64,000 bases of DNA from Isoetes taiwanensis (Eukaryota; Streptophyta; Lycopodiopsida; Isoetales; Isoetaceae), in assembly GCA_021234155.1 (NCBI GenBank), contig JAJEKV010000475.1, positions 62,001-126,000 of the forward strand, written 5' to 3'. The translations under genes and the position numbers were made by a program. The notes under the pieces are model-generated. The model was not told where the DNA came from. It worked only from the letters and a program-made list of their open reading frames with translations, and did no database searches. The first letter of the stretch is position 1. Every line of letters starts with the position of its first letter. Of the stretch, positions 1 through 64,000 are shown in pieces.

Positions 1-2150
1 ATAAGATAAGAGAACGAATGCAATATGGAAAAAAGTTTATATAATTACATATTTTGCATATTGGATATGTAATATAATGTTAATATAAATGGTAGTTGGG
101 ATGATCTTGCAAGTATTTTTGGACTTCTTCAGGCCTATATCCTCCTCCCAAGTTACATAGGGGTGTTGCTTGCAATCGCTCCTTTAATGGAACTGCTGCT
201 TCTTCGAGATTTCTTCCCATCATGTGCGCAACTGTCACTGCTAGGCGGCCTGGTCATAGGCGAGGTATTGCGAAGTCGAAGAGGTCAAGTGCCATTGCCC
301 GCTTCACCAGGATGCAATGGACGATGTTGTCAGCCAATTTGGTGTGCCTTCTAAATTTGGCCAGTGGGATCAGTAAATAAACTGCTTCTGCTCCCCTAGC
401 GCTAAAAGTCTTTGGGAAGAACCAAATTCGGCTGTTGGTGAGGAGTGCAAGGGCTGTCACAATTTGTGATTCCGCCAAGCGAGTGGTGCCCACATCCATA
501 TGGACTGCCCACAGATCGTCATAGTCTGCTTCCATTGATCTGAAGGCATCCAGCTAGGGCCCCCCTATTTCCTTGTCACATGTGCTGCCTGTTGAGCTGT
601 TGGTTGCAAGGCCTAGTCAACCATCATTCAATTAAATTTGGTTTATGTCAAGATTTTGGGCAATTTAGGGATTGCTACTTTTGTATGGGTTAGTAAACTC
701 GCATCAAGATTTTGGTTTCTTCTATAATAGTACAACATGATTGCATTAACAATAGAAAACCTTTTATATATGTACTAGTTACGGTGCCCAGCATTGCTAG
801 GCATAAGTTAAGAACCTAAAAATCATAAATTAGCAATGAGGAAAAAAAGGTATTAATTCAAAGTTACTCGATATAAATCAATAGTCACAATTTTCTCTTA
901 TGATTGCTATATTTAAAATAACAACGCAACTTTCATATCTCCAGATTATTCTACCATTACATCATTCAAATGAAAGCCAACTTGGTTGTTTTAAACAAAT
1001 TCCTGAATATACATTGTGTTTGGGCAAATCTTCAGCAACTTCAATCGAACCTACTCGATTTTTTGTTAAATTCAAAATTTACATTGTGTCTAGGAAATCT
1101 TTAGTGACTTCAAGCTGACCTGCACGTCTGATGAAACTTATATGGTTCTATGAAAACAAATTAGCACCTAGACTTTAACAATGCTGAACATTAGATTGCG
1201 AATTTCAACCTTCAAGATGTTTAATTCAAATTTATGTAGCTCATTTTAAGTGGTTTGATGGTTTGATGGCTTGCACTATAATGCAAGCATAAGCAACATA
1301 TCATATGTTGGATTACGTCCCATTCCTTCTTATCTTATCTTATCTTAATGACTGCAGTTTATTGCATCGCAGACTCAATGTAATGCCAATAGTGATAGCT
1401 CTAGATGAAAACCTCTAGTTAAAGAAGGAACCTGGATCACTTTTCAGACCCAAAGCAGGCTCCTTGATGTCAAATAAACCGAAAGGGGACTCATTGATAT
1501 CAAACACTGTGTGGAAAAACACGTAGGCTCTTGCATGCATATGGTATATTTGCTACATTGTTTATTTTCTTAATTTTCTTATGGAAGGTTTCTCCCATAT
1601 GTGATTTGCAAAATAGGCTATATCTGTCTGACTCCTCATATCTCTATAATGAGGCGAAAGAGCTTCCAGTTTTTCATCCTATAAACGCTTCACATGCTGA
1701 TTTTCACATTGCACTCTTACCCATATCTCAGACACATCAATTGGTGCCTAGATCTTTCTGCACTAAGAACTTTACCCAAAGATTTATGGCTACTGGCAAA
1801 CTCATCTTCATAATCTATATATTTTAAGCACTTGTTAACTTATTCCTGTCTGCTGAGAATGTGCAAATTCTCACATCAAATGTAGGATGCACTTATTTCT
1901 TTGAAGTTGTGGTCTCGATAGCATCAACAACATTTGCCTCCAATTCTAATTTGTCATGTTCCTCAAAAGCAGCAGCCACTCACAATGAGCCTGGAGGAAG
2001 TGATATACGGTCTCTATTTAGTAAGTATGCAGTTGAAAACTTCAATGTCATGGGATCAAATATTAGAGTATATGGCCTGTTATTAAAACGGTGCCCGTCT
2101 TTATGTCCAAAATTGGCCCTCCACGATGGCACATAAAGGTGCCCTGATTG
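1..2150. repeat. Dispersed repeat R1, copy A (left end cut by window)
   Basis: This stretch is a close match, with small indels, to 42300-44663 (copy B), and its right part also matches 46440-47585 (copy C). Copies A and B both stop matching right after the shared segment ending GCCCTGATTGGTC at about 2150 and 44663, which probably marks one end of the element. Copy A lacks about 120 bp near 1140 that B and C both carry. No terminal inverted repeat was recognised. Blocks with coding character lie on the minus strand (254-535, and about 1890-2100). This suggests an old transposon or transposon-captured gene. The family could not be named. Confidence 0.85.
254..535 (-). pseudogene. Coding remnant inside R1 copy A, unknown function
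   Basis: A 93-residue frame contains the stretch LAKFRRHTKLADNIVH and WFFPKTFSARGAEAVY. The equivalent block in copy B (about 42400-42850, minus strand) has the same words with a short extra segment (DEFASQHWVG) and carries on into RPEEIQKYLQDHPNYH. The shared protein-level similarity in two diverged copies argues that the minus strand was once coding. The frame in copy A is shortened by deletion and the frame in copy B is broken by a stop. I do not recognise the protein family. Confidence 0.4.
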
Positions 2151-2377
2151 GTCAAGAGAGGCTATGGAGCATGCTTCTCATTACCTATTGCAGCCAGTGC
2201 TTTTGCTTTCTTGCATCTGATTTTCTTAGATGTCCCCTTCCACCATAAACAGGAGCAGAGTTGAAGCTGGAGATCTAGAAGCTGCTGAGATTATTAGAGG
2301 CCTTCCTGTTGCTGCAACTCATCCAAGAAATAGAAGAAGCTCTAGAATCGTAGCCCCTGAGCCTTGGCCAGCATCCA

Positions 2378-3979
2378 ATGCATGCTGAAGTGACTAATCC
2401 ACAAGCTTCAGTCCTTAGAAAAATCATCAGGAACAATAGAAGAGGTTCTTGGTCACTTGAAGCCTTAGATAAGGCAAAGGAGGAGATAGGATCAGGTTAC
2501 ATATCTATTAGGAAGGCTGCGAAGTTGTATGGGATCCCTCATACAACTCTAAGAAATCATGTTTCTCGAGCTCTTACTGTTAAGGAGGAGGATGAGCTTA
2601 TAAATTGGATTTTGCAGCAAGTATTAGATGGTCATGGTGTCACTGTTACTATGCTCAGGATCAAGGTTTCTGAAATGTGTTCAAACAGAATCACTCCATT
2701 CAAGAATGTGGTTCCTGGGCCTAAATGGTGGAGGTGTTTTAAAAATAGGCACCCTGATCTCACCATTAGGGGCACACAGCTTATTGAGAATGCAAGGGCC
2801 ATTGCATTGAGTGGCTCTAATCTTGATGTTTTTTATTCTGCTTTGAAGGAGGCATATGAGACATATCAGTTTGATGCCAATCACATATGGAGTTGTGATG
2901 AGTCAGAAATCCAAGCAGGGAAAACAACCAGTGTCAGGGTATTGACCTTGAAAGGAATTAGACAAGTGACTGAAATTACATGTAACAATAGAGAGTGGCT
3001 AACTGTGCTCTCTTGTGTCAATGCTGCAGATGAAAAGTTGCCAAACCTTTACATTTTGAAAGGCATTAGAGCAAGGGAGGAGTACCTTGAGGGCTGTGAG
3101 CCAGAAGCAGCAATTTCCATGCAATCAAGAGCATGGATGACAAAGGATATTTTCAGGGATTGGTTGAATCACTTCATCAAGAAAGTGCATGGTGGAGTGT
3201 CTCCTAGTAACCCACACTTACTTATTGTAGATGGCCATGGATCCCATGTTACACTTGAGACAATCAAGTTTGCTGCTTCAGTTGGTTTATGCATTTTGAA
3301 ATTACCTGCACATACATCACATAGGATGCAGCCTTTAGATGTCAGCTGCTTCAAGTCCTTCAATGAAGCATTCAGAAATATCAAGTTGAAGTATTCTGTT
3401 CACAATTCTGGTGTGGAGCCTTGCAAAGATGATTTAACTGCCATGGTAAGAGAGGCCTTAGATCATGCATTAACTGCATCTAACAATGTATCTGGTTTTA
3501 GAAAAACATGTATATTTCCATATGATCCTACCAAGGTAAACCCTGAATTTACAGGGAGGGATATTTTATGGGATGATCTCCCACAACCAAGAACTGTTGC
3601 TGCTGCAGCAGCTTTTGGTGTAAATCGAACTCCTGTTGACCAAGATGACCCTGCTAACCATGCTAACCCTGTTGTTTTTTGTACTCAAAGGCCTCATGCA
3701 GTAGAGTCTTCTGCAATGGCAGCTAGAAGAAAAAGGGCCAAGACATTTGTGCCCAAGGATATTGCAGGAACCCTCCTTGTAACCAAAGCTGATTACATAG
3801 TTACATTGGAGAGTGAATTGAAGGAGAAAGCAGATAGAAGAAAGGAGAAGGAAGAAACTGCAAACAAGAAGAAAGAATTGCTTGCGAAGAAGAAGACCAT
3901 AAAGGAGCAAAGGGAAAAGGAGAAAGAAGAAAGGCGTAGGGCCAAATTTCCACAGAAATATGCGGTTTTGGCCCACTAA
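2378..3979 (+). CDS. Pogo/Tigger-type DDE transposase, main open frame (533 aa)
   Basis: Residues about 25-65 form a psq-type helix-turn-helix (SIRKAAKLYGIPHTTLRNHV), followed by a CENP-B-type DNA-binding region with PGPKWWRCFKNRHP at about 112. The DDE_1 nuclease follows: WSCDESE holds the first Asp, LLIVDGHGSH the second, and QPLDVS the third, 36 residues further on, which fits the pogo D-35-D spacing. LPAHTSHRMQPLD is the family hallmark. The tail from about 470 is a Lys/Glu-rich coiled coil. About a dozen residues seem missing between the helix-turn-helix and RALTVKEEDEL compared with relatives. The frame is open for 1.6 kb, so decay is recent. The first ATG may be internal, since homologous-looking coding sequence begins at 2230. 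Confidence 0.85.
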   Translation: MHAEVTNPQASVLRKIIRNNRRGSWSLEALDKAKEEIGSGYISIRKAAKLYGIPHTTLRNHVSRALTVKEEDELINWILQQVLDGHGVTVTMLRIKVSEMCSNRITPFKNVVPGPKWWRCFKNRHPDLTIRGTQLIENARAIALSGSNLDVFYSALKEAYETYQFDANHIWSCDESEIQAGKTTSVRVLTLKGIRQVTEITCNNREWLTVLSCVNAADEKLPNLYILKGIRAREEYLEGCEPEAAISMQSRAWMTKDIFRDWLNHFIKKVHGGVSPSNPHLLIVDGHGSHVTLETIKFAASVGLCILKLPAHTSHRMQPLDVSCFKSFNEAFRNIKLKYSVHNSGVEPCKDDLTAMVREALDHALTASNNVSGFRKTCIFPYDPTKVNPEFTGRDILWDDLPQPRTVAAAAAFGVNRTPVDQDDPANHANPVVFCTQRPHAVESSAMAARRKRAKTFVPKDIAGTLLVTKADYIVTLESELKEKADRRKEKEETANKKKELLAKKKTIKEQREKEKEERRRAKFPQKYAVLAH

Positions 3980-4149
3980 TCATCCAAAAATTGAGGCTCT
4001 CCATGCAAGAAAAAGATACATGGAGAGGCTCAAGGAAAAGAGGGCGGGGGCACTTGAGAAACAGGTATAGGAAATTATCTTATCTTCTTGTTGAAGTTGT
4101 GTGCCTTATGTTTGTTGCTAGAGCTAATTCTCACTTGCTTTTAACAGCA

Positions 4150-4596
4150 CTTGGTTGAACAAGAGTTGGACGAAGAATACCATAGTTGCCACGAGAAGGA
4201 TAGATATGAAATATTTGTAGAACATCCACAAGATGCAGCTGAAGGACAAAGTGACGAGAATAATGATGAACAAGTTGTTGAAGTAGTATGAACATGAATT
4301 CAGAAATGTATGAGGACAGCCAAATGCCTGAAAGTCCTCAAATTCTTGGAAGTCTATCTCAGATTGGTTGCAACCAAGAAGACACCCATGAATGTTTTCA
4401 TGGAATACCTAGTGAAATTCAGCCCACTGATGTAGACGTGTTTCATGCTGATTCCCCTATGTTTATGTATTCATTGCATCCTAGTGATGCTGCAAATGGC
4501 CCTGGTCATAGAGAAGGCATGATTCTTGGAAGGAGAGCTTCAAAGAGAATGCGCACGGTTAACAGCCTATATTGTGCTGATTATGTAACAAAATAG
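4150..4596 (+). pseudogene. C-terminal exon region of the pogo-like transposase
   Basis: After the acceptor TTTTAACAG, a frame reads HLVEQELDEEYHSC and an acidic stretch ending QVVEVV and a stop near 4290. The overlapping 102-residue frame at 4288-4596 continues in the same style (acidic, Met/Ser-rich, ending in the basic patch GRRASKRMR). The simplest reading is one C-terminal tail with a one-base shift at about 4288. It could also be a separate small protein. The function of the tail is unknown. Confidence 0.4.
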
Positions 4597-6122
4597 ATGT
4601 ACCGCATTCACAAGGTAATTTATGCAATGCAAATGATCTTCATGTGTCAATTTATATTTGATGCAAACTTTCTGCTGTTAAAAGCCTGCAACAGATTCTC
4701 CTCTTTGCTTTGGAGGTTCAAATCCCCCAGATCTTACTTAGATTAGGATGTTCTTTGCTGCTTATAGGTTTTATTGTTAGAAACAGTTGAAAGTGGAAGT
4801 CTATTGGAGCCAAATAGGTGCATTTGCATGTACCATTCGTCGGTCCTATGTCGCACATTTTTGTTTATTGAGTCTTTACTAATGTTTCCTCATGTTTCAT
4901 GCATGTATAATTTAGTTTTCTATGTCTTTCTTATTAGCCAAATCATTTTTCAAACCTTTAAAGTAGGGTTTCCTACGTAGCCTTTCTCAAGTCTCTTTCG
5001 GTGTGTTAGTCACATTCTTATTCATTTTCCGTCTCAAATTAGTCAAGAGTTGAATTTGTTATGGATGACATTGTGTAGATGCTTTATTTACATTATGCTA
5101 TGGTTCTCTTCTTATATAGAAGAGAACCATCATTCTAGGGACGTCAGTTTTAGCGCCAGCTCTCTTTTTAGGGAAATTTTTTTCTTAGGGCTTTGCTTGG
5201 GCATCTTGGTCCTTTTTTCAACTAACATCAAAGCATTGCTCCTTTTTCCACTAATATTAATGTGTAATTCATATTAATGTATTATTTACAAAATTTTCAT
5301 GGTGTAAATACATATAAAATACATTTATGTTCCCATGAAGAGTGTAAATTTATATAGAAGCATTATTTAATTAAAGTGGGTCAGATCTTGAAATTTGGGA
5401 CTCAGTCTGAAAATGGGACTCGTGCTATGCTCACAAAAAATGTTGAATTGAATGCTTGAATAGAATTACACATCACACACAAAGATATGGGTAACTTGTT
5501 TTCCTCATAAACTTTACAAACCACTAGTTGGGAAAGTCATAAAACTTCTCAATATTATCTACCCTCATACAATGATATAACATGGAGGTTGCTCATGGCT
5601 TTGTCCATCTCCCTTTTTGGGATCTTGTGTGTCTTGTCTTTTGAAATCTGACAAGTTGGATATGACCATACCACACACTCCACCAATTCCCTCCTTTGAG
5701 GATCAGCATGATTTACCCTCCACTTCTTCTCCTAACAGTCGGTGTATTGCTCCTTCAAGTTGCCCTTCTTGTGTCTTCCAATGGGCTCCCAATATTGAAC
5801 TTGGAATCCAGGGCGCAACTCCTCTCCATCAGCCATGGTGGTGGTTACATCATTTGCCACCCCTAACCATATTGGACAATCCTCATCGTCGGGCCTCACC
5901 GGCACAAAGTATCCTTCCTTGATGTCCTCAAAGGGATCCCTCCGGGAAGATCAAACCACTTGACTTTGAGGCCTTACTTCCCACAAAACCACTTGGAACC
6001 TTTGTTAGGACCCAATTGAACATTCTTGGACGTGCTTGCTCCTTTGGAACCCTGCCATCTGGACTCAGGTAAGAACCCGTCCCTCAGCTCCCTCCCACAT
6101 GGTTGTTCAATTTCTAAACATG
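4597..6122. other. Intergenic, AT-rich; one tRNA-type B-box fragment
   Basis: No convincing gene. At 4713-4729 a T-arm-like hairpin with GGTTCAAATCC is seen, which is a Pol III B-box, but no A-box or acceptor stem could be paired with it. It is therefore probably the edge of an old SINE. The open frames at 4774-5277 and 5617-5922 show no family features. Confidence 0.5.
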
Positions 6123-7670
6123 TCACAACTTTCTCCCGATGTAGTTGATTAGGGAGTCCATGTGATTTTTCTTAAGAGTGGAGGTGTGCTTTTCATTTCG
6201 AACATCATCCCAGTGCGTTATATAATCCTTGATGCCCTTCACTAGTTGGCTAGAGTCTTTAACAGTCTTGAAGGGAGGTGGTTTTAGCTGCCCTTTAGGA
6301 ATAAGAACTTCACCTTTAGCACCCCGTTGCCACAACTTCGATTCCTTGTACGGGCATCCACAACTTTGTCACACTGGTCTCCACTTATATTGCATGATTG
6401 GTATTCCATCCCTAACCCAAAACTTGAACTGAAGTGGCTTTGTGTGTCCTGTCAACTGATCCTTACCATCTAACAAGTATCCCTCGACGAATGATTTCCA
6501 ATCTGCAACCTCATCCATCAAGAAAGCCATTGGGTTGGGGTCAATGCAGCTCTCAAACAAATCCATTGGGAGACTAGTCACGTTTTCTCTCCTGAGCTTG
6601 CCAGAGACGTTTCCGAAGAATGCATCTATATCATCATGGGTATGGCCAACCATCATGAACCCCACTTTTACAACTTTGAATACTCCCACCGCTGTCAAGT
6701 ATGACATTGCCCCAAACATCCATCTATTCTTGTTTTCTTTCCAGCAGTTGTCCAATTGAACACATAGCTCCTCAGACAATTGTTTCTCAAGTAAGGGGAA
6801 ATCATCCCAAGTCCTCCTTGATTCACCATTAACCTTGGATGTGAGCTTTTTTATCTGCCTTTGATAACAACGCGGTTGATCATCCATCAAAGCCTCAAAA
6901 ATGGGGGCTGATGGGGAATACCTCCTCCCTTCTATCAATCCTTTCTCTAGTGTTCTCAAGCACTTGAAAATAGAGCTCACATGGAAGTTTGGATCATCCC
7001 TCCATAGATCAAGCACAAAATGACCATAGGTTCCAGTTCCATGCCCATGTGTTAAGACACCCGCCAGACTTACTTTCATCTGAAAAGCGTTTTGACAACG
7101 CTTGGGTAAAAGATCTAGCTTTGGCAAGAAAGTTTTGTGTTGGTCCATCTTATCATGAATTATACACAAAAATCTGTCAGGCTGCATCTGAGAAAATGTT
7201 CACCACTGCCAATACAACTGTCTACATGATATTTGGTCCCTTTGGTGATCTGCAAATTGCTCCCTAATTGCCATTCTTTCTTTCTCTATTGCAGTTGATG
7301 CAAGTGTATCCTTCAGTTGAATGCAAGTGTTGCACTTTGAGAATGGCATGTATTGCAGGACACTCACGTCTGAGAAGTGAGTGCTCCATAACTTGCTGAA
7401 ATGTGACTGAGAAAGAGGCCTACCTCCAGTAGTTTCTAGGATGGAGTTGACCTCCTTAAGGCACTCTTTTTGGATATAATGTTGTGGCAACACCCTTTGC
7501 ACCACTCGCACACCGTGCTCGTTCACCTTCGACTTGTGGGGCATAGATTGAGACATGTATCTCACAAAGCTCTCGAAGACTGCAATGGCCTTGAGAGTGT
7601 TTGCTCTAGGTTTCAAAGTGAGTGCATTGCCATGTTGGAACAACCTATGCCCTTTTCTAACCTGCTCCCA
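6123..7670 (-). pseudogene. Decayed transposon-type protein with GHTHDDID motif (DUF7869-like)
   Basis: A single minus-strand frame runs for about 500 codons from roughly 7670 to 6123, broken only by two in-frame TGA codons (7200-7202 and 6369-6371). There are no frameshifts. Visible features are FSKCNTCIQLKDTL (paired cysteines) in the N-terminal part; then IIHDKMDQHKTFLPK; LDNCWKENKNRWMF; and VGHTHDDIDAFFGNVS. The last set is the signature of a family of uncharacterised proteins common in transposons of plants and animals; I believe the domain name is DUF7869. NCW and GHTHDDID resemble nuclease-like acidic clusters, but no activity is known to me. The upstream end begins after a possible AG splice acceptor. 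A diverged relative lies at 52633-53543. Confidence 0.65.
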
Positions 7671-7699
7671 GCAAGACCCCCAAAAATAAACTACTATAT

Positions 7700-9490
7700 T
7701 TAACTAATCTCAGTTCATCAAAAAACCATGGTACATGTGGTTTTTTATCCATGAATTTATTTGATAAAAGAAAACCACATACCTTAGTGGTTTTTTTATA
7801 TTGATAGTGGTTTATGACATGGTTATCATATTGCTTATCAATGTTGTCGTAGTTTATTTAACCTATCATGGTTTATGAGACTAGTTTCATGCATACTACA
7901 ATAGGTTATTAAACTAATAACAACTTGACAGAACTATTATGAATTGTAATATGGTTTTTAAGGTTGATCTTATTATGCCCAACATTAAACAATGGATGTG
8001 ACATGGTGATTTGCTAAAATAATTGTTTATTGTCTTGTAATAAGTTATTCCTTTGCTACTTGTCTCTCCATCCATCCATCCATTTGGACAATCTAAGGGA
8101 ATGTTTATGGAATATTGGAGAATTTAAGGGAACATTGATGGAATCTCAAAGCATCTAGGGGTATCTTTTGAGAGTCTTGAAGAATCTAGAAAAATCTTTA
8201 TAGGATCTTCATTCAACCTGGATTTGGCTTCTAGTCAAAATTGTAAGCGGGCATTACATCTTGCTTCTAATTGGATTTTGTCGTCTATCTGGCAGAGGCG
8301 ACGTCTGTGTATTTTCCAAAGTGCACACATCTCTGATCAACAACTTCTTCGTTGTGTTTAGCACAAGATCACTAAAGCTTATCGTTGTTCATCTCTAGCC
8401 GATGATAAAAAAAGAGATAATTTGGCAGATGTAATTACGGTGTTCCTCTTATGCATAGACGAGTATTTGTGCCTAGTTGGATCATCTTATCCACTAGTGT
8501 TTTATTCCTGTCTGTGCATTGTGTATTGCGCCTTTGTTCTTGTTAAAAAGAGTATCGTCCTTCAAAAAAAAAAGAGAAAAAAAAAGAGTGAATTTAGCAT
8601 GAGTGTTGATATAAATTTTCATACATACTCTTAAGTCACATTCTTATGTCTAAAGTATTATTTGCCTCTCATTTCATTTCATTATCTTTTTGGGCTCTTT
8701 GCCACTTGTCGGTTCAAATGAACAATCTTACCCATTTGCCAAACCCTCCTTTGCAATGCAAGGGATTATGATGCACCACTGCATGACCAGCAATAAAAGA
8801 AGTGTAATCATATATGCTTTCATGTACTTTAATGAATGTAGGTTGATAAAATGCATCTTACATTTAAAATGTGGTTTGTTATGTTGAACTTTGTTTAATG
8901 TACAGGTTACATAGACTAGTTTAACCTCCATGGACACTAAAATAAATTGTCTATTGAAAATCCATCGTTATCAGAGATTGAACTGGGTTGAGCAGATAGT
9001 TTTTGTATTATCGGGTATTGTTGCATTGAAGGTAGCACGCAAACATTATATTAAAGGGTTCACACAACCTATAATTACAATAAGGCCGCTATTGGATAGT
9101 ATCACACTATCCTGACTATTCTATTTATTAAAATGGCTATGTTCTATATTATTCATTTTCGTATTGCTTAGTATTTTGATAATCCCTTTGCTCACTCAAC
9201 GATGGCTTGGTCTTTCCAAGTTTCCAAGAAAAGTTAAAAAATGGGGATGCAAATGTACCATGTGACAATATGTATAGATGCACATGGCATATTCTAATTT
9301 ACCAAATGCATGCAGGGTAGTCGTGATGCCAAGCAACTTAGGATCTTTATATGCCACATGCAACATTCAACATGCAACATGCAATGACATGCAATGGGTG
9401 CAAGACACAAAAATAAACCTAATTGTCAAACGTAAAGGCCCAATCGTGAGAAAAATGAATATAAGGGTTAGGGTTTGAATTTGTTATTGA
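7700..9490. other. Intergenic, AT-rich; possible LINE 3-prime end
   Basis: No gene recognised. Around 8230-8590 the sequence ends in an A-rich tract (8566-8590) after a stretch resembling the tail of a non-LTR retroelement, but no reverse transcriptase is present. A short CCAT microsatellite lies near 8068. This call is weak. Confidence 0.3.
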
Positions 9491-9491
9491 A

Positions 9492-10400
9492 ATGAACAGC
9501 AGGAAGCGGCGGCCAGAGCAACGTTTTGAGAAAGTGGCGATGGAGAAATCAGGTTTTTCATCTTCATTCCATTCTTTTTCCGTGATTGCAGCCATGTTTG
9601 ACATTAGGGTTTTTTTGAGATTAAAAAAGGGCCTTCAAAACATGCCAACTAAGCCAAATGAAGAGCCAAAAAAGCATTATAACTAACTTCATTTGGATCA
9701 CATTTTCTAGCATAACTATTGATAGAAAAGTCAAATGAGCTCGTTTAGTGCAATGGATAGATCTCGTTGAGATCTTTCCAATTTTAGGTGCTTTTGCACA
9801 TATTTTAACCACTTGATGATTGTCAAAACTCCAAAAAAAAATATGGTTTTTGCCATTTTTACTATCCTTGATTCTAGGGCTAAAACACATGCAAACCACC
9901 TAAGATTGGAAAGATCTCAATGAGATCTATCTATTGCACCAAACAAAAGGTTTCATTTGGAGTTTTCTATCAACATCTTCTAGAAAAATTGAGTTAGTTA
10001 TGTTTTCTATTCCCGGATTTCGTTTTCCAACGCCATGCTCTTAGAAGGCCCTTTTATGATCTCAAAAAATCCTAATGAGCCATCTCGACTTTACAGAGCA
10101 ATTTTGTCCTTTCTACAATGCAAAGCAAGCAATAGAAGATGGATTCGCTCCTATAAGAGAAGCATTTTCAATAGAAGGTTGATTCTCTCCTATAAGAGAA
10201 GCATTATGAACAGCAGGAAGCGGCGGCCAGGGCAACGTTTTGAGAAAGTGGCGATGGAGAAATCAGGTTTTTCATCTTCATTCCATTCTTTTTCCGTGAT
10301 TGCAGCCATGTTTGAAGCCATCTCTGACTTACAGAGCAATGCTTCTCCTATAAGAGAAGCATTTTCAATAGAAGGTTGATTCGCTCCTATAAGAGAAGCA
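9492..10400 (+). repeat. Tandem duplication with a short coding-like frame
   Basis: The segment beginning ATGAACAGCAGGAAGCGGC occurs at 9492 and again at 10206, with few differences over 110 bp. Both copies encode MNSRKRRPxQRFEKVAMEK followed by a Ser/Phe-rich stretch. Each copy is followed by AGCCATCTC and a piece with repeated CTCCTATAAGAGAAGCAT. The first copy is split by the foldback element at 9602-10077. The second has a 57-codon frame (10206-10379). It may be the first exon of a gene or a fragment of one; the product is unknown. Confidence 0.8.
9602..10077. mobile_element. Foldback MITE, 476 bp, with about 210-bp inverted arms
   Basis: The left end CATTAGGGTTTTTTTGAGAT and the reverse complement of the right end (CATTAGGATTTTTTGAGAT) match. 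The match continues through AAAAGGGCCTTC and AATGGATAGATCTC-type segments for about 210 bp, leaving a short centre. The duplicated host segment at 10206-10314 reads straight through this position (CATGTTTGAAGCCATCTC) and so preserves an empty site. The target duplication is unclear: at most TGA, allowing a one-base change. There is no transposase, so it is a non-autonomous element of unknown superfamily. Confidence 0.85.
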
Positions 10401-11340
10401 TCTAAAGTCTCGAGGTGGATATGGCTTGAAAATCTGCTAGTTTTTTCTTTGTTTGCCTTTCTTTTCTCTTTATTATTTATGTTCACATGCTTGCAGATAA
10501 GAAGCTCAGAGACAGTAGAATAATGGTTGCAGATAAGAAGCTTGAATAGAGCAAGAATAGGCAGTAGGGTCAACAATGTCAACAAAGAGTCTTGCAGGTC
10601 ATTTCCATTTTTCCCTAGCTACAAATGCTAGTGCCATTTGTTTGGATCTTCTTGTTTTCTGATTTTTTTCTTGTTTTCTGATTTTATCTTTCACGTTGTT
10701 GTTAAGGCAACAAGATAATCATTTCGGACATTGACACGCATTTGCTTTTCTGGAAACAGGATGAATTTTTGCAGGGCAATGCAAATCAGCCACAAAGAAG
10801 CATATAAAAATATGATTTTTAAACGAGATAAAGCAGTATGCACTTTTCATGCACTTGTCTGGATGGAGTTGTTTCTAGCTCTAGGGCTCCTTTTCTTTAA
10901 CAAGAAGCTGAAATGGAAAACAGTAAAATATTTAACATCTCTCCATTTTGTTTAACAACAAGAAAAAATAGCAGTACACACTGATTTATCTTTTCTACTT
11001 ACTGATTTATCTTTTCTACTTAAATGAAAGTGCTTAGATAAAACTGATAAGGTGGTATTATCTTTTTGATGAAAAAAATGGGAATACCAGGGTTCAAATC
11101 CCTGAGCCTTCTAAGCTATACATATTCATACATGAGAATTTCATGCCAATAGAAAGAGCATAGAAAACAAAGCCTATTTTGATGAAAGAACCATGAGCAA
11201 TTACTTGATAATGTTTGAGACATTTTGTTATGTGGAACATCATTTGTTTGTAAGAAAAGTAATTTATAACTTCAATTGAAAACCACTTTTAATTGATGTC
11301 CAAAATTATTATTGGTCTATGGTATAAGATGTACTAGTAA
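10400..11340. other. Intergenic, AT-rich, with tRNA B-box fragment
   Basis: No gene seen. At 11086-11106 a T-arm-like hairpin around GGTTCAAATCC is present on the plus strand. No complete cloverleaf can be drawn, so it is probably SINE-derived. Confidence 0.4.
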
Positions 11341-11344
11341 TGAT

Positions 11345-12080
11345 AAGATGGAAGAGGGTGCAACCCGAAATAACTGCACCCGAAATAACTGCACCCTCTT
11401 CCTCTTCCCCCGCGACCCATTCATCCATTCATTCTTTCTCTGTTCTGTTTTTTCATTCCTTCTCTAGAGCTCTGCCCTTGGCGATCCTTCCAATCTCTCA
11501 ATTAGGCGTCTTCTTATGACAAAGCCCGGTCGACGGATCGACGCATCTAGCCGGAGGTTTTTCGCGTGATTTGAGTGTTCGGCGGCGCATTCTTGCCTAA
11601 GATGAAAGTGAGGTTCTTCTCTGTAAGTTTATAGCTTTTTTATTGCTTCTTTTTAGTTTTTAGTAAGTCCTTTCTTGCACTCTTACTTATATTCTTTTTA
11701 TCGAGGAGGTTCTTACTATCCCCTGTTTTCAATTTCGGCCAGAAATAAATCCCTATTCTGGCTTTGCAAACACACGTTCAAACATGGAATCAAACACGGG
11801 GGAGCTTCCTGCGCATCCGAGCAAATCTACCAGGTTTACTTTTTTAATATGTTCTCTTTTTTGTCTCCCTTTGTTTCACTCTATTTCACATCTTTGCATT
11901 TTTTACATTTTTGCTTTTATTTTGTTTTCGTTTTGTTTTTTCTTGTTCTTAGTTTTTGTTTAATTGAATACCTTATGCAGGCATAAGTAAGACTAGTGCT
12001 AAGACTAGTGGCAATGAACCGAACTTGGAATCCTCAGAGACAGGTGATAGGAAGAAAAAAACTTCTGAGCGATAGCAAGA
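11345..12080 (+). other. Possible 5-prime region of a spliced gene
   Basis: An 18-bp tandem duplication (CCCGAAATAACTGCA) at 11366-11400 precedes a pyrimidine-rich leader. An ATG at 11602 is followed by a GTAAGT donor at about 11621. A later candidate exon ends in ACCAG before GTTTAC at 11831, with a TTATGCAG acceptor at about 11980. A Ser/Thr-rich frame then follows to about 12074. Splice signals are good but the coding evidence is weak. It may be the start of the decayed locus that ends near 18.8 kb. Confidence 0.25.
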
Positions 12081-12530
12081 ACATTACTATGAATGATTCT
12101 GAAATTGCAAAACTTTCTATGAATGTTTCATAAACAGAACTTAACTATGAATGAATGTTTTAACTATGATCTAAGAAAGCGATTTGCTTTCTGACAAATG
12201 CAAATCTTTCTAACTCACCAGAATATCCTTCCTTGCAGGAATGGTGCGGACTACACTTTCGGCTTTCTCGACTCACGAAGTCGAGAATGCCTCGGTTACC
12301 AACAATCCGGGGAAGTACAAGCCTTCTTTCGATTTCGCGAGTCGAGAATTTCTCAACTTCGCGGCGAGCGAGGGAGTGTACACACGGATTATTGGCTGGT
12401 TGAGGCAATCTCGAATCATGAGTCGAGAATGCAGACAGCTACCCAAAGACTATCTAGTCCTCGAAAGCCATGTCATACTACACCAATGGCTGCATGTGTC
12501 GGTCATGAGTGCCTCTACCCAGTCCGAGCC

Positions 12531-13440
12531 ACTCCCCTTCGAACCATCTTCGTCGAATATTGCGAAGGGGACTGGCTCCGACTGGGTGGAGGCCTCGATA
12601 ACCAGGGGCGTCTTTATGTACGGAGTCGAGAAGACCAGCTAGTCGAGAATCTCGATTCATTCTTGTGTGTCTTGTCCAGCTGTGAGCGGTCTTAGCCACT
12701 CTCCTTCAAATTATCTTCCTCGGTATTGCGAAGGGAAGTATACGGCTATGCCTTTCTGGTTCAAACCCGGGGGGGCTTTCGACATGTTTTTCGTGCATTC
12801 TCGACTGCAAAGTCGAGAATCCCTTAAACGACCAATTATCCTATATGCGGTGGTAGGTTCCCTCGACCGGTCGAGCCACTCTCCTTGAACCATCTTCCTC
12901 GAATATTGCGAGGAGGGGCTCTGACCGGGGTGGAGGCATCCTTAAGGCCTAACCACCCAATAAGACTTCGAAATGCATCATGGCATTCTTGACTCGCCCA
13001 ATAAGACTTCGATAGTAAAGGGGGTTGCCGTTCTTTGGGGTGATCATTCTTGATTTCACGATTTCTTGAATGCCTTAACCCTTAGGTACAAAGTTTACTC
13101 GGTAATACCTCTGCGTATTTTATGGACCGGGTTCGAAAAAAGGCATCCCTTTCGGGACATTTGGCACTACGATGAATCCCCTTGACATCAAGCCTGCACC
13201 GGGGATACTACGACTAAGGCATTCTCGGTCGAGAATGCGGGGCATCAAGGCATCAAGCCATCAACCTTTGGGATTCTCGACTTTTGAGTCGAAGAATCCC
13301 TTACCCATCAATTCTCTGTGCCTCTAGTCCTAGGTTTTAGTCTAGGTGCCTCTATCTGCTCGGAGAGACACTCTCCTTGAACCATCTTCCTCGAATATTG
13401 CAAGGGGGGGTGGCGGACCGGGTGGGAACCCTGGGACAAC
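12531..13440. repeat. Four copies of a roughly 60-bp unit with CCTCGAATATTGCGAGG
   Basis: Units start at about 12533, 12703, 12875 and 13368. Each reads CACTCTCCTTxAACCATCTT, then CCTCGAATATTGCGAGG (itself a small hairpin), then GGGGCTCxGACCGGGTGGA-like sequence. Spacing is irregular. No coding role was recognised. Confidence 0.65.
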
Positions 13441-13490
13441 CACCGAGGGGATGCATTTGGCTTTGCATCCCTAAGGCCCTAGACCTAGCA

Positions 13491-16400
13491 TTATCTATAC
13501 ACAACTAGCATGCTTAATGGATACTTTCGGACCGATGCTTCTAAACGAATGGAAGGCATTCCAAGCAAAAATCTGACGGATGAAAGCGTTGCTCGAGCTA
13601 CTCTCCGATCCATTGTTTCCGCGTGCCCGGCATCTCTCAACCCGGAGTATATTTCATCTCTCGTATTTGAAATATCTTCGGACAAGGAAACAATAAATCA
13701 GCTGAACTTTCGGCGGTTCCATGTTCTATACACATCTGGCATGTTGTACACACAATGAAACAGGAATCTCTGAAACTCACCTCTTCTCGCAAGAACTCCT
13801 TGGGCCATTGTATCCACGGATCCCGCAGCCTCACCGAGAGTCTTCGCTTCTTACATTGGCCTTATCAACAATGCATCCCCATCAAATACTTGTATCAGCG
13901 ATTCTCACAGATCCCTCTTCCATGGCAATAACGGTGAAGTGTTCCCGTGTCTTGCGGCTCATATCCGGCTTGCTACCTTAGCCCGTGCACATCGATCAAA
14001 TCAACTATTTGCAAAAGACACTTTGATTAGAAATGAGAGAGAGTAAGGCGCTGTTAGGAGCTTACAACGTCGTGGCGCCATCCGTGAACTCGCGAGCAAT
14101 CGATCTCCGCCTCCGGCCGGGTCAGGCCATTGCCGAATAAAGCGTCAGGAAATCTCCACCACGCTCACTAAGTCACGGAAGTGAATGAATTTGGAATTGG
14201 TGTTTGGGCGAGGGCTAAAGCTGGCCGTGTTGTACCTTTAGCCAGCTTTATTTCCTTGAATGATTGTGTGTCCTTAATTTCAAATTTAAGAACACGCCCG
14301 ACCTTTTTACGATGCAGTCCTAAAACCTTAAAGAAGAGGCGGAAGAGGCTCAATTTACAAGGGAATTCGAGCAGGTAAGAAGATAGGGGCATCAGGATAT
14401 GGCGACTCCATTGAAGAAGCGGAGTCTTGCGGAGCGAAACTGGTTCAAAGCGGCACCAAGAAAAGAAAGATGATGACTCGGATGGCGTTCGGTTTGTGTT
14501 GGTCCGGGATACCTTTACTGATCCATCCTTACGTCTTGCGGCATTCACTTGAGGAGATGCTAGTGATCACCGGGCGAACTCCGTTCTTCATTATCGAGGG
14601 ATTGGAAATGAGCTACTTGATACACTAGCCGGATAAGGAGGCGGTACCCTAACATCGAGGGAGCTTGGAATGGAGATATCGGGGGTGAGGGAGAAGTGTT
14701 CAACAGGGAGCTTCGTCGGCGTGCTCGGCGATTATCGAGGATATTTGTAGATTGAAGAAAAACTCCCGGACAGGAATGCCCGGATGAGGCATATGCCGGT
14801 ACCAGGGAGGATTCGGGATCTTTGAAAGATGAGGAAGATATGGTCGACTCCCAATTCTTGGATCGAGGATAAGGCGATTAGGAAATCACGAGAGGGGCCG
14901 AAGATGGAAGCGGCTGGCACCGGTATTATCCATTGGGGATATCACACAAAAGGCGGGCTGCTGAACATCGGGCCTTTGAAGGTTTGCTTACGGGAGATGC
15001 CGTCTTGTTCAACCCGCGTTGAATTTAATCCGGCACATATCTTTGGAGATTCGAACTGATGGTGCGGCATCACATTGTGGATCAATGCTGGCGGATGTCA
15101 TACCATTCAGCCAGTCGGCGGTGAGTTGTTAATTTGGAAGTCGAGGAAGACCACGAAGGGAAAAGGCGTCGGGTTTTTGGGTTGTGGGATGACCAACATT
15201 TAGTGAGGGCTGACGCCAAGTATTGCGGACGGAAAAGGAAATGCCGCAAAGGATCAAGGACAGATATTCCAAGCGCGAGTGCAGAAGTTCTTTCGTGGAC
15301 CGCCACCAACGAGCTTCGCCGGCATTAGCCAACTGCCCGAACAATAGCAGCAAGTGCCGGCTACATAAGGTAAATTACTATCCTACGATTGAGGGGTTTC
15401 GACTTCGCGGTCGAGAAAGCCCCCACTCTGCTTTCCGTGTTTTCTGCAGGGTATCTCGACTCGCGGGTGAAAGCGAAGGAACCTGCAATCGAGAAGATCG
15501 CGGCTTTTCTCGACTTCGCTGGTGGCATGAAGAAATAAAAGAAAGGTAAATTATTGTCTCGATTAGGGGGTTTCGACTCGCTGAGTGAAAGCCCCATATC
15601 TTTTTAGTGTTTCTAAGGGTATCGACTTCGCTGAAAGGGCGAAAGCGGAGGAACCGCGAGGAAATATCTCGAGAAGATAAGGGGCTTTCTCGACTTCGCG
15701 AGTCGAGAAACCAGAAAGTAAAGATTGAAGGGACTTTCTTTCGACTCATGAGTCGAAAGCGAAGAAATCATGGGAAAAGCGGTATGAAGGGGCTTTCGGC
15801 TCAGCAGGCCGAGAAAGTCCCATACATCTCGCCTTCTGTGCTCCTCGACTTTCTCTCGACTGGCGAGAGGATACCTAGGGCAAAAAGAGAACATTAGAGA
15901 TAAATGGTTGGGGTGAAAAGCATCGAGCCTTCCCATCCTTTCTTCCCTTGCCTCGCCGGGCAATGTAAACTTGGATTTATTTCCTAAGTTGCATCGTTAG
16001 AAGAGGCGAGCAAACAAGGATTTGGGAATGCCCGGTGCTTTCACTCAACGTCACTCTCCTTCTATGTTCTCTCCTCCTAATAATTATTCTCGACTTGCGA
16101 GTGAAGAAAGTCCCTTGAATGTTCTCCTTTTCGTGCTCTCCTCGACTTTCTTGACTCGGTCGAAAACCCGTGGTAATAGAGAGAACATTAGAGATTAATG
16201 GTTGAAGGTGAAAGCATCAAACCTTCCCAATCTTTCTTCCACCACCTTGTCGCTTAGTTTATATCCTATGTTGCATCGTTCAAGAGGCGTGAAAGCAAAG
16301 ATTTGGGAATCGCGTGATGCTTTCGCTCACGGCCTTGACTCTCCTTCTATGTTTTCTCCTCTCACGTGGTTATTCTCGACTCGCGAGTGAGAAACCCCAT

Positions 16401-16900
16401 CCTTCTATTTATTTTTCTTCGGGTGTTAGGAGATACTTTCATGCTCGACATTGTGACATTTACTAAATGCGCCCGTATCGACGGATCGCCTGCGGCTTTC
16501 GGCAGCGATTGGAAAGCATTGGGTTGTCCTCGATCCTAAAAGGAAACAGGGGCCCTGCCGATAAGTGGAAGACCTTGAGAAACTCTGAGATATGTTCTTC
16601 TTGGAAGGCGGGAAGATGATGAGGGAGAGGATGAAGGCGAAGAAGAAGAGAACACCAAGAAAGGTTAAGGGGGAATCCCTCTCCGGACCAATATGACCTC
16701 ATTCTTAGCGGTGATGCGGAAGAAATGGGTGAGATATGGGCTCAATGGACAAAGAGGCAAGGCGGAAGGGCAGCCGGTGGAAGTGCCAACGGGGCGGACC
16801 CAAAGTTGTTCGACAAGCAATTCATGAAAAGGATCTGAGGGCACGGCCGGACAAGGAAATGCTTGATCTAGAAAGCGGGAATCTGGATGGAACAATCCTG
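13491..16900. other. Decayed, formerly multi-exon region, product unknown
   Basis: Several short frames on the plus strand (for example 14396-14548 with LKKRSLAERNWFKAAPRKE, and 15134-15350) are separated by intron-like stretches. These begin GTAAATTA (15369, 15546) and contain CTCGACT palindromes. No frame is long and no family was recognised. Two copies of a roughly 130-bp foldback repeat lie at 15912-16045 and 16206-16325. The higher GC content than in the neighbouring DNA and the continuous decay suggest an old gene or element reaching to 18.8 kb. Confidence 0.3.
15912..16325. repeat. Two copies of a roughly 130-bp foldback repeat
   Basis: Each copy begins with GTGAAAGCATC and TTCCCAATCTTTC and ends with AAAGATTTGGGAAT and GATGCTTTCAC, so the ends can pair. 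Copies are at about 15912-16045 and 16206-16325. A third copy is 24 kb away at 40370-40500, and a weaker half copy lies near 39320-39400. No coding capacity. This is a small non-autonomous hairpin repeat. Confidence 0.7.
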
Positions 16901-18035
16901 CTAAGGGCGCAAAGGATTATGCCACAATCCTAAAGAGGCTCCGTGCATTGGAAGAAGGCATCACAGAAGTTTTGCAATGTTGCCTCAATGCATGCCATGA
17001 TTTTGATTATTATAAGGAGAAGGTTGCTTTTGATGAGGAAGACATGAAGGAGTTGAACCGTCTATGTCAACCCTACATCAACACCAAGCTAAAGCGTAGC
17101 GTCAAAACCCTCCTTCCACGAGCGTGCTATGGCAGTGAGAGGAAGCTTGGATTGGGGGTGATCCCATTTAAGGCCGGATGATAGCTCCCCTCCATTTACG
17201 TAACCTTGGGACACAAGGGGTTTGGTGGTGCAGGAATTGGGCCCGTGGCACTATTTGCCATCAATATGATCGAAGGCCCACCCTATTTTATGAAAAAAGG
17301 CCGACATTGAGCAATGGTACAAGGCGTGTAATGCGGACATGGCCAAATTTGGATACTTGAGTTTCCTTATCTTTTTTGCATGCGGAACAATCGGACAAAA
17401 TTTGTGTCACAATGGGCGGTGATATTGCTTCACCAACAAGATCTTGTATTCCATATATGAACCGGAACATGAGTGTAGACTTGCTGCCAAGGCAAAGTTT
17501 GCCAATGTAGTTTTGGTTTTGGTTTCAAGATCGTTGCGGTTTGGACAAGTGGTGGTCTAGCGAACACCACTATCTCGACAAGTTCATGATTTCTCAAGAG
17601 CTGATGGAATCCTGGAAGGAATGACGATTTATGGAGGATGTGCCATCGATGGACAAAGTCAGCACTGATGGTGCGACATGTCCAATACATAGAATCCCTA
17701 TCCAGGCCAAAAGTTATCAAGTACTTCATAACCGACTTGGTGAGGAAGATCATATTGTATCTTGAGTGGTACATGAATGGCTGTTCTCTCGGGGGGCTAT
17801 CGTATGGAATGAAACCTATATCCGTGGTTGGAAATAAGGACATGGTTTAAACCATTCGGTCATATCTGGACCTGCTTCATGAGCATTTCAAAGAGAGAAA
17901 GACAAATGGAAGCAGTAAGGACGATGATGACGAAGACAAACCTGACAGCCAGGGAGAGAAAGGTGACGGAGACGACAATGTCCAAGGTTTAGACAACAAC
18001 GCTGCCGAACTAATACTGGAGAGTCTGAGATTGAG

Positions 18036-18165
18036 GTGAGTTCACTTTGCTCTCGGAGTGTTTCTCGACTCGCGAGTCGAGAAACCCTCCGAGTCTTTAG
18101 CTTTTTCTTTTCTCGACTCGTGAGTCGAGAACATGTTTCCTATCTGACGTCTTTCATCATTCCAG
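18036..18165 (+). other. Intron carrying two CTCGACT palindromes
   Basis: The donor is TTGAG/GTGAGT and the acceptor is CATTCCAG/GGACATC. The 130-nt interval contains two near-perfect palindromes (18060-18083 and 18108-18131). Removing it joins an acidic exon to a Ser-rich exon without a stop, which supports the call. Confidence 0.65.
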
Positions 18166-18390
18166 GGACATCGACCGCAACGAATCAGGATCATTGTCAA
18201 TATCACACGAATCTGCTGGCAGTTCACATCACGTGGAGGATACGGGATCCAAGAAAGGCAGTCAAGAGCAAGACAGTGCGGGCAGCAAGAAAGGACCTGA
18301 AAAAATAATGATCCCGCATATGGATCCCGATCAATCAAAAATCTGGTCAGAGCCAAACTCTAAGCGGGATCAGGGCCCACCAAGCCTATA

Positions 18391-18830
18391 ATATTTGGCG
18401 TCAATGGGTATTATCCGCGGTATACCACGATAAAAGGCGTCCACGGAAGCTTAACACCTCGCGGATCCCGACAAAAGCGGGGGTCTAAAATCGGTATCCT
18501 CGACCTAGAGCAAAGGAGATCATTGAGTGGTGCGTGGAACGGGGATTCCAAGTTGCCATATGGTCTTGTATGGCAAAGAAAAATATTGTCAATGTCCTTG
18601 GTGTTCTCGGCCTTCCAGTTTTGATGTTCAAGTTTCCGAGCATGTGTCAGACCTCGATCCAAAGATCACAAAGGACAGGGTTTATGAAGCATACTAGGAC
18701 TTTAACAAACACAACACCACGATCATAGACGACTCCACCTACAAGTGCTATCACTGCTTCGCACAATACAATCATTGTCAAGTTATCGAGCCCAAAAAGA
18801 GTATGAAACGGATAGGTGGTTGTCTTTCAA
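18391..18830 (+). pseudogene. FCP1/NLI-interacting-factor-like HAD phosphatase fragment
   Basis: Three landmarks of the plant FCP1-like (HAD) phosphatase fold appear in order, in shifting frames. IIFGVNGYYPR is at the place of LxxDxNG. PRPRAKEIIEWCVERGF with QVAIWSCMAKKNIVNVL matches the RPxxxxFL...WSSxxxxNV region. TTIIDDSTYKCYH matches the IIDDSPYK motif. Family knowledge: the first Asp of DxD/DxN is the nucleophile; here it is Gly, so the enzyme would be dead even without the frameshifts and the stop after VYEAY. The calls are from motif reading only. Confidence 0.55.
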
Positions 18831-19709
18831 GCCTCGTTCTGTCTTGGCGGAATCCTCGTTTGCTATACTTGTGGCCAGTGCGATTAGGAACTATCCGCAC
18901 CTCAGGAGGTCGATCCAGAGCCAGCGATCATGGTGCTATGGACGACAAATATTTTTGGTGATCAAGAAGAGTGACCTCTCGCTTTTATATGGTCAAATTG
19001 TATGAATCTCAGAAAAAACGTGAAGAAATGTGCTATATTTTGTAATGAATATACTTGTACATTGAGGTTTATTTGGCTTTCTGCCTCATGATGTCGAAAG
19101 ACATCTTATCTGATGATGAAACCATTTGTATGTTTGTTTGTGTGATTGGAGTGCGACCATAATCTATAATGATAATGATTGTACATTTTGGGTTTCATGG
19201 GCCTTTCTCGACTTCGAGTCGAAAGGCCTTCTCGTGGACGAAACCATTTGTATGCTTCGGTGTGTGATTGGATGCAACCATATTCTAATGAGAATGGTTG
19301 TACTTTTTGACTTTTCAGGGAACTCGAGAAAGGAAACTACTTGCCACGTGAATGGATGGAGTTATATGGAATGAATGTTCTCCATTGTATTTTGAATTCA
19401 CCATTCTTTTTCTTCGTTTTGACTAATGATACCGTAATTGTTAATCGCCTCTCCTTGCTCGAGTGTGGTTGTGCACGTGATCCCGTGACCAAAGACCGCC
19501 AGATCCCCAAGGTTCCGAGCATCATACAGACCGGCTCAAGTGGCAATGATCCCGCTTAAGGCGGCGGCAGATACCGTTCGGCACAGATCATCTCGCCTAC
19601 CTCTTGCAATTCGCTTTGAATAAGGTTGCTCGCGGAGCGCCATACATACACGGATAAAGAAGGCGGGGAAGAAATTTGAGGCACCCGTAGCTAAAGCATC
19701 TCGGCAAAG

Positions 19710-20215
19710 CATTGCATAACATCACGGGCGAGGATAGGGTCTACGTGCGTCCACGTATTTTATCGCCCGTAGGAAAAAAAAAAAAATTTCCACGTGACGC
19801 GGAAAGCTTCGCGGGCGATCGCCAAAAGTTTTTCGCGACGCAGCGAATTGTGAAAAGCGTCTGCGACGCCAAAAAAACTCAAGCAGCGAAACCTCAGACA
19901 AGCGTGACGCGAAAGTATTTTTCGATAATGCGATATTAAAAGAATTCGCGACGTTGTGAAAAAAAAAAAAAAATTTTAAAAACAAAATTTTTTCGCTGTC
20001 ACAAGATTCTTAGCCAGGATGGCGACGCCGAAATACTTTTCGCATGCAGCGATACAGAAGGTTTCGGCGTGCAGCGAGGAAAAAAACGTTTCTCGTCGAC
20101 GTTTTTCCTTTGCCAGACGTTTAAAAATTTTTCCAGCGACGCACGGCTTTCCGCGTTGTTTTGGCGTACGAAATCTACCTTCCGACGGAGTTTTTTTTCT
20201 TTGGTATTTTTATGT
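19710..20215. other. CpG-dense stretch without clear gene
   Basis: In contrast to its neighbours this half kilobase is packed with CpG in motifs such as GCGACGC, TTTTTCGCGACG and GCGATCGCC, separated by long A or T runs. The overlapping short frames have no recognisable domain and unusual composition. It could be a young insertion that has not yet lost its CpGs, an unmethylated regulatory island, or foreign DNA. Confidence 0.4.
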
Positions 20216-23070
20216 TTTTATCACGGCAAATATGTGTCAGATTACAATTCATAATTATTAAAATTATAAAACATACACGTATTGAACCTATCCTCGCCAC
20301 GGAGGTTGGGGAAGAAGCATATTAGATGAAAATTTTGCGGGAGGAGAGGGAGAAGTCGGGTGGAGCCGAGGTCAACCTGGTGGCTCGAGGCACCTCCCTC
20401 GTGAGGCATTCCACACTCTTGAGTTGCCCCAAGGTTTCTGTGATGGCATGCAAGAAGCCTTAAAGTTAATCCCCTAAGGTGGACCACCTACCACGCGATG
20501 ATGTAACCGTAGTGACACGTTAAAGGCGCCATGGTCTGCAGGTAAGATGTAAAATACATTGTACCTATTCAATTTATTAATAGAAATTCTTTTCAACTAC
20601 AACTTTGGTTTAATCTTTAATGAATTTCCTTTGTTTGAGTTGCATTGTTCTTGTTCTCATTATCCGAGAAAATGAAGAAAGCTTGATGCACACTCAATGT
20701 ACATAAAAATTAATTATGGATGTTTGGTCGGGTGCTCCTTTTTGTGTAAAATAACAGGGTTCCGAAAAAAAATGGGAATGGAATGAGACCCACTTTAATT
20801 AAATAGTGCTTATAGGTTATTTTTTCGTATATATTCTTTGTGCATAAGATGTCTTAGACTTCCACTGCATATTTACTTGAGTTGAAGTTGTTTTGGTGAT
20901 TTTTATATATACCATTGTGTTAGTATTTTTTTCATTTTAAACCCAGGCACATCTTTGAGAAATGCTAGTCTTAATAATTGTATAAATTGAATATCGAGAG
21001 CAATATGTTGTATACGATTTGATAAGTCTCATATAGTCATCTGGTGCACTCTATAAAGATTATATTTGAGGTTTGTGCTAGTGCGGCTTCTTTTTGCGCG
21101 TCTATGCATAAAATTGTTTCAACGATCTTTTATCTCTCGCATCCAAGGGTCAATGCAGTGATTTCCATCCCAACAAAGAAATATCTTGCCACTCAAATTC
21201 TTTCACTCTTGATTTGCTTCAAGATCATTCTCAAAATGTTGGTTCTCTTTAATCCAATCCAATACGCATCCCATGTGCTCTTTATTTGATATGTGACTTG
21301 ACAATAACTGCCCATTGTAGTAGTGATGGACATGATACAACTTTCTTTTTCCCATCAACTCTTAAACTTTCTTGCTGACATTTAACTTCATTTTAACAAT
21401 TATGACAGCCTTTTAACAATTATGACAATTGAGCATTATTTTTGCAAAGAGGAATTAAAGGAGGTACAATTCTCAACTCTTGCAAGGTCTCCGAAATGAT
21501 CTGTAAGGTGAATATTTTTGAAAATTCAAGAGCCTCCAAATTTTCATCTTCCTTTGCCTTTTTGCTTGATGTCTCGTTGCCTTTTGGCTCTTTAAGTTTT
21601 GAAGTGCTAACATTTACTTCAGGTGTCATGCCCCCCAATTTCATGCATTTTGTTGAGAAGATGAGTATGTCCTTCATTATTCCCCTTCATCAGTCTCATG
21701 GCCTGCACCTCTTGAGCTTCTTCAAAATCCATGGTTTTTTTTATACCTTGATATCCATAACACCATTGTCATTAGTGTCTGCCATTCGTGTCTGAATCAC
21801 TCATTTTTTTTATTTGTATTTTTGAATGCCTCTTGGGCTCCTTCTCCAAGAACTTGTAAACAAGGTGTGTTGCACTTTTTCTCGCCTCTACCATGCCACC
21901 AATATGCTGTAAAGTATTGATTAGCATAATATTTATGCATACCTTATATGTGTTAAAAACATACCTTGGCACTTATGTCCGCAGTGATGGAAACTAAAAC
22001 AAAGCAATAGAAATGAAACATAGACAAAGCATTCTTATGTCTGTGGCAATAGACAAAGCAATAGAAATGAAACATTGTAGAAAATAGAGTTTAAAGACAT
22101 AGTAGAAGACAGGATTTGATACATATCTTTCCACAAATAACAATACCTTCAACAAATAGCAATATGTGTACAACAATTACAAGGAGCGCATATCTCATTT
22201 AGAATATGCTCTGTTCTGAACTAGTATGCTCTGTTCTAGAACTATTATAGAAGCCCCCTTTTGTTTCCTCCCCTTTCTTTTCTGCATATATCTGGCCTGG
22301 CTTTGTAGTCTTTTTTTTTTTTTATAAATACATGCGTCACCTTCTATATGCTTTCTTAGGATTTGTTACGGCAATCTTTCAAGTATTTTTGCAAGAAAAA
22401 AACATTTCTTTCAATGAAACGGATCGCTGGCCCTTTGCTAATCAATCATCATGATAAAAGATCAACATGCAAGAGGCATTCTAAGCGGATGAATTTGCCA
22501 ACTCTAAGCGAGAGGCATTCTTTTGCATCACAAGAGAGGCATTTGTTGATGGATAACCCTAATAGGCACGGGCATTCTAACCCAGTAATGCATGTTTTAA
22601 GATCTATTTTTAAAATGTTACTAACCCTAAAAGATGCAAGCCGCCAAAGGGCAGTATTTGCCCATCGGCCGTCTCACAGATGGAATTCTAAGCTGCATGC
22701 CATTCGGCCGGCTGGTGGATAACCTAAATGGCAAGGCATTCTAAATTAGTCGGCGCCACTCTAGCCTATTTCAAAAATGTTACTCACCTTAAAAAAAGCA
22801 ATGCTGACTTGATTAAATGACCGGCCATCTCCAAAGGCCCAAACTTGTGTTCTTGTTTACATTCCTTCAACCGAACAAAGTCAATTGTTATGACAAACTG
22901 AAATATTACTTTAACGGTTTTTATCTATCAAAATATTCCTTTTGCTTCTTATGTATATTGATAACTAATGGTGATTTGGCGTTGCTGGGTATAAGTTAAA
23001 TCTATATGGACGAAAACCTATTCATTCGGACTCCTTTTCATAAATCTAATATGAGAGAAACCAAGCCTGG
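20216..23070. other. Intergenic, AT-rich; weak minus-strand coding remnant
   Basis: No firm gene. A minus-strand frame at 21420-21677 (KLKEPKGNETSSKKAKEDEN) and another at 21772-21972 (VEARKSATHLVYKFLEKEPK) have hydrophilic, protein-like composition and might be pieces of a transposon protein. Neither has a domain I recognise. The rest is low-complexity DNA. Confidence 0.3.
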
Positions 23071-23089
23071 CATTGCTGATCTTTAGAGG

Positions 23090-24600
23090 CTTTTGTGCGA
23101 GGGCGATACCCTTCCTCTTACCTTTGCCTTTTGCTCTATTCTACATTTCCTATTCCCTCATTTCCCCTACACACTTCCTTTTTCTTTTCCCAATTTTCTT
23201 ATTTTTCCTACATATCTTCTTTTTCTTCCTTTTTTTTTTTTCCTTTTTTAAGCCCCCTTCTCCTTCCACTTCCCTTCCCTTTTCCCTTTTTTTTTTTTTT
23301 TCCTTTCCTTTTTTGGCTCATTTTTCCTTTCCTTTTTCATCCTTTCCCTTCCCTCCCATTTTTCTTTTCTTTTTCCCCTTCCTTTTTCTTTTCCTTCACT
23401 TTTCCTTTCCCTTTTTCCATCCCCTTTTTGTTGTTCTTTTTCCCCATCTTTTCATGTGCCCTTTTTTTCTTTCTTTCCCCATCCTCTTCCCTCTTTATCC
23501 ACTTGCCCTTTTCTACTTCTCTTTTCCCATTTCCCTCTCCTCTTTTCTTTGTGCTCATTTTCCCTTACCTTCCCCCCTTTCCGCCCTCCTTCTCCTTTTT
23601 TTTCCCTTTCCCTTTTCATTCTTTCGGCACCCTTTCGCTTTTTCCCATGCCCTTTTTCCCTTTCCTTTTCTCCCTTCTTTTTTTTTTCTCTTTCTCTGTG
23701 CCTCTTCCTATTCCCTTTTCTCTACCCTTTTTTATGTGCCCATTTTCCTCCTTTTCCCACCCTCTCCTCCTTTTCCCTTTTCCACTTTCTCCTTTTCTGC
23801 TCTTTTTCCCTTTCTCTCCTCTTTCTCTCTTCCTTTTTTTTTCCCCTTTCCCTTTCCTCTTCTCTTTTCCAATTCCCTTGCTCCTCACCTTTTCTCCTTT
23901 CCTTTTCTCGGCCATTTCCCTTTCTCTTTTCATGATGGACTTTCGCTCCGTTTTCTTCCATTCCTATCCTTTCCCCTCTTTCTCTTTTTACCTGTACCCT
24001 TTTTTTATCTTTCCTTCATCATTTTCCTTTTCCTTTCCTTTCATTGCCCTTCCACATTTTTTCTTTTCTTTTTTTCTATTCCATTTTCATATTTTCCCCA
24101 CCCTTTCCCTCTTTCCCTTTTCTTTTTTCCATGTCTTTTTTCTTTTTTTTTTTTTTTTTTTTCCTCTTTCCTTTTTTCTACGCTCTTTCCCCTTCCCTTT
24201 TCTCGTTTCCCCTTCCCTTTGTCTAATCTTTTCAGTTGCCATTTTTTTCGCTTTCTTTTTTCTCTCCCTTTCCTTTTTTCTCCTTTTCCCATATCCTCTT
24301 TTTCCCTTTCCTTTTCCCATGCTCTTTTTTCCCTTCCTTTTCCTTTCTTGACCCTTTTCCCCCACTCTCTCCTTTCTCCTATGCCATTTCCCTTCCCTTT
24401 TTCCCCTTTACCTCTTCCCCTTTTTTGCGTTACTTGCCCTTTTTCTCGGGCTCCTTCCCCCTCCCTTTTTAATTTTTTTCTTTCCCTTTTCCTTTTCCCA
24501 CTTATCCCTTTTCTCCTTTTCCCCTTTCCTGATGCCTTTTTGCCCCTTCGTTCTCCACTTTTTCCTTTTCCCCCTTTTTTCTTTACCCTTTCCCCATAAG
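23090..24600. repeat. 1.5-kb polypyrimidine/polypurine tract
   Basis: The plus strand is almost only C and T, in irregular blocks of CCCTTTTCC and TTTTTT, with rare purines. Long apparent frames (up to about 500 residues of Phe, Ser, Pro and Leu on the plus strand; Lys, Arg, Glu and Gly on the minus strand) are artefacts of the composition. Such tracts can form triplex (H-DNA) structures in vitro. It looks like an expanded, diverged microsatellite. Confidence 0.95.
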
Positions 24601-24989
24601 AGATCAAAATATGATCAAACACGGTGGTAGGAAGTTGTGCAAGAAATCTCGGCCTTTGGATGCACCTAGATGATCTCGGCCATTCAAATTAGGGCTCAAT
24701 GCACTACACACTTACGGTATAACATTATAATATAAGATGATAATTTTGTATGGTATCTATGCACTACCTAGCAAAATATATATATGTGGCGTTAATCTTA
24801 CCACCAAGCGTGGTATAGATCCAATGCATCCACTATGGAGCCATATGCCCAATAATGAAAAGTAATATTTTGGTCTTGTTAGGACAATTTTTTTTATTTC
24901 ATTTTTGTTTCTCAAAATTCCCAAAGTTAAGACTATGTTCCCAAAGTTATGCCCCAAAGTTAAGACTTTATTCCCGCAACATTTGTTCT

Positions 24990-25960
24990 AAGATCGGGAC
25001 AAGCCTTGCTAGGCAAATCTTGTTTGAATTTACCCAATCGTCAAGGACAACTTACAGCTATACAAATACTCCTTCATTGGATGGCATGGTAAGGCTTGCA
25101 TACTGTGGTGGCCACTTACAATATCAGAATATCTATTGTGATTACAATTCCCTACAATGGAGAGGCTCCATTCATGTCAAGCTAGATGTTGGTCCAATAG
25201 GTGATGAGCATGTCTCGGTTACTTGTGCATATTGCAAAGAACAACCATATTGTATTGAGTTGTGTGATGCAATGATATATTATTGTCTTCCACAGTGCAT
25301 TTTGGACACTAGACTAGTCATACACACTGGTGCCCATTCCCATGCAATCGGGCAAGCGCTTTCTTGAATGGAAATAAAAGAGTGGAAGAATGCAGTTGAC
25401 AACACTCCTACATTTGTTCACACAAGACCTAGAAAGCTGCAAAATAATTTGGCCATGGGTGACATACGTTAAAAAAATAATGATGTAAGTAGACATTGAA
25501 AATGTGGGTAAAATAACTGCAGAAACTTGTTGCCCCCCCGCTACAGGCCCCGGGACCTATCCACAATCGCATGTATCAAGCAAGAGGAGAGGTACTTCTT
25601 CAAAAAGGTGCTTATAACTTGAAAGGATTACATAGAACTTTGCATGATCCTACCACTGTGAGTAGGCAAATTGAATTGAATCTTGAAAAGAGCAAAGGTA
25701 TAGGAGTTGTTAAAATGTCCATAAATGTGGTATAGCCAAAACAACATGTTGACTTTGTCTTGGAGGGGAAGAAGAACACATATACTATAAGGATAAAAAA
25801 GGAGTCTACATGCACCTGTCCTCACTTTCAAAGCAAGGCATCGAGCAACAATTACACTCCTTTTAAGCGCATGTTCTACGCCATTGTGAGGATATTAAGA
25901 AAACATCTAGCAACTGATTTAACCTTGATTTAGTCCACTAGTATTGCATCATGGGACTTC
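24990..25960 (+). pseudogene. Mutator-like (MULE) transposase remnant with SWIM-type end
   Basis: The first part reads MVRLAYCGGHLQYQNIYC, then CAYCKEQPYC and IHTGAHSHAIG, like the N-terminal zinc and IHxGxHNHP region of MULE/FAR1-type proteins. After several breaks, 25738-25920 reads HVDFVLEGKKNTYTIRIKKE followed by TCTCPHFQSK and PFKRMFYAIVRILRKHL. This is a SWIM finger in which the expected CKHM has become FKRM, so two zinc ligands are lost. The catalytic core between them is missing. Identification rests on motifs alone. Confidence 0.5.
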
Positions 25961-26375
25961 ATTCCGTTTTGTTTAAGACAATTTACTTTCAACCTTGATG
26001 ATGTCAATCACAAGCCAATATATTAGCTTTGTGGCACAATTTATGTTCCTTTTTCATTTACTATTTTATGTTAATACAACTTTCTTAAACAGGTAACAAT
26101 TGTGCTTTATTTTTTTACTATGAAAAAAAAAGACCAAAGTGCCCATGAAAAAAGACCCTACATAAATTTACACTCCTCTTTTTAGACCCAAGCTTTCTTT
26201 GGCACAAGCCTGCCATAGCGCAAGCTTTCTTTGGCCCTTTCTCCCATAAAAGCCTTGTGTCTTCCTGCATTCCTCATCGGCGTTTCCTCTGAGCTGAATC
26301 TTGTTGTTGTACGGATGATGATATTTGTGCATAAGGACCTTTCCCTAGAATAATGTGATAATGCATTTACCAATA

Positions 26376-27387
26376 CTAACCATATAATATAAGTAATGAA
26401 TCAACTGTCTGTGCACAAACAGGACATTTTTTGTGTCGATCATTGAGGATTTGATGTGCACACAGTCGACACATGCGATGTCCACATGGAACAAAAGCCG
26501 TATCCTTTGGCTTTTCAAGACATATGCAACAACAATCTTCTTGTCGTGGTTCTTCTTCTTGATGCTCTTGCTGCTGCATCTTTGTGAGAACAATGGAATT
26601 AGCTCTATGCAATTGCTCCTTGTATAGCTTATCTGATATTCTTTTTTTATCTACAACTATATTAGATTGTGATACGAACTTTTCGATATCATTAAATTTA
26701 TCAAGTTTAGCATAAGCATATATCAACTCTCCATCAACTTCTGTAGTAGAACCTCTCTCACGTGCCATAAGTAAGTAGCCAATAAGATCTTCATAGCAAC
26801 TATGCATTTTTGCAATTGAGATAATTCTTTTGAGTCGTGATATATCTTTTGCATGTATAAGTGACCTGATTAAGGTGCTTACTTGAGCTTGGCTTACTTC
26901 CTCCCAAATATTCGTTTCATCAAGGCCAAATGCAAAGTCCACTGCATGTTCTATGTCCTTAAGATTGTTTAGAAGAACATTTAGTGCCTTCTTGTGAAGT
27001 TTCAATTTGGAAAACACAAGAAATGCTTCTTCATAAAACTTAGCTTTCATAGCAACATCGCCAATTGAAGGAGAAAATTTATCCAAGGTATTGATAAACT
27101 CTTTCGCTTTGCTCCTATTTACCCTTATGGCCGCAAAAATAAGCATGTCTTGAAGATTAAACTTTATAACAATAGAAAATTGCAGAGCCAACATTCTCTC
27201 AAGAAGTCTAATTAGTTCCTCATATAAGTTTGCAGTCATAAATGCCTTGAGGGCCATAGTCACTTGTGCAGACTCTGTGTTTTCTGGTAATAAACTGATC
27301 ATTTCTTCTATTACGAGTGATTTGCATGTATTACGTCTAAAAAGTAGCTCTTTCCAAAGATTTGGGTCCATTGATTCAATTATATAC
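26376..27387 (-). CDS. Last exon: clathrin heavy chain-like repeats plus RING
   Basis: AFMTANLYEELIRLLERM lines up with the clathrin heavy chain proximal-leg words AFMTADLPNELIELLEKI. The similarity continues through LQDMLIFAAIRVNRSKAKEF, FYEEAFLVFSKL, YLLMARER and ELIYAYAKLDKFNDIEKFV, in clathrin order, which covers two clathrin repeats. Where clathrin would continue, the chain passes through a Gln/Glu-rich linker to CICLEKPKDTAFVPCGHRMC and CPVCAQTVDSLLILYG. This RING resembles the RGLG/copine type. VPS11, VPS18 and VPS41 also combine such repeats with RING domains, but the sequence here is nearer to clathrin itself. Confidence 0.8.
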
Positions 27388-28523
27388 CTAATATAATGGT
27401 ATCACTTAGGATCAATAGTAGATGCATGGCCGTATATAAAAGGAAGTATGAGTAGAAAACAAACCTTGCTTCAATGTTGAAGAACGACTCTGTAGGAAAT
27501 CTTAAAGCAGTAGCTGCCATCCTATCATAGTTGGTTGAATACAAGAGAAAACTTGCAGGATCCGCCTGACATCATAGATAGTTAGATTGATTGTTTTTTA
27601 ATTGTAGAAAAGGGCTTGTGTGTGAAAGATGTAGAATGCTAACCGCATCGCATTCTCAATCAAGGATTTCAAGCGGCCAATTGAAACGAATGAACATGGA
27701 CTAAAATTAAGGAAAAAAAAAATCATATGCTGACAAGAATCAAATGAAGATTAGCAAGCAATCCATACATTCAATGCCATGAAGCTTATGATGGCCTTCA
27801 TCATGATATACGAAAAAAAAAAAGTATGTAGATTATACTCACTGGAGAAAACAGGGGGGTTTCACCAAAAAAGCTTAACAGAGAATCAGGAACGGAAGAC
27901 ATAGACTTCTGACGGAAACGCCGAAGCCATCTCAGGCGAACGAGGAGGCAACCGAAGATGAAAATCATAATACAGAAGAGGAGAATTCTGATCCTCTTCT
28001 GCTCTTTATTGTTGTCATCTTCTGAAGGAGAGAAGACGACATCTCCATTGTTCTTGACAGAGATTTCGACACTGGAGAGGTGGGTTTTTTGATAAGCATT
28101 GACAGTATGGATTTTACGCTTACGTTCATAGGAAACCAGGTAAATGTAGCCCTCATCATCCAATACGAGGGAGCAGACATCAACGGCGGAGTAATCTCCC
28201 AGCATTGGAAGACTTCCCCAAAATTCTGCGTCGAGCGACGTTGTATTACTCTTTGCCAAATAGCAGAGCATTCCTTTCTCTGTTGTGACATTTATTCCCA
28301 AATACAGGGAGTAGACGGAGTCTGGGGATTTTCGGATAATATTAACCTGCGGAAATGTGTCGCTTGCATTGGCAGCCATAAATGCAAAGGTACGATAAGT
28401 TGCTCCATGGACTAACAGACTGATCTGACATAGCAAGGCTGTTAAAAGCAGCACCTTGGCATGTATCTCCATCACACGACACAACTGAATGCTCCGGTTT
28501 TGGGACATCATTTTATAGCCCAA
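26376..28523 (-). CDS. Membrane-anchored clathrin-repeat RING finger protein (three exons, 597 aa)
   Basis: Exons 28523-27843, 27565-27465 and 27387-26376 join in phase (681 + 101 + 1012 nt) with donors GTGAGT and GTTTGT and acceptors GTCAG and ATTAG, giving 597 open codons. The protein has a signal peptide (about 23-40), an ectodomain with N-glycosylation sites at N52, N78 and N93, a membrane span (about 178-197) followed by Arg-rich residues, a clathrin-heavy-chain-like alpha-solenoid (about 228-520) and a C3HC4 RING (C547 to C585). It ends soon after the RING. Expected topology is type I: solenoid and RING in the cytosol, probably on endomembranes or the plasma membrane. An E3 ubiquitin ligase acting in vesicle traffic is inference. 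The start may be M18 (28472). Two separate genes remain possible if exons 1 and 2 are not joined in the mRNA. Confidence 0.65.
27465..27565 (-). CDS. Middle exon of the clathrin-RING gene
   Basis: The acceptor GATGTCAG/GCGG (with CTAAC branch-like sequence upstream) and the donor GCAAG/GTTTGT bound 101 nt. It encodes ADPASFLLYSTNYDRMAATA and RFPTESFFNIEA, comparable to the clathrin segment NPERFLRENPYYDSR. Its phases (0 in, 2 out) fit exon 1 and the last exon exactly, which is the main support for the joined model. Confidence 0.7.
27644..27700 (-). other. Possible cassette exon with in-frame stop
   Basis: Between the first two exons of the clathrin-RING gene, 57 nt are framed by a strong acceptor (TTTTTTTTCCTTAATTTTAG) and a GTTAGC donor. 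The length is a multiple of three, but in the exon 1 phase it contains TGA. Inclusion would stop translation before the solenoid and RING. This could be a poison exon, a mutated former exon, or chance. Confidence 0.3.
27843..28523 (-). CDS. Exon 1: signal peptide, ectodomain and transmembrane segment
   Basis: MEIHAKVLLLTALLCQISLL is a typical signal peptide, starting at M18 of the longest frame. The ectodomain of about 135 residues has two cysteines (C87, C116 region) and beta-rich text such as VCSLVLDDEGYIYLVSYERK, which resembles a propeller blade but is too short for a full propeller. IRILLFCIMIFIFGCLLVRL is the membrane span, and RWLRRFRQK is the cytosolic stop-transfer patch. The exon ends FSP/GTGAGT in phase 0. 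No known ectodomain family was recognised. Confidence 0.65.
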
Positions 28524-28546
28524 AATTCAAAGAAAACTTCTTTTAT

Positions 28547-28657
28547 GCTCGTTTTGTGGCTGGACAAAATTCAAAGAAAACTTCTTTTAGCTTGAAAACG
28601 TGCCATTCACAAGCTAAAAGAAGTTTTCTTTGAATTTTGTCCAGCCACACAACGAGC
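28547..28657. promoter_or_regulatory. Near-perfect hairpin, 48-bp arms, upstream of the clathrin-RING gene
   Basis: Arms 28547-28594 and 28610-28657 are inverted repeats differing at one position, around a 15-base loop. The first half of the arm (CAAAATTCAAAGAAAACTTC) also occurs directly at 28521-28540, so the unit is present three times. It lies within 25-135 bp of the first ATG, in the probable promoter or 5-prime leader. It may be a snap-back MITE remnant or act as a cruciform or RNA hairpin. Confidence 0.8.
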
Positions 28658-28902
28658 ACGTATCGTAAAATCGAGCCGTTCAATTAATCGTGAGTTGGGG
28701 TCATCGTACAACTCATCGTGAGTTTAAAGGGCCAAGCGCCCTTTAAAACTGCGGCTGCCAATCGATCTCAACTTCTTCGAAAGTTATAGCAAAGTTGTAG
28801 CCTATGCCTATGGAGGCGGACCGTCGTATTATGGCTAAAGCATGTATTATGGCTTCTGAGCCCGATGGTTTTAAGTACGCCCGATTTGGGTTGGCCTCCC
28901 AT

Positions 28903-29282
28903 GGAAACCCTTCCGGTTTTCCAGAATTTGAAAACCCGGAAGGGTTTCCATGGAAAGCCGGAAGGGTTTCCATATTGGAAAATCCGGAAGGGTTTCCATG
29001 GAAATCCGAAAGGGTTTCCACAAAATTATTTTTTTTCAAAATATTTACACACGTGAGCCTTTATGACTCACGCCTTTCCACACGGACGCCCGACATTAAG
29101 GCGCACGTCCATCGAGCGCACGTAACTCAAAATTCAAATTTTGAGTGGAAACCCTTCCCGATTTCCTTGCATGATGGAAATTGGGAAGGGTTTCCACAAG
29201 AGGAGGAAAATAGGAAAGGTTTCCACAGGAGGAGGAAAACAGGTTAGGTTTCCACATGAGGAGGAAAATAGGTTAGGTTTCC
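28903..29282. repeat. Cluster of about ten 20-bp palindromic units GGAAAnCCGGAAGGGTTTCC
   Basis: Units lie near 28903, 28930, 28953, 28977, 29001, 29149, 29174, 29206, 29233 and 29263. The first ones are close to the consensus and the last ones drift to AATAGGTTAGG. AAACCCT inside the unit equals the plant telomere repeat in another register, but the units are not telomeric arrays. Adjacent units can pair as hairpins. A second cluster lies at 31945-32036. Confidence 0.8.
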
Positions 29283-29337
29283 ACATGCAGTTAGAAACTC
29301 CATGGGGTAAGATTAACTAAGAATTGAGACCAGCTTT

Positions 29338-30175
29338 AATCTCAAAAATTCTGGCACTTAACACCCAATATAACATGATCTCAAAAATTCTGGCACGTAA
29401 CACCCAACATAACATGGAACTTCTTGCAAGGTACAAATTATGGGAAGTCCTGGTTTTAGATCATGGTTCTTTCGGTCAAATTATTTTGTTATCAAAGCTT
29501 AAAATTGAATTAGCGTGCAAACATATTGAAGTTTTAGAATCTCGTGTATTAAACTGCCATGCATGTACAATGTTTGACCAGGATAGTGCGTACGTGTGAA
29601 GTTGCACTCTATTATGTTGCATCATGGCACTATGCTCTACATAATCTCAATTGCATAACCTTTGTCTTTGTTAAATATTCTTCCGTCGTACATGCATAAC
29701 CTTTGTCTTTGTTAAATATTCTTCCATCGTACATGCATAACCTTTGTCTTTGTTAAATATTCTTCCGTCATACATGCAAGAGACCAAAAGAAAAAAAGAA
29801 ACAATTTCGATGGAGTCCGTAATGAAGAACCTATTTGCCAACAAATGCAAATCTAGTTTTATGAAGAATCTAGTTGGATATCTTTATAAGTAGTTTTATT
29901 CAGATATTTTAACTTCTCTTATGAACCTGTAGTTCCATGTTCATAGTTTAAATATAAAGCAATGGTCCAAAATAATCATGTGGATCACATTCTTACAGCA
30001 GAAACCTAAGAACTTCTCATTTATCACTGAAGAATATCAAAATTTTAACCTTATAATAATTAAATCATAAAGCATATGATAGGCAACACCGTCTTAAAGG
30101 ATTCAGTACTATTTATTTATTTATAACAATGGTCCACAATAATCTTGTGGATCACATTCTTAAAGCAGAAACCTT
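29338..30175. repeat. Short tandem and direct repeats (40 bp x2, 41 bp x3, 48 bp x2)
   Basis: ATCTCAAAAATTCTGGCAC begins two adjacent 40-bp units at 29338-29416. TGCATAACCTTTGTCTTTGT begins three 41-bp units at 29652, 29693 and 29734. CAATGGTCCAxAATAATC begins a roughly 48-bp pair at 29962 and 30127. No gene is visible from 29300 to 31900 apart from these repeats. Confidence 0.85.
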
Positions 30176-31944
30176 CAACCAGTTCTACATGTAACCTTAA
30201 CATGAGAACTCAGTTTTAGTTCTATTTCCAACTTTAAGTAATAAGGAAGCTTCAACAGCACATTTTCATGGAGGCTTTTAAAGCTGGAACTTGGAAGATG
30301 GAACAAGAAATTGTATTATGAAGCACAAAACCAGTCAAACCTGATTTGGATAACTCGGATTGTTTCTTGCTTCATGCGTATGCCAAGATACATTCTTTTA
30401 GCATCAAATAGAAATCGCTCCTTTATCATAAGAAAACATTTTACCACAGCTTGCATGAAAGAACAAAACTGCAGCTGCCACACCATAAATATGTAAACAC
30501 TGTTTATAATTCAAGCATCTTTTGGTGCTTTGAACACAAAGCAAATCTAAGATTGTCCATTATGTAACAACAATATAAACACAAGGATTTAAACCTGGAC
30601 ATAGAATAGCCAAAAGCATGTCCATTGTGAATCGATACCTTTTTGCAGGTCGCCAAGTGGCTCTGTCTACCAACTGTTGGAATCCAACTGTTGGAATTCA
30701 ACCTTCAAATCCACCAGTATATTTTAATCTTATAGAGATATTCCCCATTCTGTAAATGCGGCACGGCTCTGTAAATGACCTAAGGCAGCATATCTATTAC
30801 CAGGAATACTTGGAAATAAGGCAGATCCCTTGAGTTAAGAAATTGCAGCCGTTTCTCACAGATGCCGCATATGCTGCTTTTCCAAGTACAAATCGTCAGT
30901 ATATAGCATCAAATGCATTTCGAAATTTTTAACTGTGCTAGCATATATCCAGATACAGGGCAAAACGTACCTTGTAATGCTGATATTTTGCAAAATCCGT
31001 TAACCCTGTTTATGAGTAGGCACAGATCATCAGCCAAATTTTGAGCTGCTCTTTCAGTTACCACACATGCCGAAATGCAGGCACATGGATTTTCGGCCAA
31101 TATAGGCCATGGAAAAAGCCATTTCGAAATTCCAGACCATGCATTTCTATGATATCCATGCGAAATATTTGTCTGGCAGATCCAAAATTTTCTTTGCCTG
31201 TTACCTTATGTCCGACACGCTTCCTGGCTTCCTGCATGTATTATCTAGCTCTTTCACATTTTATCTACTAGTGGATTGGCAAATGGCACTGCAGAGTGAG
31301 TGTATCACTGTATCACTGTGGCCACATGCGTGCCAAATCGGCTGGGTTTGCCATACCAAATCCGGCCGATTTTGCCATGTTTGGTGTCTTCATGCATATG
31401 CCTGTTTATGCGCCATAGATAAGGCAGAGCACTAAATTGATTCCCAGAAATAGGATTTACCAGCCCAAAATCGATATACAGACATTATCCTGGACCATTG
31501 CATTATTTTTTGCACTCTTACAGCTTCGTGCACTCTTACAGAAATTTTGCCGCTTGCTGCTAGGTCTTCTTCTTTCCTGCAAAAAGAAAAAAAATCAAAA
31601 CACAGGGCCAATGCCAATGCTTCAAGAACTCAGAAATCCACCGGAACATTGGCTTCTTCATTCATACCTGATTGAATCACTCACTACACCGTTCTTGAAT
31701 CGCTGAAACACTTCCGCCTCTGCCTAATCCCCTTAATCCCCTTGAAACACTTCCTGATCTGCTTCTAATTCTCACTTACAGGAAAGAAATCGCCGGAAGA
31801 AGAAGAGTAAGACAAAAAAAATCCCTTTCTCTAAAAAGCTTTTCAAGAATAGTCGTAGGAATTAATTTCTAAGAATTAATTAGCGGTGGATATCTCTTCC
31901 CCCAAAAAATAATCTATTTTCTATTTATATTTATATTTTCTTCC

Positions 31945-32036
31945 GGAAACCCTTCCGGGCTTCAAGATATGGAAACCCTTCCGCGTTTCATGGAAATCCG
32001 GAAGGGTTTCCATATTGAAGCCCGGAAGGGTTTGCA
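31945..32036. repeat. Second cluster of GGAAACCCTTCCGG palindromic units
   Basis: Four units of the same 20-bp family as at 28903-29282 are arranged as two inverted pairs: GGAAACCCTTCCGGGCTTC twice, then two CCGGAAGGGTTT copies. The whole 92 bp can fold into one hairpin (arms starting TTCAATATGG/CCATATTGAA). Confidence 0.75.
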
Positions 32037-32084
32037 CTAATTTATTTAATAACCCCAATCGGGGGGAGATAGTGTGAGCGTTCT

Positions 32085-32372
32085 GAGCCATTGGATAACG
32101 GCACAGCACATTGGAAACATATTCCCTCTCCACAAATCCGCCCAATTCAAGTCTTTTCCAGGTCAACCTACCTCTTGTTGACCCCACTTTAAAGGGGGCA
32201 TTATTAAAGCACTTACCATTGGATAAAACAGTATTCTGGCTTTTGTACAGTATAGTATGAAAGCAACAGAAGAGACTATTGCATAACAACGCTCCATGAC
32301 TCAACAACACGAAGAACATTAAACAATCACATGAGCCTGGGGAATCGAACCCCAGATGAATCCAAAGCCCAT
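32085..32372 (-). mobile_element. tRNA-derived SINE-like repeat, copy 1
   Basis: On the minus strand the copy begins with a tRNA-like head containing the B-box TGGGGTTCGATTCCCCA (about 32337-32355). Upstream the sequence CGTCCAGGTAAGCC may be a degraded A-box. The body contains GGTCAAC, TTTAAAGGGGGC (on the plus strand) and CATATTCCCTCTCC. The same body plus B-box order is found at 32385-32745 and 34505-34790, which makes it a family. No poly-A tail was identified. Confidence 0.55.
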
Positions 32373-32384
32373 GGCTTACCTGGA

Positions 32385-32745
32385 CGACACGTGGAGATCC
32401 TCAAATCCTGCCACAGTGCATAGGATATTCCTTCTATGCACGCCCTGCATTCACATTGAAGGTCTTCATGGGGTCAAATTGACCCGCTTTTAAAGGGGCA
32501 CCCCCTGACCCAACACCATGGCTTAAAACGGTATTTATGCAAACTGCATCCATACAATACAATAGCACATGAAATCATAGTCTACGTTAAGGCATTAACA
32601 CAGACACAAGAGCATCCATGTGTATGCAATCTGTGCATCCATGTTCACAATAACACTAATGCAATTTGCAACGGCATCAAATTTCTTGCTTTTTAGAACA
32701 AACTAAATCCAAGCCCAGAGGAATTGAACCTCTGTGTTTCACCAG
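32385..32745 (-). mobile_element. tRNA-derived SINE-like repeat, copy 2
   Basis: It shares GGATATTCC, GGGGTCAAATTGACCC, TTTTAAAGGGGC and CACCATGGxTTxA with copies 1 and 3, in the same order. Its B-box is CAGAGGTTCAATTCCTCTG on the minus strand (about 32716-32734). That B-box is also the start of the tandem array 32715-33360, so the array may have grown from the head of this copy. Confidence 0.5.
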
Positions 32746-33360
32746 AAGCTTGTTTTCCATTTGTATGGAAGGCCATTATCAAATCCTTTTGCTCCCCGAA
32801 TTTCTGACTGGGAATAAAATAAGGAAAAGGGAAGATCAAATACCTGCAGCCGTCGACCTCTGCTCTTCAATGCAAAATCAGGCCGGATCAAACAGCATTT
32901 ATGCCCAACAATCCATGTCCATGACTCCTGTTTTTCAACATAAATTGCATCAGACCTTTCCTTTCCTTAAGTTTAGAGGAATTGAACCTCTGTGTTTCAC
33001 CAGAAGCTTGTTTTTCATTTGTATGAAATACCGTTATCAAGTCCTTTTTGCTCCACCTAATTTCTCGACCGGGAATAAAATAAGGAAAAGGGAAGATCAA
33101 ATACTTACATGTACCGCCCTTCCGCTCTTCAAAGGCGTAATCACCCTACCGGAACCCAGAGTTTATGCACAACAATCCATGGCCACCACTCCTGTATTTC
33201 AACCACAAACTGCATTAGACCTTTCCTTTCCTTAAGCCCAGAGGAATTGGACCTCTTTGTTTCACCAGAACCTTGTTTTTCATTTGTATGAAATGCCATT
33301 ATCAAGTCCTTTTGCTCCACGAATTTCTGAGTGGGCATGGCAGAGGTCTCAGTCTGTACA
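32715..33360 (-). repeat. Tandem array of about 260-bp units with tRNA B-box starts
   Basis: Units start at about 32717, 32975 and 33240 (spacing 258 and 265 bp). Each begins with the hairpin AGAGGAATTGAACCTCT, then TTTCACCAGAAGCTTG, CATTTGTATG and, in the first two, AATAAAATAAGGAAAAGGGA. The third unit is cut short. Reversed, the start is a Pol III B-box (GGTTCAATTCC), so the units are SINE-head derived. Confidence 0.8.
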
Positions 33361-33770
33361 GAACTTGATTCCATTGGCATCGAACAAGGGATAGGTCGCT
33401 AAAGTCTTTGTGCTCCTCTCAAATCAAACACGAGACAACACCCCCCACAATACACCGGGTCAATCAGTGAAATCATCATCTGCAGAAACACCCGAATTGG
33501 CCATGACACCGGCTAAACTCAATCAACACCTCAAGCAGCCGATCCGCCTCACTAATCCACAACTAAACCAGGCTCCACGCGCGGCCCCATCCGCCTGTGC
33601 AAAAAACAGCACATTCACCCAAAAAAATCCACGCTGTTCCACGCTCCTTTCAAAACACAACCCAGGTGCCAGCATCATTTTCCTACGTATTTCGATACGA
33701 ATACGACGTCAAAGCATCAAGAATCATATGTTACATATGTACGGTTTTTTATTGTGGAAACATTAGAGGC

Positions 33771-34233
33771 GGACTGCCGTATTTAGAGTCCGTGATGTGG
33801 TATTTTCGGACTTTTTTTTGTGGCATTTCTGGCCATGCCGTTATCAGCCACTGTATACTTCATAGTTTCAAGCCCAGAACCAACTGTTTTGGGACAATTT
33901 TGGATCAATTCGGCTCTATCTGAGCTCAAATCGCTTCCTCTCTTCATCAAACCAGTGTTAAAAAGGTAGATAAAGTGATTAGAATGGCTTTTGAAGCAGT
34001 TTGAAGCCCACCTGAGTCGCAAGAATGATCCGACCAAAGATCTCACCATTGGCCGACAGCCAAGACTTGGTTTTTGGCCAGAAGTACCACTTTTTGGCTG
34101 GAAATACTGTTCTTTTTTGCCAGAAATACCACCTTTTTTGGCCAGAAATATCACCTGGATGATAATGGATGTCCAGAAATACCATAAAAAAAGTCCGGAA
34201 ATACCACATCCCAGACTCTAAATACGGACATCC
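33771..34233. mobile_element. Foldback/MITE-like element with 62-bp inverted ends
   Basis: The left end GGACTGCCGTATTTAGAG and the reverse complement of the right end (GGATGTCCGTATTTAGAG) match. The match continues through GATGTGGTATTTTCGGAC and TTTCTGG to 33831, mirrored from 34172. The inside holds four tandem GGCCAGAAATACCACC-like units at 34075-34155. No transposase. The target duplication is not clear. Confidence 0.75.
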
Positions 34234-34504
34234 AAATTATCTAACCCAAATTATCTAATCCAAATTACAGTTCACAATGCTATTTTATTCATTGCCAGGA
34301 ATCCGTTGGCCACGGAAGAAACCTTGGAGTCCTAGCCTAACCGCTAACAATTTTCTCCTATTTTAATCCAATAATCATTGCCATAATCCTCCTTTGGCCA
34401 GGGGAGGAATCTCGGAGTTCTACAGCCAATTTTCCTCGAGAGTGGTTTCTTCTGGGAAGATTCAAATGAAGCATCCTTACCAAGTTCCGATTTTTTCGTG
34501 ACCC

Positions 34505-34790
34505 TTAGATGGTGGCACAATTCCTAGGATATTCCCTCTCCACACATTCTGTTTGCCCATCAGCAATCTTTTTGGGGTCAAACTGGCCCCTGTTGACCCA
34601 ATTTTAAAGGGGGCGCCTGAAGACCAGACACCATGGGTTGAGATAGTATAGAAGCATACTGGTATTTATACAATAGTGTCATACTAATGCAATACAGGAT
34701 TGCACAACTCAAACATAGCATCAGCATTCCAACATGACATGAGCATTCCAATATGGCATGAGCTTGGGGAATCGAACCCCAGTTCCAATC
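34505..34790 (-). mobile_element. tRNA-derived SINE-like repeat, copy 3
   Basis: It shares with copies 1 and 2 CTAGGATATTCCCTCTCC, TTTTTGGGGTCAAACTGG, TTGACCCAATTTTAAAGG and GACACCATGG. It ends at 34772 with a B-box hairpin GGGGAATCGAACCCC, like copy 1. Orientation is minus, judged from the tRNA-like head on the right. Confidence 0.55.
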
Positions 34791-34879
34791 AGGGATAGGT
34801 TCTGTACGTATAGAATCTAAATTCCTGACGTATAAAGTTAAAAGAATGCTAAACTGAACAAACCACGACACGTACACAA

Positions 34880-35950
34880 AAATATTTATATATCTGGGAC
34901 GCGGATTTTCAGTTTTTGCGCCGCAAAGAAGGTATTTTCTGCCACAAACCTTCCAACCTGCCCCTCAAAAATTTATTTTTTTCGTTTTTATTAGTTTTTA
35001 GACAAAAAATAGTTAGTTTTTTGTTACCTAGGTCTAGGCAAGGTCCTCAGTTAGGCCCTCGCCTGTTGCCCCCTGTCCAAGGGGCATGACAATGGTGAGT
35101 GCCTTGTTCTGTGGACTGAGCTTGACCCATTTAAGGAAAAAAAAGGGAACAATAAGACCACAAACAAAAGAAAAGAATAACACAAAGGAAAACAAAGAAA
35201 CTTTTGTTAGCCTCTCTTATCAAAGGACAACTGTAGTGCCAATTAGGAAGAGCGTAGGCAGTGTCCCTTGCCGGGTATTGCCACAGTTATTTGCGCCATG
35301 CCGAGGATGGGTGGCATTTCCGAAGTTTAAGGCAGCTAGGGTCTTCCCTTCTTTGAGAAGTATAGCCCTCGCCTGATGCCGTTGTTGGCTTTGGCCACAC
35401 GGTGTCGAAAGGTGCGCGTTGTACTCTCATAGAAGGTTACGAGGATGTCTTACTAATGTATACCCTAGCTCCTAATGGTGTTGTTGATGAAAGTCCGACA
35501 CCAATATGGGGATTGGCGTATGTTTTAGTAAGCATTCGATTGGTCATGTCTTATGAAAAAGCGTGACCTGGGTCAAGTGCAATGCGTTTGAACTTGCTAG
35601 CCTCCAAGTGGGAGCATTCTGTCAGTAGCTGGACTAGATCATAAATCGTGTTTTGGTCATTTCATGTGTTCCTTCATCCTTGTACGTAGTTATGAACCAG
35701 TCAAAAGTCATTTAGTAGTAGTAGGATAGGATGTTAGGGCCTGATATAGTGGCTTACAACTTAGCATTGTTATAGCTAAAATGAGTTGATTTACGCTATT
35801 GCTAAGCACTAAATTGGAGGTTTTATTTTTGCTTGACCTGTAGGTGTTGTTGCTGTCATCTGAGTACTGTCGTGGAGTTGCATTTTGCTAGCTAGCTAGA
35901 CAATCCCTTAAACAAGCAACCTGGCTTCAAAAGAGAGAGCAAAAGTTAAC
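34880..35950. other. Intergenic, no gene recognised
   Basis: Short frames such as 35086-35376 lack domain features. The DNA leads into the kinase-like pseudogene without a recognisable promoter or LTR. Confidence 0.4.
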
Positions 35951-35953
35951 TTA

Positions 35954-37647
35954 GTGGCAGCAGAGGCATTAGTATCTAAAATAGAGCTGCAAGTAGAGTC
36001 GCAACCAGCAGAGGCATTGGCGTCTCAAATAGAGCTACAACCCGAGTCATCTTCTGCACAACCGCGCAGAAGAAGAAGTAGACCACAACAAGCATGGTCT
36101 GCTTTGAGACCAGAATTCATAAATTGGTTATGTAATCGGCTTTACAATGTCTCAGCCCAGGATCTGGAATTGATTACCAATAGCGAGGAAGAATGGCTAG
36201 ACTACCATGCAGGGCTTGTTAAAGATGCTGAGAGGGCTTTTAAACCTCGAATGATAGCTCTAGAGCCTAAAAAGGGTGAGCAAGAGAGGTACACATAGAT
36301 AGTAGGCAATATTAGCCACACTACTGGGAATATGATCATGGAAGTTGCAAATTTGAATAGTCATCGTTTGAGGCTAGAGCTGAAAGAAAAAGCCATCACG
36401 TGGAATGCGGCTTGGAGCAACAGAAAGTTGAAGAACGAAGCCCACCAACCCCCTCATCTTGTTAAGAAAGTGTTGGCGCAAACAATAAGAGCCAAACGTC
36501 CTGGTGAGACGAATAGGGAGTGGGAAGCTTGTAGAAGAGCAGATGCTAAGACAACTTACTTTGCAAAAGTAGATTCGTCGTAGATAATAAATAGACAAAG
36601 AATTGGTTCTGGTTCATATGGGACGGTGCATAGATGTAATATTTTGGGTTCTAGTTTTATTAAGGATGAACCATATTGCGTAAAGTTTCAAAACAATAAT
36701 TGTCAGCCAGGTACAGATCCTAATAAGCTAGTGGAAGCTATGTTGAAAAACATGAGGGAGTCTGGGACGCAGGTTAGGCATGGATGTATAATATGCTGCA
36801 TTGGTAGCACTACCGGCTTAGAGAGGCAGGGCTTAATTTTTCCTTTTTGGAATGGAGGTTCTTTGGCAAGCTTTTTTACAAGCCATCGGTGCAATGCTTT
36901 TGCTGAGCTTGCGTTTAAAAAGTTAGGAGCTGCCCCCAGAGTTGAGACTGACTTGATGCGCCTTGAGGAGTGCAGAAGGAAAGAGTTATTTGTTGCTTCT
37001 AGTGTTGGGGACTTGGCTATGTCATTCTGTAGAGGTCTGCACAAACTTCATCAAGAAAGGTATTTGCATATGGACTGGCATCCGGTCGATATGCTACTCC
37101 ATTTTGAGTATGGAAAGGAGAAGAGATGCATTGATCCTCGGGCTGTTTATATTGGCATTTGTGATTGGGGTGAATCTAAGCTCATGGGTGAGATAGTGGA
37201 GGTGAAGCAATGGCATTACAAGGGTTTGGATGGCGAGGATAAGAAAAGAATTGAGATTGAAAGGGCGAGGCATTCATAAATGCACGATGATCTTTGTTAT
37301 GGTAATGGCTCAAAGACGGTAGCTGCCAAGGGTTGACTTTCACTTGCACGTATATTGTGTATTACTTGGTTGATTTTGCTAGTAAACACTCCTACATGGA
37401 GTTGCTAGGAAGCATCGAGCAGCAAGGTAGGCATCGGAGAATGTGCTACTATTTGGAACATTGTGTTGAGTCACCTTCGAGAGACAAGACACAAAAATTT
37501 GATTTGGCCCAACTACTTGACACCATGGGGAGCAGTTTTCATTGCTCTCCAATGCCGTGCAGGAGGCCATTATTGGAATCAGATTGGATTCTTCAACTTG
37601 GCCACGGTGGGGACGATGTAGACCAAGCTGGTTCTAGTCATGTTTAG
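35954..37647 (+). pseudogene. Degenerate protein-kinase-like gene, probably transposon-borne
   Basis: One frame runs from 35954 to 37279, interrupted only by TAG at 36296, TAG at 36581 and a final TAA. After one shift it continues at 37333-37647. The N-terminal third is a charged region with PRRRRSRPQQAWSALRPEF. The kinase fold then shows the Gly loop RIGSGSYGTVHRC, the Lys strand YCVKFQ, a catalytic-loop equivalent HMDWHPVDML (Asp kept, Asn changed to Asp) and CDWGES for DFG. So the catalytic Asp, the metal-binding Asp-Gly and the ATP-binding Lys survive, while the loop is atypical. The next gene, in the same direction, has a RING-like motif. I infer one mobile or duplicated unit. Confidence 0.55.
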
Positions 37648-37907
37648 CGTGCATGTCCTGTTACTTACACGACACCTAAATTTACATTCAACGTTCATGT
37701 ATATAATATTCGAAAGAAATTCATTGAATGCTTGTTTTTATTTAACACTATTGAGAAATTATTGTCCATATATGTAACTGTTCTTTTCGTATTTTCGAAT
37801 TGTGAAATTGCGTGCAAGTTGTTTATCGTGTGCTTTTCTATATGTCGCAGCTAACAAAAATCATAAAAACAAGAAGTCAAAGCACACCTTGACAAGTCAG
37901 CACCATT

Positions 37908-39239
37908 ATGTTTCATCAACAGCATAACGAGAATGACCAATCTCCTTCCAACATGGGCACATTGCAGCAGCGGGAAATGCCTTCGCATGACTTTTCAGTG
38001 ACTTCGCATTTGAGAACCCCCTTTCCTTTTTTGCAAAACATGGAAAACGAGCTAGAATTGTCAGCTGCTCTGCAAGTGGAGAGAGTGGTAGAACATGCAA
38101 AAGCGAACGAGCATCACACGACTGAGTTATGAAGGCTGCGTGCGATGGAAGACGTAGCTAAGAGAGAAAATTGCACCATCACAAAGGTGCATAACGTAGC
38201 CGATGAGACAAGACAGGCTATTGTCCGCAGGGAGCGGACTAGGAGGATGTGATGACAAATTTGGACAAGAATGAGTTTGAACGAGATTGGCCCAATAAGA
38301 GGGGTAAGTATAAAGCTCATGAGTGCAAGATTGTTGTGGTGCGAGCAAAAGCAGTGGAGCGGCATGTCCAAGTGAAGGGACACCTACCCCACAATAGTGA
38401 GTTCAGTAAGAGTTTTGCGCAGCAAATATACTATGAGCTTGTGAAGGAAGTGCCTGTAAATTATGCCAGTTGGAGGAAAGGAAGCAGTAGTGGCAGCACC
38501 AAGAGGGTTAAGCTATCGGAAGATAGCGAGAGCGGGCCGCATGGTCAGCCTGTCACCATTACATACCTGGTTGCTGATGTTATTCGACTTTTGGAAGTGA
38601 CAGGAGTAGCCTAAAGGACGTGCCGATGGGTTTGAGAAGATGGCAACCAAATTAGAGGACACTAAACAGCAGCTAGCGGCATTCAACAGAGAGGCGATGG
38701 TCCTAAGGGAAAACAATGATCACTTACGCAACCTAACAAGATTGTTGGACTCTGACCCTTTTAGGGTGACTTTTGAGCAGTTAATTGTATATCTCCCTTG
38801 TGAGTACTTGTATGAGAGCCAGTAGGAGGAGCTAAAGGCCGTTGATTATAGACATTATGTGTGGTGTGCTGACAACTTGACACAGGTGGGCTTGTACACT
38901 CTAGGGTGTGGGCATCGTATGCACATGCAATGTGTCCTTGATTGGATGTTGCAAAGTCGCTTTTATCCAATGCAAGGCGGATGGTTTTTTCCTGAATTGC
39001 AATATGCCATATTAAACATGCAAGGTCGCATGTAAGCTTTGCCACAACTAATCGCCCACAGGAGAGATGGGCAAATGCATACGTTCGAAAGTTATTGCGA
39101 GATGGAATTGTGGAGGAGAGTGGAGGAGCCGCGCAAAGGAGAGGTAGTGGCAGACATTAACCAGTTCCTACCTCCACCCCCAAGGCCGCAGGGTGATTGG
39201 GTCGATCCTACCGAGGCCAATGATTATAATCTCGAATGA
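37908..39239 (+). pseudogene. Coiled-coil protein with partial RING-like motif
   Basis: Coding pieces 37908-38250, 38249-38614 and 38640-39239 belong together: the first and third share a frame, so two compensating shifts must be present. Stops are at 38130 (TGA), 38823 (TAG) and 39033 (TAA). The protein starts MFHQQHNENDQ and has a basic/acidic middle (RKGSSSGSTKRVKLSEDSES). A coiled coil (EDTKQQLAAFNREAMVLREN) follows, then VGLYTLGCGHRMHMQCVLDW, the centre of a RING-H2-like finger. The outer cysteine pairs are lost (FYPMQGG stands where CPxC is expected). It lies 260 bp after the kinase-like gene on the same strand. Confidence 0.5.
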
Positions 39240-41640
39240 CGTATGTCGTATAATGAGACAAAGATTAAATTTTGACTTGTAACATTTAGAGAATGGATAG
39301 TAAAGTGAATGATACAATTTTGAATGAACTCCATTGTTCAAAGAAGCATGAAAGCAAGAATTTGAGAATTCTCGTTCCTTTCACTCTGAAACTCCTTGGA
39401 CCAACTGCCATCTCTTTCACCTCGGCTTAGTCTTTTTATGTTTGTCATGTTTGATGTATCTAAAGTGCCCCCTAGGATGAGTTCGCTCACTCATTTTAGG
39501 TGGCACTTTAAATTAGTCAAATAGATAAATCGAAATGGGAGTAAGCTCTTGGAGTGCGACCATGGCTTAGTCTTTGTCCCCACCCCTTCGAATGGCTGTC
39601 GACTAACCAGGCTTGTATTGTCGATGGCAAACAATATAAATTTCTCGGAATTCTTGTTACCTCCTTTACAAAGGGCGAGCTTTGCTCTCGCTCTCTTTTG
39701 GAGACTTTCTATCGTAGCTTAGTGTTTTTGCTAGGTTACATTACACAAAGAGGTCTAAGTGGGAGGTGGAGCAGGACTCGGTCCTTCTAGAGGTGGAAGT
39801 TCTCATATGCAAGTTGCTATAACATCAGAGGTAAGAGCATTCCCTAAGCCAAAGTAGTGGCTGAGCTTTGTACATCCGTATAGCGGCTGTTAGGCGCCAA
39901 ATCATGGAATATCCTAACTCCTGCTATTGATGGAGAACTTGAGTAGCACTGCCACTTGAAATTAGAGGACGTATCCCCTTCGGAGTCGTGGTAAATTGTA
40001 CAAGGACAGAGGTAACAAGATTTCTAAGTACTCTATTTTATTGTGGTCGATGATACAACCTAGTGGTTGCTTGCGATTTTGTGGCTTGAAGTTCATGAAA
40101 TGATGGTAAGACGAGTCATGGGTGCGGTTCTCAAACATTAAGTTCATCAAGTTGTGTATTAGCTAAGTAAAAAGTGAATCAAAACTTCTGGACATACAAT
40201 GCCTTTGACATCTAGACCTCTAGTTAGGCCTTCTTTCCTTTGAACATCATGGTAGATAAAACCATGGTGACCACTGAAAAGAAGGAGCTGATGTAGAGGG
40301 ACAGATAGCCATTGGGGTTAGTGTCCCAGGCGTGGAAAGGGTTCATCAGAATTCATGTGGTTGACGACTAAAAACATCGAGACTTCCCAATCTTTCTTTC
40401 CCTGCCTCTTTGGGCAATGTAGCTTAGTTACATTCTAAGTTCCATTGTTCAAAGAGGCGTGAAATCAAGATTTGGGAATGCGCAATGCTTTCACTTTGAT
40501 GTTGCTTGATGCAGTTGATTACTCTTGCCATGGTATAAAGTTGATTGGGTGCCTTATGAATCTTTCTTAACCAGTATACGTCATAATCATCAATAGTGGA
40601 TCGTGTATCTTGTGAACCCTCCTCCGGGTCAGAATCCTCCCAATTGGTCTGTGGCCGTTTGGCTTCTCGTCAGAAGATTCTGTAGCATGCGCAGGGGTAA
40701 GCATCAACGGAAGTCAAGAGGGTTCAGACTTGACAAGGGTTCTCACGGCACTACGGTCGATTGAAGTGATGGTCATGATCAGGAGAAGATTCGTTCAAGG
40801 CACTTAGGCCGAATGTTGAACCCGAATATCACATGTGGATCAGTATCTTGTGAACCCTCCTCTGGATCACATTCTTCTCAACTGGCCTATGGTTGTTTGG
40901 CCCCTTGGCATGCGTAGATCCCGGGGGATTCACCTTTGATCAGCGTATAACCCATGAGAGTTCAACGGAGGGGTGTTTTTTGGACCATTTGCATACGTAT
41001 ACTTAGGGGTTAGGGGTGTTTTTAGGCACTGATTTGGAGCAATATCTATACACAAAGGGGGATTTTTTGCTACCCTCCGAACGCAGATGCCTTTTAAAAT
41101 TGCGTATACAAGGGGGAATTTTTGCTACCCTCCGAACGCAGATGCCATACCCCCCTTATGTATAAGTGCATCCCCCGGGGCGTAGATTACTTCTCATCAG
41201 CAAGATTTTGTGTGGCATGCGAAGGGGCAAGCAGCAACGGAAGTCAAGACGATTCTGATCCAGGGAGGGTTCTCAAGGCACTACGGTGACTGAAGTGATA
41301 GTAATGATCAATAGAAGATTCTTAAAGCACTTAGGTCAAATGTTGAACCCGAATTATATATACAATACATAGATTATACGTGAAACATGGAACACAGTGA
41401 CAAATTGTTAAAAAGACAAAAACTATTATACATGAAACATGGAACACGGTAACAAATTATTAAAACGAAAAAAACGTAACTTTTTATTAATAGTGCCAGA
41501 ACGGTTACAATATTTTGAAGATCCTCATCCACGGTTACAATAGTTTGAAGATACTCATCTCATCATCTTTTTAGGCAGCACCATCTTCATCAGTTTCATC
41601 ATTCGGAGTTCTATCCTCTACTGCCTGCTGGCCTAGGTTC
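39240..41640. repeat. Gene-free region with partial direct repeats
   Basis: A foldback repeat copy lies at 40370-40500 (family at 15912). The text ACGGAAGTCAAGA with CACTACGG and CACTTAGG is repeated at about 40650-40840 and 41185-41355, with a partial copy at 40843-40905. GCTACCCTCCGAACGCAGATG is repeated at about 41070 and 41125. No protein family was recognised. Confidence 0.6.
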
Positions 41641-41710
41641 AATCTCCTATGGCCATTTCCCTTACTACAACGTCCTCGAAGCATATTTCTTCTAACACGT
41701 TCTTTGTTTG

Positions 41711-42019
41711 TCAGGGTAATTGGCATTGGAGAGTGCGATGGATTGGAACTCTGATAATACTCAGACCAGGCCTTTCTGTATCGGGCTCCTCGATATCTTC
41801 GTTGTCGGCTGACTCGTCTGAGAACATGTTTTGGTCTATACCATCTTCGACGTCAACGAAGTAGGTACGTTGAATGTCTTCGTCAACATGGTTTGCAGCA
41901 TTTACTGCAAGTAACTCGTCCTCACTGTCTTCGAAGTTGTCCTGTTCCATTTCGGAATCTGCATTCATGAAAGGAAAATGTAGCTTATCGATTGCGGATA
42001 CACTACTGTTGCAATCCAA
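41711..42019 (-). CDS. Acidic protein fragment, unknown
   Basis: A 102-residue frame is rich in Asp and Glu (EDSEDELLAVNAANHVDEDI, DESADNEDIEEPDTE) and ends in a short basic stretch. The composition is protein-like and unlike the surrounding DNA. It may be the C-terminal tail of a transposon protein lying before R1 copy B. No domain was seen. Confidence 0.3.
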   Translation of the reverse strand: MDCNSSVSAIDKLHFPFMNADSEMEQDNFEDSEDELLAVNAANHVDEDIQRTYFVDVEDGIDQNMFSDESADNEDIEEPDTERPGLSIIRVPIHRTLQCQLP

Positions 42020-42299
42020 GAGCCGCCCGTTTGAAAGTTATATACAAGTTTGTCAGCCTTCTTATGCACTGTGTATGTACTTATAGGCATTCCAATTCCT
42101 CTCACTTGCACTATTGGAGGATACCAAGGAGAGGATAGTCATCGCAATTGCCTGTAAGGTATCAGTAACTTGCCCTTGTGCTTGCCACCATGCATAGGAT
42201 TTTATATTGGGCTCCTTCTAATGACTCTCTAATGCTGCTTTTAGTATTATAGAGATTATTAGTTCCTTGGTTCTTGCGGTTGTTGTATGTGATTACATT

Positions 42300-44663
42300 T
42301 TGTCAAGACAAGAAGAACAAGAGAACAAATGCAATTCGGAAAAAAGAGTTTATATACCTACATATTTTGCATACCAAATACGTAATATAATGTTAATATA
42401 AATGGTAGTTGGGATGATCTTGCAAGTATTTTTGGATTTCTTCAGGCCTAAATCCTCCTTCCAAGTCATGGAGGGTGTTGCTTGCAGTCCCTCCTCTGAT
42501 GGCAACTATCGCTTCTTCAAGATTTCTTCCCGTCATGTGCGCAACTGCCACTGCTAGGCGACCTGGTCATAGGCGAGGTATTGCGAAGTCGATGAAATGG
42601 ACGATGTTGTCATCCAATTTGATGTGCCTTCTAAATTTGGCCAGTGGGATCAGTGAATAAACTGTTTCTGCTCTCCTAGGGCTAAAAGTCTTTGGGAAGA
42701 ACCAAATTCAGCTGTTGATGAGGAGTGGAAGGGCTGTCACGATTTGTGATTCCGTCGGGCGAGCAGTGCCAACCCAGTGTTGCGACGCAAACTCATCCAC
42801 ATGGACTGCCCACAGATCGTCATAGTCTGCTTGCATTGATCTGAAAGTGTCCAGCTAGGGCCCCCCTATTTCCTTGTCACATGTGTTGCCTGTTGAGTTG
42901 TTGATTGCAAGGCCTAGTCAACCATCATTCGGTTAAATTTGGTTTATGTCAAGATTTTGGGCAATTTAGGGATTGCTACTTTTGTATGGGTTAGTAAACT
43001 CGTATCAAGATTTTTTTTTTTTTTATAATAGCACAACATGATTGCATTAACAATAGAAAACCTTTTATATATGTACTAATTACGGTGCCCAGCGTTACTA
43101 GGCATAAGTTAAGAACCTAAAAATGATAAATTAGCAATGGGAAAAAAAAGGTATTAATTCAAAGTTACTCGATAAATCAATAGTCACAATTTTCTCTTAT
43201 GACTGCTATATTTAAAATAGCAATGCAACTGATATCTCCAGATTATTCTACCATTACATCATTCAAATGAAATCCAACTTGGTTGTTTTAAACAAATTCC
43301 AGAATATACATTGTGTTTGGGTAAATCTTCAGCAACTTCAACCGAACCTACTTGATTTATTTTTGTTAAATTCAAAATTTACATTGTGTTTGGGAAATCT
43401 TTAGCGACTTCAAGCTAACATGCACGACTGATGAAACTTATATCATTTATAAAAAAATTCTTTTTTGGGGGGGCACAAACATAATTCGTTTACTTTGGCA
43501 TGGGCTTTTTCACTAGCAATTGTATAATTGTCCATTGCACCTTTCAATTTTTCTATGAAAACAAATTAGCACCTAGACTTTAACAATGCAGAACATTAGA
43601 TTGCGAATTTCAACCTTCAAGATCTTTAATTCAATTTTGTGTAGCTCATTTTAAGTGGTTTGATGGTTTGATGGCTTGCACTATAATGCAAGCATAAGCA
43701 GCTTATATTGGATTACGTCCCATTCTTTCTTAAATATTTTTCCTTAATGACTGCAGTTTATTGCATCGCAGACTCAATGCAATGCCAATAGTGATTGCTC
43801 TAGATGAAAACCTCTAGTTAAAGAAGAAATCTGGATCACTTTTCAGACCCAAAGCAGGCTCCTTGATGTCAAATAAATCCAAAGGAGACTCATTGATATC
43901 AAACACTGCGTGAGCCTCCTCAATCTTTTTTCATTTCTTTATAAGCGAAAACTAGGCTAAACTTTGCCTTTCCTTAATCTGGAAATAAAAACACGTAGGC
44001 TCTTGCATGCATATGGTATATTTGCTACATTGTTTATTTTCTTAAGGAAGGTTTCTCCCATATGTGATTTGCAGAATAGGCTATATCTTCAAAATAGGCT
44101 ATATCTGTCTGACTCCTCATATCTCTATACTGAGGCAAAAGAGCTTCCAGTTTTTCATCCCATAGACGCTTCACATGCTGATTTTCACATTGCACTCTTA
44201 CCCATATCTCAGACACATCAGTTGATGCCTAGATCTTTCTGCACTAAGAACTTTACCCAAAGATTTATGGCTACTAGCGAACTCATCTCCAGAATCTATA
44301 TATTTTAAGCACTTGTTAACTTATTCCTGTCTGCTGAGAATGTGCAAATTCTCACATCAAATGCATGATGCACTTATTTCTTTGAAGTTGTCGTCTCGAT
44401 AGCATCAACAACATTTGCCTCCAATTCTAATTTGTCATGATCCTCAAAAGCAGCAGCCACTCACAAGGAGCCTGGAGGAAGTGATATACGGTCTCTATTT
44501 AGTCAATATGCAGTTGAAAACTTCAATGTCATGGGATCAAATATTAGAGTATATGTTCTTCAAAAAAAAAATATTAGAGTATATGGCCTGTTATTAAAAC
44601 GGCGCCCGTCTTTATGTCCAAAATTGGCCCTCCACGATGGCACATAAAGGTGCCCTGATTGGT
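42300..44663. repeat. Dispersed repeat R1, copy B
   Basis: It follows copy A almost base for base from GAACAAATGCAAT at 42316 to GCCCTGATTGGTC at 44663, with an extra 120-bp block near 43440-43560 and small duplications (for example 44085-44105). The minus strand contains the more complete version of the coding remnant seen at 254-535 (about 42400-42850). It also holds a second remnant with NRDRISLPPGSLWVAAAFE at about 44390-44530, minus strand. Confidence 0.85.
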
Positions 44664-46440
44664 CCATGCAAGCTCGTTATTGCTGCGTTGACTGCCGGGT
44701 GAAAGTATGCTGGTGGGTATCAAAAGCATCGTCCGGACGCATGCTTGTAGCATGCTTATAGCAGGGGTTTTAGCCAGCTTAAAAAGCACCCCCTACCTTA
44801 ATTTGGGTGCTGGTGGGGAATCAGCTTGCCTGTCATATTTTGACGCCCTTCATGTACTCAGACGTCCACCTCACCAACGAACCGTTAGGAAAATGATTGT
44901 TGGATTTTGGCTGGATTTTTCGCTGAGTGGTAGTGCGTTGCAAATTAGGTTGGAGCCCCGGAACTACCCACGACCTCATGGCCCATGAAAATTCTCCCTC
45001 AATTCACTAATTCTCCCTCTCGGGGAATTTCATGGCGCCCTCGACACAGGCCTGGAGGCAATCCCACGTTTAGCATTGGACTTCGGCGATGAATTCAATA
45101 CGGTGTTCCAGATTTGTTGGATGTCAATGCAACACGGGGAAATATCGGCGTGAAGATCAAGTTTCCTCGCAATTTACAAGAAATTGGATGCGAGAGAGAA
45201 AAGAGAGAATCTGATTCGGAATAAGATGAGGAAAGCGGGAAATTTGAGCGGGGAGGTTATGAGCACGAGGAGGCAGGCAAGAAATAGCGAAGCTTGTAGT
45301 TGATTACTTCAACAAGCTCACCAAAAAGCATTCACCGAACTCAAGGCCGATGTGATGAAGAGGGTGGTTCATCACCACGAAATGGAAATCTGAACTGGAA
45401 TTTTGCCAAATCCAAAAGGAGTGCAAAGGCGTGAGGGTCTTTGCTCAAGAACTTAAAGAGACAATGGCAGCCACAAAGAGGCAAAGGAACCATGATGTTT
45501 GGAGGCGGAACCTCGACGACGGTGATGGCTTCTTCCACAAAATCGAGATGCAATTCCACTATGGCGGGGGCTGTTAGGTGCATCTAATTCTTGCTTTCAT
45601 GCACGTGCTTCTTCGTGCTTTTAAGTGCTTTTAAGTGCTTGTATCTGGCGAAGTGATCTTTGGATGGGATATGTTCATTGATTAATGTGCAATATTTCTT
45701 ATGATAGGTTGCATGAGGTCAACAATTGCAATCTTGCATTAAGAAAATCGGAAGCAGATCCTTGGAAATGGTCCGTGGTCTAGCTTCCAAAGGAGGTTGA
45801 GGTGCGATTCTCTCACCCCCGCTTGCAAGCAAAGCATAGCAAGCAATGCGGAAACAAAATAGCGAGTAGTCTCTCCTTGCAAGAAAGATGTTGTGAACTT
45901 TTGTTGGAGAGTCGGGGCTTCAATTTCTTATCCCTTGCACCTTATGGAGGTCACACCAGTATAAGTTTCCATACAAATTTTTTCTTTGCTATTATTGCAT
46001 AAATATTTCTAACCAACGGCCACCATTCATTTGCGACTATTTCAACAATACAAAAAGGCACATCCCTGAACACCTGTTTGCTTAAAGGCTTTCGAAGTTG
46101 AAGCCTATTTATGTAAAAAAGTATCGGAAAGGAAACACCGTTGTTGCATATACCATATGAAGTTGGAGTATACGGGGTAGCCCCGAATGCATTAAGGCCA
46201 AAACCGGATTTCATGGTGAAGAGTGCAAGTGCACTGCGAGGTCCGTGGACACGGTGAGGCGATGTATGGCCAGCCAACATATGTATGACTCAACCAGCGA
46301 GCTACGAGGGCTGTGGTTTGCAACAAGAGCGAGGGTGAAGAATGGCATAAACATGGCGCTTGATGCGGACATGTCAAGTGTGGCATAAAACTCTTCCTAT
46401 ATGTCCAAGAGAAAGAGAGAATCATGAGTTCTTGCTTGAA
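44664..46440. other. Gap between R1 copies, decayed coding-like DNA
   Basis: No clear gene. Around 46150-46400 the plus strand reads, across breaks, RCMASQHMYDSTSELRGLWF, which looks like old coding sequence of unknown family. The frame at 45341-45583 (minus strand) is probably a shadow. Confidence 0.25.
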
Positions 46441-47585
46441 TGGAAGACTGATTTTAGCGATTTCAAGCTAACCTGCACGACTGATGAAACTTAAATGGCC
46501 ATTTATAAATTTTTTCTTTTTTGGGGGGCACAAACATAATTCATTTACTTTGGCATGGGCTTTTTCATTAGCAATTGTATATTGTCCATTGCCCCTTTCA
46601 ATTTTTCTGTGAAAATAAATTAGCACCTAGACTTTAACAATGTAAAACATTAGATTGCGAATTTCAACCTTCAAGATCTTTAATTCAACATTGTGTAACT
46701 CATTTTAAGTGGTTTGATGGTTTGATGGCTTGCACTATAATGCAAGCATATAAGCAGCGTATGTTGGATTACACCCCATTCTTTCTCAAATATTTTTCCT
46801 TAATGACTGCAGTTTATTGCATCGCAGACTCAATGCAATGCCAATAGTGATTGCTCTAGATAAAAATATCTAGTTAAAGAATGAATTTGGATCACTTTTC
46901 AGACCCAAAGCAGGATCCTTGATATCAAATAAACCCAAAGGAGACATTGATATCAAACACTGCATGAGCTTCCTCAATCTTCTTTCATTTTTTTATATGC
47001 AAAACGCAGGCTGAACTTTGCCTTTCCTTAATCTGGAAATAAAAATATGTAGGCTCTTGCATGCATATGGTATACTTGCTACGTTGTTTATTTTCTTGTG
47101 GAAGGGTTTCTCCCATATGTGATCTGCAAAATAGGCTATATCTGCCTTACTCCTCATATCTCTATAATGAGGCAAAAGAGCTTCCAGTTTTCATCCCACA
47201 GACGCTTGACATGTTGGTTTTCACATTGCATGCTTATCCATATCTTAGACACATCAATTGGTGCCTAGATCTTTCTGCACTAAGAACTTCAACCAAAGAT
47301 TTATGGCTATTGGCGAACTGATATCCATGATCTATATATTTTAAGTTCTTGTTAACTTATTCTTGTCTGCCGAGAACATGCAAATTCACACATCTAATGC
47401 ATGATACACTTATTTTTTGAAGTTGTGGTCTCGATAGCATCAACAGCATTTATCTCCAATTCTAATTTGTCATGTTCCTCAAAAGCAGCAGCCATTCACA
47501 ACGAGCCTGGAGGAAGTGATATACGGTCTCTATTTAGTCAGTATGCACTTGAAAATTTCAATGCAATGGGATCGAATATTATCCA
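46440..47585. repeat. Dispersed repeat R1, copy C (partial)
   Basis: It matches the right half of copies A and B, from TTCAAGCTAACCTGCACGAC to ATGGGATCxAATATTA, including the 120-bp block present in B and absent from A. It stops about 80 bp before the end shared by A and B. The copy is truncated at its left side. Confidence 0.8.
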
Positions 47586-47589
47586 TCTT

Positions 47590-48490
47590 ACTCAACCACA
47601 ATGGCCACTTCACCAGAAATTATCAATAGTGTGATCAGTTAAAAAGTGCAAAAACACATATGGAACTACCAAGAAGAGAATACGTTACAGCAATTTGAAA
47701 ATATAGTCATAGTGATAAGAAGCTTTTGCAACATGTTAAAGCTTAAGCATTTACAACCCCGGGGGATTCATCTCTCTTATAGGTATATATGCCATGTGCG
47801 TTCCTTAGGTTGCCAAAAAACCCATTGTATACGACAGTTTCATATGAAAAACCCTTTGTATACGACTACATTATTTGTAAAAGAATGCAGCCCATATCAT
47901 ATAATTACTTGCCCAAAACACTTTTATTTGACAACCCCTTCCATATATATACGATATCTTCTATATTATCATAGTATTGATACTTCTTACTTGAAGTATA
48001 TTATCTGTACCAAAATGTAATGTGATTAGTATGAGTTGAAGTTGATTCATTATATTGTGAGTTTAATAAGTAAACTCGATGTTAACTTAGTTGTTTAAAA
48101 TTAAAACATAAAATTCCCTATGTCAGATGTCTTAGCTCTTCATAAGCTAGCCTATAATTAATCTTATAATGTGAAATAGATGAAGCAGCCAAAACAGTAG
48201 AAGCTCACCAAAAATGACAGACCCTTATAGTATGAATATGAATCGAACACTGGCGCCACCACACTCCCTCTGGTATCCTACGGAATTCAAACTATAAAAA
48301 CCTTATATTTTTCTTAAGTATACAGTACCAGATAGGCAATAAAAAAACCCATTTGGTGCACTCACATGTTTCATACCCCATAATCTAGGTGAGCCCCCCG
48401 GGTTTACAACGTCCTTTCAAGCATGAGAGAATCTACTGTTAACGTCTCAAAGCTTATTCTAAATTGACATGTGAAGAAATTGAAATAAAA
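47590..48490. other. Intergenic, AT-rich
   Basis: No gene or repeat recognised beyond simple sequence. The frame at 47646-48020 has no protein-like features. Confidence 0.4.
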
Positions 48491-49024
48491 AAGCATCATT
48501 CTGGTGAGAGACTCGTCTAGACGGGAAAACCGGCTAGGCATATCTTTCATCACAGCAGTATATACAATGTTTTGGAATATCCAAGTGGGGTAGCCGACCA
48601 TAGGAACCTTATCGGACTACCCCTGAAAAAGAAAAACACAAGGACCTAGTCCATGTAGGATGTGGAGACGGTGCTGCATGGAGAAGGGCCAAAGAGAGGC
48701 GCCGTGCGAGGGCTTATCATCGGGATAAAAAACCCCGCCCTTTCGGGTTTTCGAGGAAAACCCTAATGATAAACCCTCGCCCGGGGGCTCCCGAAAAAAC
48801 CCGGACCGCCAACCTTATGAGGAGAGGATGCAACGTCAAAAATTCCTCGATTCCCTGGGCGAAGCGACTGTAATGGAGTGAGCCTGCAAAGTAAAAAACT
48901 CAAAGAAAGAACCCGTTAAGTGTGAGAGAGAAAAGGATGACTCGATACCTGGAAAAAACGTTAACAAGAAAGTTATAACAAGAGAACAAATACCATAAAA
49001 AGGCCTCCCCAAAGAAAAAGAAAA

Positions 49025-49195
49025 CGGGGAGGGGCTGGTCACGGCGTACACGCGAACAAAAACACCTCCCAATGTGGAGGGGCTGTTCATGCGAGCCACG
49101 CAACAAGACCTCGCAAGGAGGGGCTGTTCACGCGTGCCACGCGAAAAAACAAATCCTCCCATCCGGAGGGGTTGGTCACGCGCACCACGCGATAT
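49025..49195. repeat. Four tandem roughly 45-55-bp units GGAGGGGCTGTTCACGCG
   Basis: Units begin at about 49027, 49075, 49119 and 49165 and read GGAGGGGCTGkTCACGCG, then a C-rich CCACGCG, then A-rich spacer with CCTCCC. They sit inside the 897-bp unit of the repeated-end element. GC content is far above the surroundings. Confidence 0.7.
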
Positions 49196-50067
49196 CAAAA
49201 AGCTGAAAAAGAAACTATTATGAAAAAATGCATAGCGGGAACAAGAGATGGAGAGGGGGGTGGGAGGGAAGAAAGGGCGCACGTACACTGCTGTGAGAAG
49301 ACGCCGATAAGGGTGAAAGGAGGAAGATGCATATAAATAGTCTCGTCTCTCCCCAGAATGGCGATCCGACGGTGTCGAATCGCTGGCATTCTGGTGAGAG
49401 ACTCGTCTAGACGGGAAAACCGGCCGATCCAAAGAGAACTTCCCTCTCAAAGACCCAGATGGTGTGAGAGGGCGAGCTGTTGGTGCAAGTTAGGTGTGAC
49501 ATAACGAGCATGAGCAAACGGGGCAGTCAAACGAAGCCATGAAAAACGGTCTTAGAAAACAAGCATAAAAAATGCAAGGTGCAAGTGTCCCTACGCCTGA
49601 AAAGATTGACCACCAGAGTTAGCCGAGATGCGTATGAAAAAAACGTGCACAGGTCGAAGACTTAATTTCATAGGAAGAAAGCTCTACAAAAAAAATAACG
49701 AGATAACCTAAATACGAAAAAAACAAAAACCTTAAGGCAAAGATATCTAAGTGCAATGTAACAAACTTAAAACGTGGTACAAAAGACTTAACATAGGAGA
49801 ATTGGACGGAGAAAAAGTCGTTAAAAACCCGAACATATGAAGCTAGAAAAAGGACCTTAAAAAGCAATGTGTAGCCCACCCAACCCTAAATGTAGAAATT
49901 GAAACCAATGGTCAAACGACCGCACCCATGTCTGGGGAAAACGATAATGGATGCGGCAAATATATAAAGAGCAAAACAAGAAGAAGAAAAAGATGGTTAT
50001 ATGAAAAAGAATAAAGAACAAGAACGAGAGTATAAATAATATATAGCAAAATAAAATTCTAAAGGGT

Positions 50068-50146
50068 GTGCTAACAAGGACTCGAACCCCTCGCCATGAA
50101 AACTTGAAAATCAAAAGGCTTTAGTAAATTATGCGCACCATACATA
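50068..50146 (-). other. tRNA-like sequence, degraded
   Basis: On the minus strand GGTGCGC and GCACACC could form a 6/7 acceptor stem, and GGGGTTCGAGTCC resembles a T-arm with B-box. The T-stem and the spacing to the acceptor are wrong for a working tRNA. It is probably a pseudo-tRNA or SINE head. Confidence 0.3.
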
Positions 50147-51214
50147 ATATAAGCGGAAAAAAACAGAGGGCAGACTTACGTAAAAATGCATGCCGCAGAG
50201 GGAGAGGAGAACCAAAAGGAAAGGGAAGGGAGCCGAATCGGAGCTTGATCGTGAAGAAGGGGTGCCGACTTGGAGCCCAACTCGACATAAGAGCAAGATT
50301 AAAAGAGTGGACGAATAGAGAGGAGATCCGGGAAGGATAGAAGCAAAGGGGATGATTGATGAAAGAGACCGGGGATTGAAGAAAAGAGGGTTTACGCAGG
50401 AGAAGGAGTGGGGAAATCAAAAAGGATGAAGGGGTCAAGTAAGATATGATCTGGATCGGGAAGGAAACATGCCCAACTAAAGGTAAAAAAGAACAGATAC
50501 AAAAGAGTAATCAGAAGGTAAATTATAAGAAGTGATAATCAGAGGAGAAATTTGGGCAAGATGTAGGCAAAAGCGGAAGTGTAGAAGAGTTCCGGTGAAT
50601 CGGGAGGAGCAAATATACAAAAGATAATCATGGATTGAAGAAACAAAGAACATCCGATCTCAAAAAAGAACTTGAATCCACAGAAGAAAACAAAGAAGGA
50701 AAGCGATGCTAAGGAAAAAAGAAAACCCAAGCAAACCAAAACAAGGATTATAGAGCAGCAAAAAAATAGAAACAAGCTAACCGAACAAGAATCGAAGTCA
50801 CGGTTAAAACTAAAGCCGAACAACCGGAGAGATTCGGAAAACAAACGTTGATGACTTAGGACCTAACAAGGAGTAAACTGCTTCCATAAAAATCACGTAA
50901 AGAAGCAAGAGCCCGATTATTCTGCTTCTGAGAGAACATCCAAGAGAAAACCGTAGCGCACACTAAGAAGCAAAAAATCATCAAAAACGTACCTGCCAGA
51001 GGAAAGTGGCTAGAGTGGAAAGAAGGAGCAGGAAGCCGAGGATAGCGATCACAAGAGAGATTGGAGCAACGTGGACGGGAAAGAGTTGATGAAGAAAGGG
51101 CGCACGTACACTGCTGTGAGAAGACGCCGATAAGGGTGAAAGGAGGAAGATGCATATAAATAGTCTCGTCTCTCCCCAGAATGGCGATCCGACGGTGTCG
51201 AATCGCTGGCATTC

Positions 51215-52630
51215 TTTGTAAAGTTCTATAGCCACTATATCTGTTTTAGCAGCATATATATGAGGAATAATATATGCCACTTTCATCTCGGTTGAGAAAC
51301 CATGCCTTTGTTCACAAATATCAAATGCAAACAGACCCATTCTAGAAACAAACACAAATTCTAAGCATTCTTTTTTATGGGCTAAATTGATAGTACTCCG
51401 CCCAACAATAGCTGAATGCAGAGAAGAATCAATTTCACCAAGAAATTCCACGTTTTCAGACTTTTGAGGAACCTTACCTTGAGTTCAATTGGAATCAGTA
51501 GAAAAGATATGTCGGGACTCTCAAAACCATTGCTGGGCTACTTCAACTAAAGGAGACTTAAATGAGGGATGTGTGCAAGAATCTTACTTTCAAATGAAGC
51601 TTCCGGTCTTGGAACTATATTTGGATAACCTTGCTTTCAAGCATTTTGCTCCACGTTATTTGTTTTTGTATCCCAGTCCATACACAGTTGATGCCTCTGG
51701 TGAAGATGCTCATAAAATCTAGATGGAATGAAAACAGACTATTTGAGCCTGTATAAATAAGCCCACGCTATTGCTCTGTTCAATTGGTCTTCAACAAAAA
51801 TTTTGGCAACGACAAATTTTTGTAGTCCTTCTGTTGCCCTGGATACCTTATAATGACCATGGATGCATGGACAGAGCTCAGAGAAAAAGCTGTAATGGTA
51901 AGCAAAGTGTAAAGTGGTAGCCTGGTGAGAGAAACGAAGCTGCTATGGCAGAGGGCTGCGAGCTTTGCCGTGGGATGTAAACCATTCGATTATCAATCCA
52001 GCCCTAAATTTAAATCGTACAATTTAGGGCATCAAAATGGATGCACATCAAAACATTATAATATAGGATCTCTTCAAGCATAATGTCAATTACTTCTCAG
52101 AAGACAACCCTAGAGATATCATAGCTTTCTTCTTCACATCAAATAGTGTTGTAACCCTACCATTCCTGCATAAAGTGAACGTTGGATATCTAACTCAAGC
52201 CAGCCATCCCCTTGATTAGGGTTTTCCCTCCATTTCTTTATCTAACAGTCTCTATATCCTTCTTCACCTGCTACATTATTTAATTCGTGCACTAGACACC
52301 ACCACTCCACACGAACTTTGTTCACATTGCAGTCACCCTAGTCTTTGCAAACATCTGAGATGGTGTATCCCAACCACACGGGGTATATTCTTGGGAGTTC
52401 TGGTACTATAAGTGCAAATTGATGGCAAATCAAGTCTACTTTAGAATCATAACCCTCCAACCAAGATATTTAGGCCTCTCTTTTCTAGGGCCAACATAAT
52501 GTTAATTAGCCTTTGAAGCGACCATCGACTTGCAAATACTACTAATCCCAATATCAAATTCCTCAGGTGTTTCCAAATCTCTCCACCTAGTCTTAGATAG
52601 CCATCCATATTTCAATTCATCGGAGGATAT
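51215..52630. other. Intergenic, no gene recognised
   Basis: The frame at about 51240-51451 (minus strand; LGEIDSSLHSAIVGRSTINL) has protein-like composition and may be a coding remnant. Nothing else can be supported. Confidence 0.3.
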
Positions 52631-52632
52631 GT

Positions 52633-53543
52633 CTACTTCTCACAATAAATCATGTACCTATAGTAATCTACTAGTGCAAGGTTAGTATCATCAGGGTTAC
52701 GTTCCCAATACTTGATGTATTCAAAAATGCCTTGCAATGTGCTTTGCAATGATTCCACCTTTGGATATGGCTTAAGAACTTTTGATTGATCCCTGAATAT
52801 CTTAGCTTTGCCATTCTCATCTTCGAGCCATATTTTTACTCCTGCATCTCCATCTGTCATCTGAAAGTCTCATCTTCCATTGCATTATTGGCTTCCTTTC
52901 TTTGACCCAGAAAGTGTGCTAAAGAGGTGTAGACTGATCTTCCATATCATGTGTATAACCTTCCATAAAACTTTTCCAGTCAGGCACCTCCTGTATGAGC
53001 AGCCCTCTAGGAGAATGTGAAATACATTCACTAAGAACTTTTATTAGTCTAGGAAGATTGGTCACAGTTTGAGAATTCAATTACACACTATACTTCCCAA
53101 ACAATACATCCACATCCTCATAAATATGTTCAGGCGTTAGGAACCCTAAGTTCACTCTTTCAACGACACCCACAGCTGTTAAATAAGATAGAAATGAGAA
53201 CATCCATCTGTTTTTATTCTGTTCAGCACAGTTGTCAAGTTGAAGGCTATGGCACGATGCATAGAACCTCCAATTGTTTAACACAAACAATGCAGTCCTG
53301 GTGATTTCACCCTTTTTTCTGCCATTTTTTTGTTAAACTTGATATGGCCACACCCACTCTATCATCTGCTAATCTTTCATCATTGACAGCCTGGATAGGA
53401 TCAGCCAGTATGATAGTTCCTTCACCTACTAGGTCCTTATTGCATTTGTGCTTGACTTTCACCTTCTTATTCTTCCAATCCAACCTACTGTAGAGGATAA
53501 TGTGCTTAGTACTCTCACCCTTAACATGCTCTTGGTGGTCCAC
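52633..53543 (-). pseudogene. Diverged relative of the GHTHDDID transposon protein
   Basis: Minus-strand pieces 53543-53307, 53290-53081 and 52860-52633 follow the same order as the gene at 6123-7670. LQLDNCAEQNKNRWMFSFLS matches LQLDNCWKENKNRWMFGAMS. LTAVGVVERVNLGFL matches the next segment, but the motif GHTHDDIDAFFG has become PEHIYEDVDVLFGK. The last piece (QSTLQGIFEYIKYWERNPDD) matches the C-terminal region with HWDD. The copy is broken by several shifts and is clearly older than the first. Confidence 0.6.
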
Positions 53544-54209
53544 ACCCTTGACCTATAAGAATAATAAGAACGTGTGGGTAAAATACATGTGGTAAAAATG
53601 TTGTTACGTGTTGGGGGTGAAGGGCATTACATTTTAGCCTTTTTAGGACCCACACCCTTGATCTATACAAATGTAATGTTTTTTTGTGTTAGCTTAAGAA
53701 AGACGGAGTAGATATGGAAACAAAATGAAGGGCATGTTTCAAAAAGAAATAAATTTCCATAAAAAGGGCAATTATAGGTATGAAGCAAATTCTAATTTTT
53801 GAGGCAATGAACATTAAATATGGTAATTATTGCTATTTATTATATATAGAGTATAAGTATAGTTGACTTGTACGTAAGTGTAGGCAATTAATGTCTTTTT
53901 GATGAGATTGAAATGTAATTAAGCCTCCCTACTATACAAATTTTTGCATGCAATTACTATATCTAGGGTAACCATTCTATCTTTCTGAAATTGTCCATTC
54001 CTTCCTTTCATTCGTCTTTTTATGTCATGCCTGGAAGCAAGCGCCTTAGAGAAGCCAAGAAGGAGATCAAGACATTGATCAAGCGCTCCATCCCTCCATC
54101 TCGCAGATGCCAATGCGGTGCGGACCAAGAGCACCATCCAGAAGATTGTGAAGACATACGCCATAAATACGTATATTTTCAGGTCCGTCACCATACAGGC
54201 AATAGGGGG

Positions 54210-55721
54210 CATGACTAAGTTTTTTTATATAACTTAGCCAACCTTAGGCTAAGACTATTTTCCACATGGCCTTAACCTATTGGGCACCGGCCACATGGAA
54301 GCATCTTCTTGGAGCCACGTGGCAGGTGACATCAACCCTAACCTATAAATGGCCAAACCCTAACCCTAGGCTATTGTTTTGGCTCCAACAGTATGGGAAC
54401 CCTATTCGCTCTCGAAACTTCATTTCGAGAACCGTCTGCTGTGGCACGGCATAGCATAGCAGGCACCAGAGCGTGTGCGCATCAGTAGGAGTGGGAGCTA
54501 CTTCGACCACCTTGAAGGCCATGGAGACGCTGGGAGCAGGAGTTAGTTCCTCAAAGGCAGGTATTTGGGATAGAGTTCTTAGTAGATCATCTGGAAATTA
54601 GGACTCCAGATGAGTTAGCATTTCGTATCTCTAGTAGAGCCTTCCTAGAACTCTTAGTCTAGATCTTGAACCCTAATCAATGAACCCTAACTGTAAGTTA
54701 GATGATTAGGTTAGATGTTATTCTCATTATTATCATGTTATGTGGATATGTGATGTTGGTTGATCATGTTTCCTCCTCTTGTATTGGGAATGGGGGTAGA
54801 GACCTAGTAGCCATTACTTAGATGATGCTCCTAGTTTAAACCCCTTAGTTCCTATTATACGCGGCATGTGCATAGGAACCCACACTACTACGGGGGGTAT
54901 GATGTGACTTAGCACTACACAACGGGCTAGAGGCAAAGTGGAGGGAGGTCCCTGCTGAGCGCAGCTACTGGGAACCCATAGCAGGCTAGGCCTATAGACG
55001 ATCACTTTGAGTGGGCCGAGTATGGGTCTGACACCTCCTGGGGCAATGGTGTCACCCTGCCTCCCAAGAGTTGTAGGTGTCGGCTTGGCTCTTGTTTTGG
55101 GGGGGTTCAGTTGGGTAAGAATCGTGTGTTGCCATGATTATCTAGCCACCCATGGAATCTAAAGACGCCGGGAAGGGGAGATCAACCCTTCCTGCCTCAT
55201 CGGACCGAGGAGATGTAACCTGGAGTAGTCTCGATGGGTGATGCCACGAGATTGCATATCCGGCAGGTTATAGTCACGTCAGAGCCCGATTTAGCCCATC
55301 TGCAAAGTATGCACAGGAGAGGCAGATGGAGTGGTCAACCCTAGCCATTGTCTATAGCCAGCCCCGTTATTGTTATGCCTCGGTCTGCTCTATCTTGTGG
55401 CCTAGCCGTCAGTCTACCTCCCCATGAGTCCGAGCCTTGGGTAGGAGCTCTCATGTTTTATGGCATATATTTATCTCTATTGTATCTATGGATGTATGGA
55501 TGTGCTACCATTCGAGGTAGTTCGATGTATTCTCGTTGTTAGTGCTGACATTGTTTATGCTTCCATTGTTATAGGAGCCCATAGGAGAAGGACACCTTCG
55601 TGTCCCCTTCCCGACATCCTAAAGTGTGAGATAGATGGAGCCCGTGCGGTCGAAGGACCGGATGGCGGATTTCCTATGGAGTGTACGGCCGGGCGCCATA
55701 TATTTTGTAGGGAGGGTCACA
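54210..55721 (+). mobile_element. Probable 5-prime LTR of retroelement 1
   Basis: A 1.5-kb non-coding stretch ends in GGGTCACA directly before a primer-binding-like site. A TATA-like CCTATAAATGGCC lies at about 54340, and the text downstream is GC-richer than the surroundings. The left border is uncertain (a TG near 54211 is possible). Part of it (about 55180-55340) is similar to the reverse complement of 59870-60080, which supports an LTR family. Confidence 0.5.
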
Positions 55722-55722
55722 A

Positions 55723-55734
55723 TGGTATCAAAGT
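55723..55734 (+). other. Primer-binding site of retroelement 1
   Basis: TGGTATCAAAGT differs at two positions from the plant initiator-Met tRNA primer site TGGTATCAGAGC and lies one base after the LTR end CA. A GATA microsatellite follows at 55800-55826. Confidence 0.55.
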
Positions 55735-56316
55735 CGTGTTCTTGGTTGACCAAGAACTAGCACTGACCATAACCCTAGCTAAGTAGTCTAACCGGAATAA
55801 TAGATAGATAGATAGATAGATAGAGTAGGGGATGAAAATTCCACCATTGGACCTCGAAAATGGGAGGAAAAAATTTTCTCCCAGGTAGTGGGGTCGTAAA
55901 GTTAGGGGAAGTTGTTGGATGCTGAAAAAAGAATGAGTCAAATTAACATTATAGTAATATTGAAGTGGAAATTATACATGAGCATCAAATTTCACCCAAA
56001 ATGGGTCGAAGAATCATCCCAATCCGAGACCCCGGTGAAAAATGGCGCAAATCCATAATTAACACCTTAAACCATTAGGAAAATTCGAATTTCTTATTAT
56101 AATAAAGTGGTAACCATATATTAATAAGTATATATATACGTGTATTTAATAGGGGGGCTAATTAATAGGGCTAATGGTAAGAGAATATTCCTAGCCCTAA
56201 GAGCATCTTTTCCTTTTTAAATACCATTTTAATATCCCATTCTCCCTATCTCACCCTAAACCTCTCTTTCTTGATCTCCAGCTATTAAGCTAATCCATTT
56301 TCTTAACCAGTAAGAT

Positions 56317-57459
56317 ATGGCCCGAACCAAATCCACAGCTCAGAAGTATATGAGCCCCAGGCATACGCCTTCCATGATAAAGGAGAACACGGATCACATC
56401 ATTCTCTTCAAGAGATCCGTAGTACTCTACAGCCTCGACTTTGCTAGGGGCCACCTAAGGGATGCGCCAATGACGATTGTAGCGGCTACAATACCTCCAC
56501 TCCCACCACCTCAAATGGCTCGAGCTCTTGAAGGCGGATCCATTCAGAAACATCCTGCGCAACATCGGCAAGGGCCTTTGACTCAAGGATGTGAAGAATT
56601 TCTTCAAGTCCATGAAGGGCTCTCGACGGTGATACAGCACCCCTTGTTCCTCTGTATTAGTATATGTACAAAGATGTTTTAAAACCTTCATGTATTCTTA
56701 TCTATTTCTCTATAATGTACAAGCTTCTGATGTATCAACTATCATAACCCATTGTTAACTTATAAGTTGAATTTCAACTTGATTTCTTTAATGACTAACA
56801 ACAATTAACCTAAAAATGATGTTATATGATGTATAACTTTCAATAACAACCATGGTGACTAATACTTGCAGACAGGAACACCGGCTCGAGGTCCCAAGGT
56901 CAGGGTCGGCAACATTAGTGGCAGCCCAGAAACTTGTTCAGCTGGGAGCAGGACAAAGAGCAAGAGATGATAGTTGAAGCAATGAACACAAGGTAACACA
57001 GATGAGGAACCAAATGCAACAGCTGTTACACCATTGATGCATGCCCAAGAATATGAACCAAGAGGTCTAGACGAAGCTCCTCAACCAGAGAGGGAAGAAG
57101 TCCAGGCATCCGAGAAGAACACGATGAGGAAAAGAAGAAGTAGGAGGAGTCCATCTCCTTCTAGCTCCAGCCGATCAGACACTACATGAAGTGAATCTCG
57201 AAGTAGTTTTGGAAGTGGGTCAGATACTTCTCAGGACAGGGACAAGAAGCGGAGGACAGAGGACTATCAAAAGAAGGTGGATAATGCAATGAGCAATGTG
57301 TGGAAAACAAGAAAATTGGGCCAATTCTCGGGGAAAGACATGCCAGGAATGGAAGCAGAAGCTTGGTTGGATGAAATAGAAGAATTTGGGAATTCATATG
57401 GAATGAAGGGCAAGGATATAGGGAAGGTGACATGGTGGTGCTCGGGGGAGCGGCTGTAG
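56317..57459 (+). pseudogene. Gag region of retroelement 1, broken; starts with an H3-like tail
   Basis: The frame at 56317 begins MARTKSTAQKYMSP and runs 121 residues. Later pieces (about 57070-57459) have an Arg/Ser-rich part (RRSRRSPSPSSSSRSD), an in-frame TGA at about 57187, and KLGQFSGKDMPGMEAEAWLD followed by EIEEFGNSYGMKGKDIGKV. The last part is the start of a Ty3/gypsy gag capsid domain. The sequence is lost where retroelement 2 begins (about 57500). No protease or reverse transcriptase remains. Confidence 0.5.
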
Positions 57460-57500
57460 AAGCTTGAGAAAGAGAAAGAATGATCTAAGAGAACTAATGG

Positions 57501-58102
57501 TGTAAGGGAAGTCATAATAGGTTAATGATTAAACGTGCAAGGAAAAAGGCCAAGGTTAAACTTAATATATCCAAAGCCTTTATACCACTTATTTTTAAGT
57601 AGCATCGAACCTTTACCTTTTGCTTTACCTTTTTGTTGGAGTCTTTATATAACGGCGGCAGGGGCAGTAAGCGTGAGGGGAGCAGAGCATCTGGCCGGCC
57701 AAAACCAAAGGACAAATGCGACAAGCTGCTACAATAACTTTGAGACTCAGCTACAGTAACTTGCAGACCATTTTGATACCATCGGCTCAGTTCTGGCTAC
57801 TGCTAGTCTGGCCTCAACAAACTCCTAATTGCAGGGGAAATCCAATCCTGATTCTGTGAAATTCATAGCTGATCTTAGTGATCAGGAAAACTCACCCTTT
57901 CCATAAATTTGAGAATTTGCTAAAGAGGATTCTTTAGAGTTAATCTGTTCTTACCTATATTCCGTCTTTCTCTGGAATTCTCTTGCTTTGGAACAGCCCG
58001 GTTGGGTGAAGAGCTTAGTCGTGAAGGCTGGATTTGTAGATTTTAGTTGATTGAATTCATTATGTGACTAGAGCTTTGGCATAAAGTCTTGAATCCGTAT
58101 CA
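57501..58102 (+). mobile_element. 5-prime LTR of retroelement 2
   Basis: It begins TGTAAGGGAAG and ends CCGTATCA, three bases before a primer-binding site. A TATA box (TTTATATAACGG) lies at 57643-57654, and a polypyrimidine-rich region follows. A length of 602 bp is usual for plant LTRs. No second LTR was found downstream, so the element is truncated. Confidence 0.65.
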
Positions 58103-58104
58103 AT

Positions 58105-59400
58105 TTGGTATCAGAGCCTCTTGATTCTAAAAACCTCTGCATAATGTCTACCAATCGCTTTGGCGTACCTTATCAGCAGTATACTCAGGCTATGAGCAAT
58201 GCCAGCTACATAGCAGATCAAATGGCTATTTCTCCCTCTACCAATCCTGCAGAACGTCAAAGACAAATGGAATATTTGTGTTTGGCTTACAAATTTTTAC
58301 CCGAGCCTCCTGTGCAAACAAATGCACAACTAGCTCCACCTGTGCAAATGAATGCACAATCAAATCCCCCACATATTGTAGAGCCGACTGACATGCTCCA
58401 GTCTCCTCTTGAATCCTCTTGTAAATGGTTAGAAAAAGTTGCAGGTTTACCTACATTCTCCGGTGAAAAGAGAAACCCGCCTACTGTCTTTGGATTCCTC
58501 TCTACATGGGAAAGCTATTTCGATTTGGTAAAAGCTAAAGAAAAGCAGAAGCTGCAGCCCATGGATAAATATTTGACAGATATGGCGAGAACATGGTGGC
58601 AAGGAAGAAAAAGAATGGACCCAAAGATTTTAACATGGAAAAGCTTTAAAAAAGCTTTTGAGGTTATAATCTGACTGCCAATTATCATAATGATGTCAAA
58701 CGAGAGTGGGTTTTATTCAAGCAAGGCGGCAACGAATCAGTTTACCAGTACACATCAAAATTTCAGTATTTATCCACCCAAATGGACTGGTTAAATGAGA
58801 AGGGACTGTTACGCAAGTATATAGCGGGACTTAAGAATTCCTTGTATGCAGAATTAAGCTTTATAGATCCTCAGACATTGGAAGAAGCAACAAAGAAAGC
58901 TATTGCTGTGGAAAGAAAGTTAAATCCTGATTTCATAAATTGCAGTATATGGGAAGGGTATCCTGAGGACAAAGGCAACGACAAGATAAGCAATGATAAA
59001 GCAAGCAATGGTAAGAATTCAGACAAGGGAAATAAAAGGGCCAGAGCCAGTATGGGAGATAATCAAGACCAAGCTTCAAAAGCAAAGTGGGACAATCAAT
59101 TTGATAGATCTTCATCAAAGAAAAGTGGGTGTTTCTACTGTGGAGGACCACATCTTAAAGTAGACTGCCCGAAGTTAAGTGCAAAAAGAGAGCAAAATGA
59201 TCGAAGCAATCGGGGAGAATGAAGGGAACTAGGCAAAATAGAGTATAGACCAAATGCTCGTTCCAGCAGACTTCTGGCCCAAATGTCTCAGTTGGAAGAG
59301 CTTCCGGCGGAGCCAAGCGCCAGAACGAATAAACAAGTAACTTTTGCAGATGAAGCGCAAAAGGAAAGGGCGAAACTGCAAATTGCCTACTTAAAATAGT
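58105..59400 (+). pseudogene. Ty3/gypsy-type gag of retroelement 2, frame broken
   Basis: The first frame (58105-58674; the likely start is the ATG at 58144) contains the capsid N-terminal part with YLTDMARTWWQGRKR. Coding continues in another frame from 58668 (NLTANYHNDVK) through 58782-59222 with YIAGLKNSLYAELSFIDP. A zinc knuckle follows (CFYCGGPHLKVDCPK). After an in-frame TGA at 59220 the frame goes on to 59400 (QVTFADEAQKERAKLQIAYL). So there is one frameshift and one stop. Family knowledge: gag packages the RNA in virus-like particles. No protease, reverse transcriptase or integrase follows; the element is cut off. Confidence 0.8.
58106..58117 (+). other. Primer-binding site of retroelement 2 (initiator-Met tRNA)
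   Basis: TGGTATCAGAGC is the exact complement of the 3-prime end of plant initiator-Met tRNA, the usual primer for plant LTR retrotransposons. It is followed directly by the gag frame. Confidence 0.85.
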
Positions 59401-59859
59401 TAAAATAAGCAATAGCAAATGTTGACGGTTATGTTTAGGCCACAGATCGCCGGCCAGCGTTATCACGATTTCGTTTAATCAACGACAAGCGATTGAACCC
59501 GTGGTTAAACGTGTAATGACATGTGCAATCATTGTAAGGAATCAAATCTAATTTCATTTGGCTGCTAAAATGCTGTGCAAGTGAGGGGTGGTTTCAAACT
59601 GGCATATAAATCTTTCTTTGAGCCTTTCTTGCTCTTCGACCACCGATGCCAAGAATTGGGAAACACTTCGCCCTCAGTAACTCCGAGCAACCCTGCGCCT
59701 CAGCAATGGCAAGCGAATTCACATAAGTTTTGCTGCTACATCAATACATGGATATTCTACCTAGGCTCAAACTCGTTAGGATCGATCGAAGGCTTGGTTT
59801 TCCAGAGATCAATCAAACAAAATTTATGGCAAATGGACTGGGCTTGCAAAGAAACATAG

Positions 59860-60300
59860 TCGTTGGGTAGTCCACTTCATCCCCCCTCCTGCGCATACTT
59901 TGTGGATAGGCAAAGAAACATAGTCGTTGGTAGGTTACAGTCGAGAGGACTGCTCCACGTGTTGCATCTCCTTTGGCCCGATGAGACAAGAGGGGACTAA
60001 TCCCCTCCAGAAGGTCCACGCTAACTACAGATGGCTAGAGGGCCAAGGTCTCTCATGCCTGTACACGAATTAACCCCACTAAGGCAGTGCACCACCCAAG
60101 GGGTATCGAGCCCATAACTTGCCCATACACATTGACACGGTATTAAGCCTAGCATACTACAATCTCCCAATAGAATCTACATGGCAAAGGATCAACTGAA
60201 GTCAGACAAGCCTTCCTTATCAGCCAGCCCATTAGCCAATCTAGCCCTGCCAACCACAGCCAGACAGACTCCTATGCACGGGTCGCAATTAATTGGGAAT
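59860..60300 (-). repeat. LTR-like remnant related to the LTR at 54.2-55.7 kb
   Basis: In reverse complement, CTCATCGGGCCAAAGGAGAT, then GTAACCT and CAAAGTATGCGCAGGAGG correspond to CTCATCGGACCGAGGAGATG, GTAACCT and CAAAGTATGCACAGGAGAGG at 55195-55330, in the same order. Further left parts show weaker similarity. It is therefore a diverged copy on the opposite strand. Confidence 0.5.
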
Positions 60301-60309
60301 TAATGTGGC

Positions 60310-62090
60310 TGTTCTAGAATCATCTCTAAAGCATGGTTCTAAGTCTCTATCCCTTTTCTCAGAGGTGGGCAAAAGAGATATCACACATCATCAACATAAT
60401 GAATCGAAATAACAGAGATACAAATCAATATGATTAGGATCCATTCATGTGAAATATATATTAGGGTTCTTAGGCTTTAGACATCATCTAAGTCTAAGAA
60501 CAAGTTCTAATCTACCTAAAGTCTATTGGGAAGCTTCCATTGACTGCCAAAATCTCCAGTTACCAGGTCTTTGGCTGGGCCCCACTCTCTTGAGATGCAT
60601 CCATGTTGCTGAGACGATTGAAGATTGAGAGGGTACTTTGAGATGTGAGTTTGGCTGCAGCTGAGCTATAAGCACTTGTTATATGAATTTGATGATGATT
60701 TGAAGGAGGATGAGGAACATGTATTGCTTCATTAGGAGTACATCTAAAGAATAGAATATGATCGTATAAAATAGATTTTTTATACTGGAAGTTATGCTTG
60801 AGTGAATTGATAAAATACTTATGCAACAAGTGCATTGCTTTTACATGTCAACAAGTACAATGTTTCTTGATGCTCTTGTTTTAAGTTCTTATTTGTTGTT
60901 CAAATTCTCAAAGGGGAGCATTGAGGAACCTTTTTCTACTGCTTGTATGATATTTGTAAATGTGTGTAAGAGGTGCTTATATGATATTTATAAATGTATT
61001 AAGACATCCTAGCATAAAAACCATGTTGTGTTGCATGTTCGAGAAGATATGCAATGGTTTGGTTTGGTGTTGTTTTATTAGAGCCCAAAGGGCCCAATTT
61101 TTTATTTTTTATTTTAAATGTACAACCAACACATAACTACCATTAACATTAATTAACACAAACCTTGCATTCAACACCTTAAATAAAAATCCATCCTAAA
61201 CCCCCTTTGGTTTGAGAGCATATTCTTACAGGGGGTGACGTATTGCAGCGAGAGCCGCTAAAATCGTATAATATATATGTATAAAATCAACACCATTTAG
61301 TACATTGCCTCAAACCTTATAGTATTAGTATTTTGCAGTCCTTATTATACAGTATATCAAAACTTCTACGAACATACCCCAAGAAATAAGGATCACTATC
61401 TACAATCTAGATGGAAGAATAAAACAAATGGCGTATTTTTTAATTGATTTTTGACAATAACACGTTTTCTTTTTAAAAATTTCAGGATACATTTTGCTAA
61501 CCAGAATTTGTACGCATAAACATTCCATGCCTAGACTTGAAGCTTAAGAAATAATTGGCATGGGCAGAAAACTCTAATGTTGTAGGTTGCTTTGACAACT
61601 TCCACGACTCCTAAATCTATATTGGATCTTCTATTGTGGAGGTATGTATGTCAGTTATTTAGACTTGTACAATATTGCTCTATTGTAATAGAGTCACAAA
61701 AGGATTATATGTAAGTATATTCATCAATAAATAGGGCCAAGTTGCCTATTGCATCCCCCTATAATAAAGTTCACATTGGCTCCGAAGGTAATCGATATTT
61801 GGTTGCTAATAACTCAAAAGCTAAATACCAGTTAATCAACTGAAGCAATCATTAAGTGCAATGTGATAAGAACACAACAAAAATGAGAATGAGGCTTGCA
61901 CAATACTATATATAAAGAACCTAACAGGCGTAGATGACACATTCCAACTTAAACTGCAAAATTAAAACAAAGATAAATAGTATTTTAACGTCACGCCACT
62001 AGACAACATCCAACTAGACATGTGACCATACGCCACACTACATTGCTCAGTTGGGCCCTGCCGTCAACCACTTTACATTGTGTCTGTGGG
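60310..62090. other. Intergenic, AT-rich; one possible minus-strand exon
   Basis: A minus-strand frame at 60835-60560 ends just where a GTAACTGG donor-like site lies and has protein-like text (HVPHPPSNHHQIHITSAYSS). It could be a single exon, but nothing supports neighbours. The rest holds simple AT-rich DNA. Confidence 0.25.
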
Positions 62091-62094
62091 TTTT

Positions 62095-62230
62095 GACACC
62101 CAACAGTTCATAGTGCGATTCTGGGCAGCCTCGAACTCGAGACCTATAGTTGCAAGAACTAGTGTGTTACCACTAGACCAAACACCCAAACGCACTGTCA
62201 AAACCTGAGAGACACAGAGTGTCTCATGGT
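62095..62230 (-). mobile_element. tRNA-derived SINE head with A and B boxes
   Basis: On the minus strand the A-box TGGTCTAGTGG (62180-62170) matches the Pol III consensus, and a B-box-like GAGTTCGAGGC (62138-62128) follows 31 bp later. Flanking acceptor-stem pairing is poor, so it is not a working tRNA. It differs from the SINE family at 32-35 kb. Confidence 0.6.
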
Positions 62231-62853
62231 TAGAGTGGGATGCCTCAAATGCCATTGTCTACCAATAGGAGCAAATACATCTAAAGTCAGCAGGCCTGCC
62301 TGGTAAGCTCAGTGCGCCCTATTTTGCTATTTTAGCGCTAAGTCAGACCTTTAATTTTTGACACACTATTTTTCTCTTTTCTACTCTTCTAGCTGTGGCA
62401 TAGCAACGGGCAAACATCTCCTCCATCAAGCGTAGTTCAAAGCTAGGAAGATGTGTCGAATGTAATTTTTGGGTCTCCGCGTGGAATACAGTAGATGTAA
62501 TCTTTATGTAAGCTTTGTGGCCTTGTTGCATCACCACATGGAACTAGAGGTGATCCAACTAGAGGTGATCCATTTACGGTGTATTAATATGTGATCCATT
62601 TAAGCTATATTGTCTAATGTTTAAGTACTTAAATACAAATGCAAGCTCATTCCTTTCTTCCTATGATAGATCTTTGCTCTTTGATCTATATTTAATTTGT
62701 ACATATTAAAGGTAAGCTTGGTTTGGGAAACTTCTTGGAGTGACGAAGGAGGATTTTCTCCGAATCTTAAACTTACCTGCTAATCTAGATTTCCAGCCAG
62801 TTACTTCTGAAGGACTATGAAGAGAGACCCAAAATTTAGAGTAGGAAAATTTT

Positions 62854-63537
62854 GGGAAATTTATCAAAATAACCTTAATTGTTCACTTAATTCCCAAAAA
62901 GCCCTTTGTATTTTTTAAATTCCCAAAATGCCATTAATTCGTAAGTATTTTCCCAAATAGCTTTTTGTATTATAAAAATCACTAAAAAATACGTTTTCAC
63001 AATAAATGGTCATTTTTTACATAGGGAAGTGTTTTTTACAAATCACAAGAATTTGAAACCAATTCAGGTTGCTTGTTGAGCTCATATTCATATGTTGGAG
63101 CTATTTATCCACTAGATATTGAACTTCTTGAAAATAATGAAATGCTACCTTCTATAACACGTCGTCCACCTGGCCTAAAAGGAAACAAGATAGGACAGAA
63201 GACAGGGATAGAAAAAAGCGTGTATACAAGTGCACACGTTGTGTTGATGGTGGCCATAATGAATGCAGTTGCAGAAATCCTATTTGATATTTCCATTGCA
63301 TATTTTGTTTTAATGTGATGTTCCAAAATTTATTTTCCAGATTGTTGTGATCTGTAAGAAACACTTCCCTGTGTAAAGAATGATCATCTATGGTGAAAAC
63401 ATGATTTTTGGTAATTTATAAAATACAAGGGCTATTTGGGAAAATACTTAAGAATTAAGAGATTTTGGGAATTTAAAAAATACAAAGGGCTTTTTGGGAA
63501 TGAAGTGAACAATTAAGGTTATTTTGGTAAATTTCCC
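62854..63537. mobile_element. Mutator-like element with about 200-bp terminal inverted repeats
   Basis: The ends GGGAAATTTATCAAAATAAC and (reversed) GGGAAATTTACCAAAATAAC begin inverted arms that can be followed for about 200 bp each (to about 63055, and back from about 63340). Both sides are flanked by the identical 9-bp direct repeat GAAAATTTT (62845-62853 and 63538-63546). Long arms plus a 9-bp target duplication are diagnostic of the Mutator superfamily. The 285-bp centre carries a transposase C-terminal fragment. It is too short to be autonomous. Confidence 0.9.
63073..63300 (+). pseudogene. MULE transposase C-terminal zinc-knuckle fragment
   Basis: The frame reads MLPSITRRPPGLKGNKI and, after a one-base shift in an A-run near 63213, KRVYKCTRCVDGGHNECSCR. 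RPPGxxKxxK followed by CxxC...GHNxxxC is the typical end of plant MULE transposases. It lies between the inverted arms of the element, so this is a deletion derivative of an autonomous MULE. Confidence 0.65.
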
Positions 63538-63547
63538 GAAAATTTTC

Positions 63548-64000
63548 AATTTTATGCTGCGCTACTAGATTTCAAATCTGGTCGGACAAATGCTATGAAA
63601 CCCCAATATTTCCCGAACCAAGGTAAGATTCACAAGGTTCGAAATTGGGGGGTTCCTCCCTTAAATTTCAAGTTAAAATTGAAAAGTTTTGATTTAGATG
63701 CTTGGATGCAGGCAAAAATTCTAGTAAAAGTAAATGGGTTTTAAATTCTGGTAAAAATAATTGGGTTTTAATGTGAAATTTGCTCAGTTCGTATGGGATT
63801 GATGTAAAATCCGTTTGAGGCTAACTTTTGCCGGTAAACTTGTTGGCTAACCTAATTTGCAATTTCAAACAGTTGGTAACTAAGAACCAAGAAGCTGCAA
63901 TTAAGCATGGATTTAGATTGTGTAGAGCCTATAGAGTATTAGGGGATACCCCTTCAAGTCTTCGTCCACCAACAGCCAAATCTTTAGACTAGAGCCCTCT
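63548..64000. other. AT-rich end of window
   Basis: No gene or repeat recognised. Confidence 0.4.

Follow-up and report, generated by a model that had tools for sequence, protein, structure and literature searches.

The clathrin heavy chain (CHC) is generally regarded as an intact and invariant component of the coat. In the HOPS/CORVET subunits VPS41, VPS11, VPS18 and VPS8, clathrin-type repeats precede a C-terminal RING finger, and these VPS proteins are not known to have a membrane span. Among plant membrane RING ligases, ATL and PA-TM-RING proteins carry one span and a cytosolic RING.

We analysed a gene on the minus strand (positions 26376 to 28523) of a 64,000-nucleotide stretch of the Isoetes taiwanensis genome, hereafter the window (contig JAJEKV010000475.1). 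Its third exon aligns with bovine CHC 945-1218 and its second intron has the same site and phase as a CHC intron. Unlike CHC, the encoded protein has no propeller, proximal leg or hub, and it adds a RING, a signal peptide and a membrane span. In its order of clathrin-type repeats and RING, the protein resembles the VPS subunits, but the matches to the VPS models of Pfam are weak and the closest sequences are those of CHC. The protein has in common with ATL and PA-TM-RING ligases a single span and a predicted cytosolic RING, although the RING type differs and these ligases have no clathrin leg. It may be described as a RING with a clathrin-type solenoid, as in the VPS subunits, rebuilt from clathrin itself.

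Gene model and encoded protein

The joined exons of the gene amount to 1794 nt, in phase and with no stop before the terminal stop. Exon 1 (28523..27843) is an open frame, exon 2 covers positions 27465..27565, and exon 3 (26376..27387) holds the CHC leg segment, the RING and the stop. Both introns are GT-AG: intron 1 (27566..27842; 277 bp, GTGAGT..CAG) is in phase 0 and intron 2 (27388..27464; 77 bp, GTTTGT..TAG) in phase 2. An earlier note on this DNA had joined three exons in phase into 597 residues; the join and the coordinates hold, while the length had to be corrected, position 28523 being a TTG. The Met of the closest relative of exon 1 (L019) aligns at the ATG at 28472 (MEMHAKV / MEIHAKV), so that a product of 580 aa starting at this ATG is the better model, with 210 aa encoded by the coding part of exon 1 (27843..28472). 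A TATAAA (28512..28517) lies 40 bp upstream of this likely start codon and is suggestive by its position only; directly upstream of it is a palindrome of 113 bp (28546..28658) with an inverted self-match of 90.3%. When the window, without its pyrimidine tract, was dinucleotide-shuffled 200 times, an open reading frame of at least 241 aa appeared in one shuffle; 500 shuffles of the local 4 kb gave none. Chance reading frames were ruled out by this test together with the homology between the tail of exon 1 and a paralogue (see below). The codon usage of exon 1 is not distinctive, as 13.5% of 3000 frames drawn at random from the window reach its score.

The coding part of exon 1 encodes a signal peptide, an ectodomain, a membrane span and a cytosolic stub, in agreement with the signal peptide, glycosylatable ectodomain and span that had been noted earlier. 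The signal peptide MEIHAKVLLLTALLCQISLLVHG (28404..28472) was recognised by hydropathy and aligned with MEMHAKVLLL of L019, its cleavage site being a predicted one. The ectodomain (residues 24-152; 28017..28403) follows, and exon 1 encodes three N-glycosylation sequons (residues 35, 61 and 76). The span (residues ~160-178; 27939..27995) has a hydropathy maximum of 2.5 and precedes the basic sequence RLRWLRRFRQK. By the positive-inside rule, which is well established, this stub fits an N-out, C-in topology and a type I layout as encoded. No Pfam or PDB match was obtained with exon 1, and a model predicted without an alignment had a low confidence (pLDDT 52.5). A lectin-like reading of the ectodomain was an impression only; PDB gave nothing and Pfam gave nothing for the window ectodomain.

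The CHC leg segment (26586..27387) is equivalent to bovine CHC 945-1218 (phmmer against PDB, E 3.1e-41). In the published anatomy of CHC, this stretch begins at the end of the distal leg, runs through the knee and stops just inside the proximal leg. It is the only part of CHC with an equivalent in the encoded protein and the RING follows it; no further CHC exon was detected in the window by tblastn of C-terminal plant CHC fragments. Since the trimerisation hub is missing, neither triskelia nor trimerisation would be expected, and since the propeller is missing, adaptor binding as in CHC would not be expected either. In Pfam, exon 3 matched Clathrin (1.2e-33; 116 bits), zf-C3HC4_3 (1.4e-11) and zf-C3HC4 (2.9e-8), with Vps41 just above its cut-off (27.9 bits vs. 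27) and VPS11 just below (26.3 bits vs. 27.5). The clathrin-type repeats of the earlier note are therefore best matched by clathrin itself, and a VPS-type protein (VPS41/11/18/8) was rejected because CHC is far above the VPS models and the best PDB matches are CHC. The RING (26397..26540) retains its eight zinc ligands in C3HC4 order, as had been read from the sequence at the outset. Many RINGs have an Arg after the last Cys, which often stabilises E2-ubiquitin; in the window RING an Ala directly follows this Cys, and its activity could therefore be weak.

Paralogues and origin of the parts

From the assembly of 1,658,258,908 bases (1110 contigs), a search with exon 3 retrieved 16 places. Leg and RING occur together in three of them, i.e. 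the window, contig C1026 (L002/L009) and C1035:2657296 (L005/L010). Four are CHC-like without a RING (C1035:4338560, C937, C1056 and C1046; 38-42% identity), in six the match covers the RING alone, and in three it is confined to a small part of the leg. The copy on C1046 is probably processed, because it contains a stop and lacks intron 2. The sequence L007 looks like a processed CHC copy.

The C1026 paralogue (L009) has five exons, four GT-AG introns and a 466-residue product with the order ZZ-CHC-RING (ZZ zinc finger, Pfam 9.9e-7), in which no encoded signal peptide or span was seen. Both introns of the window gene have homologues in the last two introns of L009, with the same phases (0 and 2), and leg and RING are 61% identical. 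The two genes differ in their fronts, as L009 has a ZZ finger where the window gene has a signal peptide, an ectodomain and a span. The homology nevertheless extends into the tail of exon 1 (27843..27884): the third exon of L009, its ZZ exon, which precedes the last two introns, ends SLLHLVGETPLFSP (written up to the donor, SLLHLVGETPLFSPYDH) vs. SLLSFFGETPLFSP in the window gene. These tails are identical at 11 out of 14 residues, with 7 synonymous and 4 nonsynonymous differences, and their DNA alignment (SW 44) was reached by 0 out of 500 and 0 out of 2000 shuffles in two tests. For intron 1 against L009 DNA, the score of 24 was reached by 125 out of 2000 shuffles. That exon 1 is probably joined to exon 2 by splicing is best supported by the match of its tail to the preceding exon of L009. 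A tblastn search of the window and of the 30 kb flanking it on each side, in which a short diverged exon could be missed, detected no ZZ exon; a putative remnant of it in intron 1 ('DAVSILHL', from a tblastn extension) was ruled out by the DNA comparison.

In the third copy (L010), the frame is open for 909 aa between two stops and encodes a kinase-like part, after which come the second half of the leg and the RING. By eye, the HRD motif of the kinase-like part looks degraded. This copy is 94% identical to L009 over 1140 shared bp, with a dN/dS of ~1.0, and therefore looks unconstrained. As the three loci have different fronts, the 3' end encoding CHC-RING has been joined to three fronts in this genome.

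Two CHC genes of the genome (L003 and L006) possess an intron at exactly the site of intron 2 and in the same phase, the flanks being CAAGCAAG and ATATGTTG in L003 vs. GAAGCAAG and GTATATAA in the window gene. A tree was built from 16 rows, in which the two CHC-RING legs grouped in one clade with six plant CHC rows (support 100/100), apart from the eight others, namely bovine CHC and seven CHC fragments from the database. Left out of it were L010, whose leg is partial, P0004, which nearly duplicates P0003, and P0010, P0012, P0013 and P0014, which cover too little of the region. The shared intron and the clade indicate that a plant CHC gene was the source of the leg and that the copying took place at the DNA level, intron included; a retroposed CHC copy was ruled out as the window gene because intron 2 sits at the CHC site. 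In exon 2, the score of the last 12 residues against CHC was reached by 2 out of 5000 shuffles, and that of the first 24 residues by 2570 out of 5000. A reading by eye of the whole of exon 2 as CHC was thus abandoned, only the last ~12 residues being recognisably CHC-derived.

The signal peptide and the ectodomain belong to a multigene family of secreted proteins with a tandem cluster. The exon 1 protein matched 69 places of the genome at E<=10 and 41 at E<1e-10 (itself included in both counts). On C1059, 17 of the 41 occur in the interval from 2.53 to 3.74 Mb; these are places rather than genes, and some contain stops. Outside the I. taiwanensis genome, none of 108 candidates was a homologue of exon 1. 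Seven relatives (L019-L025) were read, and they share the signal peptide and the ectodomain with the window gene, at up to 66% identity (L019, the best). A Pro-rich stretch follows the ectodomain in six of them, is missing from L023 and is absent from the window gene, and none of the seven runs on into CHC-RING. Pfam gave nothing for three of six relatives of exon 1, and what it matched in the remaining three stayed well below the cut-offs. In L019 and L020, a short hydrophobic second exon was read by eye, possibly a GPI-type tail as judged from the DNA.

Both halves of the palindrome are also present upstream in L019, L020 and L038. The DNA homology of exon 1 starts at 28512 (L019) or 28414 (L020) and ends at ~28031, and the following segment down to 27885, which holds the span, has no convincing second copy in the genome. 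Apart from the window itself, a DNA search with the exon 1 region gave nothing past position 493 of 958. When the last 61 residues of exon 1 served as a protein query against the genome, they retrieved, besides themselves, two weak matches (E 0.036 and 1.1). A derivation of the span from DNA downstream of the secreted relatives was not supported, as the best scores were equalled by 43-250 out of 300 shuffles for seven of the eight relatives, one comparison (L038) having possibly taken the wrong side of the match; the figure for L023 was 5 out of 300, for a gapped alignment located far downstream. Exon-1-like fragments are scattered among dispersed repeats.

Since the front was grafted from a secreted family and no second copy of the span was found, the membrane layout, as read from these comparisons, is one young chimera and not a conserved family. 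The earlier note knew of no described family with the joined layout. None was indeed matched in our searches, but the layout does not constitute a family either: its relatives are the ZZ-CHC-RING gene and the kinase-like fusion, and the membrane front accompanies CHC-RING in one copy out of three, apparently as a recent graft.

A history in three steps can be proposed. The part of a plant CHC gene that spans distal leg and knee would have been duplicated as DNA and joined to a RING, as supported by the shared intron 2 and the tree; in L009, this leg-RING part follows the ZZ finger. In the window copy, the ZZ finger would then have given way to the upstream region, signal peptide and ectodomain of the secreted family and to the span, with the final 14 codons of the ZZ-type exon left in front of the donor, a scenario supported by the homology starting and stopping inside exon 1. 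The product would be a type I membrane protein whose solenoid positions a RING ligase under the plasma membrane or an inner membrane. Most likely, the solenoid would bind neighbouring proteins, possibly clathrin legs or partners of the leg, and the RING would ubiquitinate them.

Selection, age and competing explanations

Over 369 codons, the window gene and L009 differ by a dS of 0.64 and a dN of 0.27 (dN/dS 0.415), with similar ratios in the solenoid (0.405), the RING end (0.386) and exon 2 (0.362). This codon comparison shows purifying selection on the CHC-RING half, which may mostly date from the time before the fusion. For the ectodomain, dN/dS was 0.87 between the window gene and L019 (dS 0.24, dN 0.21) and 0.84 between the window gene and L020, vs. 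0.38 for L019-L020 and 0.28 for L019-L021; more distant pairs gave 0.45 (window-L021) and 0.39 (window-L024). By a three-point rule applied by hand to the window gene, L019 and L020, the window branch has a dN of ~0.18 and a dS of ~0.15, i.e. a ratio of ~1.2. Since leaving L019/L020, the ectodomain would therefore have drifted or changed under selection (relaxed or fast-evolving). The dS and dN comparisons with L009 and with L019/L020 indicate that the graft probably took place after the two CHC-RING genes had split. In neutral simulations, the whole of exon 1 kept clear of stops in 7% of the runs when the measured branch length was used and in 5-15% across the range tried; for the ectodomain alone, the figure was 9-23%. 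The openness of exon 1 is therefore weak evidence of use.

The reading that we favour, with a probability of about 0.55, is a real, expressed chimeric membrane protein with a clathrin-leg arm and a RING in the cytosol. A possible, although rather doubtful, alternative is that the chimera exists in the DNA as a non-functional relic, that is a young, drifting fusion with weak or no transcription. The ratio of ~1.2 on the ectodomain branch would suit such a relic, as would the neutral runs that left exon 1 open, the transposon-bearing surroundings on a 180-kb contig and the exon-1-like fragments in dispersed repeats. It sits less well with 580 codons that contain no frameshift, stop or broken splice site, with the retention of all RING ligands, the TATA-like site and the start codon, and with a dN/dS of 0.41 at a dS of 0.64 in the CHC-RING half.

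The locus could also comprise two genes, exon 1 being a single-pass membrane protein of its own and the transcript of exons 2-3 beginning elsewhere. The frame of exon 1 does continue for 13 codons beyond the donor to an in-frame stop (27801-27803), and the relatives of exon 1 are independent genes. Two genes are nevertheless quite improbable in our judgement, given that the 14 codons directly ahead of the donor are matched, in equal phase, by the L009 exon preceding the counterpart of exon 2, and that the search of the window and its 30-kb flanks, in which a diverged short exon could be missed, returned no ZZ exon. We consider it very improbable that the gene works as a soluble or internally started CHC-RING ligase whose alternative starts bypass the membrane front: the paralogue L009 lacks a visible signal peptide and span, but the front of the window gene has a TATA-like site, a signal peptide and an upstream palindrome common to relatives in its source family. 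Returning to the expressed membrane protein, a more specific version of it is a membrane-anchored ligase within or beside clathrin lattices that would ubiquitinate coat or cargo, through a secreted front placed on a lineage-specific ZZ-clathrin-RING ligase; we regard this version as unlikely. If it were true, the window gene would be, with L009 and L010, one of at least three re-uses of the clathrin-leg RING module.

Novelty and re-use of the leg-RING module

Similar proteins were searched for among ~5.8 billion proteins with two queries, the joined protein and a profile of the three CHC-RING copies; the best ~8000 word-sharing candidates of limited length were scored per query, so that longer or distant relatives could be missed. 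No CHC-RING protein from outside the I. taiwanensis genome was present among the 5 matches of the joined protein and the 9 matches of the profile, as the Pfam entries of 13 of these 14 include clathrin repeats but no RING, and the remaining match is a RING/zinc-finger protein. A clathrin-leg RING protein was likewise not found in the literature searched, and the main text of the I. taiwanensis genome paper (PMC8566536) mentions no clathrin, RING finger or ubiquitin. Within the limits of these searches, the clathrin-leg RING architecture looks new.

Against the usual view of CHC as a fixed, whole component, a plant would here have excised a segment of the CHC leg and added a RING to it, the combination being for a time under purifying selection. 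The leg-RING module would later have been reshuffled with a ZZ finger, a membrane front and a kinase-like protein. Were the window protein expressed, it would be a natural test of the binding of an isolated clathrin leg and of ubiquitin delivery near coats. It would also be a clear example of a new membrane protein made by exon grafting, because the latest fusion steps are still readable. A further locus (L011) has a frame of 845 aa that matches ankyrin weakly; its RING is 54% identical to the window RING over 54 residues.

Clathrin-RING loci and a clathrin heavy chain copy

Outside the window, the leg of the clathrin heavy chain (CHC) is joined to a RING finger at two loci of this genome. At L009, a five-exon gene (L009:6027-8257) encodes a ZZ-CHC-RING protein, a three-domain layout for which protein searches returned no match. 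At L010, an intronless frame of 894 aa (L010:4256-6940; 909 aa from stop to stop) has a kinase-like protein in front, followed by the clathrin leg's second half and the RING. The two loci share 94% DNA identity over 1140 bp, with a dN/dS of about 1. Another CHC copy, L007, lacks the intron present in its near-twin L006 and carries a TAG; it looks like a processed CHC pseudogene.

The secreted-protein family related to exon 1

A genome search with the exon 1 protein matched 69 places, of which 41, counting window exon 1 itself, score E<1e-10 and make up this family; 17 of the 41 are clustered on G000:C1059 (2.53-3.74 Mb). Most of the members read (L019-L025) have Pro-rich tails, their ectodomain matches no known family, and a protein search outside this genome found no relatives. 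A broken piece of an exon-1-like gene also lies in a repeat with five dispersed copies (L026, L031, L032, L033 and L036), which match L032 at 89-95% identity across as much as 2 kb. The repeat may be a mobile unit that picked up a fragment of the family.

Other frames in the window

On the plus strand, the window holds an open transposase-like frame of 541 aa (2354-3979; matches to HTH_psq, HTH_Tnp_Tc5 and DDE_1), a Retrotrans_gag/Ty3-capsid-like frame (58662-59222) and, opposite in strand to the window gene, an open frame of 231 aa that matches part of a protein kinase (36584-37279). A DUF7869 frame lies on the minus strand (6369-7199). A pyrimidine-rich plus-strand stretch (23055-24599) contains low-complexity open frames, the longest of 514 aa.
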